Shown one piece after another: positions 1-64,000 of a stretch of DNA of 64,000 nt. The notes under the pieces are model-generated. The model was given only the letters and a program-made list of their open reading frames with translations, was not told the origin of the DNA and did no database searches. How positions within the stretch are numbered: position 1 is the stretch's first letter; every line of letters begins with the position of its first letter. Both the position numbers and the translations under genes were made by a program. Source of the DNA: Shewanella putrefaciens (GTDB taxonomy: Bacteria > Pseudomonadota > Gammaproteobacteria > Enterobacterales > Shewanellaceae); contig NZ_CP066370.1 of NCBI RefSeq assembly GCF_016406325.1, positions 3,224,001 through 3,288,000 on the forward strand, read 5' to 3'.

Positions 1-798
1 TTAAAATACATGGATTTATCCCGCGAACATTTTGATGCAGACATTATTGTTTGGCCCGAAGCGGCGATTCCAGCACCTGAATCCATGGTGCAAGACTTTT
101 TAGATAATGCCAATAAAGTCGCTAACCTAAACGACACCTCGATCATCACAGGCATTATTAGCCATCAACATAATGAGTTTTATAATTCATTAATCGTGCT
201 TGGTAATCATAGTCAGAAACAACAAACCGCTCCTGACTATGAGGGCGATGGCAGCAATCAATTTAAGAAACATCACCTACTACCAATTGGCGAGTTTGTG
301 CCCTTTGAAACACTACTGCGCCCGATTGCCCCTTTCTTTAATTTGCCCATGTCTTCCTTTGCAAGAGGCGAATATCAACAACCGAATTTGAGTGCCCTAG
401 GACATAAAGTTGCACCCGCTATTTGCTATGAAATCGCCTTCCCTGAGCAGTTACGCGATAGCGTCAATCAAGGGACCGATTTACTCTTAACTGTCTCTAA
501 CGATGCTTGGTTTGGTACTTCAAATGGTCCATTACAACATATGGAAATTGCCCAAATGCGTGCCATTGAATTAGGCCGACCTTTGGTGCGCGCCACCAAT
601 AATGGCGTCACCGCCGTCGTTGATGAAAATGGCAATATCACCGCTGCGCTGCCTCAATTTGAAACGGGCGTGTTGCGTGCCACTATTCCACTGGTCGCAG
701 GCCAAACCTGGTTTGCTAAAATGGGCCAAAATCCCCTGCTGATACTCTGTGGCTTACTCGTGCTTTTTGGCCTTCAACGATGCTTCAAAGCACGATAG
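1..798 (+). CDS. lnt: Apolipoprotein N-acyltransferase, C-terminal part (5' end outside window)
   Basis: This is the 3' part of Lnt, the inner-membrane enzyme that adds the third acyl chain to lipoproteins from phospholipid. The reading frame is already open at base 1, so the gene starts upstream of the window. The visible part is the periplasmic nitrilase-like domain with its Glu-Lys-Cys triad: Glu in VWPEAAIP, Lys in FKKHHLLPIGEFVPFE and Cys in PAICYEIAFPE. It is followed by a C-terminal membrane helix (residues about 240-257 of the fragment) and a basic tail. The full protein is usually about 510-520 residues, so roughly half is seen. Family assignment is firm. Confidence 0.95.
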   Translation, partial: LKYMDLSREHFDADIIVWPEAAIPAPESMVQDFLDNANKVANLNDTSIITGIISHQHNEFYNSLIVLGNHSQKQQTAPDYEGDGSNQFKKHHLLPIGEFVPFETLLRPIAPFFNLPMSSFARGEYQQPNLSALGHKVAPAICYEIAFPEQLRDSVNQGTDLLLTVSNDAWFGTSNGPLQHMEIAQMRAIELGRPLVRATNNGVTAVVDENGNITAALPQFETGVLRATIPLVAGQTWFAKMGQNPLLILCGLLVLFGLQRCFKAR

Positions 799-808
799 GA
801 TTTAGACT

Positions 809-1312
809 ATGTACCTTAATGTCAATAATAAAAAAACGGCAGGCTTTACCCTGATTGAACTGGTTATAGTCATTATTGTCCTTGGTATTTTGACGGTAAT
901 CGCCGCACCGAAATTTATTGGCTTAAGCAAAGAAGCTCGGGAGAAAACCTTGCTCCAACTTCAGGCCAGTGTCAAAACGGCAAACACGTTAGTCTATTCT
1001 AAAACCCAAATGTCCAGCCTTAAGAGCCAAGCAGTAGTGAATCGTGACGATATTATTGATATCGATTTAGATGGTGATGGTACGGCAGAGACGCGTCTTA
1101 AATGGGGTTATCTTGATAATACCGATGTAGAAAAATGGATTACATCAGATGATAAGCTCATTATTCAGTATCAAGGGATTAATATCACTTATATAGGTTA
1201 CGATCTTAACAACAATACCTTAGTGAATGATGATCAATGTTATTTCCGTTATACTCAGGCAACGGATGCCAATACCCCACCTCTGTATGATCTCAATCTA
1301 CAAGGCTGTTAA
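809..1312 (+). CDS. Type IV prepilin-like / pseudopilin protein with N-methylation motif
   Basis: A 167-residue protein with a class III prepilin leader. A short basic head (KKTAG) is followed by the cleavage and methylation sequence FTLIELVIVIIVLGILTVIA, with the conserved Glu at +5 of the mature protein. After the hydrophobic helix comes an Ala/Lys-rich helix and a soluble domain with two Cys near the C-terminus (DDQCYF and the terminal LQGC) that could form the pilin D-loop disulphide. It resembles MSHA-type major pilins or type II secretion pseudopilins, but no other pilus gene is adjacent. It starts 10 bp after lnt and could be co-transcribed with it. Exact partner system unknown. Confidence 0.85.
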   Translation: MYLNVNNKKTAGFTLIELVIVIIVLGILTVIAAPKFIGLSKEAREKTLLQLQASVKTANTLVYSKTQMSSLKSQAVVNRDDIIDIDLDGDGTAETRLKWGYLDNTDVEKWITSDDKLIIQYQGINITYIGYDLNNNTLVNDDQCYFRYTQATDANTPPLYDLNLQGC

Positions 1313-1426
1313 ACTGCTTATAATCTGCCTAAAAATAAATTAGGACACGCCCTCGTTTCGCGCTAGAGTGCAGCATCATTCGCGGCCGAGTTCTATTGCC
1401 TCGTATCATTTTACTAAGGCAAATCT

Positions 1427-2086
1427 ATGGCTCCCTTAAGGATCCGCTACCAAACCCATGAGTTTGGTGTCCTCGATATTCATATTCGTACCCTAAGAGA
1501 CAATCAGGAATTTGAAGATATTAATGGCGAGGCAGAAAAGCTCGGTATCTCATCTGCAACTTGGCCATTATTTGGCATAGTCTGGCCATCTGAGCAAGTT
1601 CTCTCGCATCATATGTTGGACTACCCAATTGAGGGTAAACGCATTTTAGAAGTAGGTTGCGGTATAGGGCTCGCCAGTCTAGTACTGAATCATAGGCTCG
1701 CCGATATCACGGCAACTGACTATCACCCAGAAACAGGCAGCTTTCTTTCACAGAATGTAGCCTTGAATAAGGGGCGTACTATTCCCTTTGTACGAACGGG
1801 TTGGGCAGATGAAACATCAAAATTAGGGTTATTTGATTTAATTATCGGCAGTGATCTGCTGTATGAGCAGGAACATGCAGACTTGCTTTCGCAATTTATT
1901 GAGCAACACGCCAAACCTATTTGCGATGTGATTTTGGTCGACCCTGGTCGCGGCAATCATGCAAAATTCAGTAAACGTATGGTGACCTTAGGTTACGAAC
2001 ACTCACAACATAAACCCATTCACACTGAATTTTTATTAGCGCCTTTCGGTGGGCAAATCCTCAGCTACTCTCGAACCAACAGTTGA
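1427..2086 (+). CDS. Class I SAM-dependent methyltransferase (METTL21/protein-lysine type)
   Basis: A 219-residue methyltransferase. Motif I is seen as ILEVGCGIGLASL (about residues 71-83), the acidic end of strand 2 as TATDYHPE (about 95-102), and a post-motif as LIIGSDLLYEQEHADLL. The D-L-L-Y pattern resembles the eukaryote-like METTL21/nicotinamide N-methyltransferase-related family, whose members often methylate protein lysines; the substrate here cannot be read from sequence. It stands alone between a prepilin gene and a convergent zinc-ribbon gene and is followed by a strong hairpin terminator. Confidence 0.8.
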   Translation: MAPLRIRYQTHEFGVLDIHIRTLRDNQEFEDINGEAEKLGISSATWPLFGIVWPSEQVLSHHMLDYPIEGKRILEVGCGIGLASLVLNHRLADITATDYHPETGSFLSQNVALNKGRTIPFVRTGWADETSKLGLFDLIIGSDLLYEQEHADLLSQFIEQHAKPICDVILVDPGRGNHAKFSKRMVTLGYEHSQHKPIHTEFLLAPFGGQILSYSRTNS

Positions 2087-2134
2087 TATTGCCTAGTGAA
2101 TGCAAATATGAGCAATTTAGGTCTAATCAATCCC

Positions 2135-2163
2135 AAAAAAAACGACGCTGAGGCGTCGTTTTA
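2135..2163. terminator. Bidirectional rho-independent terminator
   Basis: An 8-bp perfect stem AACGACGC / GCGTCGTT with a 4-base loop (2141-2160) is preceded by an A-run and followed by T residues. It can therefore end both the methyltransferase transcript (+) and the zinc-ribbon transcript (-). Confidence 0.85.
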
Positions 2164-2186
2164 ACTGCATAACATCATCACCTTGG

Positions 2187-2687
2187 TTAAGGTGTTAGCG
2201 GCTCGCGGGTAAATTCTTCATTATCACATTCAGGACAATCTGGAATTTCGCTGGGAAATTCGATGCTCATTTCATGGCCACAATTGGTGCAGACCATAAT
2301 ACCTTGATTAACAATATCACCGCTCTGGTAATAACCGTGGTGTTTAAAATCCTGTGTTAACTCATGCCATTCCACTTGGCTACGATCAGTAATCTCACTT
2401 AACCAATGCCAGAGTGTATTTTCCAGCACGATTAAACTGGGACTATGGCTGAGACTATCGGCATTTTGTTCTCGAAGAAAGCTGGCAATATCACGCTTTA
2501 AAAATTGTTCCACCAAAGCAAGCTCATCTTCTTTGGCCTGTTCTTTTAGACGCAAAAACTCCTTACCTTGTGTGACAGATTTAAATAAATTCTTTGCAGT
2601 CAGCGTGTTATCTTCTGCAAATTGCGATTTCACCTCGGTAATTAAGGCTTGGTACAGTCCTAGTAGTTCGCCACTTCTCTCATTCAT
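2187..2687 (-). CDS. ybeL: Zinc-ribbon protein, YbeL/DUF1451 family
   Basis: A 166-residue protein ending in a zinc ribbon with two CxxC pairs (CTNCGHE and CPECDNEE, about residues 132-160), preceded by a helical, charged N-terminal region. This matches the YbeL family, which lies next to leuS in many enterics; biochemical function is not established. The start is the ATG at 2687, with AGGAG 8 bases upstream; a TTG two codons earlier is unlikely. It diverges from leuS and converges on the upstream methyltransferase. Confidence 0.85.
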   Translation of the reverse strand: MNERSGELLGLYQALITEVKSQFAEDNTLTAKNLFKSVTQGKEFLRLKEQAKEDELALVEQFLKRDIASFLREQNADSLSHSPSLIVLENTLWHWLSEITDRSQVEWHELTQDFKHHGYYQSGDIVNQGIMVCTNCGHEMSIEFPSEIPDCPECDNEEFTREPLTP

Positions 2688-2809
2688 AACCAATACTCCT
2701 TCATAGGAACCTTTTTAATGCATCACTTCTAGTTTATTCTATGCAGATCTTATTCGCGCCGATATGGCGTTAGATCAAATAAATAGGCGGCACTGCCGGA
2801 AATAGAGTG

Positions 2810-5389
2810 ATGCAAGAGCAATATAATCCCTCAGAAATTGAAGCCTTAGTGCAAAAGCACTGGCATGACAACAAAACCTTCGAAGTCACTGAAGACGCAA
2901 ACAAAGAAAAGTTTTATTGCCTTTCGATGTTTCCCTATCCTTCTGGCCGACTCCACATGGGACACGTTCGCAACTATACCATAGGTGACGTCGTTGCGCG
3001 CTTCCAGCGTCTTCAAGGCAAAAATGTGCTGCAACCAATTGGTTGGGACTCCTTTGGTTTGCCTGCAGAAAATGCCGCGATTAATAATAAAACAGCACCT
3101 GCGCCATGGACCTATGAAAACATAGAGTACATGAAAAACCAGCTAAAACTGCTAGGTTTTGGTTACGATTGGAGCCGTGAAATCGCCACTTGTACCCCAG
3201 AATATTATCGCTGGGAACAATGGTTCTTCACTAAGTTGTACGAGAAGGGCCTAGTCTATAAAAAGACCGCTTCCGTCAACTGGTGTCCAAACGATGAAAC
3301 CGTGCTGGCGAACGAGCAAGTACAAGACGGTTGCTGCTGGCGCTGTGATACCCCTGTGGAACAAAAAGAAATTCCACAGTGGTTTATTAAGATCACCGCC
3401 TATGCAGAAGAATTATTAAACGATATCGATACCTTAGATGGCTGGCCTGAACAGGTCAAAACCATGCAACGTAACTGGATTGGTCGCAGTGAAGGCGTAG
3501 AAATGACCTTCGGCGTTGCAGGTCACGATAAAAGCTTCGATATCTATACCACACGTCCAGATACCTTAATGGGCGTGACCTATGTGGCGATTGCCGCAGG
3601 TCATCCATTGGCAGAAATCGCCGCGCAAACGAATCCTGACCTTGCCGCCTTTATCGATGAGTGCAAAAACAGCACAACATCTGAAGCCGAACTCGCGACT
3701 ATGGAAAAACGCGGTGTCGCTACAGGGCTTTTCGCCATTCATCCTATCACTGGTAAACAAGTCCCGATTTGGGCAGCTAACTTTGTGTTGATGAACTATG
3801 GCACAGGTGCCGTAATGTCAGTTCCTGGGCACGACCAACGTGACTTTGAATTTGCAAAAAAATACGGCCTAGCGATTGAAGCTGTGATCAAGCCTGTTGA
3901 TGGCGAAGTCGATATCAGTGAAGCCGCTTACACCGAAAAAGGCATTCTGTTTAACTCGGGCGAGTTCGACGGTTTAGACTTTGAAGCGGGCTTTAATGCC
4001 ATTGCTAACAAGTTAGTCGCCGAAGGTAAAGGCAAGCGCCAAGTCAACTATCGCCTGCGCGATTGGGGTGTTTCTCGTCAGCGTTACTGGGGCGCGCCTA
4101 TTCCTATGGTGACCTTAGCTGACGGCACTGTGATCCCAACACCTGAAGATCAACTGCCAGTATTGCTGCCAGAAGATGTTGTGATGGACGGGATTCAAAG
4201 CCCAATCAAAGCCGATAAAGAATGGGCCAAAACCCAAGTGAACGGTCAAGATGCACTGCGCGAAACCGATACCTTCGATACCTTTATGGAATCCTCTTGG
4301 TATTATGCCCGTTACTGCAGCCCGCAGGCAGACGAAATGTTAGATCCCGCTAAAGCCAACTACTGGCTACCCGTAGATCAATACATTGGTGGTATCGAAC
4401 ACGCTTGTATGCATTTGTTATATTTCCGCTTCTTCCACAAGTTGCTGCGTGATGCGGGTCTGGTTAACTCTAACGAGCCAGCCAAACAATTGCTGACTCA
4501 GGGTATGGTGTTGGCTGATGCTTTCTACTACATCAACGAAAAAGGCGCCCGTGTGTGGGTTTCTCCTTTAGATGTAGAGACCACCGAAAAAGACGACAAG
4601 GGCCGTATCACTAAGGCCATCGACAAAGACGGCAACGAACTGGTTTACACTGGTATGTGCAAGATGTCTAAGTCGAAAAACAACGGTATCGACCCACAGG
4701 TGATGGTTGAAAAATATGGCGCAGACACTGTGCGTCTATTTATGATGTTCGCCTCACCGCCAGAATTAACCCTGGAATGGCAAGAGTCTGGCGTTGAAGG
4801 CGCACACCGCTTCATTAAACGTCTGTGGAAGCTTGCAAGCGAGTATATCGCCCAAGATAACAGTGAAGCCTTAGATGTCAGCAAGTTAACAAGCGAGCAA
4901 AAAGCGCTGCGCCGTGAAGTCCACAAGACCATTGCCAAAGTGACCGACGATATCGGCCGCCGTCAAATGTTCAACACTGCGGTTGCCGCCGTAATGGAAC
5001 TGATGAACCACCTGCAAAAAGCGCCACAAACCACAGGCCAAGACAGAGCCATTATCGGTGAAGCCTTATCTGCGGTCGTGCGTTTACTGTACCCCATTAT
5101 TCCACATGTGAGCTTTACCTTGTGGAATGACTTAGGTAATACAGGCAGCATCGAAGACAGCCAATGGCCGGTTGTTGATGAATCTGCATTGGTAGAAGAC
5201 AGCAAACTGATTGTGGTACAAGTGAACGGTAAAGTTCGCGCTAAAATCACTGTTGCCGCCGATGCGGATAAAGACTCAGTTGAAGCCTTGGGTATGAATG
5301 ATGAGCATGTGATCAAATACCTAGATGGCCTGACAGTACGTAAAGTGATCTATGTACCAGGTAAACTGCTCAGCATAGTGGCAAATTAA
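2810..5389 (+). CDS. leuS: Leucyl-tRNA synthetase
   Basis: An 859-residue class Ia aminoacyl-tRNA synthetase that charges tRNA-Leu. Signature motifs are HIGH-type [14 protein letters not shown] (about residues 42-55) and KMSKSKNNG (about 620-628). The CP1 editing domain carries the TTRPDT and [12 protein letters not shown] segments, and the C-terminal RNA-binding part ends [12 protein letters not shown]. Length equals that of enteric LeuS (860). A GTG at 2807 immediately precedes the ATG at 2810; the ATG matches the family N-terminus MQEQY. lptE follows after 20 bp, the conserved leuS-lptE-holA-nadD order. Confidence 0.98.
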
Positions 5390-5409
5390 ATAGGAAACCG
5401 CGAAAACTT

Positions 5410-5904
5410 ATGCTAATTAAACGGTTAGCTTTCGCAATTATCGCACTGGTCATTATGACCAGTGCTGGTTGCGGTTTTAAGCTCCAACGAAGTTATCAGA
5501 TCCCAAACGTGCTCAATCAATTAAGTTTGACTAGCCCGGATGAATACAGTGAACTCACCCGCTTAGTGCGTGAGCGTTTGCGCCTGAACAACGTTAAAGT
5601 AGTTGATGCTGCTAATGATATTCCCGTGTTAAGGTTGATAACAGACTCGTTAGAGCGCTCGACACTATCGCTTTATTCCACTGGGAATGTGGCTGAATAC
5701 GAGTTAATTTACTTTGTAGAGTTTGCCGTAGCCTTACCCGGTAAAGAGGCGCAACCCTTTAGGGTTGAAATTCGACGTGATTACTTGGACGACCCCCGCA
5801 CCGCATTGGCTAAGAGTCGTGAAATGGAACTGCTAGTCAAAGAAATGCGCATTCAAGCTGCCGATCGTATTTTACAATCGATGGCAAGTATTGAGGTAAA
5901 TTAA
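5410..5904 (+). CDS. lptE: LPS-assembly lipoprotein LptE
   Basis: A 164-residue outer-membrane lipoprotein that plugs the LptD barrel and helps insert lipopolysaccharide. A short signal peptide is followed by a lipobox around TSAGC (Cys about residue 21), then GFKLQRSYQIP, typical of the family N-terminus. Size matches LptE (formerly RlpB). It sits between leuS and holA as in E. coli. Confidence 0.93.
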   Translation: MLIKRLAFAIIALVIMTSAGCGFKLQRSYQIPNVLNQLSLTSPDEYSELTRLVRERLRLNNVKVVDAANDIPVLRLITDSLERSTLSLYSTGNVAEYELIYFVEFAVALPGKEAQPFRVEIRRDYLDDPRTALAKSREMELLVKEMRIQAADRILQSMASIEVN

Positions 5905-5956
5905 TGCGGAATGACAATTAAATGCGGGTTTATCATTAATGCTGGACAACGACTAA

Positions 5957-6988
5957 ATGAGAGTTTATCCAGATCAACTCTCTCGCCATCTCAATCAACT
6001 ATTGCCCTGTTACCTGATTTTTGGCGATGATCCTTGGTTAATTGAAACAACTAAGGATCAAATACGCCAATTGGCTAAACGCCAAGGTTTCGATGAAAAA
6101 GTCCAACTGATCCAAGAAACGGGCTTTAATTGGAATGATCTCACACAGGAATGGCAGGCTATGAGTCTGTTTTCCAGTAAACGCCAGATAGAACTTACAC
6201 TTCCCCAAGCTAAACCCGGCGCAGAAGGCTCGAGTACATTACAATCCCTATTACAGACGCCCAACCCTGATATGTTACTGATTATCGAGGGGCCAAAACT
6301 GTCTAGCGAACAAACTAACAGCAAATGGTTTAAGACTCTCGATGCCCAGGGTATGTATATTCCCTGCGCAACGCCCGAGGGGGATCAGTTTATGCGCTGG
6401 CTCGACTCACGCCTTCAGCACTTTAAGCTGCAACTGCAAAATGATGCCCGCGCTATGCTGTATTCATTGTATGAAGGTAATTTACTCGCAGCCGATCAAG
6501 CCATGCAACTGCTGCAACTGTTAAGCCCGACCAAACCCGTTAGTGCAGATGAACTCAGCCACTATTTTGAAGATCAGTCCCGCTTTACTGTGTTTCAACT
6601 CAGTGACGCGCTACTGCTCAATAAACAACAAAGTGCACAGCATATGTTAGCCCAACTTAATGGTGAGGGTACTGCTCTACCTATCTTGCTATGGACCTTA
6701 TTCAAAGAGCTAAACCTGCTACTCAATCTCAAAAATGAGCAAGCGCAAGGCATAGCGTTGAATACTCTTTGGGGAAAACATCGTATTTGGGATAAGCGTA
6801 AACCCTTGTATCAAGCGGCTTTGCAACGACTAACACTAGAGCAAATTGAGTATATGCTTGTATTTGCATCCAAGATTGAGCTTAATTTAAAACAACAGGG
6901 TAAAGAAGATTGGACGGGGCTTAGTCATCTTTGTCTGTTATTTGACCCTAAAGCCCATCAACATTTGGCCCATATAACCTTAGATTAA
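5957..6988 (+). CDS. holA: DNA polymerase III subunit delta
   Basis: A 343-residue clamp-loader subunit that opens the beta clamp. The N-terminal AAA+-like domain begins with the family pattern YLIFGDDPWLIETTKDQIR (about residues 19-37), containing the beta-binding region; the middle and C-terminal helical domains follow (FTVFQLSDALL, about 213-223). Length is the same as E. coli HolA (343). It is the third gene of the leuS-lptE-holA-nadD cluster, 52 bp after lptE and 9 bp before nadD. Confidence 0.95.
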   Translation: MRVYPDQLSRHLNQLLPCYLIFGDDPWLIETTKDQIRQLAKRQGFDEKVQLIQETGFNWNDLTQEWQAMSLFSSKRQIELTLPQAKPGAEGSSTLQSLLQTPNPDMLLIIEGPKLSSEQTNSKWFKTLDAQGMYIPCATPEGDQFMRWLDSRLQHFKLQLQNDARAMLYSLYEGNLLAADQAMQLLQLLSPTKPVSADELSHYFEDQSRFTVFQLSDALLLNKQQSAQHMLAQLNGEGTALPILLWTLFKELNLLLNLKNEQAQGIALNTLWGKHRIWDKRKPLYQAALQRLTLEQIEYMLVFASKIELNLKQQGKEDWTGLSHLCLLFDPKAHQHLAHITLD

Positions 6989-6997
6989 GTAAAGAAT

Positions 6998-7645
6998 ATG
7001 CGTATTGGTATTTTAGGCGGCACCTTCGACCCCATACATTACGGCCATATTCGCCCTGCAATAGAGGTGAAAGAGGCGCTAGGCTTAGATAAAGTCCTGC
7101 TAATGCCCAACCATATCCCGCCCCATAAACATCAGCCCAATTTATCCACAGCGCAACGCCTCAAAATGGTGGCCGATGTCTGTGCAGAGTTAGCGGGATT
7201 CGAGCTGTGTGATATAGAGGCCAATCGAGATACCCCTTCTTATACAGTCGTCACCCTCGAACAACTGAGCACACAATATCCAAATGCTGAATTGTTTTTT
7301 ATTATGGGGATGGACTCATTTATCCACCTACAAAGCTGGCATAAATGGCAACAAATATTTGGATTTGCCAATCTTGTGCTATGCCAGCGTCCGGGCTGGC
7401 ACTTATCAAACGAACACCCTATGCAGCAAGTACTCATGGCGAGAAGTGCAGCAATAGATACACTCAAAAATCCCCCCCAAAAACATCACCCAATCCATGG
7501 CCGTATTTTCACCGTTGATATTACACCTCAAGATATCTCATCCACCCAAATACGTTCAGCGTTAGCCATAGGAAAAATCCCGACGGATGCACTTATGCCT
7601 GTCACCTTGAATTACATTCAAAAACAACAACTTTATTTGTCTTAA
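6998..7645 (+). CDS. nadD: Nicotinate-nucleotide adenylyltransferase
   Basis: A 215-residue nucleotidyltransferase that converts nicotinate mononucleotide plus ATP to deamido-NAD. The nucleotide-binding motif [14 protein letters not shown] is at residues 7-20 and the [10 protein letters not shown] motif is near residue 180. It starts 9 bp after holA, so it is almost certainly co-transcribed with it. It is followed by a 107-bp gap before rsfS. Confidence 0.96.
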
Positions 7646-7752
7646 CCTAATTATCTCCCTAGATATCGCAAACAGGGCAGCCGATCCAATGTATTCCGTG
7701 GTCTAACACTGATATACTACCGCGCTATTTAAAATTAATGAGGTAAGTCAGC

Positions 7753-8082
7753 GTGCAGAGCGCGGAATTAAAACAATTTGTTGTCGACAAGATCGATGAC
7801 TTGAAAGCCAGAGATATCGTTGTGATTGATGTTAGCAAGCAATCTAACATTACCGATTACATGGTCATATGTTCAGGTACATCAAAGACTCACGTTAAAG
7901 CTATCGCAGAAAACCTAGTCGTTGAAGCAAAAGCAGCAGGCATTCCACCTATTGGTGTTGAAGGCCGTGACAGCAGTGAATGGGTACTTGTAGACATGGG
8001 TGATGTGATCCTGCACGTTATGCAAGATCAAACCCGCGACTTCTACCAGCTCGAAAAGCTCTGGTCAGAAAAGCAAGCCTGA
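7753..8082 (+). CDS. rsfS: Ribosomal silencing factor RsfS
   Basis: A 109-residue RsfS/YbeB protein that binds ribosomal protein uL14 and blocks subunit joining in stationary phase. Family patterns are [29 protein letters not shown] and [23 protein letters not shown]. The start is GTG at 7753, preceded by GAGGT, and agrees with the family N-terminus. Its last base overlaps the first base of rlmH, suggesting coupled translation. Confidence 0.96.
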
Positions 8083-8552
8083 TGAAGTTGCAACTCATCG
8101 CCGTTGGAACACGGATGCCCGATTGGGTTACCCGTGGTTTCGAAGAATACCAGCGCCGCTTTCCCCGTGATATGGCGCTGGAGCTTATCGAAATACCCGC
8201 CGGAAAGCGGGGAAAAAATGCCGATATCGTTCGTATCCTGCAAAAGGAAGGTGAGCAAATGTTGGCTGCGATTCCCAAAGGCAATCATATTGTTAGCTTA
8301 GATCTACCCGGTAAAAACTGGACAACCCCAGAACTTGCAACTGCGCTGAGTAAATGGCAACTCGATGGCCGAGATGTCAGTTTGCTTGTTGGTGGACCAG
8401 AAGGTTTAGCGCCAGCATGTAAAGACGCTGCCCATCAAAGTTGGTGCCTCTCGGCATTAACCCTACCCCATCCGCTTGTGCGGATTGTGGTTGCAGAAAG
8501 TTTATACCGCGCGTGGAGTGTAAACACGAATCACCCTTACCACAGAGAATAG
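8082..8552 (+). CDS. rlmH: 23S rRNA pseudouridine-1915 N3-methyltransferase
   Basis: A 156-residue SPOUT methyltransferase acting on helix 69 of 23S rRNA in the assembled 70S ribosome. The SAM-binding knot is seen as [11 protein letters not shown] (about residues 101-111), and the catalytic tail ends [14 protein letters not shown]...NHPYHRE. Length is one residue longer than E. coli RlmH (155). It overlaps rsfS by one base and precedes the mrdA-rodA block. Confidence 0.97.
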
Positions 8553-8613
8553 TGGGATCTTAATGTTAACGAGTGCCAACTACCCGTTATGGGATCAGCC
8601 GGAGAAAGCATAA

Positions 8614-10470
8614 GTGTCGCCAAAAAAGCGGATAACAATGCATGATCACGCCGCCGAGGCGTCACTCTTTAAGCGCCGTGCGCTATTCACTTTTTGCTGT
8701 GTAGTCGCCCTATTAAGCGTATTGGTGACCAACCTTTATCATCTACAGGTTGAATCCTATAAGGATTATGAAACCCGCTCTAACGATAACCGTATTCGTG
8801 TTGTCCCTATCGCCCCCAGCCGTGGTTTAATTTACGATAGAAACGGTATACTCCTAGCTGAAAACCAACCCTTTTATTCCCTCGATCTTATCCCCGAAAA
8901 AATCTCAAAAATGCAAGAGACCTTAGATGAGCTAGGCAAGCTCATTGAGATCAGCGAGGAAGAACGAGAAAACTTTACCGAAGCACTGAAATTTCATCGC
9001 CGCTTTAAACCGCTCACACTTAAAAACCAGCTTACTGAAGAACAAGTGGCGATTTTTAGTGTTAACCAGCACAGATTTCCCGGTATTTCTGTCGAAGCAG
9101 GGCTAAAACGTAATTATCCTTACAATAGCCAATTAACCCATGTGCTCGGTTATGTGGGAAAAATTAATACCCGTGATCGCGCCCAGTTAGAACGTAGTGA
9201 TCTATGGAAAAACTACGCTGCAACCAAAGATATTGGTAAGCAAGGGATTGAAAAGTTTTATGAATCATTACTACATGGTATTCCGGGCCATCTCGAAGAA
9301 GAAGTGAACAACCGTGGCCGCACAATCCGCACCTTAAAAATTGTGCCGCCAGAGCCTGGGCAAGATATATATCTAACAATCGATTTAAAACTGCAGCAAA
9401 AGGCAGTGGAGTTACTTCAAGGACATAAGGGTTCTATTGTCGCGATAGATCCAAGAGATGGCGGCATTTTAGCATTAGTATCAAGCCCAAGTTATGATCC
9501 AAACCAATTTGTTCAAGGTATTAACAGCAAAGATTACAATGATTTACTCAATGATAAATCTCGACCTTTGATCAACAGGGCAACCCAAGGACAGTATGCG
9601 CCCGCATCAACGATTAAGCCTATGGTTGCCCTACTCGGCTTGGATGAAAAAGTCGTTACTGAACATACTCGCATTTGGGATCCTGGATTTTGGCAAATCC
9701 CAGGTGTAGAACGTAAATATCGCGATTGGAAGCGTTGGGGTCATGGATGGGTTAACGTCTATAGTGCGATTATAGAATCCTGTGATACCTACTTTTATGA
9801 GTTAGCTTATAAAGTTGGCGTCGATGCCATTGCGCGTTTTATGGAACCTTTTGGCTTTGGTCAAAATACCGGAATAGATATTTTTGAGGAATCCGCAGGT
9901 AATATGCCCTCTAAGGATTGGAAACGCTTAAAATACAATCAAGCCTGGTATATAGGTGACACCATTTCAGTTGGGATCGGCCAAGGTTATTGGACAGCGA
10001 CCCCATTACAACTGGCTAATGCTACTGCCATTTTAGCCAATAAGGGGCGTCGTTTTCAGCCGCATTTACTTAAATCTATCAAGGATAATACGGCAAAAAT
10101 TGACACTCCAGTTAATGAGTTACCGCCAATAGAACTTAAGAATGCTCGTAACTGGAATATTATCAATGAAGCGATGCGCCAGACGGCTCATAAATCTCGT
10201 TTCACCGATGCAAACTATTCAGCTGCAATGAAAACAGGAACGGCTCAGGTAATTGGCGTAGCTGAAAATACAAAATACGATGCGGATAAAATTGCAGAAC
10301 ACTTTCGTGATAATGCATTAGTGATTGCTTACGCCCCCTTTGAAGATCCTAAAATCGTACTCGCAGTCGTCATGGAAAACGCGGGTTGGGGTGGTGCGAA
10401 TGCAGGTCCAGTTGCTCGTGCCATGCTGGATGAATACATGCTTAGAGACACTTGGAAACCAACGCCATGA
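8614..10470 (+). CDS. mrdA: Penicillin-binding protein 2 (elongasome transpeptidase)
   Basis: A 618-residue bitopic inner-membrane transpeptidase that cross-links peptidoglycan during cylindrical growth together with RodA. There is one N-terminal membrane helix (about residues 23-43), a dimerisation domain, and a transpeptidase domain with catalytic ASTIKP (SxxK), SCD (SxN equivalent) and KTGTAQ motifs. The start is GTG at 8614, after GGAG in the preceding bases; an in-frame ATG at 8638 is a shorter alternative. The stop codon overlaps the rodA start as ATGA. Confidence 0.96.
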
Positions 10471-11573
10471 GTGCCCATACACAACATCAGAATATCTGGC
10501 AACGTCTGCATATCGATCTTCCCCTATTACTTGGTTTGTTTGCCGTAATGGGGTTTGGACTGTTTGTTATCTATTCAGCAAGTGGTGAAGATCTCGGCAT
10601 GATGGAACGCCAGTTATTTCGAATGGTGCTATCACTGGTCATTATGTTTATTATGGCACAAATCAATCCTGAAGCGCTGAAACGCTGGGCGCTGCCTATT
10701 TATTTAGCAGGGATTGTTTTGCTGCTCGGCGTACATTTTTTCGGCGAAATTAATAAAGGCGCACAACGCTGGTTGAATTTAGGTTTTATGGAGTTCCAAC
10801 CTTCTGAACTGATTAAACTCGCCTTTCCTATTACTATGGCTTGGTATATTAGTAAGTTTCAACTTCCCCCTAAAAAGCGCTATTTGGCGGGAGCTGGAGT
10901 CATTTTACTTGTACCTACGCTACTTATCGCAAAACAACCCGATCTTGGAACATCCATTTTGGTTGCCGCTTCAGGCATATTCGTATTGTTTTTATCGGGC
11001 ATGAGTTGGGCTATTGTAGGTACCTTTGTCGCCGCTATTTTGGCCTTTTTACCTATCCTTTGGTATTTTTTGATGCACGACTATCAACGAACTCGTGTAC
11101 TGACCTTACTCGATCCTGAGCAAGATCCGCTTGGTGCGGGTTACCATATTATTCAGTCAAAAATTGCCATTGGTTCAGGAGGCCTCTGGGGCAAAGGCTG
11201 GCTTGATGGCACCCAATCTCAGCTTGAATTTATCCCCGAACGTCATACCGACTTTATTTTTGCCGTCATAGGTGAAGAGTTTGGTTTAGTGGGCAGCATT
11301 ATCCTTCTCATCATGTATCTCTACATTATTGGTCGCGGATTAGTCATCGCATCCCGCGCACAAACCAGTTTTGCAAGATTGCTCGCGGGTAGTATCACAT
11401 TGACTTTCTTTGTTTATGTTTTTGTGAATATTGGTATGGTTTCAGGTATTCTGCCTGTAGTAGGTGTGCCGCTTCCCTTGATAAGTTATGGTGGCACCTC
11501 AATGCTGACATTGATGACAGGGTTTGGCATTCTAATGAGCATTCATACCCACAGACGTTTTGTCGATAGATAA
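10467..11573 (+). CDS. rodA: Peptidoglycan glycosyltransferase RodA
   Basis: A 368-residue SEDS-family polytopic membrane glycosyltransferase that polymerises lipid II in the elongasome. About ten membrane helices are visible, with SEDS hallmarks such as [20 protein letters not shown], the KQPDLGTS segment, and the C-terminal [14 protein letters not shown]. The start is chosen at the ATG overlapping the mrdA stop (ATGA), five codons inside the longest frame, because this is the usual coupled arrangement. Confidence 0.96.
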
Positions 11574-11589
11574 TTTTAGGGACTTTTTT

Positions 11590-12654
11590 ATGCTTATTCT
11601 TCGAGCTTATTTAGCTCCATTGGGTTTACTTTGTTTAAGTTCGTGCCTTATTGCATGCTCAACCCCGAGCGACACAGTACAAACTCCCGCTGGTGAACAA
11701 GCAGTTGAAGCCGTCAGAGCTCCAACGCCAATACTTCCAGAGGCGTTGCAAGAAGAGTTTATCCAAACTCAAATGCAACAGGGATTCACTCGCGAGGAAA
11801 CTATCGCCTTTCTTAATAAGGCCAACTATAACCAAGCGGTCATCGATGCGATAACGCGTCCTTGGGAAGCAAAACCTTGGCACCAATATTATCCCATCTT
11901 CTTAACCGAGAAACGCTTAGAAGCTGGACTCGCCTTCTGGAAAAAACACGACGCTACGATTGCCAAAGCAGCAGCAAAATACCAAGTAGAACCCGAGATT
12001 ATCGTTGCCATTATTGGCATTGAAACCTTCTATGGGCAGTACACAGGCAACTATCCGGTTATTGATGCGCTTTATACCTTAGGGTTTTATTACGAACCGA
12101 GAGCCAGCTTTTTCCGCAAGGAATTTGGCGAGTTGATGAAGTTGGTCAAAGAAGAACATTTAGATATCAATAGCCTCAAGGGCTCCTACGCTGGCGCCAT
12201 GGGCTACGGACAATTTATCCCCTCCAGCTATCGTCATTATGCCGTTGACTTTGATAACAGCGGTAACCGTGATTTATTAAAAAGTCCTGAGGATGCCATT
12301 GGCAGTGTGGCTAATTATTTCCACGAACATGGTTGGCAGGCCAATGCACCTGTTGCCTTACCCTTAGTCAACAAGAGTAAATCAGCACCCAAAGCTAAAG
12401 TATGGGCTGGGGAAAAACTTAACGATAGCGTCGCAGACATTCTGAGTCCGACCTTAACCTTAGCCAATGCAAGAAACTTAGATATATCCCAAAAAGCCTT
12501 GCTAATTGAACTCAAACAAGCAGATCAAACTGACTATTGGCTTGGCCTTAATAACTTTTATGTGATCACTCGCTATAACCGCAGCCCTTTATATTCCATG
12601 GCCGTTTATCAATTTAGCCAACAATTAAAAGAACAGCATGCCTCTAAAAAATAA
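11590..12654 (+). CDS. mltB: Membrane-bound lytic murein transglycosylase B
   Basis: A 354-residue lipoprotein that cleaves peptidoglycan glycan strands to 1,6-anhydro ends. The signal peptide has a lipobox ending CLIAC, followed by a Pro-rich linker. The SLT-like fold includes the catalytic Glu region AIIGIETFYGQYTGNYPVID and the YAGAMGYGQFIPSSYRHYAVDFD segment. The start at 11590 is preferred because it gives a proper lipoprotein signal peptide and lies after TAGGGA; an upstream ATG at 11560 overlaps rodA. rlpA overlaps the 3' end by 17 bp. Confidence 0.94.
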   Translation: MLILRAYLAPLGLLCLSSCLIACSTPSDTVQTPAGEQAVEAVRAPTPILPEALQEEFIQTQMQQGFTREETIAFLNKANYNQAVIDAITRPWEAKPWHQYYPIFLTEKRLEAGLAFWKKHDATIAKAAAKYQVEPEIIVAIIGIETFYGQYTGNYPVIDALYTLGFYYEPRASFFRKEFGELMKLVKEEHLDINSLKGSYAGAMGYGQFIPSSYRHYAVDFDNSGNRDLLKSPEDAIGSVANYFHEHGWQANAPVALPLVNKSKSAPKAKVWAGEKLNDSVADILSPTLTLANARNLDISQKALLIELKQADQTDYWLGLNNFYVITRYNRSPLYSMAVYQFSQQLKEQHASKK

Positions 12655-13483
12655 CTGTCCACTGCTTTTAGCTTTGCTCATATGCTTCACACTTGCAGCT
12701 TGCTCTTCAACACCCGACAAGGCGAGTACCAATGTAAGCAAGAAAAATATGGACCCCAATAAGGGGCGCTATTCGCTAAAAAATGACAAAATGCCACTCA
12801 ATCCACCGAATGTGGATCACGTGCCAAATGCGACGCCCAAATATGAACCCTATAGCCGCAGGGGAAATAAACCCTACACGGTTTATGGCGAGTCATACAA
12901 TGTGATGAATACCGGTCAAGGCTTTACCGAAACAGGAAGAGCCTCTTGGTATGGTGAAAAATTTCACGGTTATGAAACATCCAATGGTGAACCTTACGAC
13001 ATGTATTCCATGTCGGGGGCACATAAAACCTTACCCCTGCCAAGTTATGCGAAGATCACTAACTTAGAAAATAATAAGCAAGTAATTATCCGCATTAATG
13101 ATCGCGGCCCGTTTCACTCAGATCGTATTCTGGATGTATCCTATGCCGCAGCCTATAAACTCGGCATGCTTGCCACTGGTACGGCCCGCATTAAACTCGA
13201 GGTGATTTATATCGGTAGTATTGCAGGTACCAGTTCAGCCATTGCCAGCATCAACGACACTGGCAATCACTACATTCAGTTAGTCGCCTCTAAGGATCGC
13301 GCCAAACTGAATAAAATAGCAAAAGAACTTGAGCGAAAATATCAAGTTAAGACCCGAGTGCAACCCGTAAACAATATGTTTAGGCTACAACTCGGTCCTA
13401 TCGGCCAAGCGGAACTCGCCGATAAGATGCTTAATAAAGTCAAACAAGACGGATATCCTGAAAGCTATATAGTTCATGAGTAG
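12638..13483 (+). CDS. rlpA: RlpA: septal-ring lytic transglycosylase with SPOR domain
   Basis: A 281-residue lipoprotein (lipobox LAACSS, Cys about residue 22). A double-psi beta-barrel (about residues 100-195) carries the conserved His in SGAHKTLP and Asp in RINDRGPF. It ends in a SPOR domain (HYIQLVASKDRAKL onward, about 208-281) that binds denuded glycan at the septum. In the family it either cleaves naked glycan or has a structural role. It overlaps mltB by 17 bp, supporting one transcript. Confidence 0.94.
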   Translation: MPLKNNCPLLLALLICFTLAACSSTPDKASTNVSKKNMDPNKGRYSLKNDKMPLNPPNVDHVPNATPKYEPYSRRGNKPYTVYGESYNVMNTGQGFTETGRASWYGEKFHGYETSNGEPYDMYSMSGAHKTLPLPSYAKITNLENNKQVIIRINDRGPFHSDRILDVSYAAAYKLGMLATGTARIKLEVIYIGSIAGTSSAIASINDTGNHYIQLVASKDRAKLNKIAKELERKYQVKTRVQPVNNMFRLQLGPIGQAELADKMLNKVKQDGYPESYIVHE

Positions 13484-13628
13484 TAAATTAATTAGCCTAA
13501 GATATCGATTTCACTGAAAAATACCACAAATGAAGGAACCTTCACTAAAAACCCCTGTCGAAGGGTGGTATACTCGCGAAGCTATTTAGCCCTTTTCATT
13601 CAATACAACCAAAAGACGTGCCAAGTTA

Positions 13629-14804
13629 ATGATGAATTTTGTAAAAAGTCCCATTAAAACATTGCTGCTAATTTCTAGTGTCTCTCTCCCTGTTTATGCT
13701 GCGCAGCCTATTGTTACACCTGATGCACCCACTGTTGCCGCCAAGGCTTACGTCTTGATGGATTACTATTCGGGCCAAATTATTGCAGAAAGCAATGCCT
13801 ACGAGAGCCTAAACCCTGCCAGTTTAACTAAGATGATGACCAGTTATGTTATTGGCCAAGAAATTAAAGCTGGCAATGTCTCCCCTGAAGATGATGTGAC
13901 CATCAGTAAAAATGCGTGGTCTAAAAACTTCTCTGATTCTTCTAAAATGTTTATCGAAGTTGGCAAAACCGTAAAAGTTGCAGACTTAAACCGAGGAATT
14001 ATCATCCAATCAGGCAATGATGCCTGTGTTGCCATGGCTGAGCATATCGCTGGAACCGAAGGTGCGTTCGTCGATATGATGAATTCATGGTCAAAACAGC
14101 TTGGGATGCGTGATAGCTACTTTGAAAACTCACACGGCCTTGATTCTGATAACCACAAAACAACTGCTTATGATATGGCATTGTTAGGTGCCGCACTTAT
14201 TCGAGACGTGCCTGAAGAATACCGTGTATATAGTGAAAAATTCTATACTTTCAATGGGATCAAACAATATAACCGCAATGGTTTATTGTGGGATAACAGT
14301 ATGAATGTGGATGGCATTAAAACTGGCCACACCTCTGGAGCAGGTTATAACTTGGTCGCTTCGGCAACCAAAGATGGTATGCGCTTGATCTCTGTCGTGA
14401 TGGGTACACAAAGTGAAGCCGCCCGTAAAGCAGAAAGCAAAAAACTGCTTACCTATGGCTTCCGTTTCTTTGAAACGATTACGCCATATAAAGCAGGTGA
14501 TAACTTTACCACTCAACAGATTTGGTACGGTGATAAGAGCACTGTCGATTTAGGCGTTGCAACTGATACACCGATCACTGTCAGCCGTGGCCGCGCAAAA
14601 GACTTAAAAGCCAACTTTGAGTTAACTAAGCCATTGGATGCGCCGCTGAAAAAAGGTGAAACTGTAGGTCGACTATTTTTCCAATTAGATGGAAAAGACA
14701 TAGCACAATACCCATTAGTCACCTTACAAGAAGTGAATGAGGGGAGCTGGTTTAGTAAATTAGTTGACTACTTTAAACAGCTGTTTTCTGGATGGTTTAG
14801 CTAA
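13629..14804 (+). CDS. dacA: D-alanyl-D-alanine carboxypeptidase (PBP5/6 type)
   Basis: A 391-residue low-molecular-weight PBP that trims the terminal D-Ala of stem pentapeptides. A signal peptide ends around VYAAQP. Catalytic motifs are SLTKMM (SxxK, about residue 66), SGNDAC (SxN, about 128) and KTGHTSGAG (KTG, about 231). The C-terminal beta domain and the amphipathic tail SWFSKLVDYFKQLFSGWFS anchor it to the inner membrane. Two ATGs are adjacent at the start; the first is given. A strong terminator follows at 14821. Confidence 0.96.
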   Translation: MMNFVKSPIKTLLLISSVSLPVYAAQPIVTPDAPTVAAKAYVLMDYYSGQIIAESNAYESLNPASLTKMMTSYVIGQEIKAGNVSPEDDVTISKNAWSKNFSDSSKMFIEVGKTVKVADLNRGIIIQSGNDACVAMAEHIAGTEGAFVDMMNSWSKQLGMRDSYFENSHGLDSDNHKTTAYDMALLGAALIRDVPEEYRVYSEKFYTFNGIKQYNRNGLLWDNSMNVDGIKTGHTSGAGYNLVASATKDGMRLISVVMGTQSEAARKAESKKLLTYGFRFFETITPYKAGDNFTTQQIWYGDKSTVDLGVATDTPITVSRGRAKDLKANFELTKPLDAPLKKGETVGRLFFQLDGKDIAQYPLVTLQEVNEGSWFSKLVDYFKQLFSGWFS

Positions 14805-14814
14805 GTTAAATCAC

Positions 14815-14848
14815 AAAAATAAAGCTACCTCAGGGTAGCTTTATTTTT
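14815..14848 (+). terminator. Rho-independent terminator after dacA
   Basis: A 9-bp stem AAAGCTACC / GGTAGCTTT (14821-14842) is followed by a T-rich tail (ATTTTTT), placed 17 bp after the dacA stop. Confidence 0.85.
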
Positions 14849-14922
14849 TGGGGAGTGCATAACCCTTGAATCGGGTATAATCGTCGCCATATACAAAGAA
14901 CTACAGGTTAAGAGCACTGATT

Positions 14923-15189
14923 ATGTTAGATACCAAATTTGATGAATTAATGGATTTTCCCTGCGCCTTCCCATTCAAAGTCGTAGGTGATGCCCATGAA
15001 GCTTTAACGGATAGAGTCGTAGCCGTCGTTCAAAAGCATGCTCCTGGTGATTATGCTCCGACAACCAAGGCATCAAGCAAAGGAAGCTATTACTCAATCA
15101 CTATTCGCGTCACTGTCACCAGTAAAGATCATATTGAAACTTTGTATACCGAACTTGCCGCTATTGAAGGTGTTCGTCGCGTCCTGTAA
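14923..15189 (+). CDS. ybeD: YbeD/DUF493 family regulator-like protein
   Basis: An 88-residue protein of the DUF493 family, with the family pattern [11 protein letters not shown] at residues 12-22 and a beta-alpha-beta fold resembling ACT/regulatory domains. It lies between dacA and lipB as in E. coli, where its precise role is not settled. It has its own gap from dacA, with a TATAAT-like -10 at 14876-14881. Confidence 0.93.
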
Positions 15190-15221
15190 GTATTCCTCAA
15201 GGCTGTAAAATGTGATCTATC

Positions 15222-15249
15222 TTACATTTATGCGCAAGAGGCGTATAAT
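15222..15249 (+). promoter_or_regulatory. Candidate sigma-70 promoter for lipB-lipA
   Basis: A TTACAT-like -35 (15222-15227) and a perfect TATAAT -10 (15244-15249) are separated by 16 bp. The -10 ends 33 bp before the lipB start. Predicted from sequence only. Confidence 0.5.
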
Positions 15250-15282
15250 GACGCCACTCAATTTTAAGGGGAGAGGTTGCCC

Positions 15283-15936
15283 TTGCAAGACACGACTTTA
15301 CATATCCGACATCTAGGAAAACAAGATTACGAATCAGTTTGGCATGCCATGCAGCATTACACTGACACTCGTAATAGTGAAAGCCCTGATGAACTGTGGA
15401 TAGTAGAACATCCACCCGTGTTTACCCAAGGCCAAGCAGGTAAGAGTGAACATATCTTAAATGCTGGCGATATCCCCGTTATTCAAGTGGATCGCGGTGG
15501 TCAAGTGACATATCACGGCCCAGGGCAATTAGTGGTTTATCCTCTTATTGATATCAAACGTAGTAAAATCGGCGTCCGTCAACTCGTGACCCATATAGAA
15601 CAAAGCATTATCAATATGCTCGCTAAGTATGATATCCAAGCCTACGCTAAGGCTGATGCACCAGGCGTTTATGTTAATGAACGCAAAATTGCCTCCCTTG
15701 GATTGCGCATCCGCAGAGGTTGTTCATTCCATGGATTAGCCTTAAATGTCGATATGGACCTTGCCCCATTTCGCCGAATTAACCCTTGCGGTTATGCCGG
15801 CCTTGAAATGGTACAATCCAAAGCGCTTGGCGGACCGCAAACCGTGACAGAAGCAGGCGAACAACTCACTATTACTTTTAGCCAATTATTGGGCTACCAA
15901 CATCTAGTTCATCATCAAGGATTAGCAGCGTCATGA
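15283..15936 (+). CDS. lipB: Octanoyl-[ACP]:protein octanoyltransferase LipB
   Basis: A 217-residue enzyme that moves octanoate from acyl-carrier protein to lipoyl domains. Family motifs are [17 protein letters not shown] (about residues 69-85), the lysine-containing [15 protein letters not shown] (about 142-156) and the catalytic Cys in INPCGYAG (about 168). The start is most likely TTG at 15283, which lies 8 bases after a strong AGGGGAGAGG; another TTG at 15277 is too close to that site. The stop overlaps the lipA start (ATGA). Confidence 0.94.
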
Positions 15937-16898
15937 ATAGGCCAGAACGTTTACAGCCCGGAGTCAAATTAAGGGATGCCGATAAAGTATCTCGTATTCC
16001 GGTTAAGATTGTGCCCTCCGAGCGCGATACTATGTTACGTAAACCCGATTGGTTACGGGTAAAACTCCCCGCTTCTAATCAACGTATCTTAGATATTAAA
16101 CAAGCCCTACGTAGCAATGGCTTGCATTCTGTATGCGAAGAAGCATCCTGCCCTAACCTCGCGGAATGCTTCAACCACGGTACAGCGACCTTTATGATTC
16201 TGGGTGCAATTTGTACTCGTCGTTGCCCATTCTGTGATGTTGCCCATGGCCGCCCTTTAAAACCCGACGCCGAAGAGCCAGTTAAATTGGCACAAACGAT
16301 CCGCGATATGAAGCTTAAATACGTGGTTATCACCTCGGTAGATCGTGATGATTTACGTGATGGTGGGGCGCAGCATTTTGCCGATTGTATTCGAGAAATC
16401 CGCAAACTGAACCCTGCGATTAAGATTGAAATCCTTGTACCGGATTTCCGTGGACGCATCGATGCAGCATTAGATATTTTAGCAACTGAGCCGCCTGATG
16501 TGTTTAACCACAACTTAGAAACGGCACCCATGCATTATCGCAAAGCCAGACCCGGTGCTAACTACCAGTGGTCACTCGATTTGCTAAAACGCTTTAAAGA
16601 ACGTCATCCAAACGTGCCAACAAAATCTGGCCTGATGATGGGACTGGGTGAAACCAACGAAGAGATCGCGCAAGTACTGCGCGATCTACGTGAACATAAA
16701 GTTGAAATGCTGACCTTAGGCCAATACCTGCAGCCCTCTAAATTCCACCTGCCGGTTGAACGCTATGTACCACCAGCAGAGTTTGATGAGCTTAAAGCCT
16801 TAGCCGATGAATTAGGTTTTACCCATGCAGCCTGTGGCCCATTAGTGCGCTCAAGCTACCATGCAGATCTGCAAGCACAAGGTAAAGAAGTTAAATAA
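15933..16898 (+). CDS. lipA: Lipoyl synthase LipA
   Basis: A 321-residue radical-SAM enzyme that inserts two sulphurs into octanoyl-lysine. The radical-SAM cluster motif CTRRCPFCD is at about residues 94-102, and the auxiliary cluster is the [12 protein letters not shown] triad (about 67-78) with the C-terminal Ser of RSSYHAD. Length equals E. coli LipA (321). Translation is coupled to lipB by ATGA overlap. A terminator follows. Confidence 0.98.
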
Positions 16899-16921
16899 CC
16901 TATTGTTTAATATTGCTTTGT

Positions 16922-16952
16922 AAAAAACAGCGCCATTGCGCTGTTTTTTTAT
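16922..16952. terminator. Bidirectional terminator between lipA and rimI
   Basis: A 12-bp stem AAAAAACAGCGC / GCGCTGTTTTTT with loop CATT serves both convergent transcription units. Confidence 0.9.
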
Positions 16953-16965
16953 TGCGTGAAATAGG

Positions 16966-17463
16966 TTATTCAGAGGTGATGGTGAAATCCATCAAAATAG
17001 CATCTTCTCTCCCATCATCTGTACTGTAATATCCCTTACGCCTGCCAGACTCATTAAAACCCATTGTTTGGTATAAAGTTCGTGCCGCAAGATTAGACTC
17101 TCTCACTTCAAGCATCACCACCACAGCACCAGAGGTTTTTGCAGCTTCAATCACTTCGCTCAATAATAATTTGCCATAACCATAACCTTGGTGCTCAGGG
17201 GCTAAGCAAATATCCAGTAGGGTCACTTCATCGAGGATCTGTTGGATAATGGCAAAACCAATTAACGTTTCAGCAGACATTTCTCCCGCTAGCGATAAAC
17301 CATATACGCGGTATAACGTGCCAAAACAATCGGCTAAATTGCCTTCGCTCATGGGATGAGAATGTGCGCTTGCTTCAATTGAAGCCATTTGCGGTACATC
17401 CATTTGCCCAAGACGCACTAAAGTTAACTGTGGGTTTAATATTTTAGAGTCTTGAATATTCAC
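16966..17463 (-). CDS. rimI: Ribosomal protein bS18 alanine N-acetyltransferase
   Basis: A 165-residue GNAT acetyltransferase. The acetyl-CoA binding loop is QGYGYGKLLL (about residues 91-100), and the C-terminal pattern is VRESNLAARTLYQTMGF typical of RimI. The start is GTG at 17463. It sits 23 bp downstream of holD on the same strand, the same holD-rimI order as in E. coli, which supports the assignment over a generic GNAT. Confidence 0.9.
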   Translation of the reverse strand: MNIQDSKILNPQLTLVRLGQMDVPQMASIEASAHSHPMSEGNLADCFGTLYRVYGLSLAGEMSAETLIGFAIIQQILDEVTLLDICLAPEHQGYGYGKLLLSEVIEAAKTSGAVVVMLEVRESNLAARTLYQTMGFNESGRRKGYYSTDDGREDAILMDFTITSE

Positions 17464-17486
17464 ACATTAAGTTCCGAAGCAGTGAT

Positions 17487-17837
17487 TTATGCCTTACTGT
17501 GTTGCTCACGCCATTGACAAATCTGTGACCATAAGGCGCGTTTAGCCTCACTCCCGACAAGCAAGCTCGCTAGTGGCTCAGAGACTAACCAAGCTGTACG
17601 AGGCCTTACTTTATGGCGACGCAAATCCCAAATAATTTGCTTTCCTTTATGGATCTGACAATCAAAATCACATTCATCTGGCGTAACGCCAATTAACTCA
17701 AGCACTTGCTCAATAAGCGTCTGGGCTTGCGGCAACGCACCATCGGCATCCCAAATGACTTGATAGGGCTTAACCTTAGTGTCACGTATACGCCAAGAGG
17801 TAATCGCCATGGCTTCTAAATAAGCTGATTTATTCAT
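17487..17837 (-). CDS. holD: DNA polymerase III subunit psi
   Basis: A 116-residue protein with features of HolD, the clamp-loader psi subunit that links the gamma complex, via chi, to single-stranded-binding protein. The N-terminal peptide KSAYLEAMAITSWRIRD fits the conserved chi/gamma-contact segment (MGITxWxLRRP-like in the family). The rest is divergent, as is normal for psi. Adjacency to rimI is strong supporting context. Confidence 0.82.
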   Translation of the reverse strand: MNKSAYLEAMAITSWRIRDTKVKPYQVIWDADGALPQAQTLIEQVLELIGVTPDECDFDCQIHKGKQIIWDLRRHKVRPRTAWLVSEPLASLLVGSEAKRALWSQICQWREQHSKA

Positions 17838-18044
17838 GGGTTAGTTAGGCTCTTCACTCGTAAATCACAATGGCGTAAGAATACCAGTTATGCGTTGTTA
17901 ATGTTACTAACCTTATAAACTATGACTGTGCGAGAAAATCTCCAATCTATTTATGCGATTTGTTAAATCTATTTTAATCGCTTTATTTGAAGTTATGACC
18001 TGTTATTCTTGGTCCATTGAGTAGGGCACTGAAAGGAAAATACC

Positions 18045-18512
18045 ATGATTAATATCGGCATCAACCAAACAAACAGAGAAGAAATCGCCGCAGGGCTAAA
18101 CCAACTATTGGCTGACAGCTACAGTCTTTACCTTAAGACCCATAGCTTTCACTGGAATGTCACAGGCCCAATGTTCACTAGCTTACACTTACTGTTTGAG
18201 CAGCAATATACTGAGCTTGCTTTAGCCGTTGATCTGATCGCCGAGCGAGTACGGGCACTGGGAGCCAGAGCATTAGGCTCATATTCAGCCTATGCATCCT
18301 TGACAGAAATCAAAGAGGATCAAGGGGTAACCAAGGCTGAAACCATGATCCGCGAACTACTTAACGATCAGGAAATCGTTATCCGCAATGCACGGGCACT
18401 TTATCCACTCGTCAGCAAAGCAAATGATGAAGCAACCGCCGACCTACTGACCCAACGCATTCAACTTCACGAAAAAAATGCTTGGATGCTTCGTAGCTTA
18501 CTCGCAGAGTAA
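18045..18512 (+). CDS. Dps-family ferritin-like DNA-binding/iron-storage protein
   Basis: A 155-residue four-helix protein. The dinuclear ferroxidase ligands lie in the pattern LKTHSFHWNVTGPMFTSLHLLFEQQYTEL (split here into helices A and B), with His-x3-His/Trp and a following Asp/Glu helix (AVDLIAERVRALG). It would form a dodecamer that oxidises ferrous iron with peroxide. It lacks a long Lys-rich N-terminal tail, so DNA binding may be weak. It has its own promoter region (206-bp gap) and a terminator. Confidence 0.92.
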   Translation: MINIGINQTNREEIAAGLNQLLADSYSLYLKTHSFHWNVTGPMFTSLHLLFEQQYTELALAVDLIAERVRALGARALGSYSAYASLTEIKEDQGVTKAETMIRELLNDQEIVIRNARALYPLVSKANDEATADLLTQRIQLHEKNAWMLRSLLAE

Positions 18513-18543
18513 TCGCTAAATAGATTATTGCTCTGACCAAAGT

Positions 18544-18578
18544 AAAAAAGTCGCTAAGTAAACACTTGGCGACTTTTT
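18544..18578. terminator. Bidirectional terminator after the Dps gene
   Basis: An inverted repeat AAAAAGTCGC ... GCGACTTTTT with inner pairing around CTAAGT / ACTTGG (18545-18577), flanked by A and T runs. It lies between convergent genes. Confidence 0.85.
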
Positions 18579-18607
18579 GCCTTTAAAGCTTGATCACGCA
18601 AAATAGA

Positions 18608-19864
18608 TTAGAGGTACTTAATCCAAGCCTGAGTGCTGTGTTTTTTATACTCGCTAAATAGCTTAACGGGATAATACAATGCGATGGCTAACACGCCCGC
18701 GATAAACCAAACCCATCCTATATTGCTCACGCCAAAGTACTCACCATGGTTTGCGCCAAAGATGAATTTCGCTAAAGTATAAAGCAGTAACAGCACGTAC
18801 AAATGCAAGATATAGAAGAACATAGGGACTGAGCCAAACACAGACAACCCATTACCGACTCGCGCTAATCTCCCACCCACTTTCCCACTTGATGCAAAAT
18901 ACCGCTCAAAGGCCACTAAGCAAAAGAACATGCCGCCTAAAGTCACCAGTAAAAAGCTTAATGATGGCGGGTATTTCGTTAAGTTAAATACCGACATCAA
19001 GGTTTCACCCAAATGTGCCCCCGACTGCCAAGGCAAGGTTTCGCCATAAAGGTTAAACCCACGTAGCACCGCAAAAAGTACCCAACAGCTGATCCCTAAA
19101 AACAACAGCTTTTGCTGGCGAGCCAATGCATCAAGATGGCTTCCGTTCGGCTTATTACTAAAAAGTGGCCCTGCAACATAACCCAGTAAAATCACTCCAA
19201 TCCAAGGCAGCACGGGATAACTCACCTTAACCCTAAGCGCACCTTCGCTGACGAGATAGCCGCGGTCGTGCAATATGGTCCACAGACCGTAAGCCCACTC
19301 ATTGGGCTGAAAACCAATAGGCGTCAACAGATTATGACCAAAAACAATCGCAAATCCTAAAAGGGCCATCCAAGGTCTAGGCAGGTTTATCAGCGCAGCG
19401 AGCGCTAACATACTCAGACCAATCACCCAAATCACCTGTAACCAAAGGGTGTAATAGCTGACCATCCAAGAGAGGTTAGAGAAGTTAATCACTAAAATTT
19501 CCAGCGCGATTAAAAACAGCCCGCGTTTAATCAAAAACTCCCGTGCTGAACGTGGCTCACCATGGCTACGATTGGCATAAAGCCATGCAGAAACCCCGGT
19601 TAAGAACACAAAGACCGGCGCACAAAAATGGGCAGCAAAACGACTCAGAAAAAGCCCCCAAGAGGTCGAACTCAAATCCATAGGATCGCTCACCTGCATG
19701 TGAAAGAAAAACCGCTCCCTCACATGGTCGAGTAACATGATAAGCATCACCATACCGCGCATCATATCGATACTATTGATCCGGGTGCGGCCAATAGAAT
19801 GACCCCGTTCTTGCTCGGTAAAACCTGAAGATAACGCTGGATTAGCACTGATATTAGAATTCAT
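18608..19864 (-). CDS. DUF1624/heparan-alpha-glucosaminide acetyltransferase-like membrane protein
   Basis: A 418-residue polytopic membrane protein (about ten helices). The N-terminal RINSIDMMRGMVMLIMLLDH is the family hallmark, with the Asp-x2-Arg-Gly motif and an invariant membrane His. Related proteins are predicted acyltransferases, but no bacterial substrate is known. The ATG at 19864 lies inside the 3' end of the TonB-receptor gene (11-bp overlap; an upstream GTG would overlap by 20 bp), so the two genes are very likely translated together. It might modify or help handle the receptor's ligand; that is inference from linkage only. Confidence 0.8.
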   Translation of the reverse strand: MNSNISANPALSSGFTEQERGHSIGRTRINSIDMMRGMVMLIMLLDHVRERFFFHMQVSDPMDLSSTSWGLFLSRFAAHFCAPVFVFLTGVSAWLYANRSHGEPRSAREFLIKRGLFLIALEILVINFSNLSWMVSYYTLWLQVIWVIGLSMLALAALINLPRPWMALLGFAIVFGHNLLTPIGFQPNEWAYGLWTILHDRGYLVSEGALRVKVSYPVLPWIGVILLGYVAGPLFSNKPNGSHLDALARQQKLLFLGISCWVLFAVLRGFNLYGETLPWQSGAHLGETLMSVFNLTKYPPSLSFLLVTLGGMFFCLVAFERYFASSGKVGGRLARVGNGLSVFGSVPMFFYILHLYVLLLLYTLAKFIFGANHGEYFGVSNIGWVWFIAGVLAIALYYPVKLFSEYKKHSTQAWIKYL

Positions 19865-21998
19865 AGCTGACACTCACTTTAATGCTACGTGGCTCACCCG
19901 GCACGGCCCAAAGAGCGGAATAGCTACTCGCGATGTAATGTTCATCCAGTAAGTTATCCAGATTCACACCAAGGCTTAAGTTGTCGCTTAAGTGGGTGTT
20001 CATAAACAACCCAACTAACTGATAAGAAGGCAATTGAAAGCTAGGATCGGCAGAATCGCCGAGGCGCGAATCAATATAGCGCCAACTTAATCCCAAATGC
20101 CCATCAATGGAAAAATCATTGAGATCTTGTTTCAACAAAATACTTGCGGTTTGTTTAGGCACGTTAACCAGTGGACTTCCTGCGGGTATTTGTACGCCAA
20201 AGTCAACATTCAAAGTATCGTTGGCTGTACGCGTATTAAGATAGGCATAGGATAGTCTGCCTTGTAATGACTCAGTCAGATCGGCCGCGATATCTAATTC
20301 AAGTCCTGCACTTTTCGCTTCCCCCAAAGTAGCCGAAAACCCTACATTCACAGGATCTGAGGTTAAAATATTGCTCTTTTTGGCATCAAACACGGCTAAA
20401 CTACCATTTATGGCAAGGTCGTTAAGCCAAGCAGCATTAAACTTCATGCCCAGCTCTACAGATTGACTTTCTTCAGCTTCAAATGGATTCCCCGCATAGT
20501 CAGTTCCTGAAAGCGGTAAAAATCCTTCAGAGTAAGAACTATAAAAACTTAATGCATCTGACCACAAATAGACGAGACCCACTTTAGGGCTAACCCGATT
20601 ATCGGTTTGTTCCGATAGCGTCTCTTTAGCCGTTTCACGAATATCTTGCTGATAACTATCAAACCTCAGTCCTAAATGTAATTTCCACTTTTCAGTTAAG
20701 TCCATTTGATCTTGAAGATAAGACCCCCATGCCTTCTGAGTTTCCTCATTCTCATACAGTAAACTTACCTCAGGTTGAACGCTGCCATATTGCGGCTCAA
20801 AAATATCGATGGCATATTCGCCTTTTTTACCTCGATAGCGATAAAGCCCCGTCTTCAGGTTGTAGTGGTAGGCATCGGCACCAAGCAGCAAATTATGACG
20901 AATAAAACCCGTATCAAGATGACCACTTAATTCAAGACGAAGGGAATTATCCTCTGAGGCATAATCCCTATATCGATGCTGGCGAGTCAGTGTACGACCA
21001 TCATCAAATAAAGATTGACGCCCCTTTGCCAGCTCAGCATCGGAGGAATAACCCTTTAAGGTGGAATCGCGATAGTTATAACCCGCAGTTAATGACCAAT
21101 CATCATTTAATTCATAGTCATAGGTCAGTTGATGCCCAGTGGCATTCACCTTCGTTGCGCCATCATTAGGCTCACCTAGATAACGTGAGCGCGGCACTGT
21201 CTTGATATCGTTATTGAGTACGATAAAACCGCGGTCAAATAACTGCTCCTGTTTAAGATACTCAAGCTCATAGAGTAATGAGGCTTTATCGGAAACCTGC
21301 CAACGTACAGAAGGCGTAACGATTTTCTTATCACTAAACACATAATCACGAAAACTATCGTATTCCTGCCAAGCGCCATTGATCCGAAAAGCCACAGACT
21401 CGGTTAAACCAGAGGTAACATCGCCTTCTAACCGATATTGGTCGAAACTCCCAGCCGATGCCTTTAAATAACCACTGCTTTCATATTGGGGTTTCTTAGT
21501 CACGATATTGACTGTGCCACCAGGTTCAGAACGCCCATAAAGCGCCGAACCAGGACCTTTTAAAATCTCAACATAGGCAACATTAGACAAGTCCCTATGG
21601 CCACTAAAGCCTCGTCCACCATTAAAGCCATTGATTAAATAACCCGATGGCATATTTTCATTGCCCGGAAAACCGCGCAAAGAAAAACTATCCCATAACC
21701 CGCCACCATTATTTTGCCGCGCTACACTGGCAGAATAATCCAGAACATCCTGAAACCTTGTCAGGCCCGCATCTTTTATTAATTGTTCATCCAGCACACT
21801 AATCGCTTGGGGAAGTGCCTCTGCGGGTACATTACCACGGTAGGCTTGACGATAATGGATACTTAAACGCTCAATATCTGAATCGGTAACTTGTTCATTC
21901 GATTGAAGCTCCTTCGCGGCAAACACCATTGGAGAATTGAACGCAACGAAAACGCCCAGTAAAAGCGCTACGCGCTTTGGGAAAGCTAAATAAGTCAT
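19854..21998 (-). CDS. TonB-dependent siderophore-type outer-membrane receptor
   Basis: A 714-residue outer-membrane receptor. A signal peptide (about 1-28, ending VFAA) is followed by a plug domain with the conserved LRGFPGNENMPSGYLINGF and VEILKGPGSALYGRSEPGGTVNIVTKKP (siderophore-receptor TIGR01783-like). A 22-strand barrel ends in the terminal Phe (VSVSYEF). The ligand is unknown. The start is the ATG at 21998, after GGAG; the upstream extension to 22022 adds an unlikely basic head. It heads a pair with the DUF1624 gene. No convincing Fur box was seen upstream. Confidence 0.92.
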   Translation of the reverse strand: MTYLAFPKRVALLLGVFVAFNSPMVFAAKELQSNEQVTDSDIERLSIHYRQAYRGNVPAEALPQAISVLDEQLIKDAGLTRFQDVLDYSASVARQNNGGGLWDSFSLRGFPGNENMPSGYLINGFNGGRGFSGHRDLSNVAYVEILKGPGSALYGRSEPGGTVNIVTKKPQYESSGYLKASAGSFDQYRLEGDVTSGLTESVAFRINGAWQEYDSFRDYVFSDKKIVTPSVRWQVSDKASLLYELEYLKQEQLFDRGFIVLNNDIKTVPRSRYLGEPNDGATKVNATGHQLTYDYELNDDWSLTAGYNYRDSTLKGYSSDAELAKGRQSLFDDGRTLTRQHRYRDYASEDNSLRLELSGHLDTGFIRHNLLLGADAYHYNLKTGLYRYRGKKGEYAIDIFEPQYGSVQPEVSLLYENEETQKAWGSYLQDQMDLTEKWKLHLGLRFDSYQQDIRETAKETLSEQTDNRVSPKVGLVYLWSDALSFYSSYSEGFLPLSGTDYAGNPFEAEESQSVELGMKFNAAWLNDLAINGSLAVFDAKKSNILTSDPVNVGFSATLGEAKSAGLELDIAADLTESLQGRLSYAYLNTRTANDTLNVDFGVQIPAGSPLVNVPKQTASILLKQDLNDFSIDGHLGLSWRYIDSRLGDSADPSFQLPSYQLVGLFMNTHLSDNLSLGVNLDNLLDEHYIASSYSALWAVPGEPRSIKVSVSYEF

Positions 21999-22083
21999 TT
22001 TCACTCCGAAAATAAACAGCATCAGCGCCTTAGTAAAACCAAGACACTACAAAACCAATAAATTAATGAATTTAATCAAAAAA

Positions 22084-22362
22084 TTAAGCTGTTATCGGTG
22101 GTGCACGACTATTAAAGAAACGACTAAACAGTTGTTCAAAGGAAACGACTTGAAACTCAACGCGGATATAGCTTTGTTGGGACAGTTGGAAATGAAAGGG
22201 TGTACTCGTTAACGCATGTTGTGTTTGGTGTTGATGTAAGCAAAGCGCACAATGGGTTGTTGAGTCATCTTTTAAATGGGAAACACTGTGAACTGCCGAA
22301 GCCACAGACAATAGCACCAATATGGCAACAAGCCATATCGCTAAGGTGCGTCTTGTGTGCAT
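22084..22362 (-). CDS. Small secreted/membrane His-Cys-rich protein (DUF2946-like, putative metal chaperone)
   Basis: A 92-residue protein with one N-terminal hydrophobic helix (LAIWLVAILVLLSVASAVHS) followed by HSVSHLKDD, CALCLHQHQTQHA and a short beta-rich tail. Similar small proteins next to metal receptors are annotated as DUF2946 or zinc-uptake chaperones. The His/Cys cluster suggests metal binding. It lies 85 bp upstream of the TonB receptor on the same strand, which supports a role in the same uptake system. The start at 22362 is chosen to give a normal signal helix; a TTG at 22422 is an alternative. Confidence 0.65.
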   Translation of the reverse strand: MHTRRTLAIWLVAILVLLSVASAVHSVSHLKDDSTTHCALCLHQHQTQHALTSTPFHFQLSQQSYIRVEFQVVSFEQLFSRFFNSRAPPITA

Positions 22363-22513
22363 CACACTGTTCAAACCATACTTCCTCACATAATTTGGCA
22401 GGCGATTGTATGTTAAGAACAACTAAAGTTGCAAATCGATTTACCTAAGACACAGGGCACAAATGTTACAAGAGGTATATGAAATAAGGTAAAAATAAGC
22501 AGGCAGATCAACT

Positions 22514-23331
22514 GGTTCTGTCGCAAACTGAGGAACGAGTTTATCATGAGCGATGCTCTCTTAACTAACATCATCAATGTCGCTAAACTTTTCTGGACGC
22601 CATTTCCCAACAGATATCATCATGCAAGCCCTACGATATTACCTGGCCTATAAACTGAGTTACCGTGAAATTGAGGAGATGTTCGCTGAACGTAATATCC
22701 ATTTTGACCACTCAACACTGAACCGTTGGGTTATCAAATATGCGCCGCAACTCGAAGCCGTATTCAGGAAGAGAAAGCGTCGAGTATCAGGGTCGTGGCG
22801 AATGGACGAAACCTACATAAAGATTAAAGGTCGCTGGGTTTACTATTATCACGCCGTGGATAAATACGGTGCTATTATTGATTTTTATTTGAGTGAGACC
22901 CGTGATGAACCTGCTGCTCGGGCGTTTTTCAATAAAGCTATCAACCAACATGGCTTACCTGGAAAGGTCGTCATTGATCAAAGTGGGGCAAATGCTGCGG
23001 CATTAGACACCATTAATATTCGTCTTTGGCTGTCTGGTTGCATGTTGTTTATGATTGAGGTTTTAGCCATAAAATATCTGAATAATATTGTTGAGCAAAG
23101 TCATCGAAAAGTGAAAGGTAAAATGATCAATGTTTGGGTTGGAAGTCTTGGGAAGGTGCCGAATCAACGCTTGCTGGCGTTGAACTTTGGTTCATGATAA
23201 AGCAAGGGCAAATGAACACCACCGAAAAGATGACACCATGGGAACAATTTTATTCTTTAGCCGCATAATTGTATCTGAGGGATCTTGCGCCCTCAAATCT
23301 TAGCTGCAAGCTCTCAGTTTGCGACAGAACC
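22514..23331 (+). mobile_element. IS6-family insertion sequence (complete, 818 bp)
   Basis: It is bounded by perfect 17-bp terminal inverted repeats: GGTTCTGTCGCAAACTG at 22514-22530 and its complement at 23315-23331. Size and single transposase gene fit the IS6/IS26 family. The flanking octamers (GATCAACT on the left, CTATTTTT on the right) are not direct repeats, so this copy no longer has its original target duplication. A 5' fragment of a second copy in the same orientation begins at 23981. Confidence 0.92.
22577..23268 (+). pseudogene. IS6-family transposase, frameshifted
   Basis: A DDE transposase. The first 182 residues read MSLNFSGRHFPTDIIMQAL onward with WRMDETYIKIKG (first Asp), KVVIDQSGAN (second Asp) and LNNIVEQSHRKVKGKM (Glu). 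After codon ATG at 23123 the frame is lost, ending at 23197. The expected C-terminus (QCLGWKSWEGAESTLAG...FYSLAA) continues in another frame to the TAA at 23266-23268. One missing base near 23125-23126 explains this. Without correction the transposase lacks its normal end, though all DDE residues lie upstream of the shift. Confidence 0.88.
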
Positions 23332-23751
23332 CTATTTTTTATACGATTTAAAAAAATCAAAATATTTTTTGTTATAGCCTTGAAAGGCTCTGCCTTTCCC
23401 TCTTGCATATGCTTTTGAAAAACACTCAAAAGCATTATCCTTATCTTCCAGCTCGAAATATATTACCCCTAAATCAATTAGCTCTGACGTTCCATACTCA
23501 GGAATGTTATATTTAAATATCTCAAGAGCCCACTTCTTTGCCTCAAGATATTCTTTTTTTAAGAAATACACACCACATATGCATGAAATTAACCACCGAG
23601 CCTCTTCCGATTTATATTTATCAACAATGGCATTTTCTATATCAGTTAATGCCGAAAAATAAACCTCCAATGCTTTGTTAAAATCCCCCTTATCTTCAAA
23701 GGAATTCCCAAGCTCGATTTTTTTAACAATTTCAGATTCAATGCCACCCAT
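23332..23751 (-). CDS. TPR-like protein, probable immunity protein of a polymorphic toxin
   Basis: A 139-residue helical, acidic, soluble protein with degenerate TPR-like repeats: GDFNKALEVYFSALTDIE (about residues 22-39), then KKEYLEAKKWALEIFK and EDKDNAFECFSKAYARGKG. The start ATG at 23751 has CGAGG six bases upstream. It lies 12 bp after the stop of a toxin C-terminal fragment on the same strand, the standard toxin-immunity order. Its TAG stop directly abuts the right end of the IS6 element. AT-rich base use differs from the flanking core genes, consistent with horizontal origin. Immunity function is inferred from context. Confidence 0.7.
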   Translation of the reverse strand: MGGIESEIVKKIELGNSFEDKGDFNKALEVYFSALTDIENAIVDKYKSEEARWLISCICGVYFLKKEYLEAKKWALEIFKYNIPEYGTSELIDLGVIYFELEDKDNAFECFSKAYARGKGRAFQGYNKKYFDFFKSYKK

Positions 23752-23763
23752 AAGAACCTCGTT

Positions 23764-23979
23764 TTAAATCAATGGCTTTAAATATGTTTGCCCTAACATA
23801 GCACCTTGCGATCTGTTTATAGAGTAATGATCAAGGTAATAGTTATTTGAGTCCAGCATCCAGTTTCTAACCTCAGGATCTCTTGCTCCATATCCTCTTC
23901 CGGTACTGTTCCACCAACTTACTGCATCGACTCTATGAGACATATCTGCTTCTCGTAGTGGACGCCATACACCTTCCGA
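23764..23979 (-). pseudogene. C-terminal fragment of a polymorphic toxin (probable HNH/EndoVII nuclease domain)
   Basis: An open 71-codon frame without a start, cut at its 5' side by the left end of the second IS copy (23981). It reads from SEGVWRPLREADMSHRVDAV through WWNSTGRGYGARDPEVRNWM and LDHYSINRSQGAMLGQTYL to a TAA at 23764-23766. The ADMSH, W-W, NNYYLDHYSINRS pattern resembles the GH-E/HNH-EndoVII-type nuclease domains at the tips of polymorphic toxins. The N-terminal trafficking part is missing. The family call is by eye, so the exact nuclease class is uncertain. Confidence 0.65.
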
Positions 23980-23980
23980 G

Positions 23981-24105
23981 GGTTCTGTCGCAAACTGAGG
24001 AACGAGTTTATCATGAGCGATGCTCTCTTAACTAACATCATCAATGTCGCTAAACTTTTCTGGACGCCATTTCCCAACAGATATCATCATGCAAGCCCTA
24101 CAATA
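23981..24105 (+). mobile_element. IS6-family element, 5' remnant (about 125 bp)
   Basis: It begins with the same GGTTCTGTCGCAAACTG terminus and is identical to the complete copy up to GCAAGCCCTAC (24101), after which similarity ends within a few bases. It includes the start of the transposase gene (ATG at 24044). The right part and right terminus are missing; integrase-remnant sequence follows directly. Confidence 0.9.
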
Positions 24106-24280
24106 TCCAGACATTGAACGAACGTTCACATTTCACGACATCAAAGCGAAAGGCATCTCTGACTTTGAAGGAAACATTCATGACAAGCAGCAATTTAGTG
24201 GGCATAAAACCGTTGGCCAAGTAAACGTTTATGATCGCAGAACAGAGATCGTGCCAACGATCGGCAGTATTAAGAAGTGA
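24106..24280 (+). pseudogene. Tyrosine-recombinase (phage-type integrase) C-terminal remnant
   Basis: About 58 codons in frame with the truncated transposase start. They read FTFHDIKAKGISDFEGN, DKQQFSGHKTVGQVNVYDRR and VPTIGSIKK, ending TGA at 24278. FHDIKAKGISD carries the conserved His-x-x-Lys/Arg, FSGHKT the second His box, and VYDR the catalytic Tyr of phage/island integrases that target tRNA genes. The N-terminal part and catalytic Arg I are absent, so it is inactive. It ends 97 bp from tRNA-Trp, the normal place for an island integrase. Confidence 0.8.
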
Positions 24281-24333
24281 ATCGTTATTCAAAAAGCTGA
24301 TTAGACATTTCTAACGACTTTTCTAACAAAAAT

Positions 24334-24369
24334 AAAAACGGCTCGCATATTTCTATGCAAGCCGTTGTT
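24334..24369 (-). terminator. Terminator downstream of tRNA-Trp
   Basis: A stem AACGGCT.GCATA / TATGC.AGCCGTT with one mismatch (24337-24366). On the minus strand it is followed by a T-rich tail (complement of AATAAAAA), and it sits 9 bp beyond the tRNA 3' end. Confidence 0.75.
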
Positions 24370-24374
24370 TTATT

Positions 24375-24451
24375 TGGCAGGGGTGGCAGGACTCGAACCC
24401 GCAACCATCGGTTTTGGAGACCGCTGTTCTACCAATTGGAACTACACCCCT
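24375..24451 (-). tRNA. tRNA-Trp (CCA anticodon)
   Basis: A 77-nt cloverleaf on the minus strand. The acceptor stem AGGGGTG pairs with CACCCCT, followed by G and an encoded CCA end. The D-arm is GTTC...GAAC, the anticodon loop CTCCAAA contains CCA, and the T-arm is GCGGGTTCGAGTCCTGC (one stem mismatch tolerated). Its 3' end faces the integrase remnant, so it is the probable attachment site of the decayed island at 22.5-24.3 kb. Confidence 0.96.
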
Positions 24452-24799
24452 GTTGACGTGGGGCATTATGCTAAAAGCACTCTCAAAGGTAAAGGACTTT
24501 TTATGACAAACCTCATTAACTGAGGATTTTTCAAACAAGTTTTATTATGTATGTTGATTTAATTAGCATAACGATGAAAAACACACCATGCCAGCCTACC
24601 AAGTGGCGTTGCACTGCAACCTTGAAGCGAACGGATAAATCCCTCCATGCTAAATAAGCTGTATTTAATGGTGAGATGCCCGAATAAAGCGTCGTCATAA
24701 ACGCAGTTATCGAAAAAATATCTGAGTTCGATTTATAAAACCGGTGTTTTATAGTATAAGCATCGTCAATTTCATACACAGCTCCACGGAACCCCCTTC
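24452..24799. other. Intergenic region between tRNA-Trp and the SEC-C gene
   Basis: A 348-bp stretch. Short open frames here have no family features or ribosome-binding site. An AT-rich TTTATAGTATAAGC segment about 40 bp before the next gene could supply a -10 element (TATAGT) for it. Nothing else was recognised. Confidence 0.4.
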
Positions 24800-25138
24800 A
24801 TGTCTGACAAATTTTTCTTTAAAGGTCGTAGAACGCCTAAGCCAAAGCATGAAAGCTATGGCTACAACACTAAACGTGCCGCTAAACCGGGAACAGAGGC
24901 TTTTCCCCTGCAATTAATCGTTGCAGACGAAGCACGTAAACTTGAAGTTGCCGCTATTGTTGCCGAGCATCAACTGTTCGCTAATATTGAAGTCAATGCC
25001 GATGTACCAGAAAACATTATTGAATTAGAAGGTTTATTAAATAAACCTAAAACAACCACCTTTGAGAAAAAGCCGAACCGTAATGAGCCATGCGCCTGCG
25101 GTAGTGGTCAAAAATTTAAAAAATGTTGCGGTAAATAA
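24800..25138 (+). CDS. SEC-C metal-binding motif protein (PBPRA1643 family)
   Basis: A 112-residue protein. The C-terminal SEC-C motif RNEPCACGSGQKFKKCCGK (residues 93-112) supplies the CxCx8CC zinc ligands; the same motif ends SecA. The N-terminal FFKGRRTPKPKHESYGYNTKR is the marker of the small PBPRA1643/SWIM-SEC-C family known from Vibrionaceae and Shewanella. Function is not established. Single gene with its own upstream gap. Confidence 0.85.
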   Translation: MSDKFFFKGRRTPKPKHESYGYNTKRAAKPGTEAFPLQLIVADEARKLEVAAIVAEHQLFANIEVNADVPENIIELEGLLNKPKTTTFEKKPNRNEPCACGSGQKFKKCCGK

Positions 25139-25243
25139 ATCCGAAGTACATCACTTTAATAGGGTCTTTTTGCTGCCACGAGAATAAGCCCCTTTTCACT
25201 TCTCTTTTCCCGCTAAATCCTATTTAAACCATTAATAGCTCGG

Positions 25244-26173
25244 TTAATCCTCAATTGGTGAGATAAAAATTCGCTGTAAATCGTTATTCCATAACTGAAT
25301 AATTTTGCGGGTCTTTTCTTTATTCCAAAAACACTTGCCAAATAAAATCAGCCCTGCGCCTTCTAAATCACGTTTATCTTCAATGGCAAATTGCTTTAAT
25401 AGTTTTGCCTTTACCCCATCGATAGGAATACCTATATCTTTACTGTCTGCGGGATTGAGCCAATTCATGGTTGGATCCGTATGTGAAATCGTCCCCCAAT
25501 ACATATGAGGCTTGTTATCACTGGGATCGGCATCGGCAAAATTCACAAATAGATTCTTTGCCCGCCAACGGTATTTACGCTCACTATCTGTATATACCCA
25601 GAGGTTGGATGTGGCTAAATCGGAACCACGCAGTAAACTGTGGAGCAACTTTTCGAGCCCTTGGCTTGGGACACGTTTTTCTTTGAGTGGGGTATCTTTT
25701 GGCGTGTCGACCTGATATTGCATCGGGGCTTCTTGCACTGTGTCAGCGTTAACCTTCTTTACTTCAATATCCGCAATCTGCGCTGAATTAAGTATGGTTT
25801 TATCTGCGTGTTCCTTTGACTTGGCAGTGCTAGATTTAGCTATTCTCGGTTTACGGCTAAAATCGATCATCAGCGCATCGGCATCCACCAGCTGTTGATG
25901 CACTTCGATAGCATCTTGCTCTTCTCGGGATTTTTGTGCCGAAGGTTTAAATTCAATGCAATCAATTTGATGATAGCGGGATCCAAAGCAGGCAGCTTTG
26001 CCATCTTTTGAGGCTTTACGGAAATAGGCTTTACCGCTACAGGCAGGGCAAAATAACCTTTGACGCAGACGCTCAATATCCGCTTCGGACAAGTGCTGAA
26101 ACGTAAATACGCTGTATGTCACTCGAATTGCGTCGCCTTGCTCTACATCGAGTTCACAAATCGCATCTAACAT
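25244..26173 (-). CDS. Uncharacterised protein with N-terminal zinc-finger-like motif
   Basis: A 309-residue soluble protein, not recognised as a named family. Residues about 41-72 hold FCPACSGKAYFRKASKDGK and then an Arg-Tyr-His-x3-Cys, a CxxC...HxxxC arrangement like the zinc finger of CoiA-type DNA-processing proteins. A low-complexity charged linker (about 75-165) leads to a C-terminal domain with LWVYTDSERKYRWRAKNLFVNF, MYWGTISHTDPTMNWLNP and LILFGKCFWNKEKTRKIIQLW. It is the last gene of a possible minus-strand run (exonuclease, small membrane protein, this gene). Nucleic-acid binding is a guess. Confidence 0.55.
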   Translation of the reverse strand: MLDAICELDVEQGDAIRVTYSVFTFQHLSEADIERLRQRLFCPACSGKAYFRKASKDGKAACFGSRYHQIDCIEFKPSAQKSREEQDAIEVHQQLVDADALMIDFSRKPRIAKSSTAKSKEHADKTILNSAQIADIEVKKVNADTVQEAPMQYQVDTPKDTPLKEKRVPSQGLEKLLHSLLRGSDLATSNLWVYTDSERKYRWRAKNLFVNFADADPSDNKPHMYWGTISHTDPTMNWLNPADSKDIGIPIDGVKAKLLKQFAIEDKRDLEGAGLILFGKCFWNKEKTRKIIQLWNNDLQRIFISPIED

Positions 26174-26213
26174 AGCGCCCCTCTCCCTTTTTATAGCTTA
26201 AGTATTTTTGAGC

Positions 26214-26375
26214 TTAAAGCCATGTATTAACCCCGAGCGTCACTAGTCCTAATAAAAACAACATCCCAATGACTCGGTATATCAAGCCCAAAGTGCTAGT
26301 TCCCTGTGAGCTAACATTGGAGCTAAGTGGATCCGCTTTCAACTTAGCCCGAGTTTCTTTGGTATTCAAAATCAT
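26214..26375 (-). CDS. Small single-pass membrane protein, unknown
   Basis: A 53-residue protein if started at the ATG at 26375, with a charged N-terminus (ILNTKETRAKLKADPLSSN) and one C-terminal helix GLIYRVIGMLFLLGLVTLGVNTWL. Longer starts at 26387 or 26399 would overlap the 3' end of the exonuclease gene. Placement directly after that gene suggests co-transcription. No family recognised. Confidence 0.5.
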   Translation of the reverse strand: MILNTKETRAKLKADPLSSNVSSQGTSTLGLIYRVIGMLFLLGLVTLGVNTWL

Positions 26376-26379
26376 CCCT

Positions 26380-27276
26380 TTACCCATTGGCCTGTTCAAA
26401 ATAGCTCGCCAGTCGAGCCGTTAGGTTTTGAGTAAGCAACTGAGTATTCGCTTCTAATGATGCCAGATAAAATGGCTTAAGTTTGTCGATTAACTCGCTA
26501 AAACAATGCTGCGCTGCCAATGCATCTAAGGCGGCATAAACAATTTGTGTAGAGGTTAGAGGTACCTGTTGCCAATTCGATAGGGTCACTTTTTTAGGCT
26601 TATCGATACGCTTTTGCAGTAACGTGGCGACCAGTTGACGAGTACCCATTTCTTTACCCGCCCCAAGCTGTGCTAGAACCCAGTTCAAATCTAACCTCGG
26701 CGTGACATTAATCCCCCACTCCCGCGTTAATGCTTGACCGTCACTTCTAAGGCCAACACCCACTTTCAAAATATTCTCATCCTCAAGCACAGGTTTTAAT
26801 AACCCTAACTGCTCAGCTAACAGCGCATGTTGAAACAAATAGCAGGTGTCATGGGTCGCGATTTGGATCAAACTTAAGGGATGCTGCACTCCGCGCTCAA
26901 AACTTGCGCGAGTTTCGGTATCAAACCCAATGACACGCTGCTTGCTTATGCTTTGCAGCACTGTTGTTAATTCATCAGGCTGAACCACAATAACTCGCGC
27001 GCCCTCAAGCTCGAAAGGGGCTAATTGGGATAACTCAATATCATCAAGACGAGTGATAAGTGCAAGCTTTTGTTTAAACCACAATAACTTAAGCTCAGGC
27101 CCTATTAATTTAGGCAAAGCATCTACTGCAACTGAAGTATCAGACTGTGCTGCTTGGGCCAAATAGGCGCTACCCGCCGCATCCATTACCGCAATCAAAC
27201 CATCGGCATTCTCGCCTAGCTCCTGACGTAGCCAAGCTAACTTATTGGGTGAAAGGCAATACTTCATTAACTTCAT
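26380..27276 (-). CDS. DEDDy-type 3'-5' exonuclease (RNase D/WRN-exonuclease-like)
   Basis: A 298-residue protein. Exo I is VIGFDTETRASF (about residues 115-126, Asp and Glu ligands), Exo II lies around ILKVGVGLRSDGQAL (about 170), and Exo III is IVYAALDALAAQHCF (about 248-262, Tyr and Asp). The catalytic core is therefore complete. It lacks the HRDC domains of RNase D and has a different N-terminal 90 residues, so it is better called a 3'-5' exonuclease-domain protein than Rnd. The substrate (RNA or DNA) is not shown by the sequence. Confidence 0.85.
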   Translation of the reverse strand: MKLMKYCLSPNKLAWLRQELGENADGLIAVMDAAGSAYLAQAAQSDTSVAVDALPKLIGPELKLLWFKQKLALITRLDDIELSQLAPFELEGARVIVVQPDELTTVLQSISKQRVIGFDTETRASFERGVQHPLSLIQIATHDTCYLFQHALLAEQLGLLKPVLEDENILKVGVGLRSDGQALTREWGINVTPRLDLNWVLAQLGAGKEMGTRQLVATLLQKRIDKPKKVTLSNWQQVPLTSTQIVYAALDALAAQHCFSELIDKLKPFYLASLEANTQLLTQNLTARLASYFEQANG

Positions 27277-27357
27277 GACACCGTCCTTGAGAGCTTAAAG
27301 AACAACTTCCGTTAGAAACCATTCCTATATCGAACTATCTTCCACCAAAACTAGCAA

Positions 27358-28290
27358 TTAACTACGCAGCTTTTGAATTCCCGCCATAAGAAAAACAGCA
27401 AGGGCCCCCGCAAGCACACCAAATAACCCGTTGAGTATGCTAGGCGTGAGAACCGCTAAGGCAGGGCCGATAACACTGATTGCAGCAATAGCTTGTTGCG
27501 CATGGTGAATTTGCTCACCGATGATATGCAAACCATGGGTTAAAATCCCACCACCCACCATAAACATGGCTGCCGTGCCAATAATCGTTAAACTTTTCAT
27601 TAATATGGGGGCGGCGCTCAATAAACCAAAGCCTAATTTACGGTTCATTTGAGTTAATACAGAGGCACCTTCACGTTGACTCAAGTACAACCCCGCATCA
27701 TCCATTTTGACAATCGCTGCCACTAAGCCATACACGCCTATGGTCATCACTATGCCAATAATTGCTAAGGTAAAAAACTGTGTCGATAACGATCTATTCG
27801 CCACTATACCAAGGGTGATGGCAATAATTTCCGCCGATAACACAAAGTCGGTACGAATCGCCCCTTTAACTTTTTCGGCCTCGTAGGTGGCGATATCTTT
27901 AATCTCAGGTAACTCATTCTCTACTTGGCTTTGGTGTTGCTGCTGGCCCTTTCTATGGTTATAGCTGTGATGCAGTTTTTCAAAGCCTTCGTAACACAAA
28001 AATAGCCCACCAAACATCAATAATGGCGTGACAGCCCAAGGAATAAACGCGCTGATAAGCATTGCTGCAGGCACTAAAATCAACTTATTACGGAATGATC
28101 CCTTGGCCACCGCCCACACGACGGGTAATTCACGATCGGCGCTTACGCCCGTTACTTGCTGGGCATTAAGCGCTAAATCATCTCCTAGTACTCCTGCGGT
28201 TTTCTTTGCGGCAACCTTACTCATCACCGCCACATCATCTAAAATCGATGCGATATCATCGAGTAAAGTTAATAAACTCGCCCCAGCCAT
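27358..28290 (-). CDS. yedI: DUF808 family inner-membrane protein (YedI-like)
   Basis: A 310-residue membrane protein of the YedI/DUF808 family, starting MAGASLLTLLDDIASILDDVAVMSKVAAKKTAG as in E. coli YedI. It has about six membrane helices, including FIPWAVTPLLMFGGLFLCYEGFEKL and a C-terminal pair. Function unknown; the family is widespread in proteobacteria. Isolated gene on the minus strand, divergent from rpiA. Confidence 0.9.
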   Translation of the reverse strand: MAGASLLTLLDDIASILDDVAVMSKVAAKKTAGVLGDDLALNAQQVTGVSADRELPVVWAVAKGSFRNKLILVPAAMLISAFIPWAVTPLLMFGGLFLCYEGFEKLHHSYNHRKGQQQHQSQVENELPEIKDIATYEAEKVKGAIRTDFVLSAEIIAITLGIVANRSLSTQFFTLAIIGIVMTIGVYGLVAAIVKMDDAGLYLSQREGASVLTQMNRKLGFGLLSAAPILMKSLTIIGTAAMFMVGGGILTHGLHIIGEQIHHAQQAIAAISVIGPALAVLTPSILNGLFGVLAGALAVFLMAGIQKLRS

Positions 28291-28520
28291 AAAACTTCCT
28301 TAATAAACGCATTCTGCTTTTGTCATAGTAACTTAGTTAGATTGAGTGCGTATAGTGAAATGCTTTTCATCTTAACTGCTTAAGTCGCTTACATTATTTC
28401 TAATCTAGAAATACCATGAATGCAGATCACACTGGCAATGGAATTGCCCCACATTATCTGCCGGAAAAGAGTATACTAATCGCAGAATTTTTTACTCATT
28501 TGCCGTTACAGGATGTCAAC

Positions 28521-29183
28521 ATGACTCAAGATGAAATGAAAAAAGCTGCTGGTTGGGCCGCGCTTAAGTACGTTGAAGAAGGCAGTATTGTCGGTGTAGG
28601 TACAGGTTCGACTGTAAACCACTTTATTGATGCACTCGCTACCATGAAAGATGATATCGAAGGTGCGGTTTCAAGCTCGGAAGCATCTACTCAGAAAATG
28701 AAAGCGCTAGGAATTCCCGTTTATGACTTAAACAGCGTCGATCGTTTATCTGTCTATGTAGACGGTGCCGATGAAATCAACGATCGTATGGATATGATCA
28801 AAGGTGGTGGCGCAGCATTAACTCGCGAGAAAATTGTCGCGGCTGTAGCTGAGAAGTTTATCTGCATCGTTGATAACACTAAACAAGTCAACATATTAGG
28901 TGAATTTCCGCTCCCCGTAGAAGTCATTCCAATGGCTCGCTCTTATGTCGCTCGCCAATTGGTAAAATTGGGTGGAGATCCTGTTTATCGCCAAGGTGTT
29001 GTGACCGATAACGGCAACGTGATCCTCGATGTGTATAATCTTAAAATCCTTAATCCAAAAGAATTAGAAAGTCAGATCAATGAGATAGTCGGTGTAGTGA
29101 CTAACGGTCTGTTTGCCAAACGCGGTGCGGATGTGTTACTCGTTGGCACCCCTGATGGCGTAAAAACGTTTACTGCCAAATAA
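28521..29183 (+). CDS. rpiA: Ribose-5-phosphate isomerase A
   Basis: A 220-residue enzyme interconverting ribose-5-P and ribulose-5-P in the pentose phosphate pathway. Key motifs are [12 protein letters not shown] (about residues 26-37), [11 protein letters not shown] (about 76-86) and [14 protein letters not shown] (about 94-107, with the catalytic Glu). Length equals E. coli RpiA (219). The start is the ATG at 28521, preceded by AGGA; an in-frame upstream extension to 28416 has no homology-like content. Confidence 0.96.
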
Positions 29184-29240
29184 GTTAAGTGCAAAAATCC
29201 TATCACAGTCACAAGGCTGCTGATTGTAAAAATACGCTGT

Positions 29241-29280
29241 AAAAATGCCAGCCACTTTATTCAAGGGCTGGCATTTTTTA
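29241..29280 (+). terminator. Rho-independent terminator after rpiA
   Basis: A 13-bp stem AAAAATGCCAGCC / GGCTGGCATTTTT with a 12-base loop, plus a T tail. It could also act on the convergent rlmI transcript. Confidence 0.85.
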
Positions 29281-29351
29281 TGATTCTTTTTATAGCTCAA
29301 TGTTATCTAACTAAGTTGCCCATCGCAGACAGCTTATATCAAGCGCTTGGC

Positions 29352-30653
<1,302 letters not shown>

Positions 30654-30844
30654 TTATTTACCATCATCCACGGATGGCCGATCATACCTTATTTTAACGG
30701 TTAATTCTGAATGATATTCATGCGAAATGATGTAGGAATGGTTAATGACACAACGCTAACAAAACCATAGCAAGAAGATGCCTGCGCGATAAAGACAACT
30801 GACATGATTTGAAATAAGACGAATTAATAAGCAAACACGAGAAC

Positions 30845-32020
30845 TTAGCTACGTAGCGCTAACTCAACAATGACGGGCGCATGGTCAGTACTGTAGGCGT
30901 CGCGTTCATATTCAGGTCTGACTAAGTGTCTATCGCAGGTCTGATAATCTACGACTTGCGCTAAACTGCGGCCATGGCTCGCATCAAACTCACTCGAAAG
31001 CAAAATATAATCCAGCACAGAACCTTTAGGGCCATAGTAATGGGTCGCCGCTCTGTGTTCCCTATGGTAAGCGGTATTGCCAGTCAAACTGTCCCTCAAG
31101 TTCGCTTCAATAAATAATTCATAGGCATCTTTAAGTTGATACTGAGCAAACACCGCCGCTAACGCCGCATCGGATAAATGCCCAAAGCCCGCGGCTTTAA
31201 TGTCATTACTGTGGATACTCTCGCCCTGTATCGTTAACGCATCTAAGGCGCCCATTGTCAGGCTGTCATTAAAGTCCCCCATCACTATGACAGGATGTTT
31301 AGATTCTTGCCTACGTACTAATATGCCATTGAATAATAACGCTGCTTCTGCGCCGCGCTGCATGGTGGATGCCCAGCGGCCTAAGGCTTGCTCTGTGAGT
31401 AATTGGGTTTCTGAATGCAGTTTCATGCTCGCTGCGGGAGCCAAGTTATCTAACCCAAGTGGCTGATGTTCAAATAGCTTAGGCTCGAGCGCTAATCCCG
31501 CACGTTTTGACTTAAAGTGCACCACATAATAGTCACACTTGCCGATGTGTGGCACTTCAACGGTTGCGCGCAGCACCTTACGGCTAAAGGCAAATTCACT
31601 CGATAATCCCATGGCTGCCACTAAACGTGCATCAGGTTCGACACTGCTGATTTCCACTATAGGATAACGGGAGGCAAGCGCGACCACAGGGCTGCGATAA
31701 ATGTAATCACTGATAAGAGTTGGCTCATCAACGACCGCAAAATACCCTAGACCTTGCTCGCGAGCGATTCGTTTGAGCGGTTCAGGGCTAAACACTTCTT
31801 GAAATCCGACAATATCGGGCTGGCGATGTGCGAGAAACTCACTCAACCACTGACACTTTTTCTGCCATTGCCCATGGCTATAGATATTTTCAAAATCATA
31901 GTAAGCCAAAGGCGGCTCAATAAAATTAAACAGATTGATACTGGCGATCTTGATATTCGCGGTGCGCTTATGATCGATAGGTGCAGCCACTGATTCCAAC
32001 TCATCGATATTGTGTGCCAC
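30845..32020 (-). CDS. Endonuclease/exonuclease/phosphatase family protein
   Basis: A 391-residue protein of the DNase I-like EEP superfamily. Motifs include IKIASINLFNF (N-terminal strand with metal-ligand Asn), IVGFQEVF (Glu ligand, about residue 75), VIVMGDFNDSL (Asp/Asn, about 243-253), LDYILLSSEFD, and the C-terminal STDHAPVIVELAL with the catalytic Asp-His pair. No signal peptide, so probably cytoplasmic. The substrate could be DNA, RNA or a phospholipid/phosphosugar; it cannot be told from sequence. Confidence 0.85.
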   Translation of the reverse strand: MAHNIDELESVAAPIDHKRTANIKIASINLFNFIEPPLAYYDFENIYSHGQWQKKCQWLSEFLAHRQPDIVGFQEVFSPEPLKRIAREQGLGYFAVVDEPTLISDYIYRSPVVALASRYPIVEISSVEPDARLVAAMGLSSEFAFSRKVLRATVEVPHIGKCDYYVVHFKSKRAGLALEPKLFEHQPLGLDNLAPAASMKLHSETQLLTEQALGRWASTMQRGAEAALLFNGILVRRQESKHPVIVMGDFNDSLTMGALDALTIQGESIHSNDIKAAGFGHLSDAALAAVFAQYQLKDAYELFIEANLRDSLTGNTAYHREHRAATHYYGPKGSVLDYILLSSEFDASHGRSLAQVVDYQTCDRHLVRPEYERDAYSTDHAPVIVELALRS

Positions 32021-32425
32021 AGCTTAATCCCCCAAAATCTGAATACAGCAAACTCTCTTAATCTGACTTAATCTGACTTAATCTGAATGAGCACAATGAC
32101 TCACCGCAGGCCGACAAGGGTATACCCGAAGTGCACTAATGCCAAATCCCCCATTTTAGATAAAGTCTTAACTCATCTCTGGCGACTCAAATACACCTTA
32201 CTGAGATAAGTCATACCGTTAAAAACCACAATTCAATATCACAGTTAAATCCGACAACAAAAATCAACCGCTATCAGCCAAAAAACAAACAATCAAACAA
32301 CAATGATTAGCACGCAAAACCACCAGCACTCCCAACAAAATCACGCAAGCCCAAGAATGATCATAAAATTAACTTTTACTTAAAGTGTAAATTCAAACAA
32401 AAACATATGTAATAACATGTGCGGT
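32021..32425. other. Intergenic region with a 10-bp triple tandem repeat
   Basis: An AT-rich region upstream of a promoter. It contains three exact tandem copies of CTTAATCTGA at 32057-32086. No gene-like frame is present. The region separates the divergent EEP gene from the leader of the mgtE unit. Confidence 0.7.
32057..32086. repeat. Tandem repeat, 3 x 10 bp (CTTAATCTGA)
   Basis: Three contiguous exact copies 36-66 bp upstream of the minus-strand EEP gene start. It could be a variable-number site or a regulator-binding array. Confidence 0.9.
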
Positions 32426-32453
32426 TGACTTTACATTTCAGTCCCTTAGAATG
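32426..32453 (+). promoter_or_regulatory. Candidate sigma-70 promoter for the mgtE transcript
   Basis: TTGACT (-35, 32426-32431) and TAGAAT (-10, 32448-32453) with a 16-bp spacer. The predicted start (about 32460) falls just before the first strand of the long leader stem. Confidence 0.6.
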
Positions 32454-32459
32454 TGGCGA

Positions 32460-32790
32460 CTTTAATCATTGCGGAGACCCACTGTGGGCACACACATAAG
32501 CGACAGTAGATGCCCTGTCCAAAAGACAGGATTTAACGCCTAGCACTAGCCCGCAATATTTGCTGCTACCTGCTAAGCAGGGTAGTAGTGTGAACCATTC
32601 TTCACTCAGCCTCCCCCAAAATATCAATCACAGACAATAAGCCTGAGCCTATGGCTGCGCTTTAGCAATTCCAGCATTTTGCTGGGGTTCAGTTATGTGT
32701 ATTTATTGCATCTCAAAGCAAGTTTTTTGCCTCAGTGGACTTCGTTTTCCCTATGGATTTACACCTATGGGTTTACATCTGAGGAGCCTA
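32460..32790 (+). ncRNA. Long structured 5' leader (candidate cis-regulatory RNA) upstream of the mgtE unit
   Basis: About 330 nt between a promoter and the first gene, with strong pairing potential. An outer stem ATTGCGG (32468-32474) / CCGCAAT (32551-32557) encloses GGGCA / TGCCC and a hairpin CCTGTC-CAAAA-GACAGG (32514-32530). A separate hairpin CTGCTACCTGCT / AGCAGGGTAGTAG (32563-32588) follows, then GTGAA / TTCAC, and CCAGCA-TTTT-GCTGG near 32670-32690. I do not recognise a known riboswitch consensus. Its position before an outer-membrane protein and a Mg transporter suggests a metal-responsive element, but this is inference. Confidence 0.45.
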
Positions 32791-32793
32791 AAT

Positions 32794-33501
32794 ATGGCTT
32801 ACATAAACAACACAGCAATTTTGCGATCGTTATCCTGCGCAAGTATCAGCTTGTACTACAGCATGAGTGCAGCGGCATCCCATCTCGAAGTGGATGATCC
32901 TGCCCTCGCTGAGCGCTGTGAATTAGAAATGGGCTGGCAACAACCTAGGTCGGATCATGCTCGGACGCAATTAAATGCAACCACGACTTGCAGCCGCAAT
33001 CAATGGGAATGGCATATAGGATTAGCGTCCAATGCCAATGACGATATTCGTGAGGAGCAAGCTGAAGTCGGCATTAAGCTGCCGCTCAACTTAAACTCTC
33101 ACTCAGATTCAAATCGGCAGCAGGATGATTGGCACAGTGCACTGGTAATCAACTTGCAGAAAAACCTCGATGCCAGTAACGAATTAGCCACCGAAGTCTT
33201 CGGCATTTTTGGCAAAACCTTAAGCGATTCTGATGTCAGTCTCTATGCCAATATAGGTTTTACCCATGAGTTTAATCAATCAACCCAATTATTGGTGGGT
33301 ATCGCGGCGGCACATGAACTCAGTAGTCATCACCGCGTGATAGCCGAGCTTTATCAAAAAGAGTTGAGCGAGACTGCCTATCAGTTCGCCTATCAACACA
33401 CACCGCAACAACAGCTACAGCTGGAATTGAGCTTAGGCAATGCCCTTCGTGGCAACGCGCTGCAACTTGGCGCAGACATCACCTTTTACTTTGGTCACTA
33501 G
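32794..33501 (+). CDS. Probable outer-membrane beta-barrel protein, unknown
   Basis: A 235-residue protein with a signal peptide (residues 1 to about 28, ending MSAAAS). The rest alternates hydrophobic and polar residues in strand-like segments (EWHIGLASNA, WHSALVINLQKNL, DVSLYANIGFTHEF, TQLLVGIAAAHEL, ADITFYFGH), and the last residues fit a barrel end. The start is the ATG at 32794, with GAGGAG 6-7 bases upstream; a longer frame from 32695 has no such site. It lies 19 bp upstream of mgtE, so they are probably co-transcribed. Confidence 0.65.
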   Translation: MAYINNTAILRSLSCASISLYYSMSAAASHLEVDDPALAERCELEMGWQQPRSDHARTQLNATTTCSRNQWEWHIGLASNANDDIREEQAEVGIKLPLNLNSHSDSNRQQDDWHSALVINLQKNLDASNELATEVFGIFGKTLSDSDVSLYANIGFTHEFNQSTQLLVGIAAAHELSSHHRVIAELYQKELSETAYQFAYQHTPQQQLQLELSLGNALRGNALQLGADITFYFGH

Positions 33502-33520
33502 ATCGTTGGGAGAATGAGCT

Positions 33521-34894
33521 ATGAACATGAATAACAGCAAAAACAACACTAAAAAAATCATCCATAATCTGCAAATGATTATCGAGCAACGCAGTGCAAG
33601 CGTCATGGCTGAATTAGCCGAAAAACGCCACCCTGCGGATATTGCAGCCGTATTTAACGTCTTTAATCAAGCTCAACAAGTCCTATTGTTGCAACTGGCC
33701 TCACCTAAGGTTTGCGCCAATCTGTTTCGCTATCTGACCGATGAATTGCAAGCCAGCTTAGTACAGCAATTAGATAAAACCACGCTATCTGCGCTACTGG
33801 TTCACATGGCAGCAGATGAACGTGCCGACCTCTATAATCTGCTCGATGAAACCCAGCAAGCGGCGATTTTACCTGCGCTAGCATTGGCCAAACGGGAAGA
33901 TATGCGCACCCTCGCCGCCTATGATAAAGCCAAGGTTGGTGCGGTGATGACGTCAGATTACACCTTGCTTAATAGCCGCCACACGGCTGGCGAGGCCATA
34001 GAGGCGCTACGTACTGAAGCTAATGATAAGGAAACTATTTATCAAACCTATGTAGTGGATATGTTAGGCCGCTTGATAGGCACAGTCTCTTTAAGGCAAT
34101 TACTACTCGCACAACCCGATGAGCGAGTGGTCGATTTTATGAAGCCCGATCCTGTTGCGCTTGATGCCAACGCCCTGCGCGAAGAAGCGGCACAGATGAT
34201 TGCTCACTATGACTTAATGGCACTTCCCATTATCAATGGTAAAGGTCAATTGGTCGGCATTGTTACCTATGACGATGCAATGGATATTGCCAGTTCGCAG
34301 GCGGATCTTGAATTCACCAAAACCGCAGCTATAGGCAATATCGACCACAATCTAAAAACAGCCAGCATAGGGTTACTCTATCGTAAACGCGTATTTTGGC
34401 TAGTGGTTTTGGTCTTTGGAAATATTTTCTCAGGCGCAGGCATTGCCTATTTTGAAGATACCATTGCCAGTTATGTCTCTTTAGTCTTCTTCCTACCTCT
34501 GCTGATCGATAGCGGCGGTAATGCAGGCTCGCAATCAGCCACCTTAATGGTACGCGGCTTAGCCACAGGGGAAGTTAAAATAAAAGACTGGTTATCTATG
34601 CTAGGGCGCGAATTATTTGTCGCCGGATTATTAGGAGCCAGCATGGCAGCGGCAGTGTCCTTGCTAGGCTTTTGGCGCGGCGGACCTGAAATCGCACTGG
34701 TTGTGGCACTCACAATGCAAATTGTGGTGATTATTGGCAGCTTGATTGGTATGTCTCTGCCTTTCTTACTGAGCAAATTAAAGATGGATCCTGCGGCCGC
34801 GAGCGCGCCACTCATCACCTCCATCGCCGATATCATAGGTGTAATCGTGTACTTCAGTATCGCCACAATGGTGCTCGACTTACCTATGCCCTAA
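33521..34894 (+). CDS. mgtE: Magnesium transporter MgtE
   Basis: A 457-residue protein with the MgtE order: helical N domain (about residues 30-130), two CBS domains (about 140-265, including GAVMTSDYTLLNS and LPIINGKGQLVGIVTYDDAMD), a connecting helix, then a five-helix channel domain. Conserved pore segments are GGNAGSQSATLMVRGLATGE and the C-terminal DPAAASAPLITSIADIIGVI. It imports Mg2+ and is gated by cytosolic Mg2+ bound between the N and CBS domains. A hairpin terminator follows. Confidence 0.96.
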   Translation: MNMNNSKNNTKKIIHNLQMIIEQRSASVMAELAEKRHPADIAAVFNVFNQAQQVLLLQLASPKVCANLFRYLTDELQASLVQQLDKTTLSALLVHMAADERADLYNLLDETQQAAILPALALAKREDMRTLAAYDKAKVGAVMTSDYTLLNSRHTAGEAIEALRTEANDKETIYQTYVVDMLGRLIGTVSLRQLLLAQPDERVVDFMKPDPVALDANALREEAAQMIAHYDLMALPIINGKGQLVGIVTYDDAMDIASSQADLEFTKTAAIGNIDHNLKTASIGLLYRKRVFWLVVLVFGNIFSGAGIAYFEDTIASYVSLVFFLPLLIDSGGNAGSQSATLMVRGLATGEVKIKDWLSMLGRELFVAGLLGASMAAAVSLLGFWRGGPEIALVVALTMQIVVIIGSLIGMSLPFLLSKLKMDPAAASAPLITSIADIIGVIVYFSIATMVLDLPMP

Positions 34895-34900
34895 ATCATT

Positions 34901-34940
34901 CGTGGGCCGAATAAACACCCCTTATTCGGCTCACTTTTGG
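34901..34940 (+). terminator. Terminator after mgtE
   Basis: A stem GGCCGAATAA / TTATTCGGCT flanked by GTG / CAC, with loop ACACCCC and a downstream TTTT. Confidence 0.75.
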
Positions 34941-35142
34941 GTTAATTCTGATTGACTTGGTCTACATCATAAATGTGCTAATTACACTTAAAATATAAGC
35001 ACAAACATTAATCATGGGTTAATATTCTAACATCACAATAAATCTAACTTATTCTTAATATTGCTATATTTGCAATAGAACCACTAATGCAAGTCTATAA
35101 GCAGTAGCGATGACAACACTAATGAAGTGTTTAGAGGTCTTT

Positions 35143-36231
35143 ATGTGGTTTAACTCTCAGCTAAAAACAGAAAATAAAATTCTCCGGCAACAACTCGTCG
35201 AACAGCAGCGTACACATCAAATTGAAATCGATGAGTTGAAAGCCATCATCCGCGAAAACGAAATGATGCAGCAGCAATCCCGCCAAAACTCAGATCTTTT
35301 TACCGAAGTGATCGCTTGTCAAAATCAAGGCGGAGAAATGTTAAACGCGATTCGCGATGGATTAGCCAGCAGCGCATCACTACTTACTGAAGAAAAAGAA
35401 TCCTTATCTGAACTCGATAAAATTTTTGATCAAACCCGCATTGCCATTACTAACTTAGGTTCTCGAGCAACTTATATTAATGAACAAGCAAAACAAAGTA
35501 TGCATGCGGTCATGGAGCTCGATGCTACAACCGCCTCTATTAATCAATTTGTGGCGGCTATCCAAGGTATCTCTGAACAAACAAATTTACTCGCCCTGAA
35601 TGCTGCCATCGAAGCTGCACGAGCAGGTGAAGCTGGCCGTGGTTTTGCCGTAGTAGCCGATGAAGTGCGCCAGCTTGCAAGCAAAGCTCATGAAGCGAGT
35701 AGTCAGATAGAAAAGCTTGTGAAACAAATAGTTTTCCAAGCAAATGAAATTAAAAATATTGTTGATAATAACCAAGCCAGTGCCGTTGATATTGCAGCCT
35801 CATCGACTCAAATTGGCCAAGTCGTTGAAGATGTACTTCAACGCTCACATCAAATGCAGCATGTGATCCATAATGCCGCAACCGCCTCTTTTTTGAATAC
35901 CACCAAACTCGATCATGCGGTTTGGAAAAGCAATGTTTATCAATTAATTGAACAACCACAACATAGCCATGATGTAAACTCACATACCGAATGCCGTTTA
36001 GGTCAGTGGTATTTTAAAGGCTTTGGCGCAGAAAATTATCAACACTTGAGTAATTTTAAAGCATTAGATGCCCCACATAAGGCAGTACATGAGGCAGGCA
36101 AAGCCGCTCTACATGCAAGACATACGGGTAACTTAAGCGATATGGTCAAACAATTACATCAAATGGAAGATGCAAGTATGCGCGTAGTGCACTATATCGA
36201 TAATCTAATGCGTGATGTGTACCAAGCATAA
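35143..36231 (+). CDS. Soluble methyl-accepting chemotaxis protein with C-terminal CZB zinc-binding domain
   Basis: A 362-residue protein without membrane helices. An N-terminal coiled coil (about residues 5-50) is followed by a short MCP signalling domain whose hairpin tip is the highly conserved [20 protein letters not shown] and [13 protein letters not shown] (about 135-180). The C-terminal CZB domain has [19 protein letters not shown] and HKAVHEAG, the His/Cys zinc set. Such proteins sense zinc or hypochlorite-type oxidants and signal to CheA. The start at 35143 follows AGAGG; eleven upstream codons are in frame but lack such a site. Confidence 0.9.
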
Positions 36232-36264
36232 AATTGAAGCAGCGATACCAACAAAGATAACCTT

Positions 36265-36292
36265 AAGAGCACGATAATCGGTGCTCTTTTCT
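36265..36292 (+). terminator. Terminator after the chemoreceptor gene
   Basis: A stem AAGAGCAC / GTGCTCTT (36265-36288) followed by TT, with loop GATAATCG. Confidence 0.8.
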
Positions 36293-36427
36293 GAAAACCG
36301 ATATTAAATTTTAATCTTATAAACCAAGCTAATAGCTATACTTGATAAAAAATACAGTTTCTATCTTTAATCGTTTTAGAGCAGGCAGTCAGACTCAATT
36401 ATAACGTACTAATTTTTAGGGTTATTA

Positions 36428-37201
36428 ATGAAATTTGCCACCAGAATACTGCTACCAATCTTAGTGTTGATCGTGCCTACCATCATGGCCAATCCACTGA
36501 ATATATATACCGAAGAATGGTCACCGATCAGCTTCTCTGTTGATGGTAAACCCGATGGTTTAGCTGTACAAGTCGTACAAGAAATTCAAAAACGCATCAA
36601 GAACCAAGACCCAATTAAGGTCGTGCCATGGGCTCGAGGTTGGAAAATGCTGACCGAGCAACCTAATACTGTGTTATTCACTATGACACGCACGACAGAA
36701 AGAGAGCAGATGTTTACTATGATTGGCCCAGTTGCAATTGGGACGACTAATTTTTATGCTCTAAAAAACAGTGGGATAAAAATTACCAGTTTAGAGGATG
36801 CGAAGTCAGCCAAAGCGATTGGCGTATACCGCGCCTCAGTTGAAGAGCGAATACTCCTCGAACAAGGGTTTACCAATATTGCAGCGTCTTCTACTCCGCT
36901 TTTAAGCGCTAAGCAGCTCATAAAACACCGTATCGATCTCTGGTGTAATGCTAATTTAACAGCACCAAGCATACTTACGGAGGCGGGTGCCAGTATTGAT
37001 GATGTTGAATCCCTTTTTACGATTAGTGCTAACCATCTATACATTGCTTTTTCTCGCGGCACCGCCAATGAAGTGATAGAACAATGGAAAAATAGCCTAG
37101 CAGCGATAAAAGCAGATGGCACTTTCAAAACGATTTATCATGCTTGGCTCCCCATGGATGAACCGCCCATGCAAACCGAACGGATAGGACCAGCCCACTA
37201 A
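36428..37201 (+). CDS. Periplasmic solute-binding protein (SBP_bac_3-like)
   Basis: A 257-residue protein with a signal peptide (about 1-21, ending IMANP). It is a family-3 type binding fold: LNIYTEEWSPISF, KPDGLAVQVVQEIQKRI, VPWARGWKMLTEQPNTVLFTMTRT and YIAFSRGTANEVIEQW. No permease or ATPase is adjacent, so it may be an orphan receptor or feed a remote transporter. Ligand unknown. It starts 9 bases after TAGGG. Confidence 0.8.
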   Translation: MKFATRILLPILVLIVPTIMANPLNIYTEEWSPISFSVDGKPDGLAVQVVQEIQKRIKNQDPIKVVPWARGWKMLTEQPNTVLFTMTRTTEREQMFTMIGPVAIGTTNFYALKNSGIKITSLEDAKSAKAIGVYRASVEERILLEQGFTNIAASSTPLLSAKQLIKHRIDLWCNANLTAPSILTEAGASIDDVESLFTISANHLYIAFSRGTANEVIEQWKNSLAAIKADGTFKTIYHAWLPMDEPPMQTERIGPAH

Positions 37202-37261
37202 CCACTAAATTCAACTATTCTACACTCTATATCTCTTTTACTATCACGTTCAAATCGTCCC

Positions 37262-37987
37262 TTAGAAAGGACACTTACAAATCCAGTCGATGTGCTCCCC
37301 TGTTATCGGATGATCAAAAGCTAGGCGAGTCGCATGCAGCATTAACCTTGTATGATGTAGAGCATAATCGTTGTCTGTTATCTTCTCACCTACCCCAGCA
37401 TACAGATCACACCCCAAAATCGAGTGTCCCAATTGCTGACTGTGGATCCTAAGTTGATGAGTGCGGCCAGAAACGGGGGTAAATTCTACCCGTGTAGCAA
37501 AAGGTTCCGTTAATCGTTCAAGCACCCGATATTCGCTGATCGCAAGCTTGCCAGTGCTGTGGCAAATTTTCTGCAGCGGGAAATTGTCGACATCTTTAGC
37601 GATAGGCAGATTAATCACCCCACTGTCGTCAGTGAGATGCCCATGGAGTAATGCGGTATAACGCTTCTCAACCGTGCGCGCCTGAAACTGTTTTGTCAGC
37701 AAACCATTAACCGTTTTATTCAGTGCCACCAGCATGATGCCAGAAGTGCCAAAATCGAGTCTGTGTAGTAGCGTGGCCGTCGGAAAATCCTGCACTAAAC
37801 GATAATGCACTGAGTCGAGATTCAGCGGATTCTTCCCCGATAAACTCAATAATCCGCTCGGCTTATCAATCAGCAGAATATCGCTATCTTGATAGAGCAC
37901 ACGTATTTGCCCGAGGCAAGGCGGCGCAATAAAAGTATCGACTTGGGTAATGCTATCTTCGGGATCGGACATCGTTTTCTCAGACAA
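37262..37987 (-). CDS. RluA-family pseudouridine synthase
   Basis: A 241-residue synthase. The catalytic motif LLHRLDFGTSGIMLVAL (about residues 74-90, Asp nucleophile) and the C-terminal PVSGRTHQLRIHSQQLGHSILGCDLY match the RluA/RluC/RluD family. No S4 domain is present, so it is closest to RluA (dual 23S rRNA/tRNA) in size, but the exact target uridine is not certain. Confidence 0.88.
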   Translation of the reverse strand: MSEKTMSDPEDSITQVDTFIAPPCLGQIRVLYQDSDILLIDKPSGLLSLSGKNPLNLDSVHYRLVQDFPTATLLHRLDFGTSGIMLVALNKTVNGLLTKQFQARTVEKRYTALLHGHLTDDSGVINLPIAKDVDNFPLQKICHSTGKLAISEYRVLERLTEPFATRVEFTPVSGRTHQLRIHSQQLGHSILGCDLYAGVGEKITDNDYALHHTRLMLHATRLAFDHPITGEHIDWICKCPF

Positions 37988-38058
37988 CTAAAGGGGAAAT
38001 TCAGTGAGCAAAATATTCAAAAACGGAACCATAAAGTAAAACCGCAATGGGCCTAAAT

Positions 38059-38094
38059 GATAAGGCCGTATAACCTCGGTTATACGGCCTTATT
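38059..38094 (-). terminator. Terminator after carB
   Basis: A perfect 16-bp inverted repeat ATAAGGCCGTATAACC / GGTTATACGGCCTTAT lies 22 bp past the carB stop on the minus strand. The arms are nearly self-sufficient; the T tail is modest. Confidence 0.8.
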
Positions 38095-38115
38095 AAATGA
38101 CATCAACAGTAATGC

Positions 38116-41100
38116 TTATTCAGCTAATACGCGTTGATGCAATTCTTGCACTGATGTCACATTGGTACGGTCATCAGCAGCATGGGCCATACAGGTGGCA
38201 AATGCAGCATTCATGGTCGTAGTGTAGTTCACTTTGTAACGCAGTGCACCGCGGCGCAATTGACGAGAGTCTTCAATCGCTTGACGACCTTCAGTGGTGT
38301 TGACGATATAAGTGTATTCACCGTTCTTGATGCGATCGAGAATGTGTGGACGACCTTCATGTACCTTGTTCACTAAACGTGGGTTAATGCCCGCTTCACC
38401 CAGAATAATGGCTGTACCATGGGTCGCATCGATTTGGTAACCGAGCTCAATTAACTTAGCCGCTAAATCAGCAACGCGTTTCTTATCGCTGTTTCGCACA
38501 GACAATAATGCACGGCCCGACTTAGGCACCTCTGCTGTGGCACCTAACTGCGCCTTAGCATAAGCTTCGGCGAAGGTATCACCCACGCCCATCACTTCAC
38601 CAGTAGAGCGCATTTCTGGGCCTAACAATGGATCAACACCTGGGAACTTGTTAAAGGGCAACACCACTTCTTTCACTGAATAGAAAGGTGGGATCACTTC
38701 TTTAGTGAAGTTTTGCGACTTCAAGCTTTGCCCTGCCATCACTCGCGCCGCGATCTTAGCTAAAGGCACGCCCGTTGCTTTCGACACGAATGGCACAGTA
38801 CGGGCTGCGCGTGGGTTAACTTCAATCATATAGATTTCGTTATCTTTCACGGCAAACTGTACGTTCATTAGGCCAACGACACCAAGTTCCATTGCTAACT
38901 TGCCGACTTGCACGCGCATGCGATCTTGGATTTCTTGGCTTAAAGTGTATGGCGGTAAGGAACAGCCTGAGTCACCGGAGTGAACCCCAGCTTGCTCGAT
39001 ATGCTCCATGATGGCGCCGATAACCACAGTTTCACCGTCACAGACTGCGTCGATATCCACTTCAATCGCATCATCTAAGAAGTGGTCTAACAGTACTGGC
39101 GATGCGTTAGATACGCTTACGGCTTCGTTAAAGTAGCGCAGTAAGTCCTGTTGGTCGTAAACGATTTCCATCGCACGGCCACCCAGAACATAGGATGGAC
39201 GCACCACCAGCGGGTAACCGATACGCTCAGCGGCAATCACTGCACCTTCAACTGTGGTCACAGTATCGTTTTCAGGTTGCTTCATCTCCAGACGTTGAAT
39301 CGCCTGCTGGAAACGCTCACGGTCTTCAGCGCGATCAATCGCATCTGGGCTAGTACCAATAATTGGCACACCAGCGGCCTCAAGGGCGCGAGCCAGTTTC
39401 AGTGGTGTTTGGCCACCGTACTGCACGATAACGCCTTTTGGCTTCTCGATACGGACGATTTCTAATACATCTTCTAGAGTGACGGGCTCGAAGTACAGAC
39501 GATCTGAGGTGTCGTAGTCGGTTGAAACGGTTTCAGGGTTACAGTTGACCATGATAGTTTCATAACCGTCTTCACGCAGTGCTAATGCCGCATGCACACA
39601 ACAGTAATCGAATTCGATACCTTGACCGATACGGTTTGGACCACCACCTAATACCATGATTTTTTCACGATCAGAGGGATTGGCTTCACACTCTTCCTCA
39701 TAGGTCGAGTACATATAGGCCGTGTCAGTCGCAAACTCGGCCGCACAGGTATCTACACGTTTGTAGACAGGATGCAGGTCGAATTTATCACGCAGCTTAC
39801 GCACTTCAGCTTCATTCACCCCTAATACATCGGCTAAACGCGCATCGGCAAAACCTTTACGTTTAAGCTTACGCAGTAAATCATAATCCAGCCCCGCCAA
39901 ACCCGCCTCGGCAACAACGCCTTCGAGTTTAATCAGTTCTTCAATTTGCACGAGGAACCAAGGGTCGATATTGGTCAAACGGAAGATTTCATCAAGGCCA
40001 AGACCCGCACGCATCGCATCGGCAATGTACCAAATACGGTCACAACCGGGTTCTTTTAGCTCGAGGCGAATACGTGACATCGCTTCAGGTTTAGACATAT
40101 CAGTGATAGGGTCTAAACCGTTACGGCTAACCTCTAAACCGCGCAAGGCTTTTTGCAATGACTCTTGGAAAGTACGGCCGATGGCCATCACTTCACCCAC
40201 AGATTTCATCTGTGTGGTTAAGCGGTCATTCGCGCCAGCAAACTTTTCAAAGTTAAAGCGTGGCACTTTAGTCACAACGTAATCGATAGCAGGCTCGAAT
40301 GACGCTGGCGTACGACCGCCCGTAATGTCATTCATCAGCTCATCAAGGGTGAAACCGACTGCTAACTTCGCGGCGATTTTTGCAATCGGGAATCCCGTGG
40401 CTTTCGATGCCAGCGCAGATGAGCGCGATACCCTTGGGTTCATCTCGATGATCACCATACGGCCATCGATTGGGTTAATACCAAACTGTACGTTTGAACC
40501 GCCCGTTTCAACACCGATCTCACGCAGTACGGCCATAGAGGCGTTACGCATGATTTGGTATTCTTTGTCTGTCAGAGTTTGCGCGGGTGCAACCGTGATA
40601 GAGTCGCCGGTGTGCACGCCCATAGGATCGAAGTTTTCGATAGAACAGACGATGATGCAGTTGTCGTTACGATCACGAACCACTTCCATCTCGTATTCTT
40701 TCCAACCAATTAAGCTCTCATCGATTAGCAGCTCTTTGGTTGGCGATAAATCTAACCCTTGAGAACAGATTTCTTCGAACTCTTCCTTGTTGTAGGCAAT
40801 ACCACCACCCGAGCCACCCATAGTGAATGAAGGACGGATAATACAAGGGAAACCGACTTGCTCGAGCACACCGTAGGCTTCTTCCATGCTGTGGGCGATA
40901 CCCGCACGTGGACACTCTAAGCCAATGCTCTTCATGGCTTTGTCGAAACGGCTACGATCTTCGGCTTTATCAATCGCATCGGCAGTCGCGCCAATCATTT
41001 CAACATTAAATTCCGCTAAAACACCTTTGGCTTCGAGTTCTAATGCGCAGTTCAGTGCGGTTTGGCCGCCCATGGTTGGCAGAATCGCGTCAGGGCGTTC

Positions 41101-41340
41101 TTTGGCGATAATATTGCGGACCACTTCCCAGTGAATTGGCTCGATATAAGTCGCATCGGCCATTTCAGGGTCGGTCATAATAGTGGCAGGGTTAGAGTTC
41201 ACTAGAATGACGCGGTAACCTTCTTCACGCAGTGCTTTACAGGCTTGGGCGCCTGAATAGTCAAACTCACATGCCTGACCAATGACAATCGGGCCTGCAC
41301 CTAGGATAAGAATACTCTTTATATCTGTACGTTTTGGCAT
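38116..41340 (-). CDS. carB: Carbamoyl-phosphate synthase large subunit
   Basis: A 1074-residue protein with two homologous ATP-grasp halves (about 1-550 and 551-940) and a C-terminal MGS-like allosteric domain. It makes carbamoyl phosphate for arginine and pyrimidines from bicarbonate, ATP and the ammonia delivered by CarA. Signatures are [32 protein letters not shown] and [22 protein letters not shown], with their second-half counterparts ([32 protein letters not shown]). Length matches E. coli CarB (1073). It lies 27 bp after carA. Confidence 0.98.
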
Positions 41341-41367
41341 TGCTTCTCTCTTCTCCTAGCTTGCGTA

Positions 41368-42516
41368 TTACTTAGCGTTCTGACGGTATATGTCGATTAG
41401 ATCGATAAAGTGATCGAACAGCGGGGCGGCATCGTTCGGACCAGGGCTCGCTTCAGGGTGACCTTGGAAGCTGAACGCAGGTTTGTCCGTCAGATGAATA
41501 CCTTGCAGTGAACCATCAAATAGCGACTTATGGGTCACTTTAATGTTGGCGGGTAAAGTCGTTTCATCGGCAGCAAAACCATGGTTTTGGCTAGTGATCA
41601 TCACGTTACCTTGCTCGATATTGCTCACAGGATGATTTGCACCGTGGTGACCAAACTTCATCTTTAAGGTTTTTGCACCCGAGGCCAGCGCGAGTAGCTG
41701 ATGACCTAAACAGATACCGAAAATCGGCGTGTCGGTTTTCAGGATCTGCTGAATCGCTTCAATCGCGTAATCACATGGCTCTGGATCGCCAGGGCCATTC
41801 GAGAGGAATACGCCATCTGGGTTCATCGCTAACACTTCTGCGGCAGAGGTTTTAGCAGGAACCACGGTGACGTCGCAGCCGCGATCCACCAACATACGCA
41901 AAATGTTTTGCTTAACGCCGTAGTCGTAGGCTACTACTTTGTATTTAAGCTCACTTGCTGGCGTATCTTCAGGTAAGCCGCCCACTAAACGCCAGCTACC
42001 TTTACGCCATGGATAGGCAGTTTTAGTCGTGACTTCTTTAGCGAGATCCATGCCCTTTAAACCGGGGAAAGCTTTGGCAGCGTCAAGGGCTTTTGCTTCG
42101 TCTAAGTCTGCACCAGCCATAATACAACCGGCTTGAGCACCTTTTTCACGGAGAATGCGCGTTAACTTGCGGGTATCGATATCTGCTATGCCAACGACAT
42201 TGTTCGCTTTGAGATAATCACTTAAGCTTTGTTGATTGCGGAAACTACTTGCGATGAGTGGAAGATCGCGAATGATAAGACCACAAGCGTGAACCCCATT
42301 GGATTCTATATCTTCATTATTGGTACCAGTATTACCAATGTGGGGGTAGGTTAATGTTACAATCTGGCGTGAGTAGGATGGATCAGTTAGAATTTCTTGG
42401 TAACCTGTCATGGAAGTGTTAAAAACAACTTCACCAACAGAGAGTCCATCGGCACCAATTGCTGTGCCAGTGAATACGGTTCCATCTTCGAGTACGAGTA
42501 AGGCAGACTTTGTCAA
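41368..42516 (-). CDS. carA: Carbamoyl-phosphate synthase small (glutaminase) subunit
   Basis: A 382-residue subunit. The class I glutamine amidotransferase domain has the Cys in [15 protein letters not shown] and the His/Glu in [12 protein letters not shown]; it supplies ammonia to CarB. The start is judged to be TTG at 42516, because a strong GGAGG lies 6 bases upstream and the product [12 protein letters not shown] then matches the E. coli protein, which also starts with TTG. The ATG at 42528 overlaps that ribosome-binding site. Confidence 0.97.
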
Positions 42517-42665
42517 CGCGACCTCCATAAAGAGCCAAGCCACTGAAATATAATGTTTTTATGTTGTTTTAAGATACCAATTTCCGCTGTTTTACGAAAT
42601 TTTGACAAATTCCAGCGAGTTTACAGGAAAAACGCGAAACCGTCCACCCATTGGTAACTGGGTGC

Positions 42666-42694
42666 AAAAAAAAACGCCATATCGGCGTTTTTTA
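42666..42694 (-). terminator. Terminator between dapB and carA
   Basis: A stem AAAAACGCC / GGCGTTTTT with loop ATATC, followed on the minus strand by the complement of a long A-run. Confidence 0.85.
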
Positions 42695-42701
42695 ATATGA
42701 A

Positions 42702-43538
<837 letters not shown>

Positions 43539-43560
43539 CTATCCCATAAGAAAACGCCTA

Positions 43561-43588
43561 AGACAGGCTTAGGCGTTTCAATCACATT
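43561..43588 (-). terminator. Terminator after fklB
   Basis: An 11-bp inverted repeat AAACGCCTAAG / CTTAGGCGTTT with loop ACAGG, at the 3' end of the minus-strand gene and just upstream of dapB. Confidence 0.85.
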
Positions 43589-44204
43589 AGACGATGTCTA
43601 ACAACTCAACTTCAAACACTAAGGTCGAGTACGGAGGAATTGATGCGCCTGCACCACGCTCACCGTAAGCTAAATGGTGTGGAACATATAACTTTAACTT
43701 AGTGCCTACAGGCATTAGTTGCAGTGCTTCAGTCCAGCCAGCGATTACGCCAGAGACTGGGAACTCAGCCGGTTGGCCACGTACCACTGAGCTATCGAAC
43801 ACATCACCATTGATGAAAGAACCATGGTAATGAGTACGCACTGTGTCTTCGTAAGTAGGTTTCGCGCCACTACCTTGGACTAATACTTCATATTGCAGAC
43901 CAGAGTCAGTCACGGTTACGCCTTCACGCTTAGCGTTTTGCGCTAAAAACGCTTCGCCTTCTGCAGACGCAGCTGCAGCAGCTTGCTCTTGAGCAGCTTG
44001 AATTCGACCGCTGATTTCAGTGAAGGCAACTTGCAAGTCCTGCATAGATACTGCACTTTCTAAGCCCGCAAACGCATCGGCTAAACCTGCTTGAACGGCA
44101 GGGATATCCACACCATCAAAAGAATTAGCGGCCAGTTGCTCACCCATTTGACGGCCTACGCCGTAGCTTGCTTGCTGTTCAACAGTACTGAATTTATCAG
44201 ACAT
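43587..44204 (-). CDS. fklB: FKBP-type peptidyl-prolyl isomerase (FklB type)
   Basis: A 205-residue cytoplasmic isomerase: an N-terminal helical dimerisation domain (about 1-90) and an FKBP domain with GSFINGDVFDSSVVRGQPAEFPVSGVIAGWTEALQLMPVG (split) and YGERGAGASIPPYSTLVFEVELLDI. There is no signal peptide. Length equals E. coli FklB (206). It probably shares a promoter region with no other gene, being preceded by a 128-bp gap. Confidence 0.93.
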   Translation of the reverse strand: MSDKFSTVEQQASYGVGRQMGEQLAANSFDGVDIPAVQAGLADAFAGLESAVSMQDLQVAFTEISGRIQAAQEQAAAAASAEGEAFLAQNAKREGVTVTDSGLQYEVLVQGSGAKPTYEDTVRTHYHGSFINGDVFDSSVVRGQPAEFPVSGVIAGWTEALQLMPVGTKLKLYVPHHLAYGERGAGASIPPYSTLVFEVELLDIV

Positions 44205-44332
44205 AATTAACGACTCTCAATTATCAGTGGAATTTTGCGCGCCAGTTTAGCATAGTTCGAAGGCTTATGCTGATAAACTGACTGCTTATTTAACTTTCTG
44301 GGCTAACTCATTATAGAAATTGTCTATTATTG

Positions 44333-45142
44333 TTATTTAGGTGCAACACACTGGTTTTTAACATTGACCTTTGCGCTTTGATATAGCGGTTGCATTTGGC
44401 TTTGAAGTTGTTGCAACTGAGCAATACGGTTGCTGTTTGATGGATGAGTCGATAACAATTCAATACCTTGGCTTCCTCCCGCTTTCGACATATTTTGCCA
44501 TAGTTCAACACTTTGTGCGGGATCAAAACCTGCACGCGCCATCAACTCTACCCCCATCACATCGGCTTCACTTTCCTGGGCTCTACCAAAGGGCAAAATA
44601 ACCCCAACTTGGGCACCCAACCCCAGAGCTGACATATACAAGTCACGATTCGACACTCCACTCGCCCCCAACGCTGCATCAGCTATTTGCATGCCAACGC
44701 CCGTTAACTGCCCACGGGACACCTGTTCGTTCCCATGTTGCGCCAGTACATGGGCAACTTCGTGACCAATAACAGTGGCAAGCTGATCAGGACCATTAGC
44801 GACTTTAAGTAATCCGGTATAAACACCGATATGGCCTCCCGGCAAAGCAAACGCGTTGACCTGTTCAGAGTCAAACAATACTACATCCCAGCGTTGGGTC
44901 TGATCTGGCAATACCGCCGTAATGCGGCTAGCCACACAATTAACATATTGTGTCAGCTTTTTATCGTTACTCACCTTCAGTTGCTTTTTCATCTCTTCAA
45001 AAGAGGCATCACCCATCTGCTGCATTTGCGCTGATGAATACAACAGAGTCTGACCCCTTCCTGTTGGCGATTTTGTGGTTGCACAGGCCGATAATCCGAG
45101 CATGACAGTGATCACCATCAAGCTTAATCGTTTTGATTTCAT
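44333..45142 (-). CDS. M48 family metalloprotease lipoprotein (LoiP-like)
   Basis: A 269-residue outer-membrane or periplasmic lipoprotein. The signal peptide ends in lipobox LSAC (Cys about residue 20). The zinc site is GHEVAHVLAQHG (HExxH, about residues 120-131), with the third ligand Glu in RAQESEADVMGVELM. Size and layout resemble LoiP/YggG and the small periplasmic M48 proteases. The start is the ATG at 45142 with GGGAG 8 bases upstream. Confidence 0.9.
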   Translation of the reverse strand: MKSKRLSLMVITVMLGLSACATTKSPTGRGQTLLYSSAQMQQMGDASFEEMKKQLKVSNDKKLTQYVNCVASRITAVLPDQTQRWDVVLFDSEQVNAFALPGGHIGVYTGLLKVANGPDQLATVIGHEVAHVLAQHGNEQVSRGQLTGVGMQIADAALGASGVSNRDLYMSALGLGAQVGVILPFGRAQESEADVMGVELMARAGFDPAQSVELWQNMSKAGGSQGIELLSTHPSNSNRIAQLQQLQSQMQPLYQSAKVNVKNQCVAPK

Positions 45143-45241
45143 GTAGAACTCTCCCAAATCCTTTGATTACATGACGAAGTCTTTTCAGGACTCTGCTAAT
45201 GAAATGATTTTACTGAGATAAGGCCGATAAGCCAAATGGGA

Positions 45242-46519
45242 TTAGCGTTTACCTTTAAACTCGCTAGCCTTGTGCTTATTTATGCTACGGCGGTTGGCCT
45301 GTTTATCCCGCGGTGGCCGCTTACGTTCAACCTTACCATCACTGGCTTGTTCACTCGGCTTATCTGTTACCGGAAAATCAGCTAATAATGTCAGCGGTAA
45401 CGCTCGCTCGGTTAAACCGCGAATCGTTGTTAAGGTTGCCATTTCACCATGGCATACAAGGGAAATCGCCAGCCCTTTGGTGCCCGCTCTCGCAGTACGG
45501 CCGATTCGATGTACATACACAGGCGCACTCATGGGCAAATCTAGATTGACCACCACAGGCAAGGCATCGATATGAATGCCGCGCGCCATCAAATCTGTCG
45601 CCACTAATATTTGAATGCGTTTGGCTTTAAAGTCGGCCAAAGTTTGGCTGCGCACCGTTTGATCTTTCTCACCGTGTAGTGCAGCGACTTTCATCCCCGC
45701 TTTTGCTAGCCGTTTAGCGACCGCATCAGCATCATCACGGGCGCTAATAAACACCAGCACCTGCGGCCATTGATATTGTTTTAGCAGGGCAATCAATGCC
45801 TGTGTTTTACTGCCCTTATTCACCAAATAGAGCTGTTCTTCAATATGGGGGACGACTGAATTAGCCTTGTGGGCTTGAACGCGTAATGGATCATTGATCA
45901 GCAATTGACTCGCCAATGTATCCAAAGCCTCGGGCAGCGTGGCTGAAAAAAGTAAGGTTTGCTTATGTTTGGGCATCAACGCAATCAACTTTTGCACATC
46001 AGGCCAGAAACCCATTTCCAATAGACGGTCTGCCTCATCCAAAACAAGGTGCTTTATCGAGTCGAGGGTAATGTGGGATTGCTTACATAAATCCAGTATA
46101 CGCCCAGGGGTTGCCACTAAAATCTGAGGCCGCTCTGCAAGCTCAATTAATTGATTATCGATGTCCACGCCACCGCAAAGGGTTTGAATTTTCATCGCCC
46201 CTGACAAAGGCTGCGCCACAGCTTGCAGTGCCAGGGTCACTTGTTGCGCTAACTCTCTTGTTGGCACGAGTACCAATGCTTGAGCCTGCTGCTCTAAAAC
46301 CGACTGCAATAAGGGCAAACCAAATGCTAAGGTCTTGCCACTCCCCGTTTGCGCCAACGCTAACACATCACGCCCCGCTAATATGGCAGGAATAGCCAAT
46401 TGCTGTACCAGAGTAGGACACTGCAGCATCGCAGGTAATGCCTTAATCAAGGCCGAATTTAAGCCAAGTTTGGTAAAAGTGAGTGACTCAGAGGATGACG
46501 AAAATTCGGAGAAGGTCAT
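45242..46519 (-). CDS. DEAD-box ATP-dependent RNA helicase (RhlE-like)
   Basis: A 425-residue helicase. The motifs are the Q region (FTKLGLNSALIKAL), AQTGSGKT (motif I, about residues 49-56), PTRELA (Ia), ATPGRI (Ib), LDEADRLLEMGF (II), SATLP (III), ARDDADAVAKRL, ATDLMARGIHID (V) and HRIGRTARAG (VI). A basic C-terminal tail rich in Lys and Arg could bind RNA. The exact RNA target is unknown. The start is the ATG at 46519; an ATG seven codons earlier has no better ribosome-binding site. Confidence 0.92.
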   Translation of the reverse strand: MTFSEFSSSSESLTFTKLGLNSALIKALPAMLQCPTLVQQLAIPAILAGRDVLALAQTGSGKTLAFGLPLLQSVLEQQAQALVLVPTRELAQQVTLALQAVAQPLSGAMKIQTLCGGVDIDNQLIELAERPQILVATPGRILDLCKQSHITLDSIKHLVLDEADRLLEMGFWPDVQKLIALMPKHKQTLLFSATLPEALDTLASQLLINDPLRVQAHKANSVVPHIEEQLYLVNKGSKTQALIALLKQYQWPQVLVFISARDDADAVAKRLAKAGMKVAALHGEKDQTVRSQTLADFKAKRIQILVATDLMARGIHIDALPVVVNLDLPMSAPVYVHRIGRTARAGTKGLAISLVCHGEMATLTTIRGLTERALPLTLLADFPVTDKPSEQASDGKVERKRPPRDKQANRRSINKHKASEFKGKR

Positions 46520-46540
46520 GACAACACCGGATAAAAACAT

Positions 46541-47008
46541 GGGAGCGAAAGTCTACTGAGTGTCACCTAATAATACCAATTTAGTTTAAGGGCACTTGTT
46601 TAGAGGAACTTATTTAAAAGAACGTGTTTAAGCGTTTTTACGTAAACCTTTTTTGCCTAAGGCATTATTTAAGCACAGATATAATAAGCTTTCCCCTATT
46701 CTCACTCTCACCGCACTATTTTGATCTATGCATTTTGACCGTTTCGCAGAAACACTGTAACCACTTGTAAATAAAATAATAAAAGTAAACTCAAAGGCGT
46801 ACAGTCCTTTCACTAAAAACGTCAACATAAAAGACGTTAGTAATATGTTAACTATAAAAATAAGTTATAAAAATCAAAATGAAACAAAAATACAGCAATT
46901 TACTCTGGAAAATAAAAATATTACAGATACTTTGCCTAATACATTAAATTGGGTGTATGTTAGAGTCAGATTGAAAGGATAATCCATTATCAGTGCCAAG
47001 GAGGCTCT
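46541..47008. other. AT-rich intergenic region upstream of gldA
   Basis: About 470 bp with poly-A/T tracts and no gene-like frame; one short minus-strand frame (66 codons) has no ribosome-binding site or family features. It ends with a strong AAGGAGG site 7 bases before gldA. Promoters for gldA and the divergent helicase probably lie here. Confidence 0.5.
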
Positions 47009-48127
47009 ATGAGTACTGTCATTCCACGTACCGTCACTTCCCCTAAAAAATTTATTATCGGCAAGGGCTTATTAGCTCAAATGCATGATTATGTTAAGGA
47101 CTTTGGTGACAATGCTTTTATCATCTGCGATGAATTTATCCTCAGCCGCGTGAAGAATGAAGCGGTCGCTGGGCTAGATCAAAATGGGATCAGCAGCCAT
47201 CTCGAACAATTCAACTATGAGTGCAGCGAAGCCGAGATAAAGCGCTTAGGCGCGCTGGCAGAGCAGCATCATACCAACGTCATTGTTGGAGTTGGTGGTG
47301 GAAAAACCTTAGATGCAGCCAAAGCCGTTGCCTTCTATCAAAAACGGCCTGTCGTGTTGTACCCCACCATTGCCTCAACCGATGCGCCTTGTACTGCACT
47401 TGCAGTGATCTACTCCGAAACTGGTGAGTTTGAACGCTATCTGTTTCTGCCACAGAACCCAGATGCTGTCGTTGCCGACACTGCCATTATCGCCGCGGCT
47501 CCGGCCCGTTTTTTTGCGGCAGGCATAGGCGATGCACTGGCAACCTATTTTGAAGCTCGTGCCTGCTATCAATCGGATGGCGTCAACCTAGTCCTGAAAA
47601 AGCCTTCCCGCACAGGGCTGGGATTGGCCCAACTTTGTTATCAGTTACTGACTGAAAATGTTGAAGCTGCTATGGACGCCGTTAAAAACAAAATAGTCAC
47701 ACCTGCGCTAGAGCAAACCATTGAAGCCACCATCTATCTCAGTGGTGTTGGTGCAGAAGCAGGCGGGTTAGCCGCCGCCCATGCCGTAAATAATGGTATG
47801 TCAGCGGTGGCAGACTTACATAAAGCTCAGCACGGCGAGAAAGTCGTCTTTGGGCTGCTAACTCAGCTCGTGCTCGAAAATGCCCCCAAAGCCGAAATCG
47901 ATAACGTTATCCGCATTATCAAAACGGCGGGACTACCGCTCACTCTCGCAGATTTAGGGCTGAAAACCTTTATCGAGGCCGAGTGGCGCAAAGTGGCTGA
48001 GATAGCCTGTGCTGAGGGCGATACTATGGGCAATATGCCGATGAAATTAACCGCAGATGACGTCTATCAAGCCATGATAGCCGCCAATGCCATGGCTGAA
48101 CGCTATAAAACAGCTGAAGCTTGTTAA
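47009..48127 (+). CDS. gldA: Glycerol dehydrogenase family (iron/zinc-dependent alcohol dehydrogenase)
   Basis: A 372-residue enzyme oxidising glycerol to dihydroxyacetone with NAD+. The NAD loop is VGVGGGKTLDAAK (about residues 90-102), then TIASTDAPCTALAVIY. The metal ligands are Asp in AGIGDALATYFEA and the two His in AAAHAVNNGM and KAQHGEKVVFG. Size equals E. coli GldA (367). A close relative acting on another polyol cannot be excluded. The next gene, an aldehyde dehydrogenase, is on the same strand after 217 bp. Confidence 0.9.
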   Translation: MSTVIPRTVTSPKKFIIGKGLLAQMHDYVKDFGDNAFIICDEFILSRVKNEAVAGLDQNGISSHLEQFNYECSEAEIKRLGALAEQHHTNVIVGVGGGKTLDAAKAVAFYQKRPVVLYPTIASTDAPCTALAVIYSETGEFERYLFLPQNPDAVVADTAIIAAAPARFFAAGIGDALATYFEARACYQSDGVNLVLKKPSRTGLGLAQLCYQLLTENVEAAMDAVKNKIVTPALEQTIEATIYLSGVGAEAGGLAAAHAVNNGMSAVADLHKAQHGEKVVFGLLTQLVLENAPKAEIDNVIRIIKTAGLPLTLADLGLKTFIEAEWRKVAEIACAEGDTMGNMPMKLTADDVYQAMIAANAMAERYKTAEAC

Positions 48128-48344
48128 CCGTAACAATATGACGTGTACACCGTAGGTAGCAACCATCTGATTTTATTAATTAATACTACTTGAATAGTTC
48201 CTGCTGCCACACGAGTTTACCGCTCATCCTAGGCTTCCTTGCCACATAATCAATGGCAAGGGAGTCCACAACAAACAAGACATTTCCACCCTCGATGCCA
48301 AAGCTGGCATTTACGCTCTATTTGTTAAACGCTTGGAGGCACAT

Positions 48345-49736
48345 ATGGCTTATGCAACAACCAATCCCTTTACGGGAAAGCTCATCAAAGAATTTCCAAA
48401 TGCAACAGATACCGAAGTCACACAGGCGATAGAATCCGCCCATCAGGCATTTTTAAGCTGGCGAACCACTCCCTTTGCCGACAAGGCCGCAATACTATCT
48501 AAGGCAGCGAAGATCCTCAGAGACAACAAGTCCAAATACGCCAATCTACTGACCTTAGAAATGGGCAAGGTCACAGCAGAAGCCGAAGCTGAAGTCGAAC
48601 TGTCGGCGCAAATTTTCGAATACTACGCCGAACATGCCGAGCGACTGCTGGCACCGCAAAAACTGCCGGTTGCCGATCCCGCCGAAGGTGAAGCGATACT
48701 GGTTAACGAACCGCTGGGCGTATTATTGGCTATCGAACCTTGGAACTTTCCCTACTACCAAATTGCGCGCATCTTAGCGCCGCAGCTTGCCGCCGGAAAT
48801 ACCTTACTACTCAAACATGCATCCAACGTGCCCCAGTGCGCAGCGGCCTTTGAAGGCTTAATGCGCGATGCCGGGCTGCCCTCAGGTGCATTCCAAAATC
48901 TGTATGCCACCCGAGAGCAGATAGAACAGATCATCAATTCGCCCAAAGTGCATGGTGTTGCGCTCACGGGATCTGAAGATGCGGGATCGATCATTGCCGC
49001 TCTGGCGGGTAAGGCACTGAAAAAGTCCACCCTAGAACTGGGTGGCGCAGATGCCTTTATCGTACTTGAAGATGCCGATCTGCCTAAAACCATCGACTGG
49101 GCGGTGTTTGGCCGTCACTGGAACGCGGGACAGGTCTGTACATCATCTAAGCGGATGATCTTAGTTGAAGCCATTTACGATGAATTTATGAAGGGCTATA
49201 TCAAGGGGATAGAAGCGCTAAAAGCGGGCGATCCTATGGACTCGGCCACTACGCTGGCACCACTGTCTTCCCAAGGCGCGGCCGATGAGTTGAAGCAAAA
49301 AATCCGTGATGCCGTAAAACACGGCGCAACAGCGACCGAAGTGGGTCCTAAAGTGCCGCAGCAAGGCGCCTTTGTGCAGCCAACAATACTGACAAACCTG
49401 ACGCCAGATAACCCAGCCTACTATTGGGAATTCTTCGGCCCTGTGTCCAGTATCCACAGAGTGAAAGATGAGCAAGCAGCGATTGCCATCGCCAATGACT
49501 CGCCCTTTGGATTGGGTGGCTCAGTGTTTACCGCCGACACCCAACGCGGGCTGGCGGTCGCTAAGCAGGTTTCCACAGGCATGATGTTTGTCAATCATCC
49601 AACAATGGTCAAGGCCGACTTACCCTTTGGTGGCGTGCGCCGCTCAGGTTATGGCCGCGAGTTGATTGATTTAGGATTGAAAGAGTTTGTAAACCACAAA
49701 CTGATTAATGTGGTCGACATCAACGCGCCTTTCTAA
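48345..49736 (+). CDS. NAD(P)-dependent aldehyde dehydrogenase (succinate-semialdehyde dehydrogenase-like)
   Basis: A 463-residue ALDH. Cofactor segment EPWNFPYYQIARILAPQLAAGN (about residues 137-158), ALTGSEDAG loop, catalytic Glu in LELGGADAFIV (about 236-246), catalytic Cys in NAGQVCTSSKR (about 275), and C-terminal GGVRRSGYGREL. It is most like the short YneI/Sad branch. The aldehyde substrate is not certain. The start ATG at 48345 has GGAGG 5 bases upstream. It ends at a bidirectional terminator. Confidence 0.9.
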   Translation: MAYATTNPFTGKLIKEFPNATDTEVTQAIESAHQAFLSWRTTPFADKAAILSKAAKILRDNKSKYANLLTLEMGKVTAEAEAEVELSAQIFEYYAEHAERLLAPQKLPVADPAEGEAILVNEPLGVLLAIEPWNFPYYQIARILAPQLAAGNTLLLKHASNVPQCAAAFEGLMRDAGLPSGAFQNLYATREQIEQIINSPKVHGVALTGSEDAGSIIAALAGKALKKSTLELGGADAFIVLEDADLPKTIDWAVFGRHWNAGQVCTSSKRMILVEAIYDEFMKGYIKGIEALKAGDPMDSATTLAPLSSQGAADELKQKIRDAVKHGATATEVGPKVPQQGAFVQPTILTNLTPDNPAYYWEFFGPVSSIHRVKDEQAAIAIANDSPFGLGGSVFTADTQRGLAVAKQVSTGMMFVNHPTMVKADLPFGGVRRSGYGRELIDLGLKEFVNHKLINVVDINAPF

Positions 49737-49762
49737 ACGCTTAGAAAATAGTGGCATCAGAC

Positions 49763-49798
49763 TAAACGCCTGACGGAATAATCTGTCAGGCGTTTTAT
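49763..49798. terminator. Bidirectional terminator between the aldehyde dehydrogenase gene and btuF
   Basis: An 11-bp stem AAACGCCTGAC / GTCAGGCGTTT with loop GGAATAATCT and T tail. Confidence 0.88.
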
Positions 49799-50626
49799 TT
49801 AACGTGCTTTATCCAAGGCATCACATAAGGCTTGAACGCCAAATAAAGCTCTGGGCGTCGCGCGATGTAATAAATCGGCATTGAGTTGATAAATATGCTG
49901 TTTCTTCACAGCAGGAATTTCTGGCCATTGGCGCCAACCAACCCCTTTCACATTGCCTTCTTCTTCACTCTGTAAAATCACATCCGGTAAAGTCAGTAAC
50001 ACATTTTCTAAACTCACCTGCGGATAATCGCTATCGGCATCGTAAAACACATTTTGTCCATGGCACACACTCATAATCTCTTGGATCCAACTGTTTTTAG
50101 AGACTGTCATCAAGGGGGTAGACCAGAGTTGATAAAATACCTTAGGTTCTGATTTTTTAGCATTTTCAACCCGCAATCGGATAAGCTCAGCGCGATAAGC
50201 GGCCGCAGCCTTGCTTGCTTCTTCAACATGCCCCGTAAGTTGGCCTAACTCTTCAAGCTCCTTGGCGACGCCTTCTAAGGTTTTAGGATCGCTACCATAA
50301 AGATTAAATCCTAACGTCCTAAGCTGGTTGATATCTTCGGCTTTATTACCCGAATCCCACACCACAATCAGATCGGGATTAAGCTCTAGTACCCGCTCCA
50401 TTTGAATGCCATAGTAACCGCCAATACGCGGGATCTTTTTTGCAGCCTCAGGATAATCCGCATAATCGGTTGCGGCCACAATCGTATCGCCCGCGCCTAT
50501 GGCATAAAGCATTTCCACCGCATGGGGAGAGAGCGCAATAATGCGTTTAGCGGGCTGCGCCTGTACATCAGTCGAACACAACAGATATAGACAGAAAAAC
50601 AGCCCAATAACGCCTTGTATATACAT
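49799..50626 (-). CDS. btuF: Vitamin B12 ABC transporter periplasmic binding protein BtuF
   Basis: A 275-residue class III solute-binding protein with a signal peptide (about 1-23, ending VQAQP). The fold is RIIALSPHAVEMLYAIGAGDTIVAATDYADYP then PDLIVVWDSGNK and the long backbone helix, ending ALFGVQALCDAL. It delivers cobalamin to BtuCD. The BtuC and BtuD genes lie about 12 kb further right with the cob genes, so context agrees. It starts 16 bp after the stop of the DUF2235 gene. Haem- or siderophore-binding paralogues look similar. Confidence 0.86.
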   Translation of the reverse strand: MYIQGVIGLFFCLYLLCSTDVQAQPAKRIIALSPHAVEMLYAIGAGDTIVAATDYADYPEAAKKIPRIGGYYGIQMERVLELNPDLIVVWDSGNKAEDINQLRTLGFNLYGSDPKTLEGVAKELEELGQLTGHVEEASKAAAAYRAELIRLRVENAKKSEPKVFYQLWSTPLMTVSKNSWIQEIMSVCHGQNVFYDADSDYPQVSLENVLLTLPDVILQSEEEGNVKGVGWRQWPEIPAVKKQHIYQLNADLLHRATPRALFGVQALCDALDKAR

Positions 50627-50642
50627 ATTATTCCTTAAGTGG

Positions 50643-51680
50643 TTAATTGATTAGCTCAGTCGGCCAGCCATAGCGATCCAAGTAAACTTTTAGATTTTTT
50701 GGCCGATATTGGGGGTCTCGCTCCCAGCGGATTTTCACTGAATGGTGCAGTAACACAGGAACAGTCGAAGGATCCAGTGGCCGCAAGTACGCCTGCTTTA
50801 TCCGATAAAAACTGCGCCGTGAGTCATGTAAAGTCGCGAGCGGATTAGGATGTAAACTTGCCGTTAAATGTGGCTCTAGGCTTAAATTAAATTTCTGCGC
50901 CTCGGATATCATCCACAACAGTGCAATATCCGACAGCAATGAGCCGTCTTTATCAGGTTTATAACTGCCGCCAATATTGCTATGGGCACCCGCAAACCAC
51001 ACTTGCTGCATGTCCATATTGTCGCGTAGTTGCCAAATGGTCGGCTCAAAATCACTGCGGTGTTCATCTATGGCTAAGGCATGACGGGCAACGCGCACAT
51101 TGCGGCCAATTTTAGTATCGTAAAACTCGTCTTTATCTTCGAACAACCCTAAAAATGAAATAGGGATCCCCATAGCACCCACGGTATCCCACACACCAAC
51201 AAACTTGATTTCCCGAGATTCATGACTGTATCTCGCTCTAAACTCGAGGGATTTTTCACCATCAGGCGCAAAGGGCGCACTGCTTTTTTTATAGTGGTCG
51301 AAAGCTTGTTGAATCAACGCCGCATCGGGACGTTTGAGTATGCCGCAGTTATTAATCAAGCCACACAGGCAACGCACTGTGTAAGCACCACGACTAAAGC
51401 CAAAGAGGTAAATCTCATCGCCGGGGGAATAGTTTTGCACTATATAGCGATAACCATCCATGATGTTTTTATGTAAACCGCGCCCTGTCGCACCACCGAT
51501 GGTTTGATCGTAATAGGAACCCACACCCCAATCATAAAATACCTGCTGGGGTTTGCCGTCACTGGCCAAGGGGCTAATCGCCCGCGCGAGGCGCAGCACA
51601 TTGGTTGGGAAATCGACCTTAAGATCTTTCTCGGGTCGATTCCACGTGCCGTCGGCACAAATCACAATACGTTTATTCAT
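50643..51680 (-). CDS. DUF2235 alpha/beta-hydrolase (phospholipase/T6SS-effector-like fold)
   Basis: A 345-residue protein of the DUF2235 family. IVICADGTWNRPEKD at the N-terminus, nucleophile elbow LFGFSRGAYTVRCLCGLI (GxSxG, about residues 91-108), a FVGVWDTVGA segment, and WFAGAHSNIGGSY with the likely catalytic His. Family members include T6SS Tle1 lipases, but no secretion motif or immunity gene is visible here, so it may be a housekeeping hydrolase. It lies directly upstream of btuF, 16 bp apart on the same strand. Confidence 0.85.
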   Translation of the reverse strand: MNKRIVICADGTWNRPEKDLKVDFPTNVLRLARAISPLASDGKPQQVFYDWGVGSYYDQTIGGATGRGLHKNIMDGYRYIVQNYSPGDEIYLFGFSRGAYTVRCLCGLINNCGILKRPDAALIQQAFDHYKKSSAPFAPDGEKSLEFRARYSHESREIKFVGVWDTVGAMGIPISFLGLFEDKDEFYDTKIGRNVRVARHALAIDEHRSDFEPTIWQLRDNMDMQQVWFAGAHSNIGGSYKPDKDGSLLSDIALLWMISEAQKFNLSLEPHLTASLHPNPLATLHDSRRSFYRIKQAYLRPLDPSTVPVLLHHSVKIRWERDPQYRPKNLKVYLDRYGWPTELIN

Positions 51681-52050
51681 CGCATCATCCTTGAGTCACT
51701 GATGCCCAATCTCACAGGTAAAAAGCTATCGATACAGACGCTAACGGGTTTTACCAAGGAATAACAGCCTCGCTATCCTTGTTTGCTGGCGATTCAAGGC
51801 GTTAAAAGCTCATCTTGCTTTACATGCTAACATCGCGGCAAAAAACCTATAGTGACATAAAAACCTAAGCTGACAAATTAGAACAATAAGATGCCGCTAC
51901 AGTTTGCATATGTAATGTTCGTTTAACAAGCGTTGGACAGAGGAGCGTTAAATATAGAAGGGCTAATATCACTAAATGACTTATTGCTTAGTTATTAAAT
52001 GCAGGCTCCTATTGAAGGGCGAACCATGGTATTTGCTCGACGACACGGTG

Positions 52051-52122
52051 ATGGCTCACCTATTTAGCATTGACGTAGCCTGTAGACTTAAAAAGCTTAT
52101 GCTGCACGCTTTGGGACAAAAG
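52051..52122. repeat. Degenerate interspersed repeat, copy 1
   Basis: Begins ATGGCTCACC, passes GACGTAGCCTGTAGACTTAAAA and ends TTTGGGACAAAAGTGC. It resembles copy 2 at 52419-52492 by eye over about 70 bp with several substitutions. Confidence 0.7.
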
Positions 52123-52418
52123 TGCACGAATAGTACGATTGAGTGACTTATAACTTAAGCTGTAGGGAACTTAATGCATAGGCCCCGACTTATAGGTTTG
52201 CCATGCCATTTGCTCGTCGACTCGGTGAATAGAAACCTAGTGTTTCTGAGCTTATGAACGAGAGCCATGGACGGCGAACTGGCAGTTAAACAGGGATGTT
52301 GTTCAAGTCCATCCGTGGATGCTCGACTGCCCCATCTGATGTGAAAGGATTCACAAATGCCGCGATGGCATGGACGCCAAAGAGCGGCCATGGGGCGGAC
52401 GGTTGTCTCGCCAATCAC

Positions 52419-52492
52419 CATGGCTCACCGTTTTGGCTTTGGCGTAACCTGTAGATTTAAAAGACATACGCAACACAGTTTTGGGACAAAAG
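52419..52492. repeat. Degenerate interspersed repeat, copy 2
   Basis: Begins ATGGCTCACC, passes GGCGTAACCTGTAGATTTAAAA and ends TTTTGGGACAAAAGCG. Same orientation as copy 1. It lies directly before the first attC-like site. Confidence 0.7.
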
Positions 52493-52508
52493 CGTGATAG
52501 CTCCTTTG

Positions 52509-52643
52509 CTCTAACTTGTCAGTTTCGGATTAAAATTTCTATGGAGATAACGCTTTGCTAATGGGCAGCCGAAACGCAGTGTAGGCTGTCCCGTGGAGGC
52601 CACGCTTTTTGTGGCCGGAACGAAATTTAGCAACTTGTTATAC
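52509..52643 (-). repeat. attC-like integron recombination site 1
   Basis: Box pair CTCTAAC (52509-52515) and GTTATAC (52637-52643), i.e. RYYYAAC ... GTTRRRY-like. The inner arms pair (AAATTTC / GAAATTT) around a long imperfect palindrome (CCACGC...GTGGCC). It lies just after the stop of the minus-strand cassette gene at 52651, as expected for an attC. Confidence 0.7.
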
Positions 52644-52650
52644 GTCATTT

Positions 52651-53025
52651 TCAAAGGCAATCAATTCCTAAGGAACATACTGTGTATATGCCAATTAAAG
52701 GGAAAAACGCCGTATAAATAGCTGAGAAAACACCTGCAAACCAATGAATAAAGAGTGATGAAGGTTTCTTAAAAAAGCTGGTTGCAACAAGCATTAATAT
52801 AATCGGACTCCCATACATAATAATGTTGCTCAAAGCATACTTAATTGGGGGCTGCACTATTCCATAGGGAGAACTTTCGAAGAAATACCCATATGCACCA
52901 AGCAGAATTACTACAAACAATACTATAAAACTGACAGGAATTGCTCCCATTCTCATTCGTAACCTAAAAATCAATTCAGTAGCCGCGAAAAGAAGTAAGA
53001 AAATAGTGATTAATATCGTGGCCAA
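52651..53025 (-). CDS. Cassette-borne small membrane protein, unknown
   Basis: A 124-residue protein with four hydrophobic helices (ILITIFLLLFAATELIF, IPVSFIVLFVVILLGAYGYF, IIMYGSPIILMLVATSFF, HWFAGVFSAIYTAFFPLIGI) and no recognised family. It is flanked by two attC-like sites and is in the cassette orientation, so it is an integron gene cassette. AT-rich composition compared with the flanking core genes. Confidence 0.6.
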   Translation of the reverse strand: MATILITIFLLLFAATELIFRLRMRMGAIPVSFIVLFVVILLGAYGYFFESSPYGIVQPPIKYALSNIIMYGSPIILMLVATSFFKKPSSLFIHWFAGVFSAIYTAFFPLIGIYTVCSLGIDCL

Positions 53026-53040
53026 GATACTCTCCTTGAC

Positions 53041-53113
53041 GTATAACTACCAAAGCAGCGGCGCGCGTTAGCGCGTCCAGCCCGCAGGGCGATGCTGCCT
53101 TTGCTTGTTAGTG
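53041..53113 (-). repeat. attC-like integron recombination site 2
   Basis: Boxes GTATAAC (53041-53047) and GTTAGTG (53107-53113). Arms CAAAG.CAGC and GCTGC.CTTTG pair with a one-base offset, as the extrahelical base of attC requires. The centre is a GC-rich hairpin (GGCGCGCG / GCGCG). The stop codon of the upstream minus-strand cassette gene lies within the box. Confidence 0.82.
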
Positions 53114-53557
53114 GTTTTTCACAAATAGCTCGCATTTATAGCCGCCTTCCTCACTTTCTAGGTTTTCACTTACGTAGAGGGTATATTTCCCTGGCTTAGA
53201 AAATATCGTCTCATTACCGCCTTTGTTATCCCACCGATACCCAGTTGTGGTTGGAGCTATTTCAATTTCCTTTGCGCTTTCAGACTGTTGAGAAGACATT
53301 AAAGACTTCATGGTTGCTTGCGGTGAGCCAACTACCAAAAATAGCCATAAGTTTTCGTCGTGCCTATATAAGGCAAGCTCCTTACCGTGGTGCCCACTAA
53401 GATTAACTCGAAGAACATCGCCACGGCTTAACATGCATGGAGTGCAAGAAACCATTTCATCTGATTCTATCCAGATAGCTTCTGGAGCCTCTGATTCCTC
53501 AGCAATTCCATGCGAGCTAATAAAAACAAAGATAAAAAACAGGACTCGACTCATCAT
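53108..53557 (-). CDS. Cassette-borne secreted protein, unknown
   Basis: A 149-residue protein with a signal peptide (about 1-18, ending GIAEE). The mature part has a CTPCMLSRGD segment, a GHHGKELALYRHDENLW stretch and a GYKCELF end, suggesting a small beta-rich domain with possible disulphides. No family recognised. It is framed by attC-like sites 2 and 3 on the minus strand, the expected form of a gene cassette. Confidence 0.65.
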   Translation of the reverse strand: MMSRVLFFIFVFISSHGIAEESEAPEAIWIESDEMVSCTPCMLSRGDVLRVNLSGHHGKELALYRHDENLWLFLVVGSPQATMKSLMSSQQSESAKEIEIAPTTTGYRWDNKGGNETIFSKPGKYTLYVSENLESEEGGYKCELFVKNH

Positions 53558-53560
53558 TCA

Positions 53561-53620
53561 CCCTAACGTCTTAGTATTTATGCGCTGCGCTGTTTGCAGG
53601 GCATAAATCGCTTGTTGGAC
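53561..53620 (-). repeat. attC-like integron recombination site 3
   Basis: Boxes CCCTAAC (53561-53567) and GTTGGAC (53614-53620, matching GTTRRRY). The inner arms TATTTATGC and GCATAAAT pair around a short loop. A total length of 60 bp fits attC. It abuts the left end of the IS91-family element. Confidence 0.82.
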
Positions 53621-53898
53621 TTGGCCGCTGCCACATCCGTGTAAATGGGTATGAATGATGCTATAGGAATTTGCTTTTTTGCGGTAGCGGTTTTTTATAC
53701 AGTTTGATGGGTAATCACTTGATATCGTTTTAGCTTTCTCATTCTTGCAAGCTCACTTTCGACTGATTATTGACCTTGGTTGACAGCATTTGGCCTCACA
53801 TTCAGGCTGACACTCACACCCTATCCCCTCATCGGCTTGCGCCCATAAGGCTGGCTGCTTTTCGCTGTCGGTCATTTCGCTACGTCTTGAGGGAGGGG

Positions 53899-55015
53899 TT
53901 ATCCTGACAGGCATATTGGCTGACTTTGGTTGTTAATCATCACTAATCCCTGCTGTCTTATCAGCCCAATAAACTGTAAATGACCTAACTGGCATTGCGG
54001 ACATGACCACAAACAGTCCTCCTTAACTAAAGGACTCACCAATACCACCTGCGGCTTACGTAATTGCGGCTGGATAAGCGCGAGCTTTTTACGGCGGCAA
54101 GCGTTGGCGAGAAAACCAAAATGTCTCACTCGCATCAGCCCTTTGGGCAATACATGCAATAAGTAACGGCGGATAAACTCATCACAACTTAGCCGCATTT
54201 GCTTATGCTGCTGACCGTCACGATAGTCCTTGTAGTAAAAACTGACATGCTCTGCGGTGACGTCGGCAATTCTTGATTCATGCAGCATGCCTTTACGGGT
54301 ATAACGCCCGAGGTATTCCACCACGGTTTCGGCGCGGCTCAGACACGCTTTGCTGTAAACACCACGGTTTTGCCATTAAGGTGTCAGCCGCAGGGATAGC
54401 CAGCTCATGTTGTCGCAGCGCCCGTAATAACTTGGCCCGATATACGGTGGACAAGGCTCTAACCGGAAACAGATAATCCGTTTTCACGCCATGCCAATCT
54501 CCCGCTGACGTCAGCACCCCACCCGGGATTAAGCAATGCAAGTGAATATGCTGACTCAAGGTTTGCCCCCACGTGTGCAGCACCATAGTGCAACCCAATT
54601 GACCCTGAAGGTGTTTTCGCTTCATACCAAACTGCGCAAGCGTCTGCCACACCGACTCAAACAGGGCGCTGTATAGCGGCTTGGCAGCGTAGTGCGCCAA
54701 GATGTTCAACTCGTGGGGTAAGGTAAAGACCAAATGGAAATAGCGGCAAGGCAAGACTTGCGCCTGTTGCGCAGCAATCCATGCTTGTGTCTGCCTTCCC
54801 TGGCAACGAGGACAATGCCGGTCACCACAGGAGCAAAATACCTGCTGCTCATACTGGCAAGTATCACAACGCCAATGCTGTATGCCTAAGGTTTGCGTGC
54901 GACACTGCTGAATATGCTGGCAGACTAAGGCTTGCTGTTCGGTCAGTTTATGCTGCTGTTGGTAGTGGGCTAAGTGCTGATGAAGGATATCGCTTAAATG
55001 GTAGGTGGTTGCCAT
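53899..55015 (-). pseudogene. IS91-family transposase (HUH/Y1), frameshifted
   Basis: The N-terminal frame (240 codons from the ATG at 55015) has the zinc-binding region CDTCQYEQQVFCSCGDRHCPRCQG (split) and the HUH motif QHIHLHCLIPGG. It then loses frame near 54345-54360 and ends at 54293. The C-terminal part (to 53899) continues in another frame with VEYLGRYTRKG (likely catalytic Tyr), YKDYRDGQQH and FIRRYLLHVLPKGLMRVRHFGF. A single-base indel accounts for this, so the transposase is probably inactive. Confidence 0.85.
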
Positions 55016-55857
55016 TGCATCCCCCCAAGACTTGCTAGCAAGTCACACCCTTGATGACCTAATTCCGGTGACCAATGCAAGTAGCGCTCGGTGGATTTAA
55101 TACTGTGATGACCAAGTTGAGCCTGTAATTGATGAAGTGGCATACCCGCTTGTAATTGATGGGTCGCATAAGCATGCCTTAGGCTGTGTGGACTGCAAGG
55201 CTTAGTAATACCCGCTAAGCGGGCCGACTTCGCTAACGCTTTACGAAAGGTCGACTCATGAAGCGGATAAACCACATCATGATAGGTCGAGGCAAACAAC
55301 CATTCGACGGGATGATACGCTTGCCAATACTGACGCAACAGGGTGAGTAAAGTCGGTGAGAGTATCACCCAGCGGTCGCAGGCCCCCTTGCCTTGACACA
55401 CTTTGAGCAACTGCCGCTGCCCATCGATATCAGCAACCTTAATATGGGTTAACTCACTGACGCGTAAACCACAACCATAACACAGCGCCAACATGGCGCG
55501 TTGTTTCAGGTTTTGACAGTGGTACAGCAGTGCCGCGATATCTTGGCAACTAAGAAGTTGCGGCAGCTTGTGCGGACGTTTAGGTAAACTCAGCTGAACC
55601 GTAAAGTCGCGCCCTAGGACATGTTCATAGAAAAAATGAATGCCATTAAGCTGTAACTTTAAGGTGGCTCTGGAATGATGCCGCTCAAGATTTAAGTAAC
55701 GGAAATAAGCCGTAAGCTGCTCATCCGTAATGTTATCGAGCGGTTGGTTGGCATACTGCTGCAGTTGGGTGATGGCATACAAATAAGCGTTACGCGTACG
55801 GGCCGAGTAACCACGTAAACGAATCTCATCATGGAATTGTTGCAGAAGTGATGACAT
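54994..55857 (-). CDS. Tyrosine recombinase of the IS91-family element
   Basis: A 287-residue phage-type integrase. N-terminal SAM-like DNA-binding domain (LRGYSARTRNAYLYAITQLQ), then the catalytic domain with CYGCGLRVSELTHIK (Arg I), SPHSLRHAYATHQLQ (His-x-x-Arg), LGHHSIKSTERYLH (His and Tyr). The start is the ATG at 55857 with GGAGG 7 bases upstream; a longer frame to 55986 reaches outside the element. It overlaps the transposase gene by 22 bp. It appears intact. Confidence 0.88.
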   Translation of the reverse strand: MSSLLQQFHDEIRLRGYSARTRNAYLYAITQLQQYANQPLDNITDEQLTAYFRYLNLERHHSRATLKLQLNGIHFFYEHVLGRDFTVQLSLPKRPHKLPQLLSCQDIAALLYHCQNLKQRAMLALCYGCGLRVSELTHIKVADIDGQRQLLKVCQGKGACDRWVILSPTLLTLLRQYWQAYHPVEWLFASTYHDVVYPLHESTFRKALAKSARLAGITKPCSPHSLRHAYATHQLQAGMPLHQLQAQLGHHSIKSTERYLHWSPELGHQGCDLLASLGGMQWQPPTI

Positions 55858-55939
55858 GGTAGACCTCCTAGGTGAGGGATTATCCCTAGGAGTAAGTGTG
55901 GAACAGTGGTTCGCTTTGGGCTCCGCGCAGCGGCTTAGT

Positions 55940-56605
55940 TCAACAGAGACATTTACCGACAGTGTTATCCCCATCAGAAATCTCACTAGTACTAAATGAA
56001 CTTGATGGCCGCGATAGGCTAATAATAGAACTACTCTATGGTAGTGGACTAAGAGTTTCAGAATGCCTCAGGTTACGTATCCAAGATATTGATATTGAGA
56101 GCGCTTCGCTGACCGTTAGAGACGGTAAAGGACATAAAGATAGGCAAACCATCCTCAGCCATAGATGCGCAGAAAAGCTCACTACATATATTGAAAAGGC
56201 TATTAAAATTCAACAGAATGATAACCAGCAAGGGATAGGTCCATCTCTGCCAAATGCATTAGAACGTAAGTATCCCAATGCGTTTAGGCAACACGGGTGG
56301 ATGTTTATTTTCCCTTCCAGCACAACCTGTATCAATCCTTATACAGGAACACTTTGCAGGCACCATTTACATTAAGTGTTATTCGTAAAGCACTCGGGAA
56401 TTCCGTGCGTAATATTCAAATGAATAAACGCGTCACCTGCCATACGTTTAGGCATAGCTTCGCAACCCATTTACTTCAAGCTAGTCGTGATATAAGAAGT
56501 GTTCAAGAGTTACTGGGCCACAATGACGTTAGTACCACACAAATTTATACACATGTACTTGGCCAACATTTTGCTGGGACAACTAGCCCGTTAGACACAT
56601 TATAA
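55940..56605 (+). pseudogene. Integron integrase IntI, 5'-truncated and frameshifted
   Basis: From QRHLPTVLSPSEI onward the protein matches IntI. GLRVSECLRLRIQDID has the first catalytic Arg, and [25 protein letters not shown] is the extra IntI-specific patch that separates integron integrases from other tyrosine recombinases. [31 protein letters not shown] carry the remaining catalytic residues. The N-terminal ~100 residues are replaced by the IS91-family element, and a one-base deletion near 56372-56375 shifts the frame. It is divergent from the cassettes, as in integrons. Non-functional as read. Confidence 0.88.
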
Positions 56606-56740
56606 ATATCAGAGTCCTTTCGAAACTCAGAAGCATTACTAAAATTTGGTCTACTTACAGCTTGTAGGGTTAATTGTCAGTAGCCCCGATAACGCGCAAT
56701 GGGGCAATAGCTTTTAGCTAAACGAACAGCTAGAGGGTTC

Positions 56741-56860
56741 GTGAAGATTGGCATTGTTGCACCCGTGATCGTTGGCGGCTTGGCCGCCATTTACTATCTG
56801 CCCAATATGGATATAAAAATATCGCTTTATGATGATAACAACACGCTCAGTTTAATAATC
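56741..56860 (+). pseudogene. Possible N-terminal remnant of an FAD/NAD-binding oxidoreductase
   Basis: A short frame from GTG reads MKIGIVAPVIVGGLAAIYYL then NMDIKISLYDDNN. This recalls the beta-alpha-beta dinucleotide fold at the start of flavin amine-oxidase-like proteins (MKIAIVGTGISGL-type), but the Gly spacing is damaged. After about 40 codons the frame runs antisense through cobO. It may be a relic cut off by the integron region; weak evidence. Confidence 0.3.
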
Positions 56861-57475
56861 AAAACCTTGCTGTGCCTTGATACCCGATTCGAATGCGTGT
56901 TTCAACGGCTGCACTTCGCTGACAGTATCAGCCAGCTCGATAATCGCGCGATGACAAGCACGGCCCGTAATAATCACATGCTGCATGGGTGGACGATTTT
57001 TAAGTGCGCTAAGCACACGCTCCACATCTAAATAGTGATAGCTCACCATATAGGTGAGTTCATCGAGCATCACGCAATCGATGCTCTCATCTTGCAGCAG
57101 CTTTTCGGCGGCTTCCCAAGCGAGTACAGCGGCGGCGGTATCTTTTTCTTTATCTTGGGTTTCCCAAGTAAAACCTGTGCCCATTACATGAAACTCAACC
57201 CCTGCGCCTTCGAGTAAATTGCGCTCACCGCACTCCCAAGTGCCTTTGATAAATTGCACTACCGCGGCTTTTTTACCGTGACCGACGGCGCGGGCAACAG
57301 TGCCAAAACCTGAGGTCGATTTGCCTTTACCGTTACCGGTTAACACCAGCAGAATCCCCTTCTCCTCTTGGGCGGCGGCAATTTTAGCATCAACATCTGC
57401 TTTCACTTTCTGTTGGCGAGCCTTGTGGCGTTCGGCCTTGATTTGCGCTTGTTCGTTGTCGTTCTGTGCTGTCAT
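56852..57475 (-). CDS. cobO: Cob(I)yrinic acid a,c-diamide adenosyltransferase
   Basis: A 207-residue ATP:corrinoid adenosyltransferase (BtuR/CobO/CobA type). P-loop [19 protein letters not shown] (about residues 45-63), then [23 protein letters not shown], and [16 protein letters not shown] (about 135-150). It attaches the 5'-deoxyadenosyl group to cobalt. The ATG overlaps the cobQ stop (ATGA), so it is the last gene of the leftward cob run. It is also called btuR when used for salvage. Confidence 0.95.
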
Positions 57476-59094
57476 GGTCTTCTCTTCACTCTGCTGCTAA
57501 AAATGTCTGCTTCTAAAATTGGCTGTAATTTTTGCATGTCTAAATGCTCAGCTAACACATCGGCTAAACGATCGAGTTGCTGCTCACGTATTTGATTGAT
57601 ATCTATTGCCTTAGCATCGTTTAATCCCGCCCAGCGCAAAATCAACTGACACGCATCCGGGCTATCAAACAGCCCATGTAAATAAGTGCCAAGGATTTGC
57701 CCGTCATCGCTTTGCAGGCCATCGGCAAAGCTCACAGATGTGGATTCAGGGATTAACTGCAAGGGCGCATTCGTTTGTTCAAGCCTAGGGATAAGATAGC
57801 TTGATTCACCGCAGTGGATTTCATAGCCCTTCACTGTAACTCTTTGCCCAAGTAACGTTAGCTCACCGCTCACTCGCCGTAACTGTTTTTCGGCTTTGAG
57901 TTCTGTGCTTAGCGGTAAATAACCAAGTCCAGCGGTATCACCCGCACTGTCTTCAATGCCTAAGGGATCGGCAATGCTTTGGCCTAACATTTGATAGCCG
58001 CCGCAAATACCGAGCACTTTTCCGCCGTAACGCAGGTGTGTGGCGATATCTTTATCCCAGCCTTGCTGGCGTAAAAAGGCCAAATCCGCGCGCACATTCT
58101 TACTGCCGGGCAAGATCAATACATCAGCGGCGGGCAGATGAGTGGAGTGACTCGCGGCTTGGGTTTGTAATGACACATAGTCAAAATCGATATCGGGATG
58201 CAGCCGCAGCGGATCAAAATCCGTGTGATTACTGATCCTTGGGTACACTAATACCCGCACTTTTAAGCGGCTGTTAGCGCCTTTGGTCGGCGAGCTTATC
58301 AGCGCATCTTCGGCATCGAGATGTAAATCATGCAGATAAGGCAACACACCTAAAACAGGCTTTTTTGTATAAGCTTCAAGCCAATCGAGGCCAGATTGCA
58401 ACAGGCTAATATCGCCACGGAAACGATTGATCACAAAGCCCTTTACCCGTGCTTGTTCAGATTCTGATAACAAGGCCAAGGTCCCGACCAAATGGGCAAA
58501 TACGCCGCCCTTGTCGATATCGGCAATGATAATCACAGGACAATCCACAACTTCGGCAAATCCCATGTTGGCAATATCACCTTCACGCAGATTGATCTCC
58601 GCCGGACTGCCCGCGCCTTCAACCACTATGGTTTGATATTGGGCCGTCAATCGCTCGAAGGACTCCAGCACAGCGCCAAGCGCCATAGCCTTGTAATCCT
58701 TAGATTTAGGCCCAAAAAAGGCCGAGGCTTCGAGTGTCGTCAGGGCTTTGCCATGAACGATAATTTGCGCGCCCGTGTCCGAGCTTGGTTTAAGCAGTAT
58801 GGGATTAAAATCGGTATGGGGCTCAAGATAACAGGCCACGGCTTGTAAGGCCTGTGCGCGGCCAATCTCGCCGCCATCAATAGTAACAGCGCTATTGAGT
58901 GCCATATTTTGCGGCTTAAAGGGCGCAACCTTAATCCCCTGACGAGCGAGCAAACGACAAATGCCTGCGACTAAGGTGCTCTTGCCAGCATCCGATGTTG
59001 TGCCCTGCACCATCAAGACTGCCGCGCGCCGAGGTGAATTAATATTGGCGGTATTGTCTATAGTGAAAGAAGACATTGTATTTACAGAAGGCAT
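57472..59094 (-). CDS. cobQ: Cobyric acid synthase (glutamine-hydrolysing)
   Basis: A 540-residue amidase: N-terminal dethiobiotin synthetase-like ATPase with [21 protein letters not shown] (about residues 29-49) and a triad-type glutaminase domain with [12 protein letters not shown] (catalytic Cys, about 370) and the His in the GTYLHGLFD segment. It adds four amides to adenosylcobyrinic acid diamide. An ATG at 59076 is an alternative start. It overlaps cobO by 4 bases and is followed upstream by cobU after an 89-bp gap. Confidence 0.95.
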
Positions 59095-59183
59095 AGATTA
59101 ATGACTTACTTAAGTTTGCGGTATTAACATCCAAGCTAAGCCCCAATACTCATGCAAAGCCGTTATAAACGCATCGATTAAAG

Positions 59184-59795
59184 CTAAAGTGGTTTTAGTG
59201 TTAAGGGTAAACCTGCAACCACTAAGGTAACATTGTCCGCTAAGGTCGCCACGGCTTGGTTTAACCAGCCAGCTTCATCCACAAATTGTCGGCTTAACGC
59301 ACCTAAGGGTACTATGCCGGAGCCAACTTCGTTACTGATTAAAATCACTACACCTTCAAGCTCGGCAAGGGAATCGACAAACGCATTCTTCTCGTTTTGC
59401 CAAGATATCAGCGGATCAAGGCTCGTGTTTTTAGTCGCAATGTCCGCGGCGAAATACCCTTCTGTAGGAATCGGTTCATCTAATTCGGGGTAACAAGCGA
59501 GTAACTGGTTAGTTAACCAAAGCGTTAAACAATCCACAAGGATCACACGCCCAGGTTTTGCTAAGTGCTTCAATTGCGTTGTCAGCGCGAGGGGTTCTTC
59601 AATTAATTGCCATGCAATACCATCATCTGCACGGTCTTGTTGGTGTTTCACTATACGTTCAGTCATTTCGGCATCCCGTGCTTGCGCTGTAGCAACAAAG
59701 CACGCATCAAATCCCAGCGCCGTATATTGGCGCACTAAGGATTCGCCGTAACGGCTCTTGCCGCTACGGGCACCTCCTACGACTAAATGGATCAC
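59184..59795 (-). CDS. cobU: Adenosylcobinamide kinase / adenosylcobinamide-phosphate guanylyltransferase
   Basis: A 203-residue bifunctional enzyme (CobU/CobP) that phosphorylates cobinamide and then adds GMP. P-loop VVGGARSGKSRYGESL (about residues 4-19), then VFVATAQARDAEMTERI, HQQDRADDGIAWQLIEEP, and ISNEVGSGIVP (about 151-161). The start is GTG at 59795, overlapping the cobS stop as GTGA; the longest frame, from 59843, would overlap cobS by 52 bases and adds a non-family head. Confidence 0.95.
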   Translation of the reverse strand: MIHLVVGGARSGKSRYGESLVRQYTALGFDACFVATAQARDAEMTERIVKHQQDRADDGIAWQLIEEPLALTTQLKHLAKPGRVILVDCLTLWLTNQLLACYPELDEPIPTEGYFAADIATKNTSLDPLISWQNEKNAFVDSLAELEGVVILISNEVGSGIVPLGALSRQFVDEAGWLNQAVATLADNVTLVVAGLPLTLKPL

Positions 59796-60580
59796 AGAAT
59801 ACTTCCAACAATCAGCAGCACAAGATAACAAACAATCTCGCATATTTGTTGTGCCGCGCCTAAAGTATCGCCCGTGTATCCCCCAATCTGACGCCTAAAA
59901 ATAACGACAATCAAACGGCGTAACCCGATCATCACCAACAACAATGAGAGGGCTGCTAATCCCTTAAGGAATAACAACACCAATACACCGCTGGCAACCA
60001 AGATAAATAGCTCATTAATGCCTTGATGCTGAGATAGTGGTTTAGATTTGCTGGTTTCATCATCGCGCACATATTTTTCGGTAAAAATAATGCTCGCAGC
60101 AACCACGCGACTCACTGTATGCGCCACGATAAGCGCCGAGCCTGCAACCACGGGATCATAAAGTGCCAATTCAACCAACAATTGCCATTTCAGCAATAAC
60201 GCTAATATCAAGGCGATAGCGCCATAACTACCAAGCCGCGAATCCTTCATGATCCGCAGTTTATCTTCTGCCGTCCAACCACCGCCAAAACCGTCGAAGG
60301 TATCGGCTAGGCCATCCTCGTGGAATCCACCTGTCAGTAAAACGCCAACTAACATGGCTAACAGCACTGATACCCCTGCAGGAAGCCAATTCTGTGTTAA
60401 CCAAAAGACAATCGCACTTAATAGCCCAATTAACAGGCCCACTAAGCCAAAATAACGGCTCGCCTTATTGAGTTTATCGCTATCAACCTCAACCCATTTA
60501 GGCATTGGGATGCGGGTAAAGTAGCCCATAGCAACTAAAAATAAATCTATTTCTTTGTGCCAGCTTTCGCGTTCTGACAT
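59792..60580 (-). CDS. cobS: Adenosylcobinamide-GDP ribazoletransferase (cobalamin synthase)
   Basis: A 262-residue polytopic inner-membrane enzyme that joins GDP-cobinamide with alpha-ribazole. Family patterns are ALGYFTRIPMP-like MGYFTRIPMPKWV (about residues 18-30), TGGFHEDGLADTFDGFGGG (about 85-103) and KDSRLGSYGAIAL (about 112-124), the likely metal/substrate site. About six membrane helices. Translationally coupled to cobU. Confidence 0.95.
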   Translation of the reverse strand: MSERESWHKEIDLFLVAMGYFTRIPMPKWVEVDSDKLNKASRYFGLVGLLIGLLSAIVFWLTQNWLPAGVSVLLAMLVGVLLTGGFHEDGLADTFDGFGGGWTAEDKLRIMKDSRLGSYGAIALILALLLKWQLLVELALYDPVVAGSALIVAHTVSRVVAASIIFTEKYVRDDETSKSKPLSQHQGINELFILVASGVLVLLFLKGLAALSLLLVMIGLRRLIVVIFRRQIGGYTGDTLGAAQQICEIVCYLVLLIVGSIL

Positions 60581-60687
60581 AAAGCATCCTTAGTGAATCC
60601 ACACTTGCTGCAAGGTTTAAAATTAAAACGGTTGGCTAAAAAGTTATTATTTTAAATAAGTAAAATAAACAGCTTAGCTGATGCATA

Positions 60688-61740
60688 TCATACAACAGCC
60701 TCAATCCCCGCATCACTAAAACTCGCCATTTGATTGTAAAAATTTACTGCTGCTTGGATAAGCGGTAGAGCCAAGGCTGCACCAGTGCCTTCGCCTAATC
60801 TTAGGCCAAGCGATAGCAAAGGTTTAGCCTGCAAAAATTCTAACATTCGCAGATGGCCTTGCTCTTCTGATTGATGGGCAAAAATCAAATAGTCGCGCAC
60901 ATTAGGCGCTATTGTTACTGCGACTAATGCAGCGGCAGTCGCGATAAAACCATCCACAACCACCAGCATGTTACGCTCGGCGGCGGCTAACATAGCGCCT
61001 GTCATCTGCACAATTTCAAAACCACCTAAACACGCCAACACTTCTTTTGGTCCAGTTAACGCACTTTGATGTAGCAATAACGCTAGCTCAATCAGCATCA
61101 ATTTTCGCGCTAAGGTTTCTTGATTAATGCCAGTACCACGGCCGACACAATCAATCACATCGAGCTGCATTATCGCCGCCATAATCGCAGATGCAGCAGA
61201 GGTATTGCCTATGCCCATCTCGCCAAAGGCCACCAGATTACAGCCAGCTTGGTGGTGGCGTTCAATCAAATTACGCGCCATCGCAAAGCCTTTATCAACG
61301 GTTTCCAGCGCCATGGCAGGCTCTAAATGAATAGCGCCCGTTCCTGCGCCAAGACGTTGATCAATAATGCCTTTAACCCCTTCGATAGGCGTTAAAATAC
61401 CGCAATCGATCACTTCGAGCTTAAAGCCAACTTGCCGACAAAAAACATTAATTGCCGCACCGCCATGGGCAAAGTTTTGCACCATTTGGCGCGTCACTTC
61501 ACTAGGGGCAATGGAAACGCCTTCTGCTGCAATGCCATGGTCACCCGCAAACACCAGCATGGTGGGATTCGCTATATATGGCTGATCAGCACCCTGTATG
61601 CGAGCTATTTGTAATGCTAAGGATTCGAGCTGCCCGAGGGCGCCAAGCGGCTTAGTCTTAAGATTTATTTTCTGTTGAATCGACTGTTCTTGTACTTTGC
61701 TCACAGGGTTAATTTGAAACGACACGGCTGATTGAGACAT
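60688..61740 (-). CDS. cobT: Nicotinate-nucleotide:dimethylbenzimidazole phosphoribosyltransferase
   Basis: A 350-residue enzyme that makes alpha-ribazole phosphate for the lower ligand of B12. [19 protein letters not shown] near the N-terminus, [14 protein letters not shown] (about residues 63-76), [15 protein letters not shown] (about 171-185), and the catalytic Glu in [16 protein letters not shown] (about 313-328). A strong GGAGTGTGA ribosome site precedes the ATG. Length agrees with CobT (about 350). Confidence 0.95.
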
Positions 61741-61818
61741 TCACACTCCACTTGCTAATCCAAATTTAATCACTACGATGCATTCCATGACTCTTTTCCA
61801 TAGGTCGTAAGCATTAAA

Positions 61819-62949
61819 TTAACGGGTTACTTTTCGCCGCCGCAGGATAATCAAAAAGAAAAAACTCCCTATGGCGGCAGTAATAATACCCACGGGTAAC
61901 TCTTGATTGCCCAACAAACAACGTGCTAAGACATCAATCCACACCAAAAATAATCCCCCCACCAACGCGGTTAATAATATTGATTGACGACCAGGAAATA
62001 ATAACCGCACTGTGTGGGGGATCATTAAACCGACAAAACCAATGCCGCCGCAGGTGGCAACCAATACGGCGGTAATCAAGGAGCAAAGCAGCAACATATT
62101 GAGCCGCAGCTTAGGTACATTCACCCCTAAGGTATGGGCGGTTTCATCCCCTGCTTGCAACGCCATGATCTGGCGCTTCATCCCTAAAATAATCACCAGA
62201 CTCACGCCTATCACTAAACTCGGCAGCACTAGCAACGACCAACTGGCCTTAGCGAAACTGCCTAAACTCCAAAAGAGCACTGATGCCGTGGCCTGTGGAC
62301 TGGCGAAATACAGCAGCAGACTCGTTAATGCGCCAAACATAAAGGAGGTTGCCACACCTGAAAGCAACATGCGCTCCACTTGGCTATTAAGCCCAAGCCC
62401 AGACAAGGCAAGCACAATTAACACAGATAAGCTCGCACCGATAAAAGCACCAAAGGGTAAGCTAAACCAGAGCAGCCCAGCAAAAGCACCCGAGCCGCTA
62501 AAAATACCTGAGCTTGCAATTAATGCTGAATGTTCAAATAAACCAGAACCGGTAAAAATCGTCAACATCACCACAGCGCCAAAGGACGCGCCAGAGCTAA
62601 TGCCAAATAAATAGGGATCGGCGAGCGGATTACGGGTCACGGTTTGCAGCACACTCCCCGCCATTGACAAACCCGCCCCCGCCACAAAAGCCAGTAAAAT
62701 GCGCGGCAGTCTTAGTTCCATCACAATGCGCTCAGTCATACCATTGGCTTGAACAGGATTCACCACATTATTTGTAAATACTTGAATAACTTCTATAAAG
62801 CGGATATTTGCCGCACCAAAGCTCGCCGCAGCAATAGGGGTGACCAAAGTGATGATGCCCAATACGAGCAGCATCAGTTGTTGTCTCGTCAACGGTGTCA
62901 CAATACGCCCCAAATATGAGATGAAATGTTGTTTATTCCTCGACATCAT
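61819..62949 (-). CDS. btuC: B12 ABC transporter permease (FecCD/BtuC family)
   Basis: A 376-residue polytopic permease with about ten helices. Family marks are RLPRILLAFVAGAGLSMAGSVLQTVTRNPLADPYLFGISSGASFGA (split), and the cytosolic coupling segment with AHTLGVNVPKLRL and VGLMIPHTVRLLFPG. It forms the channel of the corrinoid importer. It overlaps btuD by 4 bases (ATGA). Assignment to B12 rather than iron-siderophore rests on its position among cob genes and downstream of a B12 riboswitch. Confidence 0.9.
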   Translation of the reverse strand: MMSRNKQHFISYLGRIVTPLTRQQLMLLVLGIITLVTPIAAASFGAANIRFIEVIQVFTNNVVNPVQANGMTERIVMELRLPRILLAFVAGAGLSMAGSVLQTVTRNPLADPYLFGISSGASFGAVVMLTIFTGSGLFEHSALIASSGIFSGSGAFAGLLWFSLPFGAFIGASLSVLIVLALSGLGLNSQVERMLLSGVATSFMFGALTSLLLYFASPQATASVLFWSLGSFAKASWSLLVLPSLVIGVSLVIILGMKRQIMALQAGDETAHTLGVNVPKLRLNMLLLCSLITAVLVATCGGIGFVGLMIPHTVRLLFPGRQSILLTALVGGLFLVWIDVLARCLLGNQELPVGIITAAIGSFFFLIILRRRKVTR

Positions 62950-63806
62950 CCGCCCTCGCCTCGCTCGTTCAGGCCATGAGCTACATGGTGGTAACCATAA
63001 AAATAACTGATTAAGGGCTTTTTATGTTGTGGATGGGGCGATACCTGAGCACACACACCGAACACATCACCAATGCGCGCCTCGGTTAACACCTCAGTAG
63101 GTGTCCCCATGGCGCTGACTTCACCGTTATGGATCAACAACAAACTGTCGCACAGGGCACTGGCTAGATTAAGATCATGAATAGAAGCAATCACGCTGAT
63201 CCCAAGACTACGCACTAATTCGAGGATCTGAATTTGATAGCGCACATCGAGGTGGTTAGTTGGCTCATCGAGGATTAAAAGCTGCGGCTGCTGCACTATG
63301 GCGCGGGCAATCAAGGCGCGTTGCTTTTCACCACCAGATAAGTGCTCATATTGTTGATACCTCTTATGACTCAAGCCCACTTTATCTAAGGCCTGAGCAA
63401 TGCGCTCAGCATCCCCACTGGAATTGGTATCGAACATGCCCTTGTGGGGCGTCAAGCCCATGCTGACCAATTGCTCTGTGGTTAAGTCAAAATAATGCGG
63501 TGTATCTTGCTGCACGACGGCGACACGGCAAGCAAACGTCTTGGGCGATAGGAGCTCAATATCTTGATCAAAAAGGGTAATTTTGCCCTGAGTCGGGCGC
63601 ACAAATCGATACAAACAGCGCAGCAAGCTAGACTTGCCCGCACCGTTAGGCCCAATCAAACCCAACATCTCCCCCGTAGGCAACGAAAAGTTAATATTGG
63701 ATAGAATGGTTTTGCCACCGATACACCAGCTTAACTGGCTGACATCGAGTGCGACACTCTGGCTCGTTGACGGACGAGTGTTACTTTCACTCAAACTATG
63801 GCTCAT
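62946..63806 (-). CDS. btuD: B12 ABC transporter ATP-binding protein (BtuD/FecE type)
   Basis: A 286-residue ATPase. Walker A LIGPNGAGKSSLLR (about residues 42-55), signature LSGGEKQRALIARA (about 147-160), Walker B LLILDEPTNHLD (about 166-177) and switch His in ASIHDLNLA. It drives the BtuC channel. The start is taken as the ATG at 63806; a TTG eight codons earlier is possible. It is the first gene of the leftward operon after the cobalamin riboswitch. Confidence 0.9.
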   Translation of the reverse strand: MSHSLSESNTRPSTSQSVALDVSQLSWCIGGKTILSNINFSLPTGEMLGLIGPNGAGKSSLLRCLYRFVRPTQGKITLFDQDIELLSPKTFACRVAVVQQDTPHYFDLTTEQLVSMGLTPHKGMFDTNSSGDAERIAQALDKVGLSHKRYQQYEHLSGGEKQRALIARAIVQQPQLLILDEPTNHLDVRYQIQILELVRSLGISVIASIHDLNLASALCDSLLLIHNGEVSAMGTPTEVLTEARIGDVFGVCAQVSPHPQHKKPLISYFYGYHHVAHGLNERGEGG

Positions 63807-63940
63807 TTGGAGTGCAGAGAGTTTCACCAACGCGGCGCTCCTAGCGAGTCCAAACCTAGATTAAAAAAGGCTATGTACATTGTTATCTGCTCCCTCGAGT
63901 CACCCGCTCGAGAACTAAGGCTGCACGCAGCGATAACAGA

Positions 63941-64000
63941 AATAGGCAGGTCTCCTGACTTGTAGGGAAAGAAGGTTCTAGGTTCTAGGTTCTAGGTTCT
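63941..64000 (-). promoter_or_regulatory. Cobalamin riboswitch, 3' part (continues beyond window)
   Basis: On the minus strand the sequence AAGTCAGGAGACCTGCC (63944-63960) is the conserved 3' segment of AdoCbl riboswitches (compare the AAGCCCGAAGACCTGCC of E. coli btuB). The 5' aptamer core, including the usual GCCACTG box, would lie outside the window. Between them is a heptanucleotide tandem array (63974-64000). It sits 135 bp upstream of btuD and should repress btuD-btuC-cobTSUQ-cobO when B12 is plentiful. Confidence 0.8.
63974..64000. repeat. Tandem heptanucleotide repeat (GGTTCTA), at least 3.9 copies
   Basis: Three full copies and one partial copy of GGTTCTA run to the window edge, so the true number is unknown. 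The array lies inside the riboswitch region, between the conserved 3' segment and the off-window core. Confidence 0.9.

Follow-up and report, generated by a model that had tools for sequence, protein, structure and literature searches.

The window analysed here, a stretch of 64,000 nucleotides of Shewanella putrefaciens DNA, contains two cassette genes, hypB and hypA, an IS91-family element in the position of a first cassette, and the remnant of an integron integrase gene, intI, on the opposite strand (Table 1). Together these make up a Shewanella (SonIntIA-type) integron that is integrase-dead: the integrase is broken and the docking site, attI, is gone. The locus has attC sites and cassette genes, lacks an intact intI and an attI adjoining intI and, with at least two attC sites and no functional integrase, is a CALIN; the original prediction of an integron becoming a CALIN by integrase loss was correct for this locus.

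Table 1. Features of the decayed integron and its right end, in window coordinates.
Feature	Position	Strand	Remarks
Decayed integron (span as originally predicted)	52509..56605		cassettes on minus strand, intI remnant on plus strand
Right end (RE)	52479..52550	-	conserved stretch after the last attC of related arrays
attC site 1, of hypA cassette	52545..52643	-	covariance 49.5 bits, E 8.9e-10; DNA fold z -3.29
hypA, cassette gene	52651..53025	-	124 aa
attC site 2, of hypB cassette	53041..53113	-	covariance 23.3 bits, E 0.0023, independent of training; fold z -2.43
hypB, cassette gene	53108..53557	-	149 aa, function unknown
attC-like IS terminus (site 3)	53561..53620	-	same end in 7/7 IS copies
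IS91-family element, first-cassette position	53567..55943	-	G^TT to G^TT; both ends common to copies in G000, G061 and G036
IS91 transposase, C-terminal piece, frameshifted	53899..54324	-	NF033538, 114 bits
IS91 transposase, N-terminal piece	54293..55015	-	NF033538, 259 bits
Tyrosine recombinase gene of IS, open frame	54994..55857	-	PF00589, NF040815
Deletion junction TGTT (minus strand), IS/intI	55942..55945	.	TGTT on both sides in G061
intI remnant, C-terminal two thirds	55942..56605	+	TIGR02249; frameshifted near 56372

Three attC sites had been predicted at this locus. A covariance model trained on 12 attC sites from outside the window, the search with which listed 18 matches at E≤10, recovered sites 1 and 2. 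The score of site 1 is not independent, because the orthologue at a related locus (L010) was in the training set, and the limits of this site were corrected from 52509-52643 to 52545-52643 on the minus strand. Two home-made attC scanners, one gapless and one fold-based, scored neither site 1 nor site 2 higher than shuffled sequence; they were too insensitive or noisy, and the covariance model was used instead. Searches of Pfam, NCBIfam, PADLOC and PHROG gave no match for hypA, the product of which has a 96.8% identical counterpart in L010, likewise at cobO; the hypA cassette is common to both (DNA alignment across 52484-53051, 96.5% identity). For hypB there are 17 homologues, including those of Rheinheimera, Vibrio metschnikovii and Microbulbifer, and a weak match to a PHROG of unknown function (E 0.0062). 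At 17 of 29 other attI loci an attC is followed by RE-like sequence.

Site 3, the remaining predicted attC, is the end of the IS91-family element rather than part of a lost cassette. Its fold is good (z -3.99) and a strict home-made scan selects it; its absence from the 18 covariance matches counts against the overall explanation proposed below. The seven copies of the element compared, from three genomes, all end alike. Five of them lie exactly at the G^TT point of attI, as is expected of the 5' end of a cassette, and TGTT is found at one end of all seven, including a copy that is not at attI (L122). The array resembles known IS91-family elements in combining an IS91-like element with attC, and differs from them in the attC-like terminus of every copy and the exact attI position of the five. 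The Y2 transposase is of the IS91 family by NF033538 and by PF04986; its gene is frameshifted, and the break is identical in the second copy in this genome, leaving both broken. Footprints of loss of the element are also present. Partial matches to the element, covering at most 15% of its length, occur on seven Shewanella plasmids.

The remnant had been assigned to IntI, and TIGR02249 (integron integrase) is indeed the top NCBIfam profile for both of its pieces, with 159.6 and 114.1 bits, neither of which reaches the whole-protein cut-off (265), against 109.9 and 94.5 for the next-best profiles; the assignment combines this profile with the ALER patch, ALERKYPNAF, read directly. At the protein level the pieces match the intact IntI of a related genome, G061 (L097), with 97% identity, and relative to all five intact close relatives compared a base is missing after 56372-56374, which agrees with the one-base deletion predicted near 56372. 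The predicted loss of the N-terminus, with the IS91-family element in its place, was located to 55942, and no attI was found in the window region, again as anticipated. G061 retains both an intact intI and the adjoining attI, and compared with it approximately 590 bp, comprising attI and the N-terminal part of intI, have been lost from the window. The attI of G061 is one base off the sequence quoted in PMC9892861, as the available part of that paper states for the attI of Shewanella oneidensis MR-1. The window locus is like the SonIntIA integron of MR-1 in the close identity of its intI remnant to the G061 gene, and unlike it in the deletion of attI and the intI N-terminus and in the frameshift in what is left.

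The cassette/attI boundary is precisely where the deletion begins, and in G061 TGTT is found at the attI/IS boundary and again inside the intact intI. Three origins can be considered. IntI itself may have caused it, by recombination between the attI core and a secondary site within intI, since the junction falls at G^TT and the intact relative reads GTTTAGT at the breakpoint, matching GTTRRRY at six of seven positions. We regard this as possible rather than probable: four shared bases fit other mechanisms too, and among 20 loci fetched with a partial or broken intI, eight were inspected, of which seven have a truncation or an internal deletion, in no case broken at GTT, although ends of homology are approximate for the more distant genes (the eighth, L155, is an insertion). 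These seven genes also count against the overall explanation proposed below. Self-deletion of intI at GTT was accordingly rejected as a common route. An equally tentative proposal is that the IS91-family element made the deletion, one of its ends acting on the nearby TGTT target; TGTT at that end of every copy, L122 included, and the footprints of its loss would fit, but as both transposases in this genome are broken the element would have had to act before the break or in trans. Ordinary microhomology-mediated deletion would account for the four nucleotides common to both sides, but one end falls exactly on a cassette boundary, and we consider this origin unlikely.

Judging from G061 and L010, the ancestral order would have been intI, attI, the IS91-family element as first cassette, hypB, hypA and RE. 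Loss of the stretch from the attI/IS boundary to the TGTT inside intI would have eliminated attI together with the initial third of intI, and a one-base loss, before or after it, would have broken the rest of the gene. Because both cassettes keep their attC sites, an IntI acting in trans could still excise hypB and hypA, and the mobilisation originally suggested is plausible.

The same attI is present elsewhere in this genome without intI: three copies reach at least 150 bits (at 2356989, 3481620 and 3103030), a fourth, weak match scores 53.6 bits, and a profile search found no IntI over the family cut-off elsewhere in the genome. A CALIN with its own attI has already been published for prophage M16-3 (PMC9892861), and the same attI sequence starts that integrase-less array; in the available part of that paper it concerns one prophage, whereas the published Shewanella attI has 207 matches here, spread over 44 of the 114 genomes searched, against 0 for a reversed-pattern control. 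Seventy-two copies, up to 16 per genome, were read in eight genomes, a set that leaves out matches under about 98 bits in one search and the weak L136. Only four adjoin intI; beside the other 68 there is no intI over the cut-off. The original description of the window locus as 'caught in transition' therefore holds for integrase loss but misses that attI without intI is a common state. The 59 copies that have a canonical end are alike up to G^TT, with an identity of 0.85-0.90 over the preceding 60 bases, and differ beyond it, with 0.27-0.29 starting five bases past G^TT; the other 13 lack this end, eight of them being attI/IS-end hybrids, which counts against a non-autonomous reading. Every one of the 58 attC matches at attI loci is downstream and on the cassette strand; 46 of the 58 were no part of the training set, and 25 of 29 loci have at least one match.

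The integrase-less copies also have a common head. Of 24 such copies, 19 have a LexA-like match of at least 11/16 at -276 to -279 (at least 12 in 17), and all four intI-linked copies have one of 13-15/16 at -276/-277. Against this, 77 of 300 shuffles reach 11/16 somewhere in the segment and 21 reach 12, and a sigma-70-like promoter was not found in the single head examined (L143, 1400-2100). With 30 checked IntI queries, none of the 24 loci had an IntI-like match up to 2.4 kb upstream of attI. A search for an empty site, attI joined to RE, gave three matches in the 114 genomes, none clearly empty, which counts against the overall explanation. The flank of L147, compared over stretches of about 1.5 kb on each side, was matched in 12 of 14 genomes, with attI in two (G093, G024), a partial left end in four more (G097, G015, G061, G109), a 50-base match in G045 and nothing in five others; these mixed states give no clean insertion point. 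The flank of L139 was dropped from this comparison as a dispersed repeat. The units were also considered as transposons with terminal inverted repeats, which was rejected: of 13 oriented sequences only L010 has a long pair (103 bp), with 26 bp in L123, and the L010 repeat occurs independently 8-28 times per genome. At gathering scores the sole Rfam match in ten loci was one group II intron, and for L139 neither attI nor the first cassette had a match at E≤1.

One genome with an intact intI, G013, carries the same 331-bp cassette, 96-100% identical, at four of its seven attI sites, the copies diverging after a GTTA; the attC model found no attC within this cassette, which counts against the overall explanation. 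Among the genomes read, only G013 repeats a first cassette at several sites, apart from G061, where the repeated cassette is the IS. No first cassette is shared in G036 (intI over the cut-off, 13 sites), G024, G015, G039 or G070, which also counts against. Apart from the IS in G061, it is the G013 sequences only that suggest cassette exchange in trans between dispersed attI.

Taken as a whole, the probable explanation is an integrase-dead integron in the window and a genus-wide non-autonomous integron family served by IntI in trans. Each unit would comprise the common head, with its LexA-like site in the register seen before intI, attI, a few cassettes and often a fixed RE, the integrase being absent, and one IntI per cell would load and reshuffle the dispersed units, as the repeated cassette of G013 suggests. 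Many scattered attI lack an integrase and have different genes loaded at them; in principle they could be served by an integrase from another source in the cell. It is an evenly balanced question whether these are a Shewanella family of integrase-deleted integrons, each with its own attI and the common head, found on chromosomes and plasmids and in one prophage, into which a single IntI acting in trans loads different cassettes; the genome would then be a distributed integron, all of whose platforms could at once be open to an incoming integrase. The dispersed attI might instead be inert wreckage left by old complete integrons after loss of intI and unused in trans. This is consistent with the 16 of 30 genomes that have a strong attI and no IntI-like match better than 1e-30, with the unshared first cassettes of five genomes and with the degenerate LexA-like site, but the common head, the absence of any upstream intI remnant from the 24 loci searched and the four G013 sites with the same cassette argue against it, and we doubt that wreckage is the answer.

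MITEs are non-autonomous derivatives that outnumber their autonomous parent. The proposed integrase-less units are like them in this respect and differ in that transposase-type ends are not demonstrated here; the common function would be IntI acting on attI. CALINs and SALINs, integrase-less attC cassettes, are frequent in Shewanella according to the available part of PMC9229058, where attI is not tied to them, whereas many of those described here have attI, a common head and RE. In the accessible portion of PMC9024848, CALINs are proposed to be degraded integrons, and IntegronFinder does not search for attI outside class 1. The genus-wide scale and the structure of attI-bearing integrase-less units seem to be new in the literature searched.

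Enterobacter hormaechei also carries this attI block, on an IncC plasmid where no IntI match lies within 5 kb and the first downstream gene is predicted to confer fosfomycin resistance, so that the question extends past Shewanella. If integrase-less arrays keep a working attI, they would be live insertion platforms for any compatible IntI, and the reason for the scattered chromosomal cassettes of Shewanella becomes testable.

The genome carrying the window is a single contig of 4,386,330 bp, identified as Shewanella from its close matches, and its integron region lies between cobO and a Tle1-like gene (see the table). Starting at cobO and following the minus strand, the intI remnant (which has plus-strand orientation) comes first, then an IS91-family element (the IS), then hypB and hypA, and last a conserved right end. 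The two border genes are less than 200 bp apart in five of the loci compared (L001, L002, L006, L007 and L009). Locus L010 has at the cobO site a cassette array that includes hypA, without an intI match, and in the cobO locus of another Shewanella (L005:10560–12600) there is a remnant of the IS end (88.8% over 197 bp) together with other sequence, also without an intI match.

Positions of features in and around the integron region of the window
Feature	Position	Remarks
Tle1-like gene	50643–51680	PF09994; border of the integron region
Third-ranked attC covariance match	51921–51953	plus strand; E 0.087
65-nt direct repeat	52051–52115 / 52420–52484	75% identical; past the right end of the array
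Site 3	53561–53620	attC in the original prediction
Missing base in intI remnant	after 56372–56374	in 5 of 5 alignments
cobO	56852–57475	other border of the integron region

TIGR02249 was the best-scoring profile for both pieces of the intI remnant, which share 97% identity with the intact IntI of another Shewanella genome (G061). The 5′ break falls at a TGTT common to the IS/attI boundary and to intact intI, so that, compared with the arrangement in G061, approximately 590 bp have been lost. The original prediction of an integron integrase lacking its N-terminus and carrying a one-base deletion near 56372 is thus confirmed on both points. Deletion by IntI acting on its own gene would fit these features, although seven further intI genes with truncations or deletions have no such TGTT junction; an adjacent deletion driven by the IS, or one arising through microhomology, fits as well.

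An attC covariance model was trained on 12 terminal attC sites, all from outside the window. Two of the three sites originally proposed as attC were supported by it: site 1, belonging to hypA, scored 49.5 bits, which is not an independent test since its L010 orthologue was used in training, and site 2, belonging to hypB, scored 23.3 bits (E 0.0023). Site 3 was absent from the 18 matches at E ≤ 10, and the same hairpin sequence, attC-like and followed by GTTA, ends all seven IS copies compared (the window copy, a second from the same genome, four from G061 and one from G036). Across the genome carrying the window, 150 of 1157 first-look candidates were scored with the model, and 11 matches reached E ≤ 0.5.

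At the other end of the IS, the boundary with the attI block falls precisely at AATAAAATG^TT in five of the seven copies; L122 and the window copy are the exceptions. The transposase is a single open frame of 381 codons in three of the four G061 copies. It is broken alike in both copies of the window's own genome, and so a broken copy must have been duplicated, whether as a cassette, by transposase supplied in trans, or otherwise. In eight attI copies from three genomes (L134, L198, L199, L210, L212, L213, L214 and L217), attI is fused to the final bases of the IS end; judged by sequence, these fusions look like footprints of IS loss, as if by recombination near AAAC/GCGCA. PMC9229058 describes an IS91-like element as making a cassette structure. 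A group II intron match (L119:5946–6015; RF00029, 47 bits) lies downstream of the second IS copy in the window's own genome.

The Shewanella attI quoted in PMC9892861 is part of the block that precedes the cassettes. A 154-base attI query matched 77 of 117 genomes (E ≤ 1e-3), and the published attI 28-mer, with three or fewer mismatches allowed, was found 207 times across 44 of the 114 genomes searched, at least five times in each of 20 genomes; the reversed pattern was found in none. We read 72 copies in eight genomes (G024, 16; G036, 13; G070, 11; G039, 10; G015, 9; G013, 7; the window's own genome and G061, 3 each). An intI gene over the cut-off adjoins only four, by comparison with the IntI matches listed at the cut-off and above, and in the attI-linked gene of G015 the profile match begins only at profile position 20. 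Thirty genomes were present in both the IntI and attI search results with a best attI E ≤ 1e-35, and for 16 of them no IntI-like match better than 1e-30 was found among the matches listed. A second attI variant is dispersed at six places in G007, which also has an intI over the cut-off. The units lie among intergenic repeats, which may matter for their spread; one such flank (L139:600–1200) has up to 48 matches per genome.

Among 59 attI copies with the canonical end, mean pairwise identity is 0.85–0.90 over the 60 bases 5′ of the attI/cassette junction (G^TT), 0.52 in the next five bases and 0.27–0.29 further on. The covariance search covered 32 loci, with attI aligned in 29. Every one of the 58 matches at E ≤ 1, 46 of them outside the training set, is on the cassette strand and downstream of attI; one in L010 (20537), 9 kb off, is probably due to chance. 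At least one match occurs in 25 of the 29 attI loci, and those lacking one are L136, which is weak, and three IS copies. In 17 of the 29, and in the window, an attC is followed by the right end.

Matches to attI also occur in 21 of 72,556 plasmid records (13 from Shewanella, 8 others) and in one of 5,426 E. coli genomes. In five stretches read from outside the main set (plasmid L236, L238, L239 and L240; E. coli chromosome L237), no IntI match was detected at E ≤ 1e-3, and all ten attC matches lie downstream on the attI strand; L236 carries a different annotated site-specific integrase. On this IncC plasmid of Enterobacter hormaechei (L236:5001–5569), attI without an IntI match is followed by a predicted fosG gene with attC matches behind it. 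PMC9229058 reports 59 genomes with CALINs and 41 genomes that together have 115 SALINs, and in the text consulted it does not link attI to the CALINs. According to PMC9024848, attI sites other than class 1 go undetected by IntegronFinder. The literature searched, with most subscription papers outside its reach, contained no report of genus-wide dispersed attI.

Dispersed attI sites of this kind could be served in trans by one IntI. In G013, one 331-bp cassette begins at G^TT of four of the seven attI sites (L127, L138, L139 and L141), the intI-linked site included, and its copies diverge after a GTTA. It has no open stretch above 56 codons in six frames and no match to the attC covariance model, and its L139 copy has no match in Rfam. 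In G061, the IS occupies the first position at all three attI sites. The case for use in trans is weakened because none of the other six of the eight genomes, with or without IntI, has a first cassette common to several attI sites.

At 24 integrase-less attI copies, 30 checked IntI queries gave no match at E ≤ 1e-3 in the 1.7–2.4 kb upstream. Nineteen of these copies have a LexA-like 16-mer at −276 to −279, scoring 11–13 of 16. All four intI-linked copies have one at −276/−277, scoring 13–15 of 16, and in these four the start of the longest intI frame is at −280 to −298. Shuffled sequences, scored at any position, reached at least 11 in 77 of 300 cases and at least 12 in 21 of 300. Since the attI copies are related, the LexA-like site represents one conserved position and not independent events. 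This conservation suggests that the integrase-less copies descend from an intI-bearing ancestor, having lost intI and kept part of its operator.
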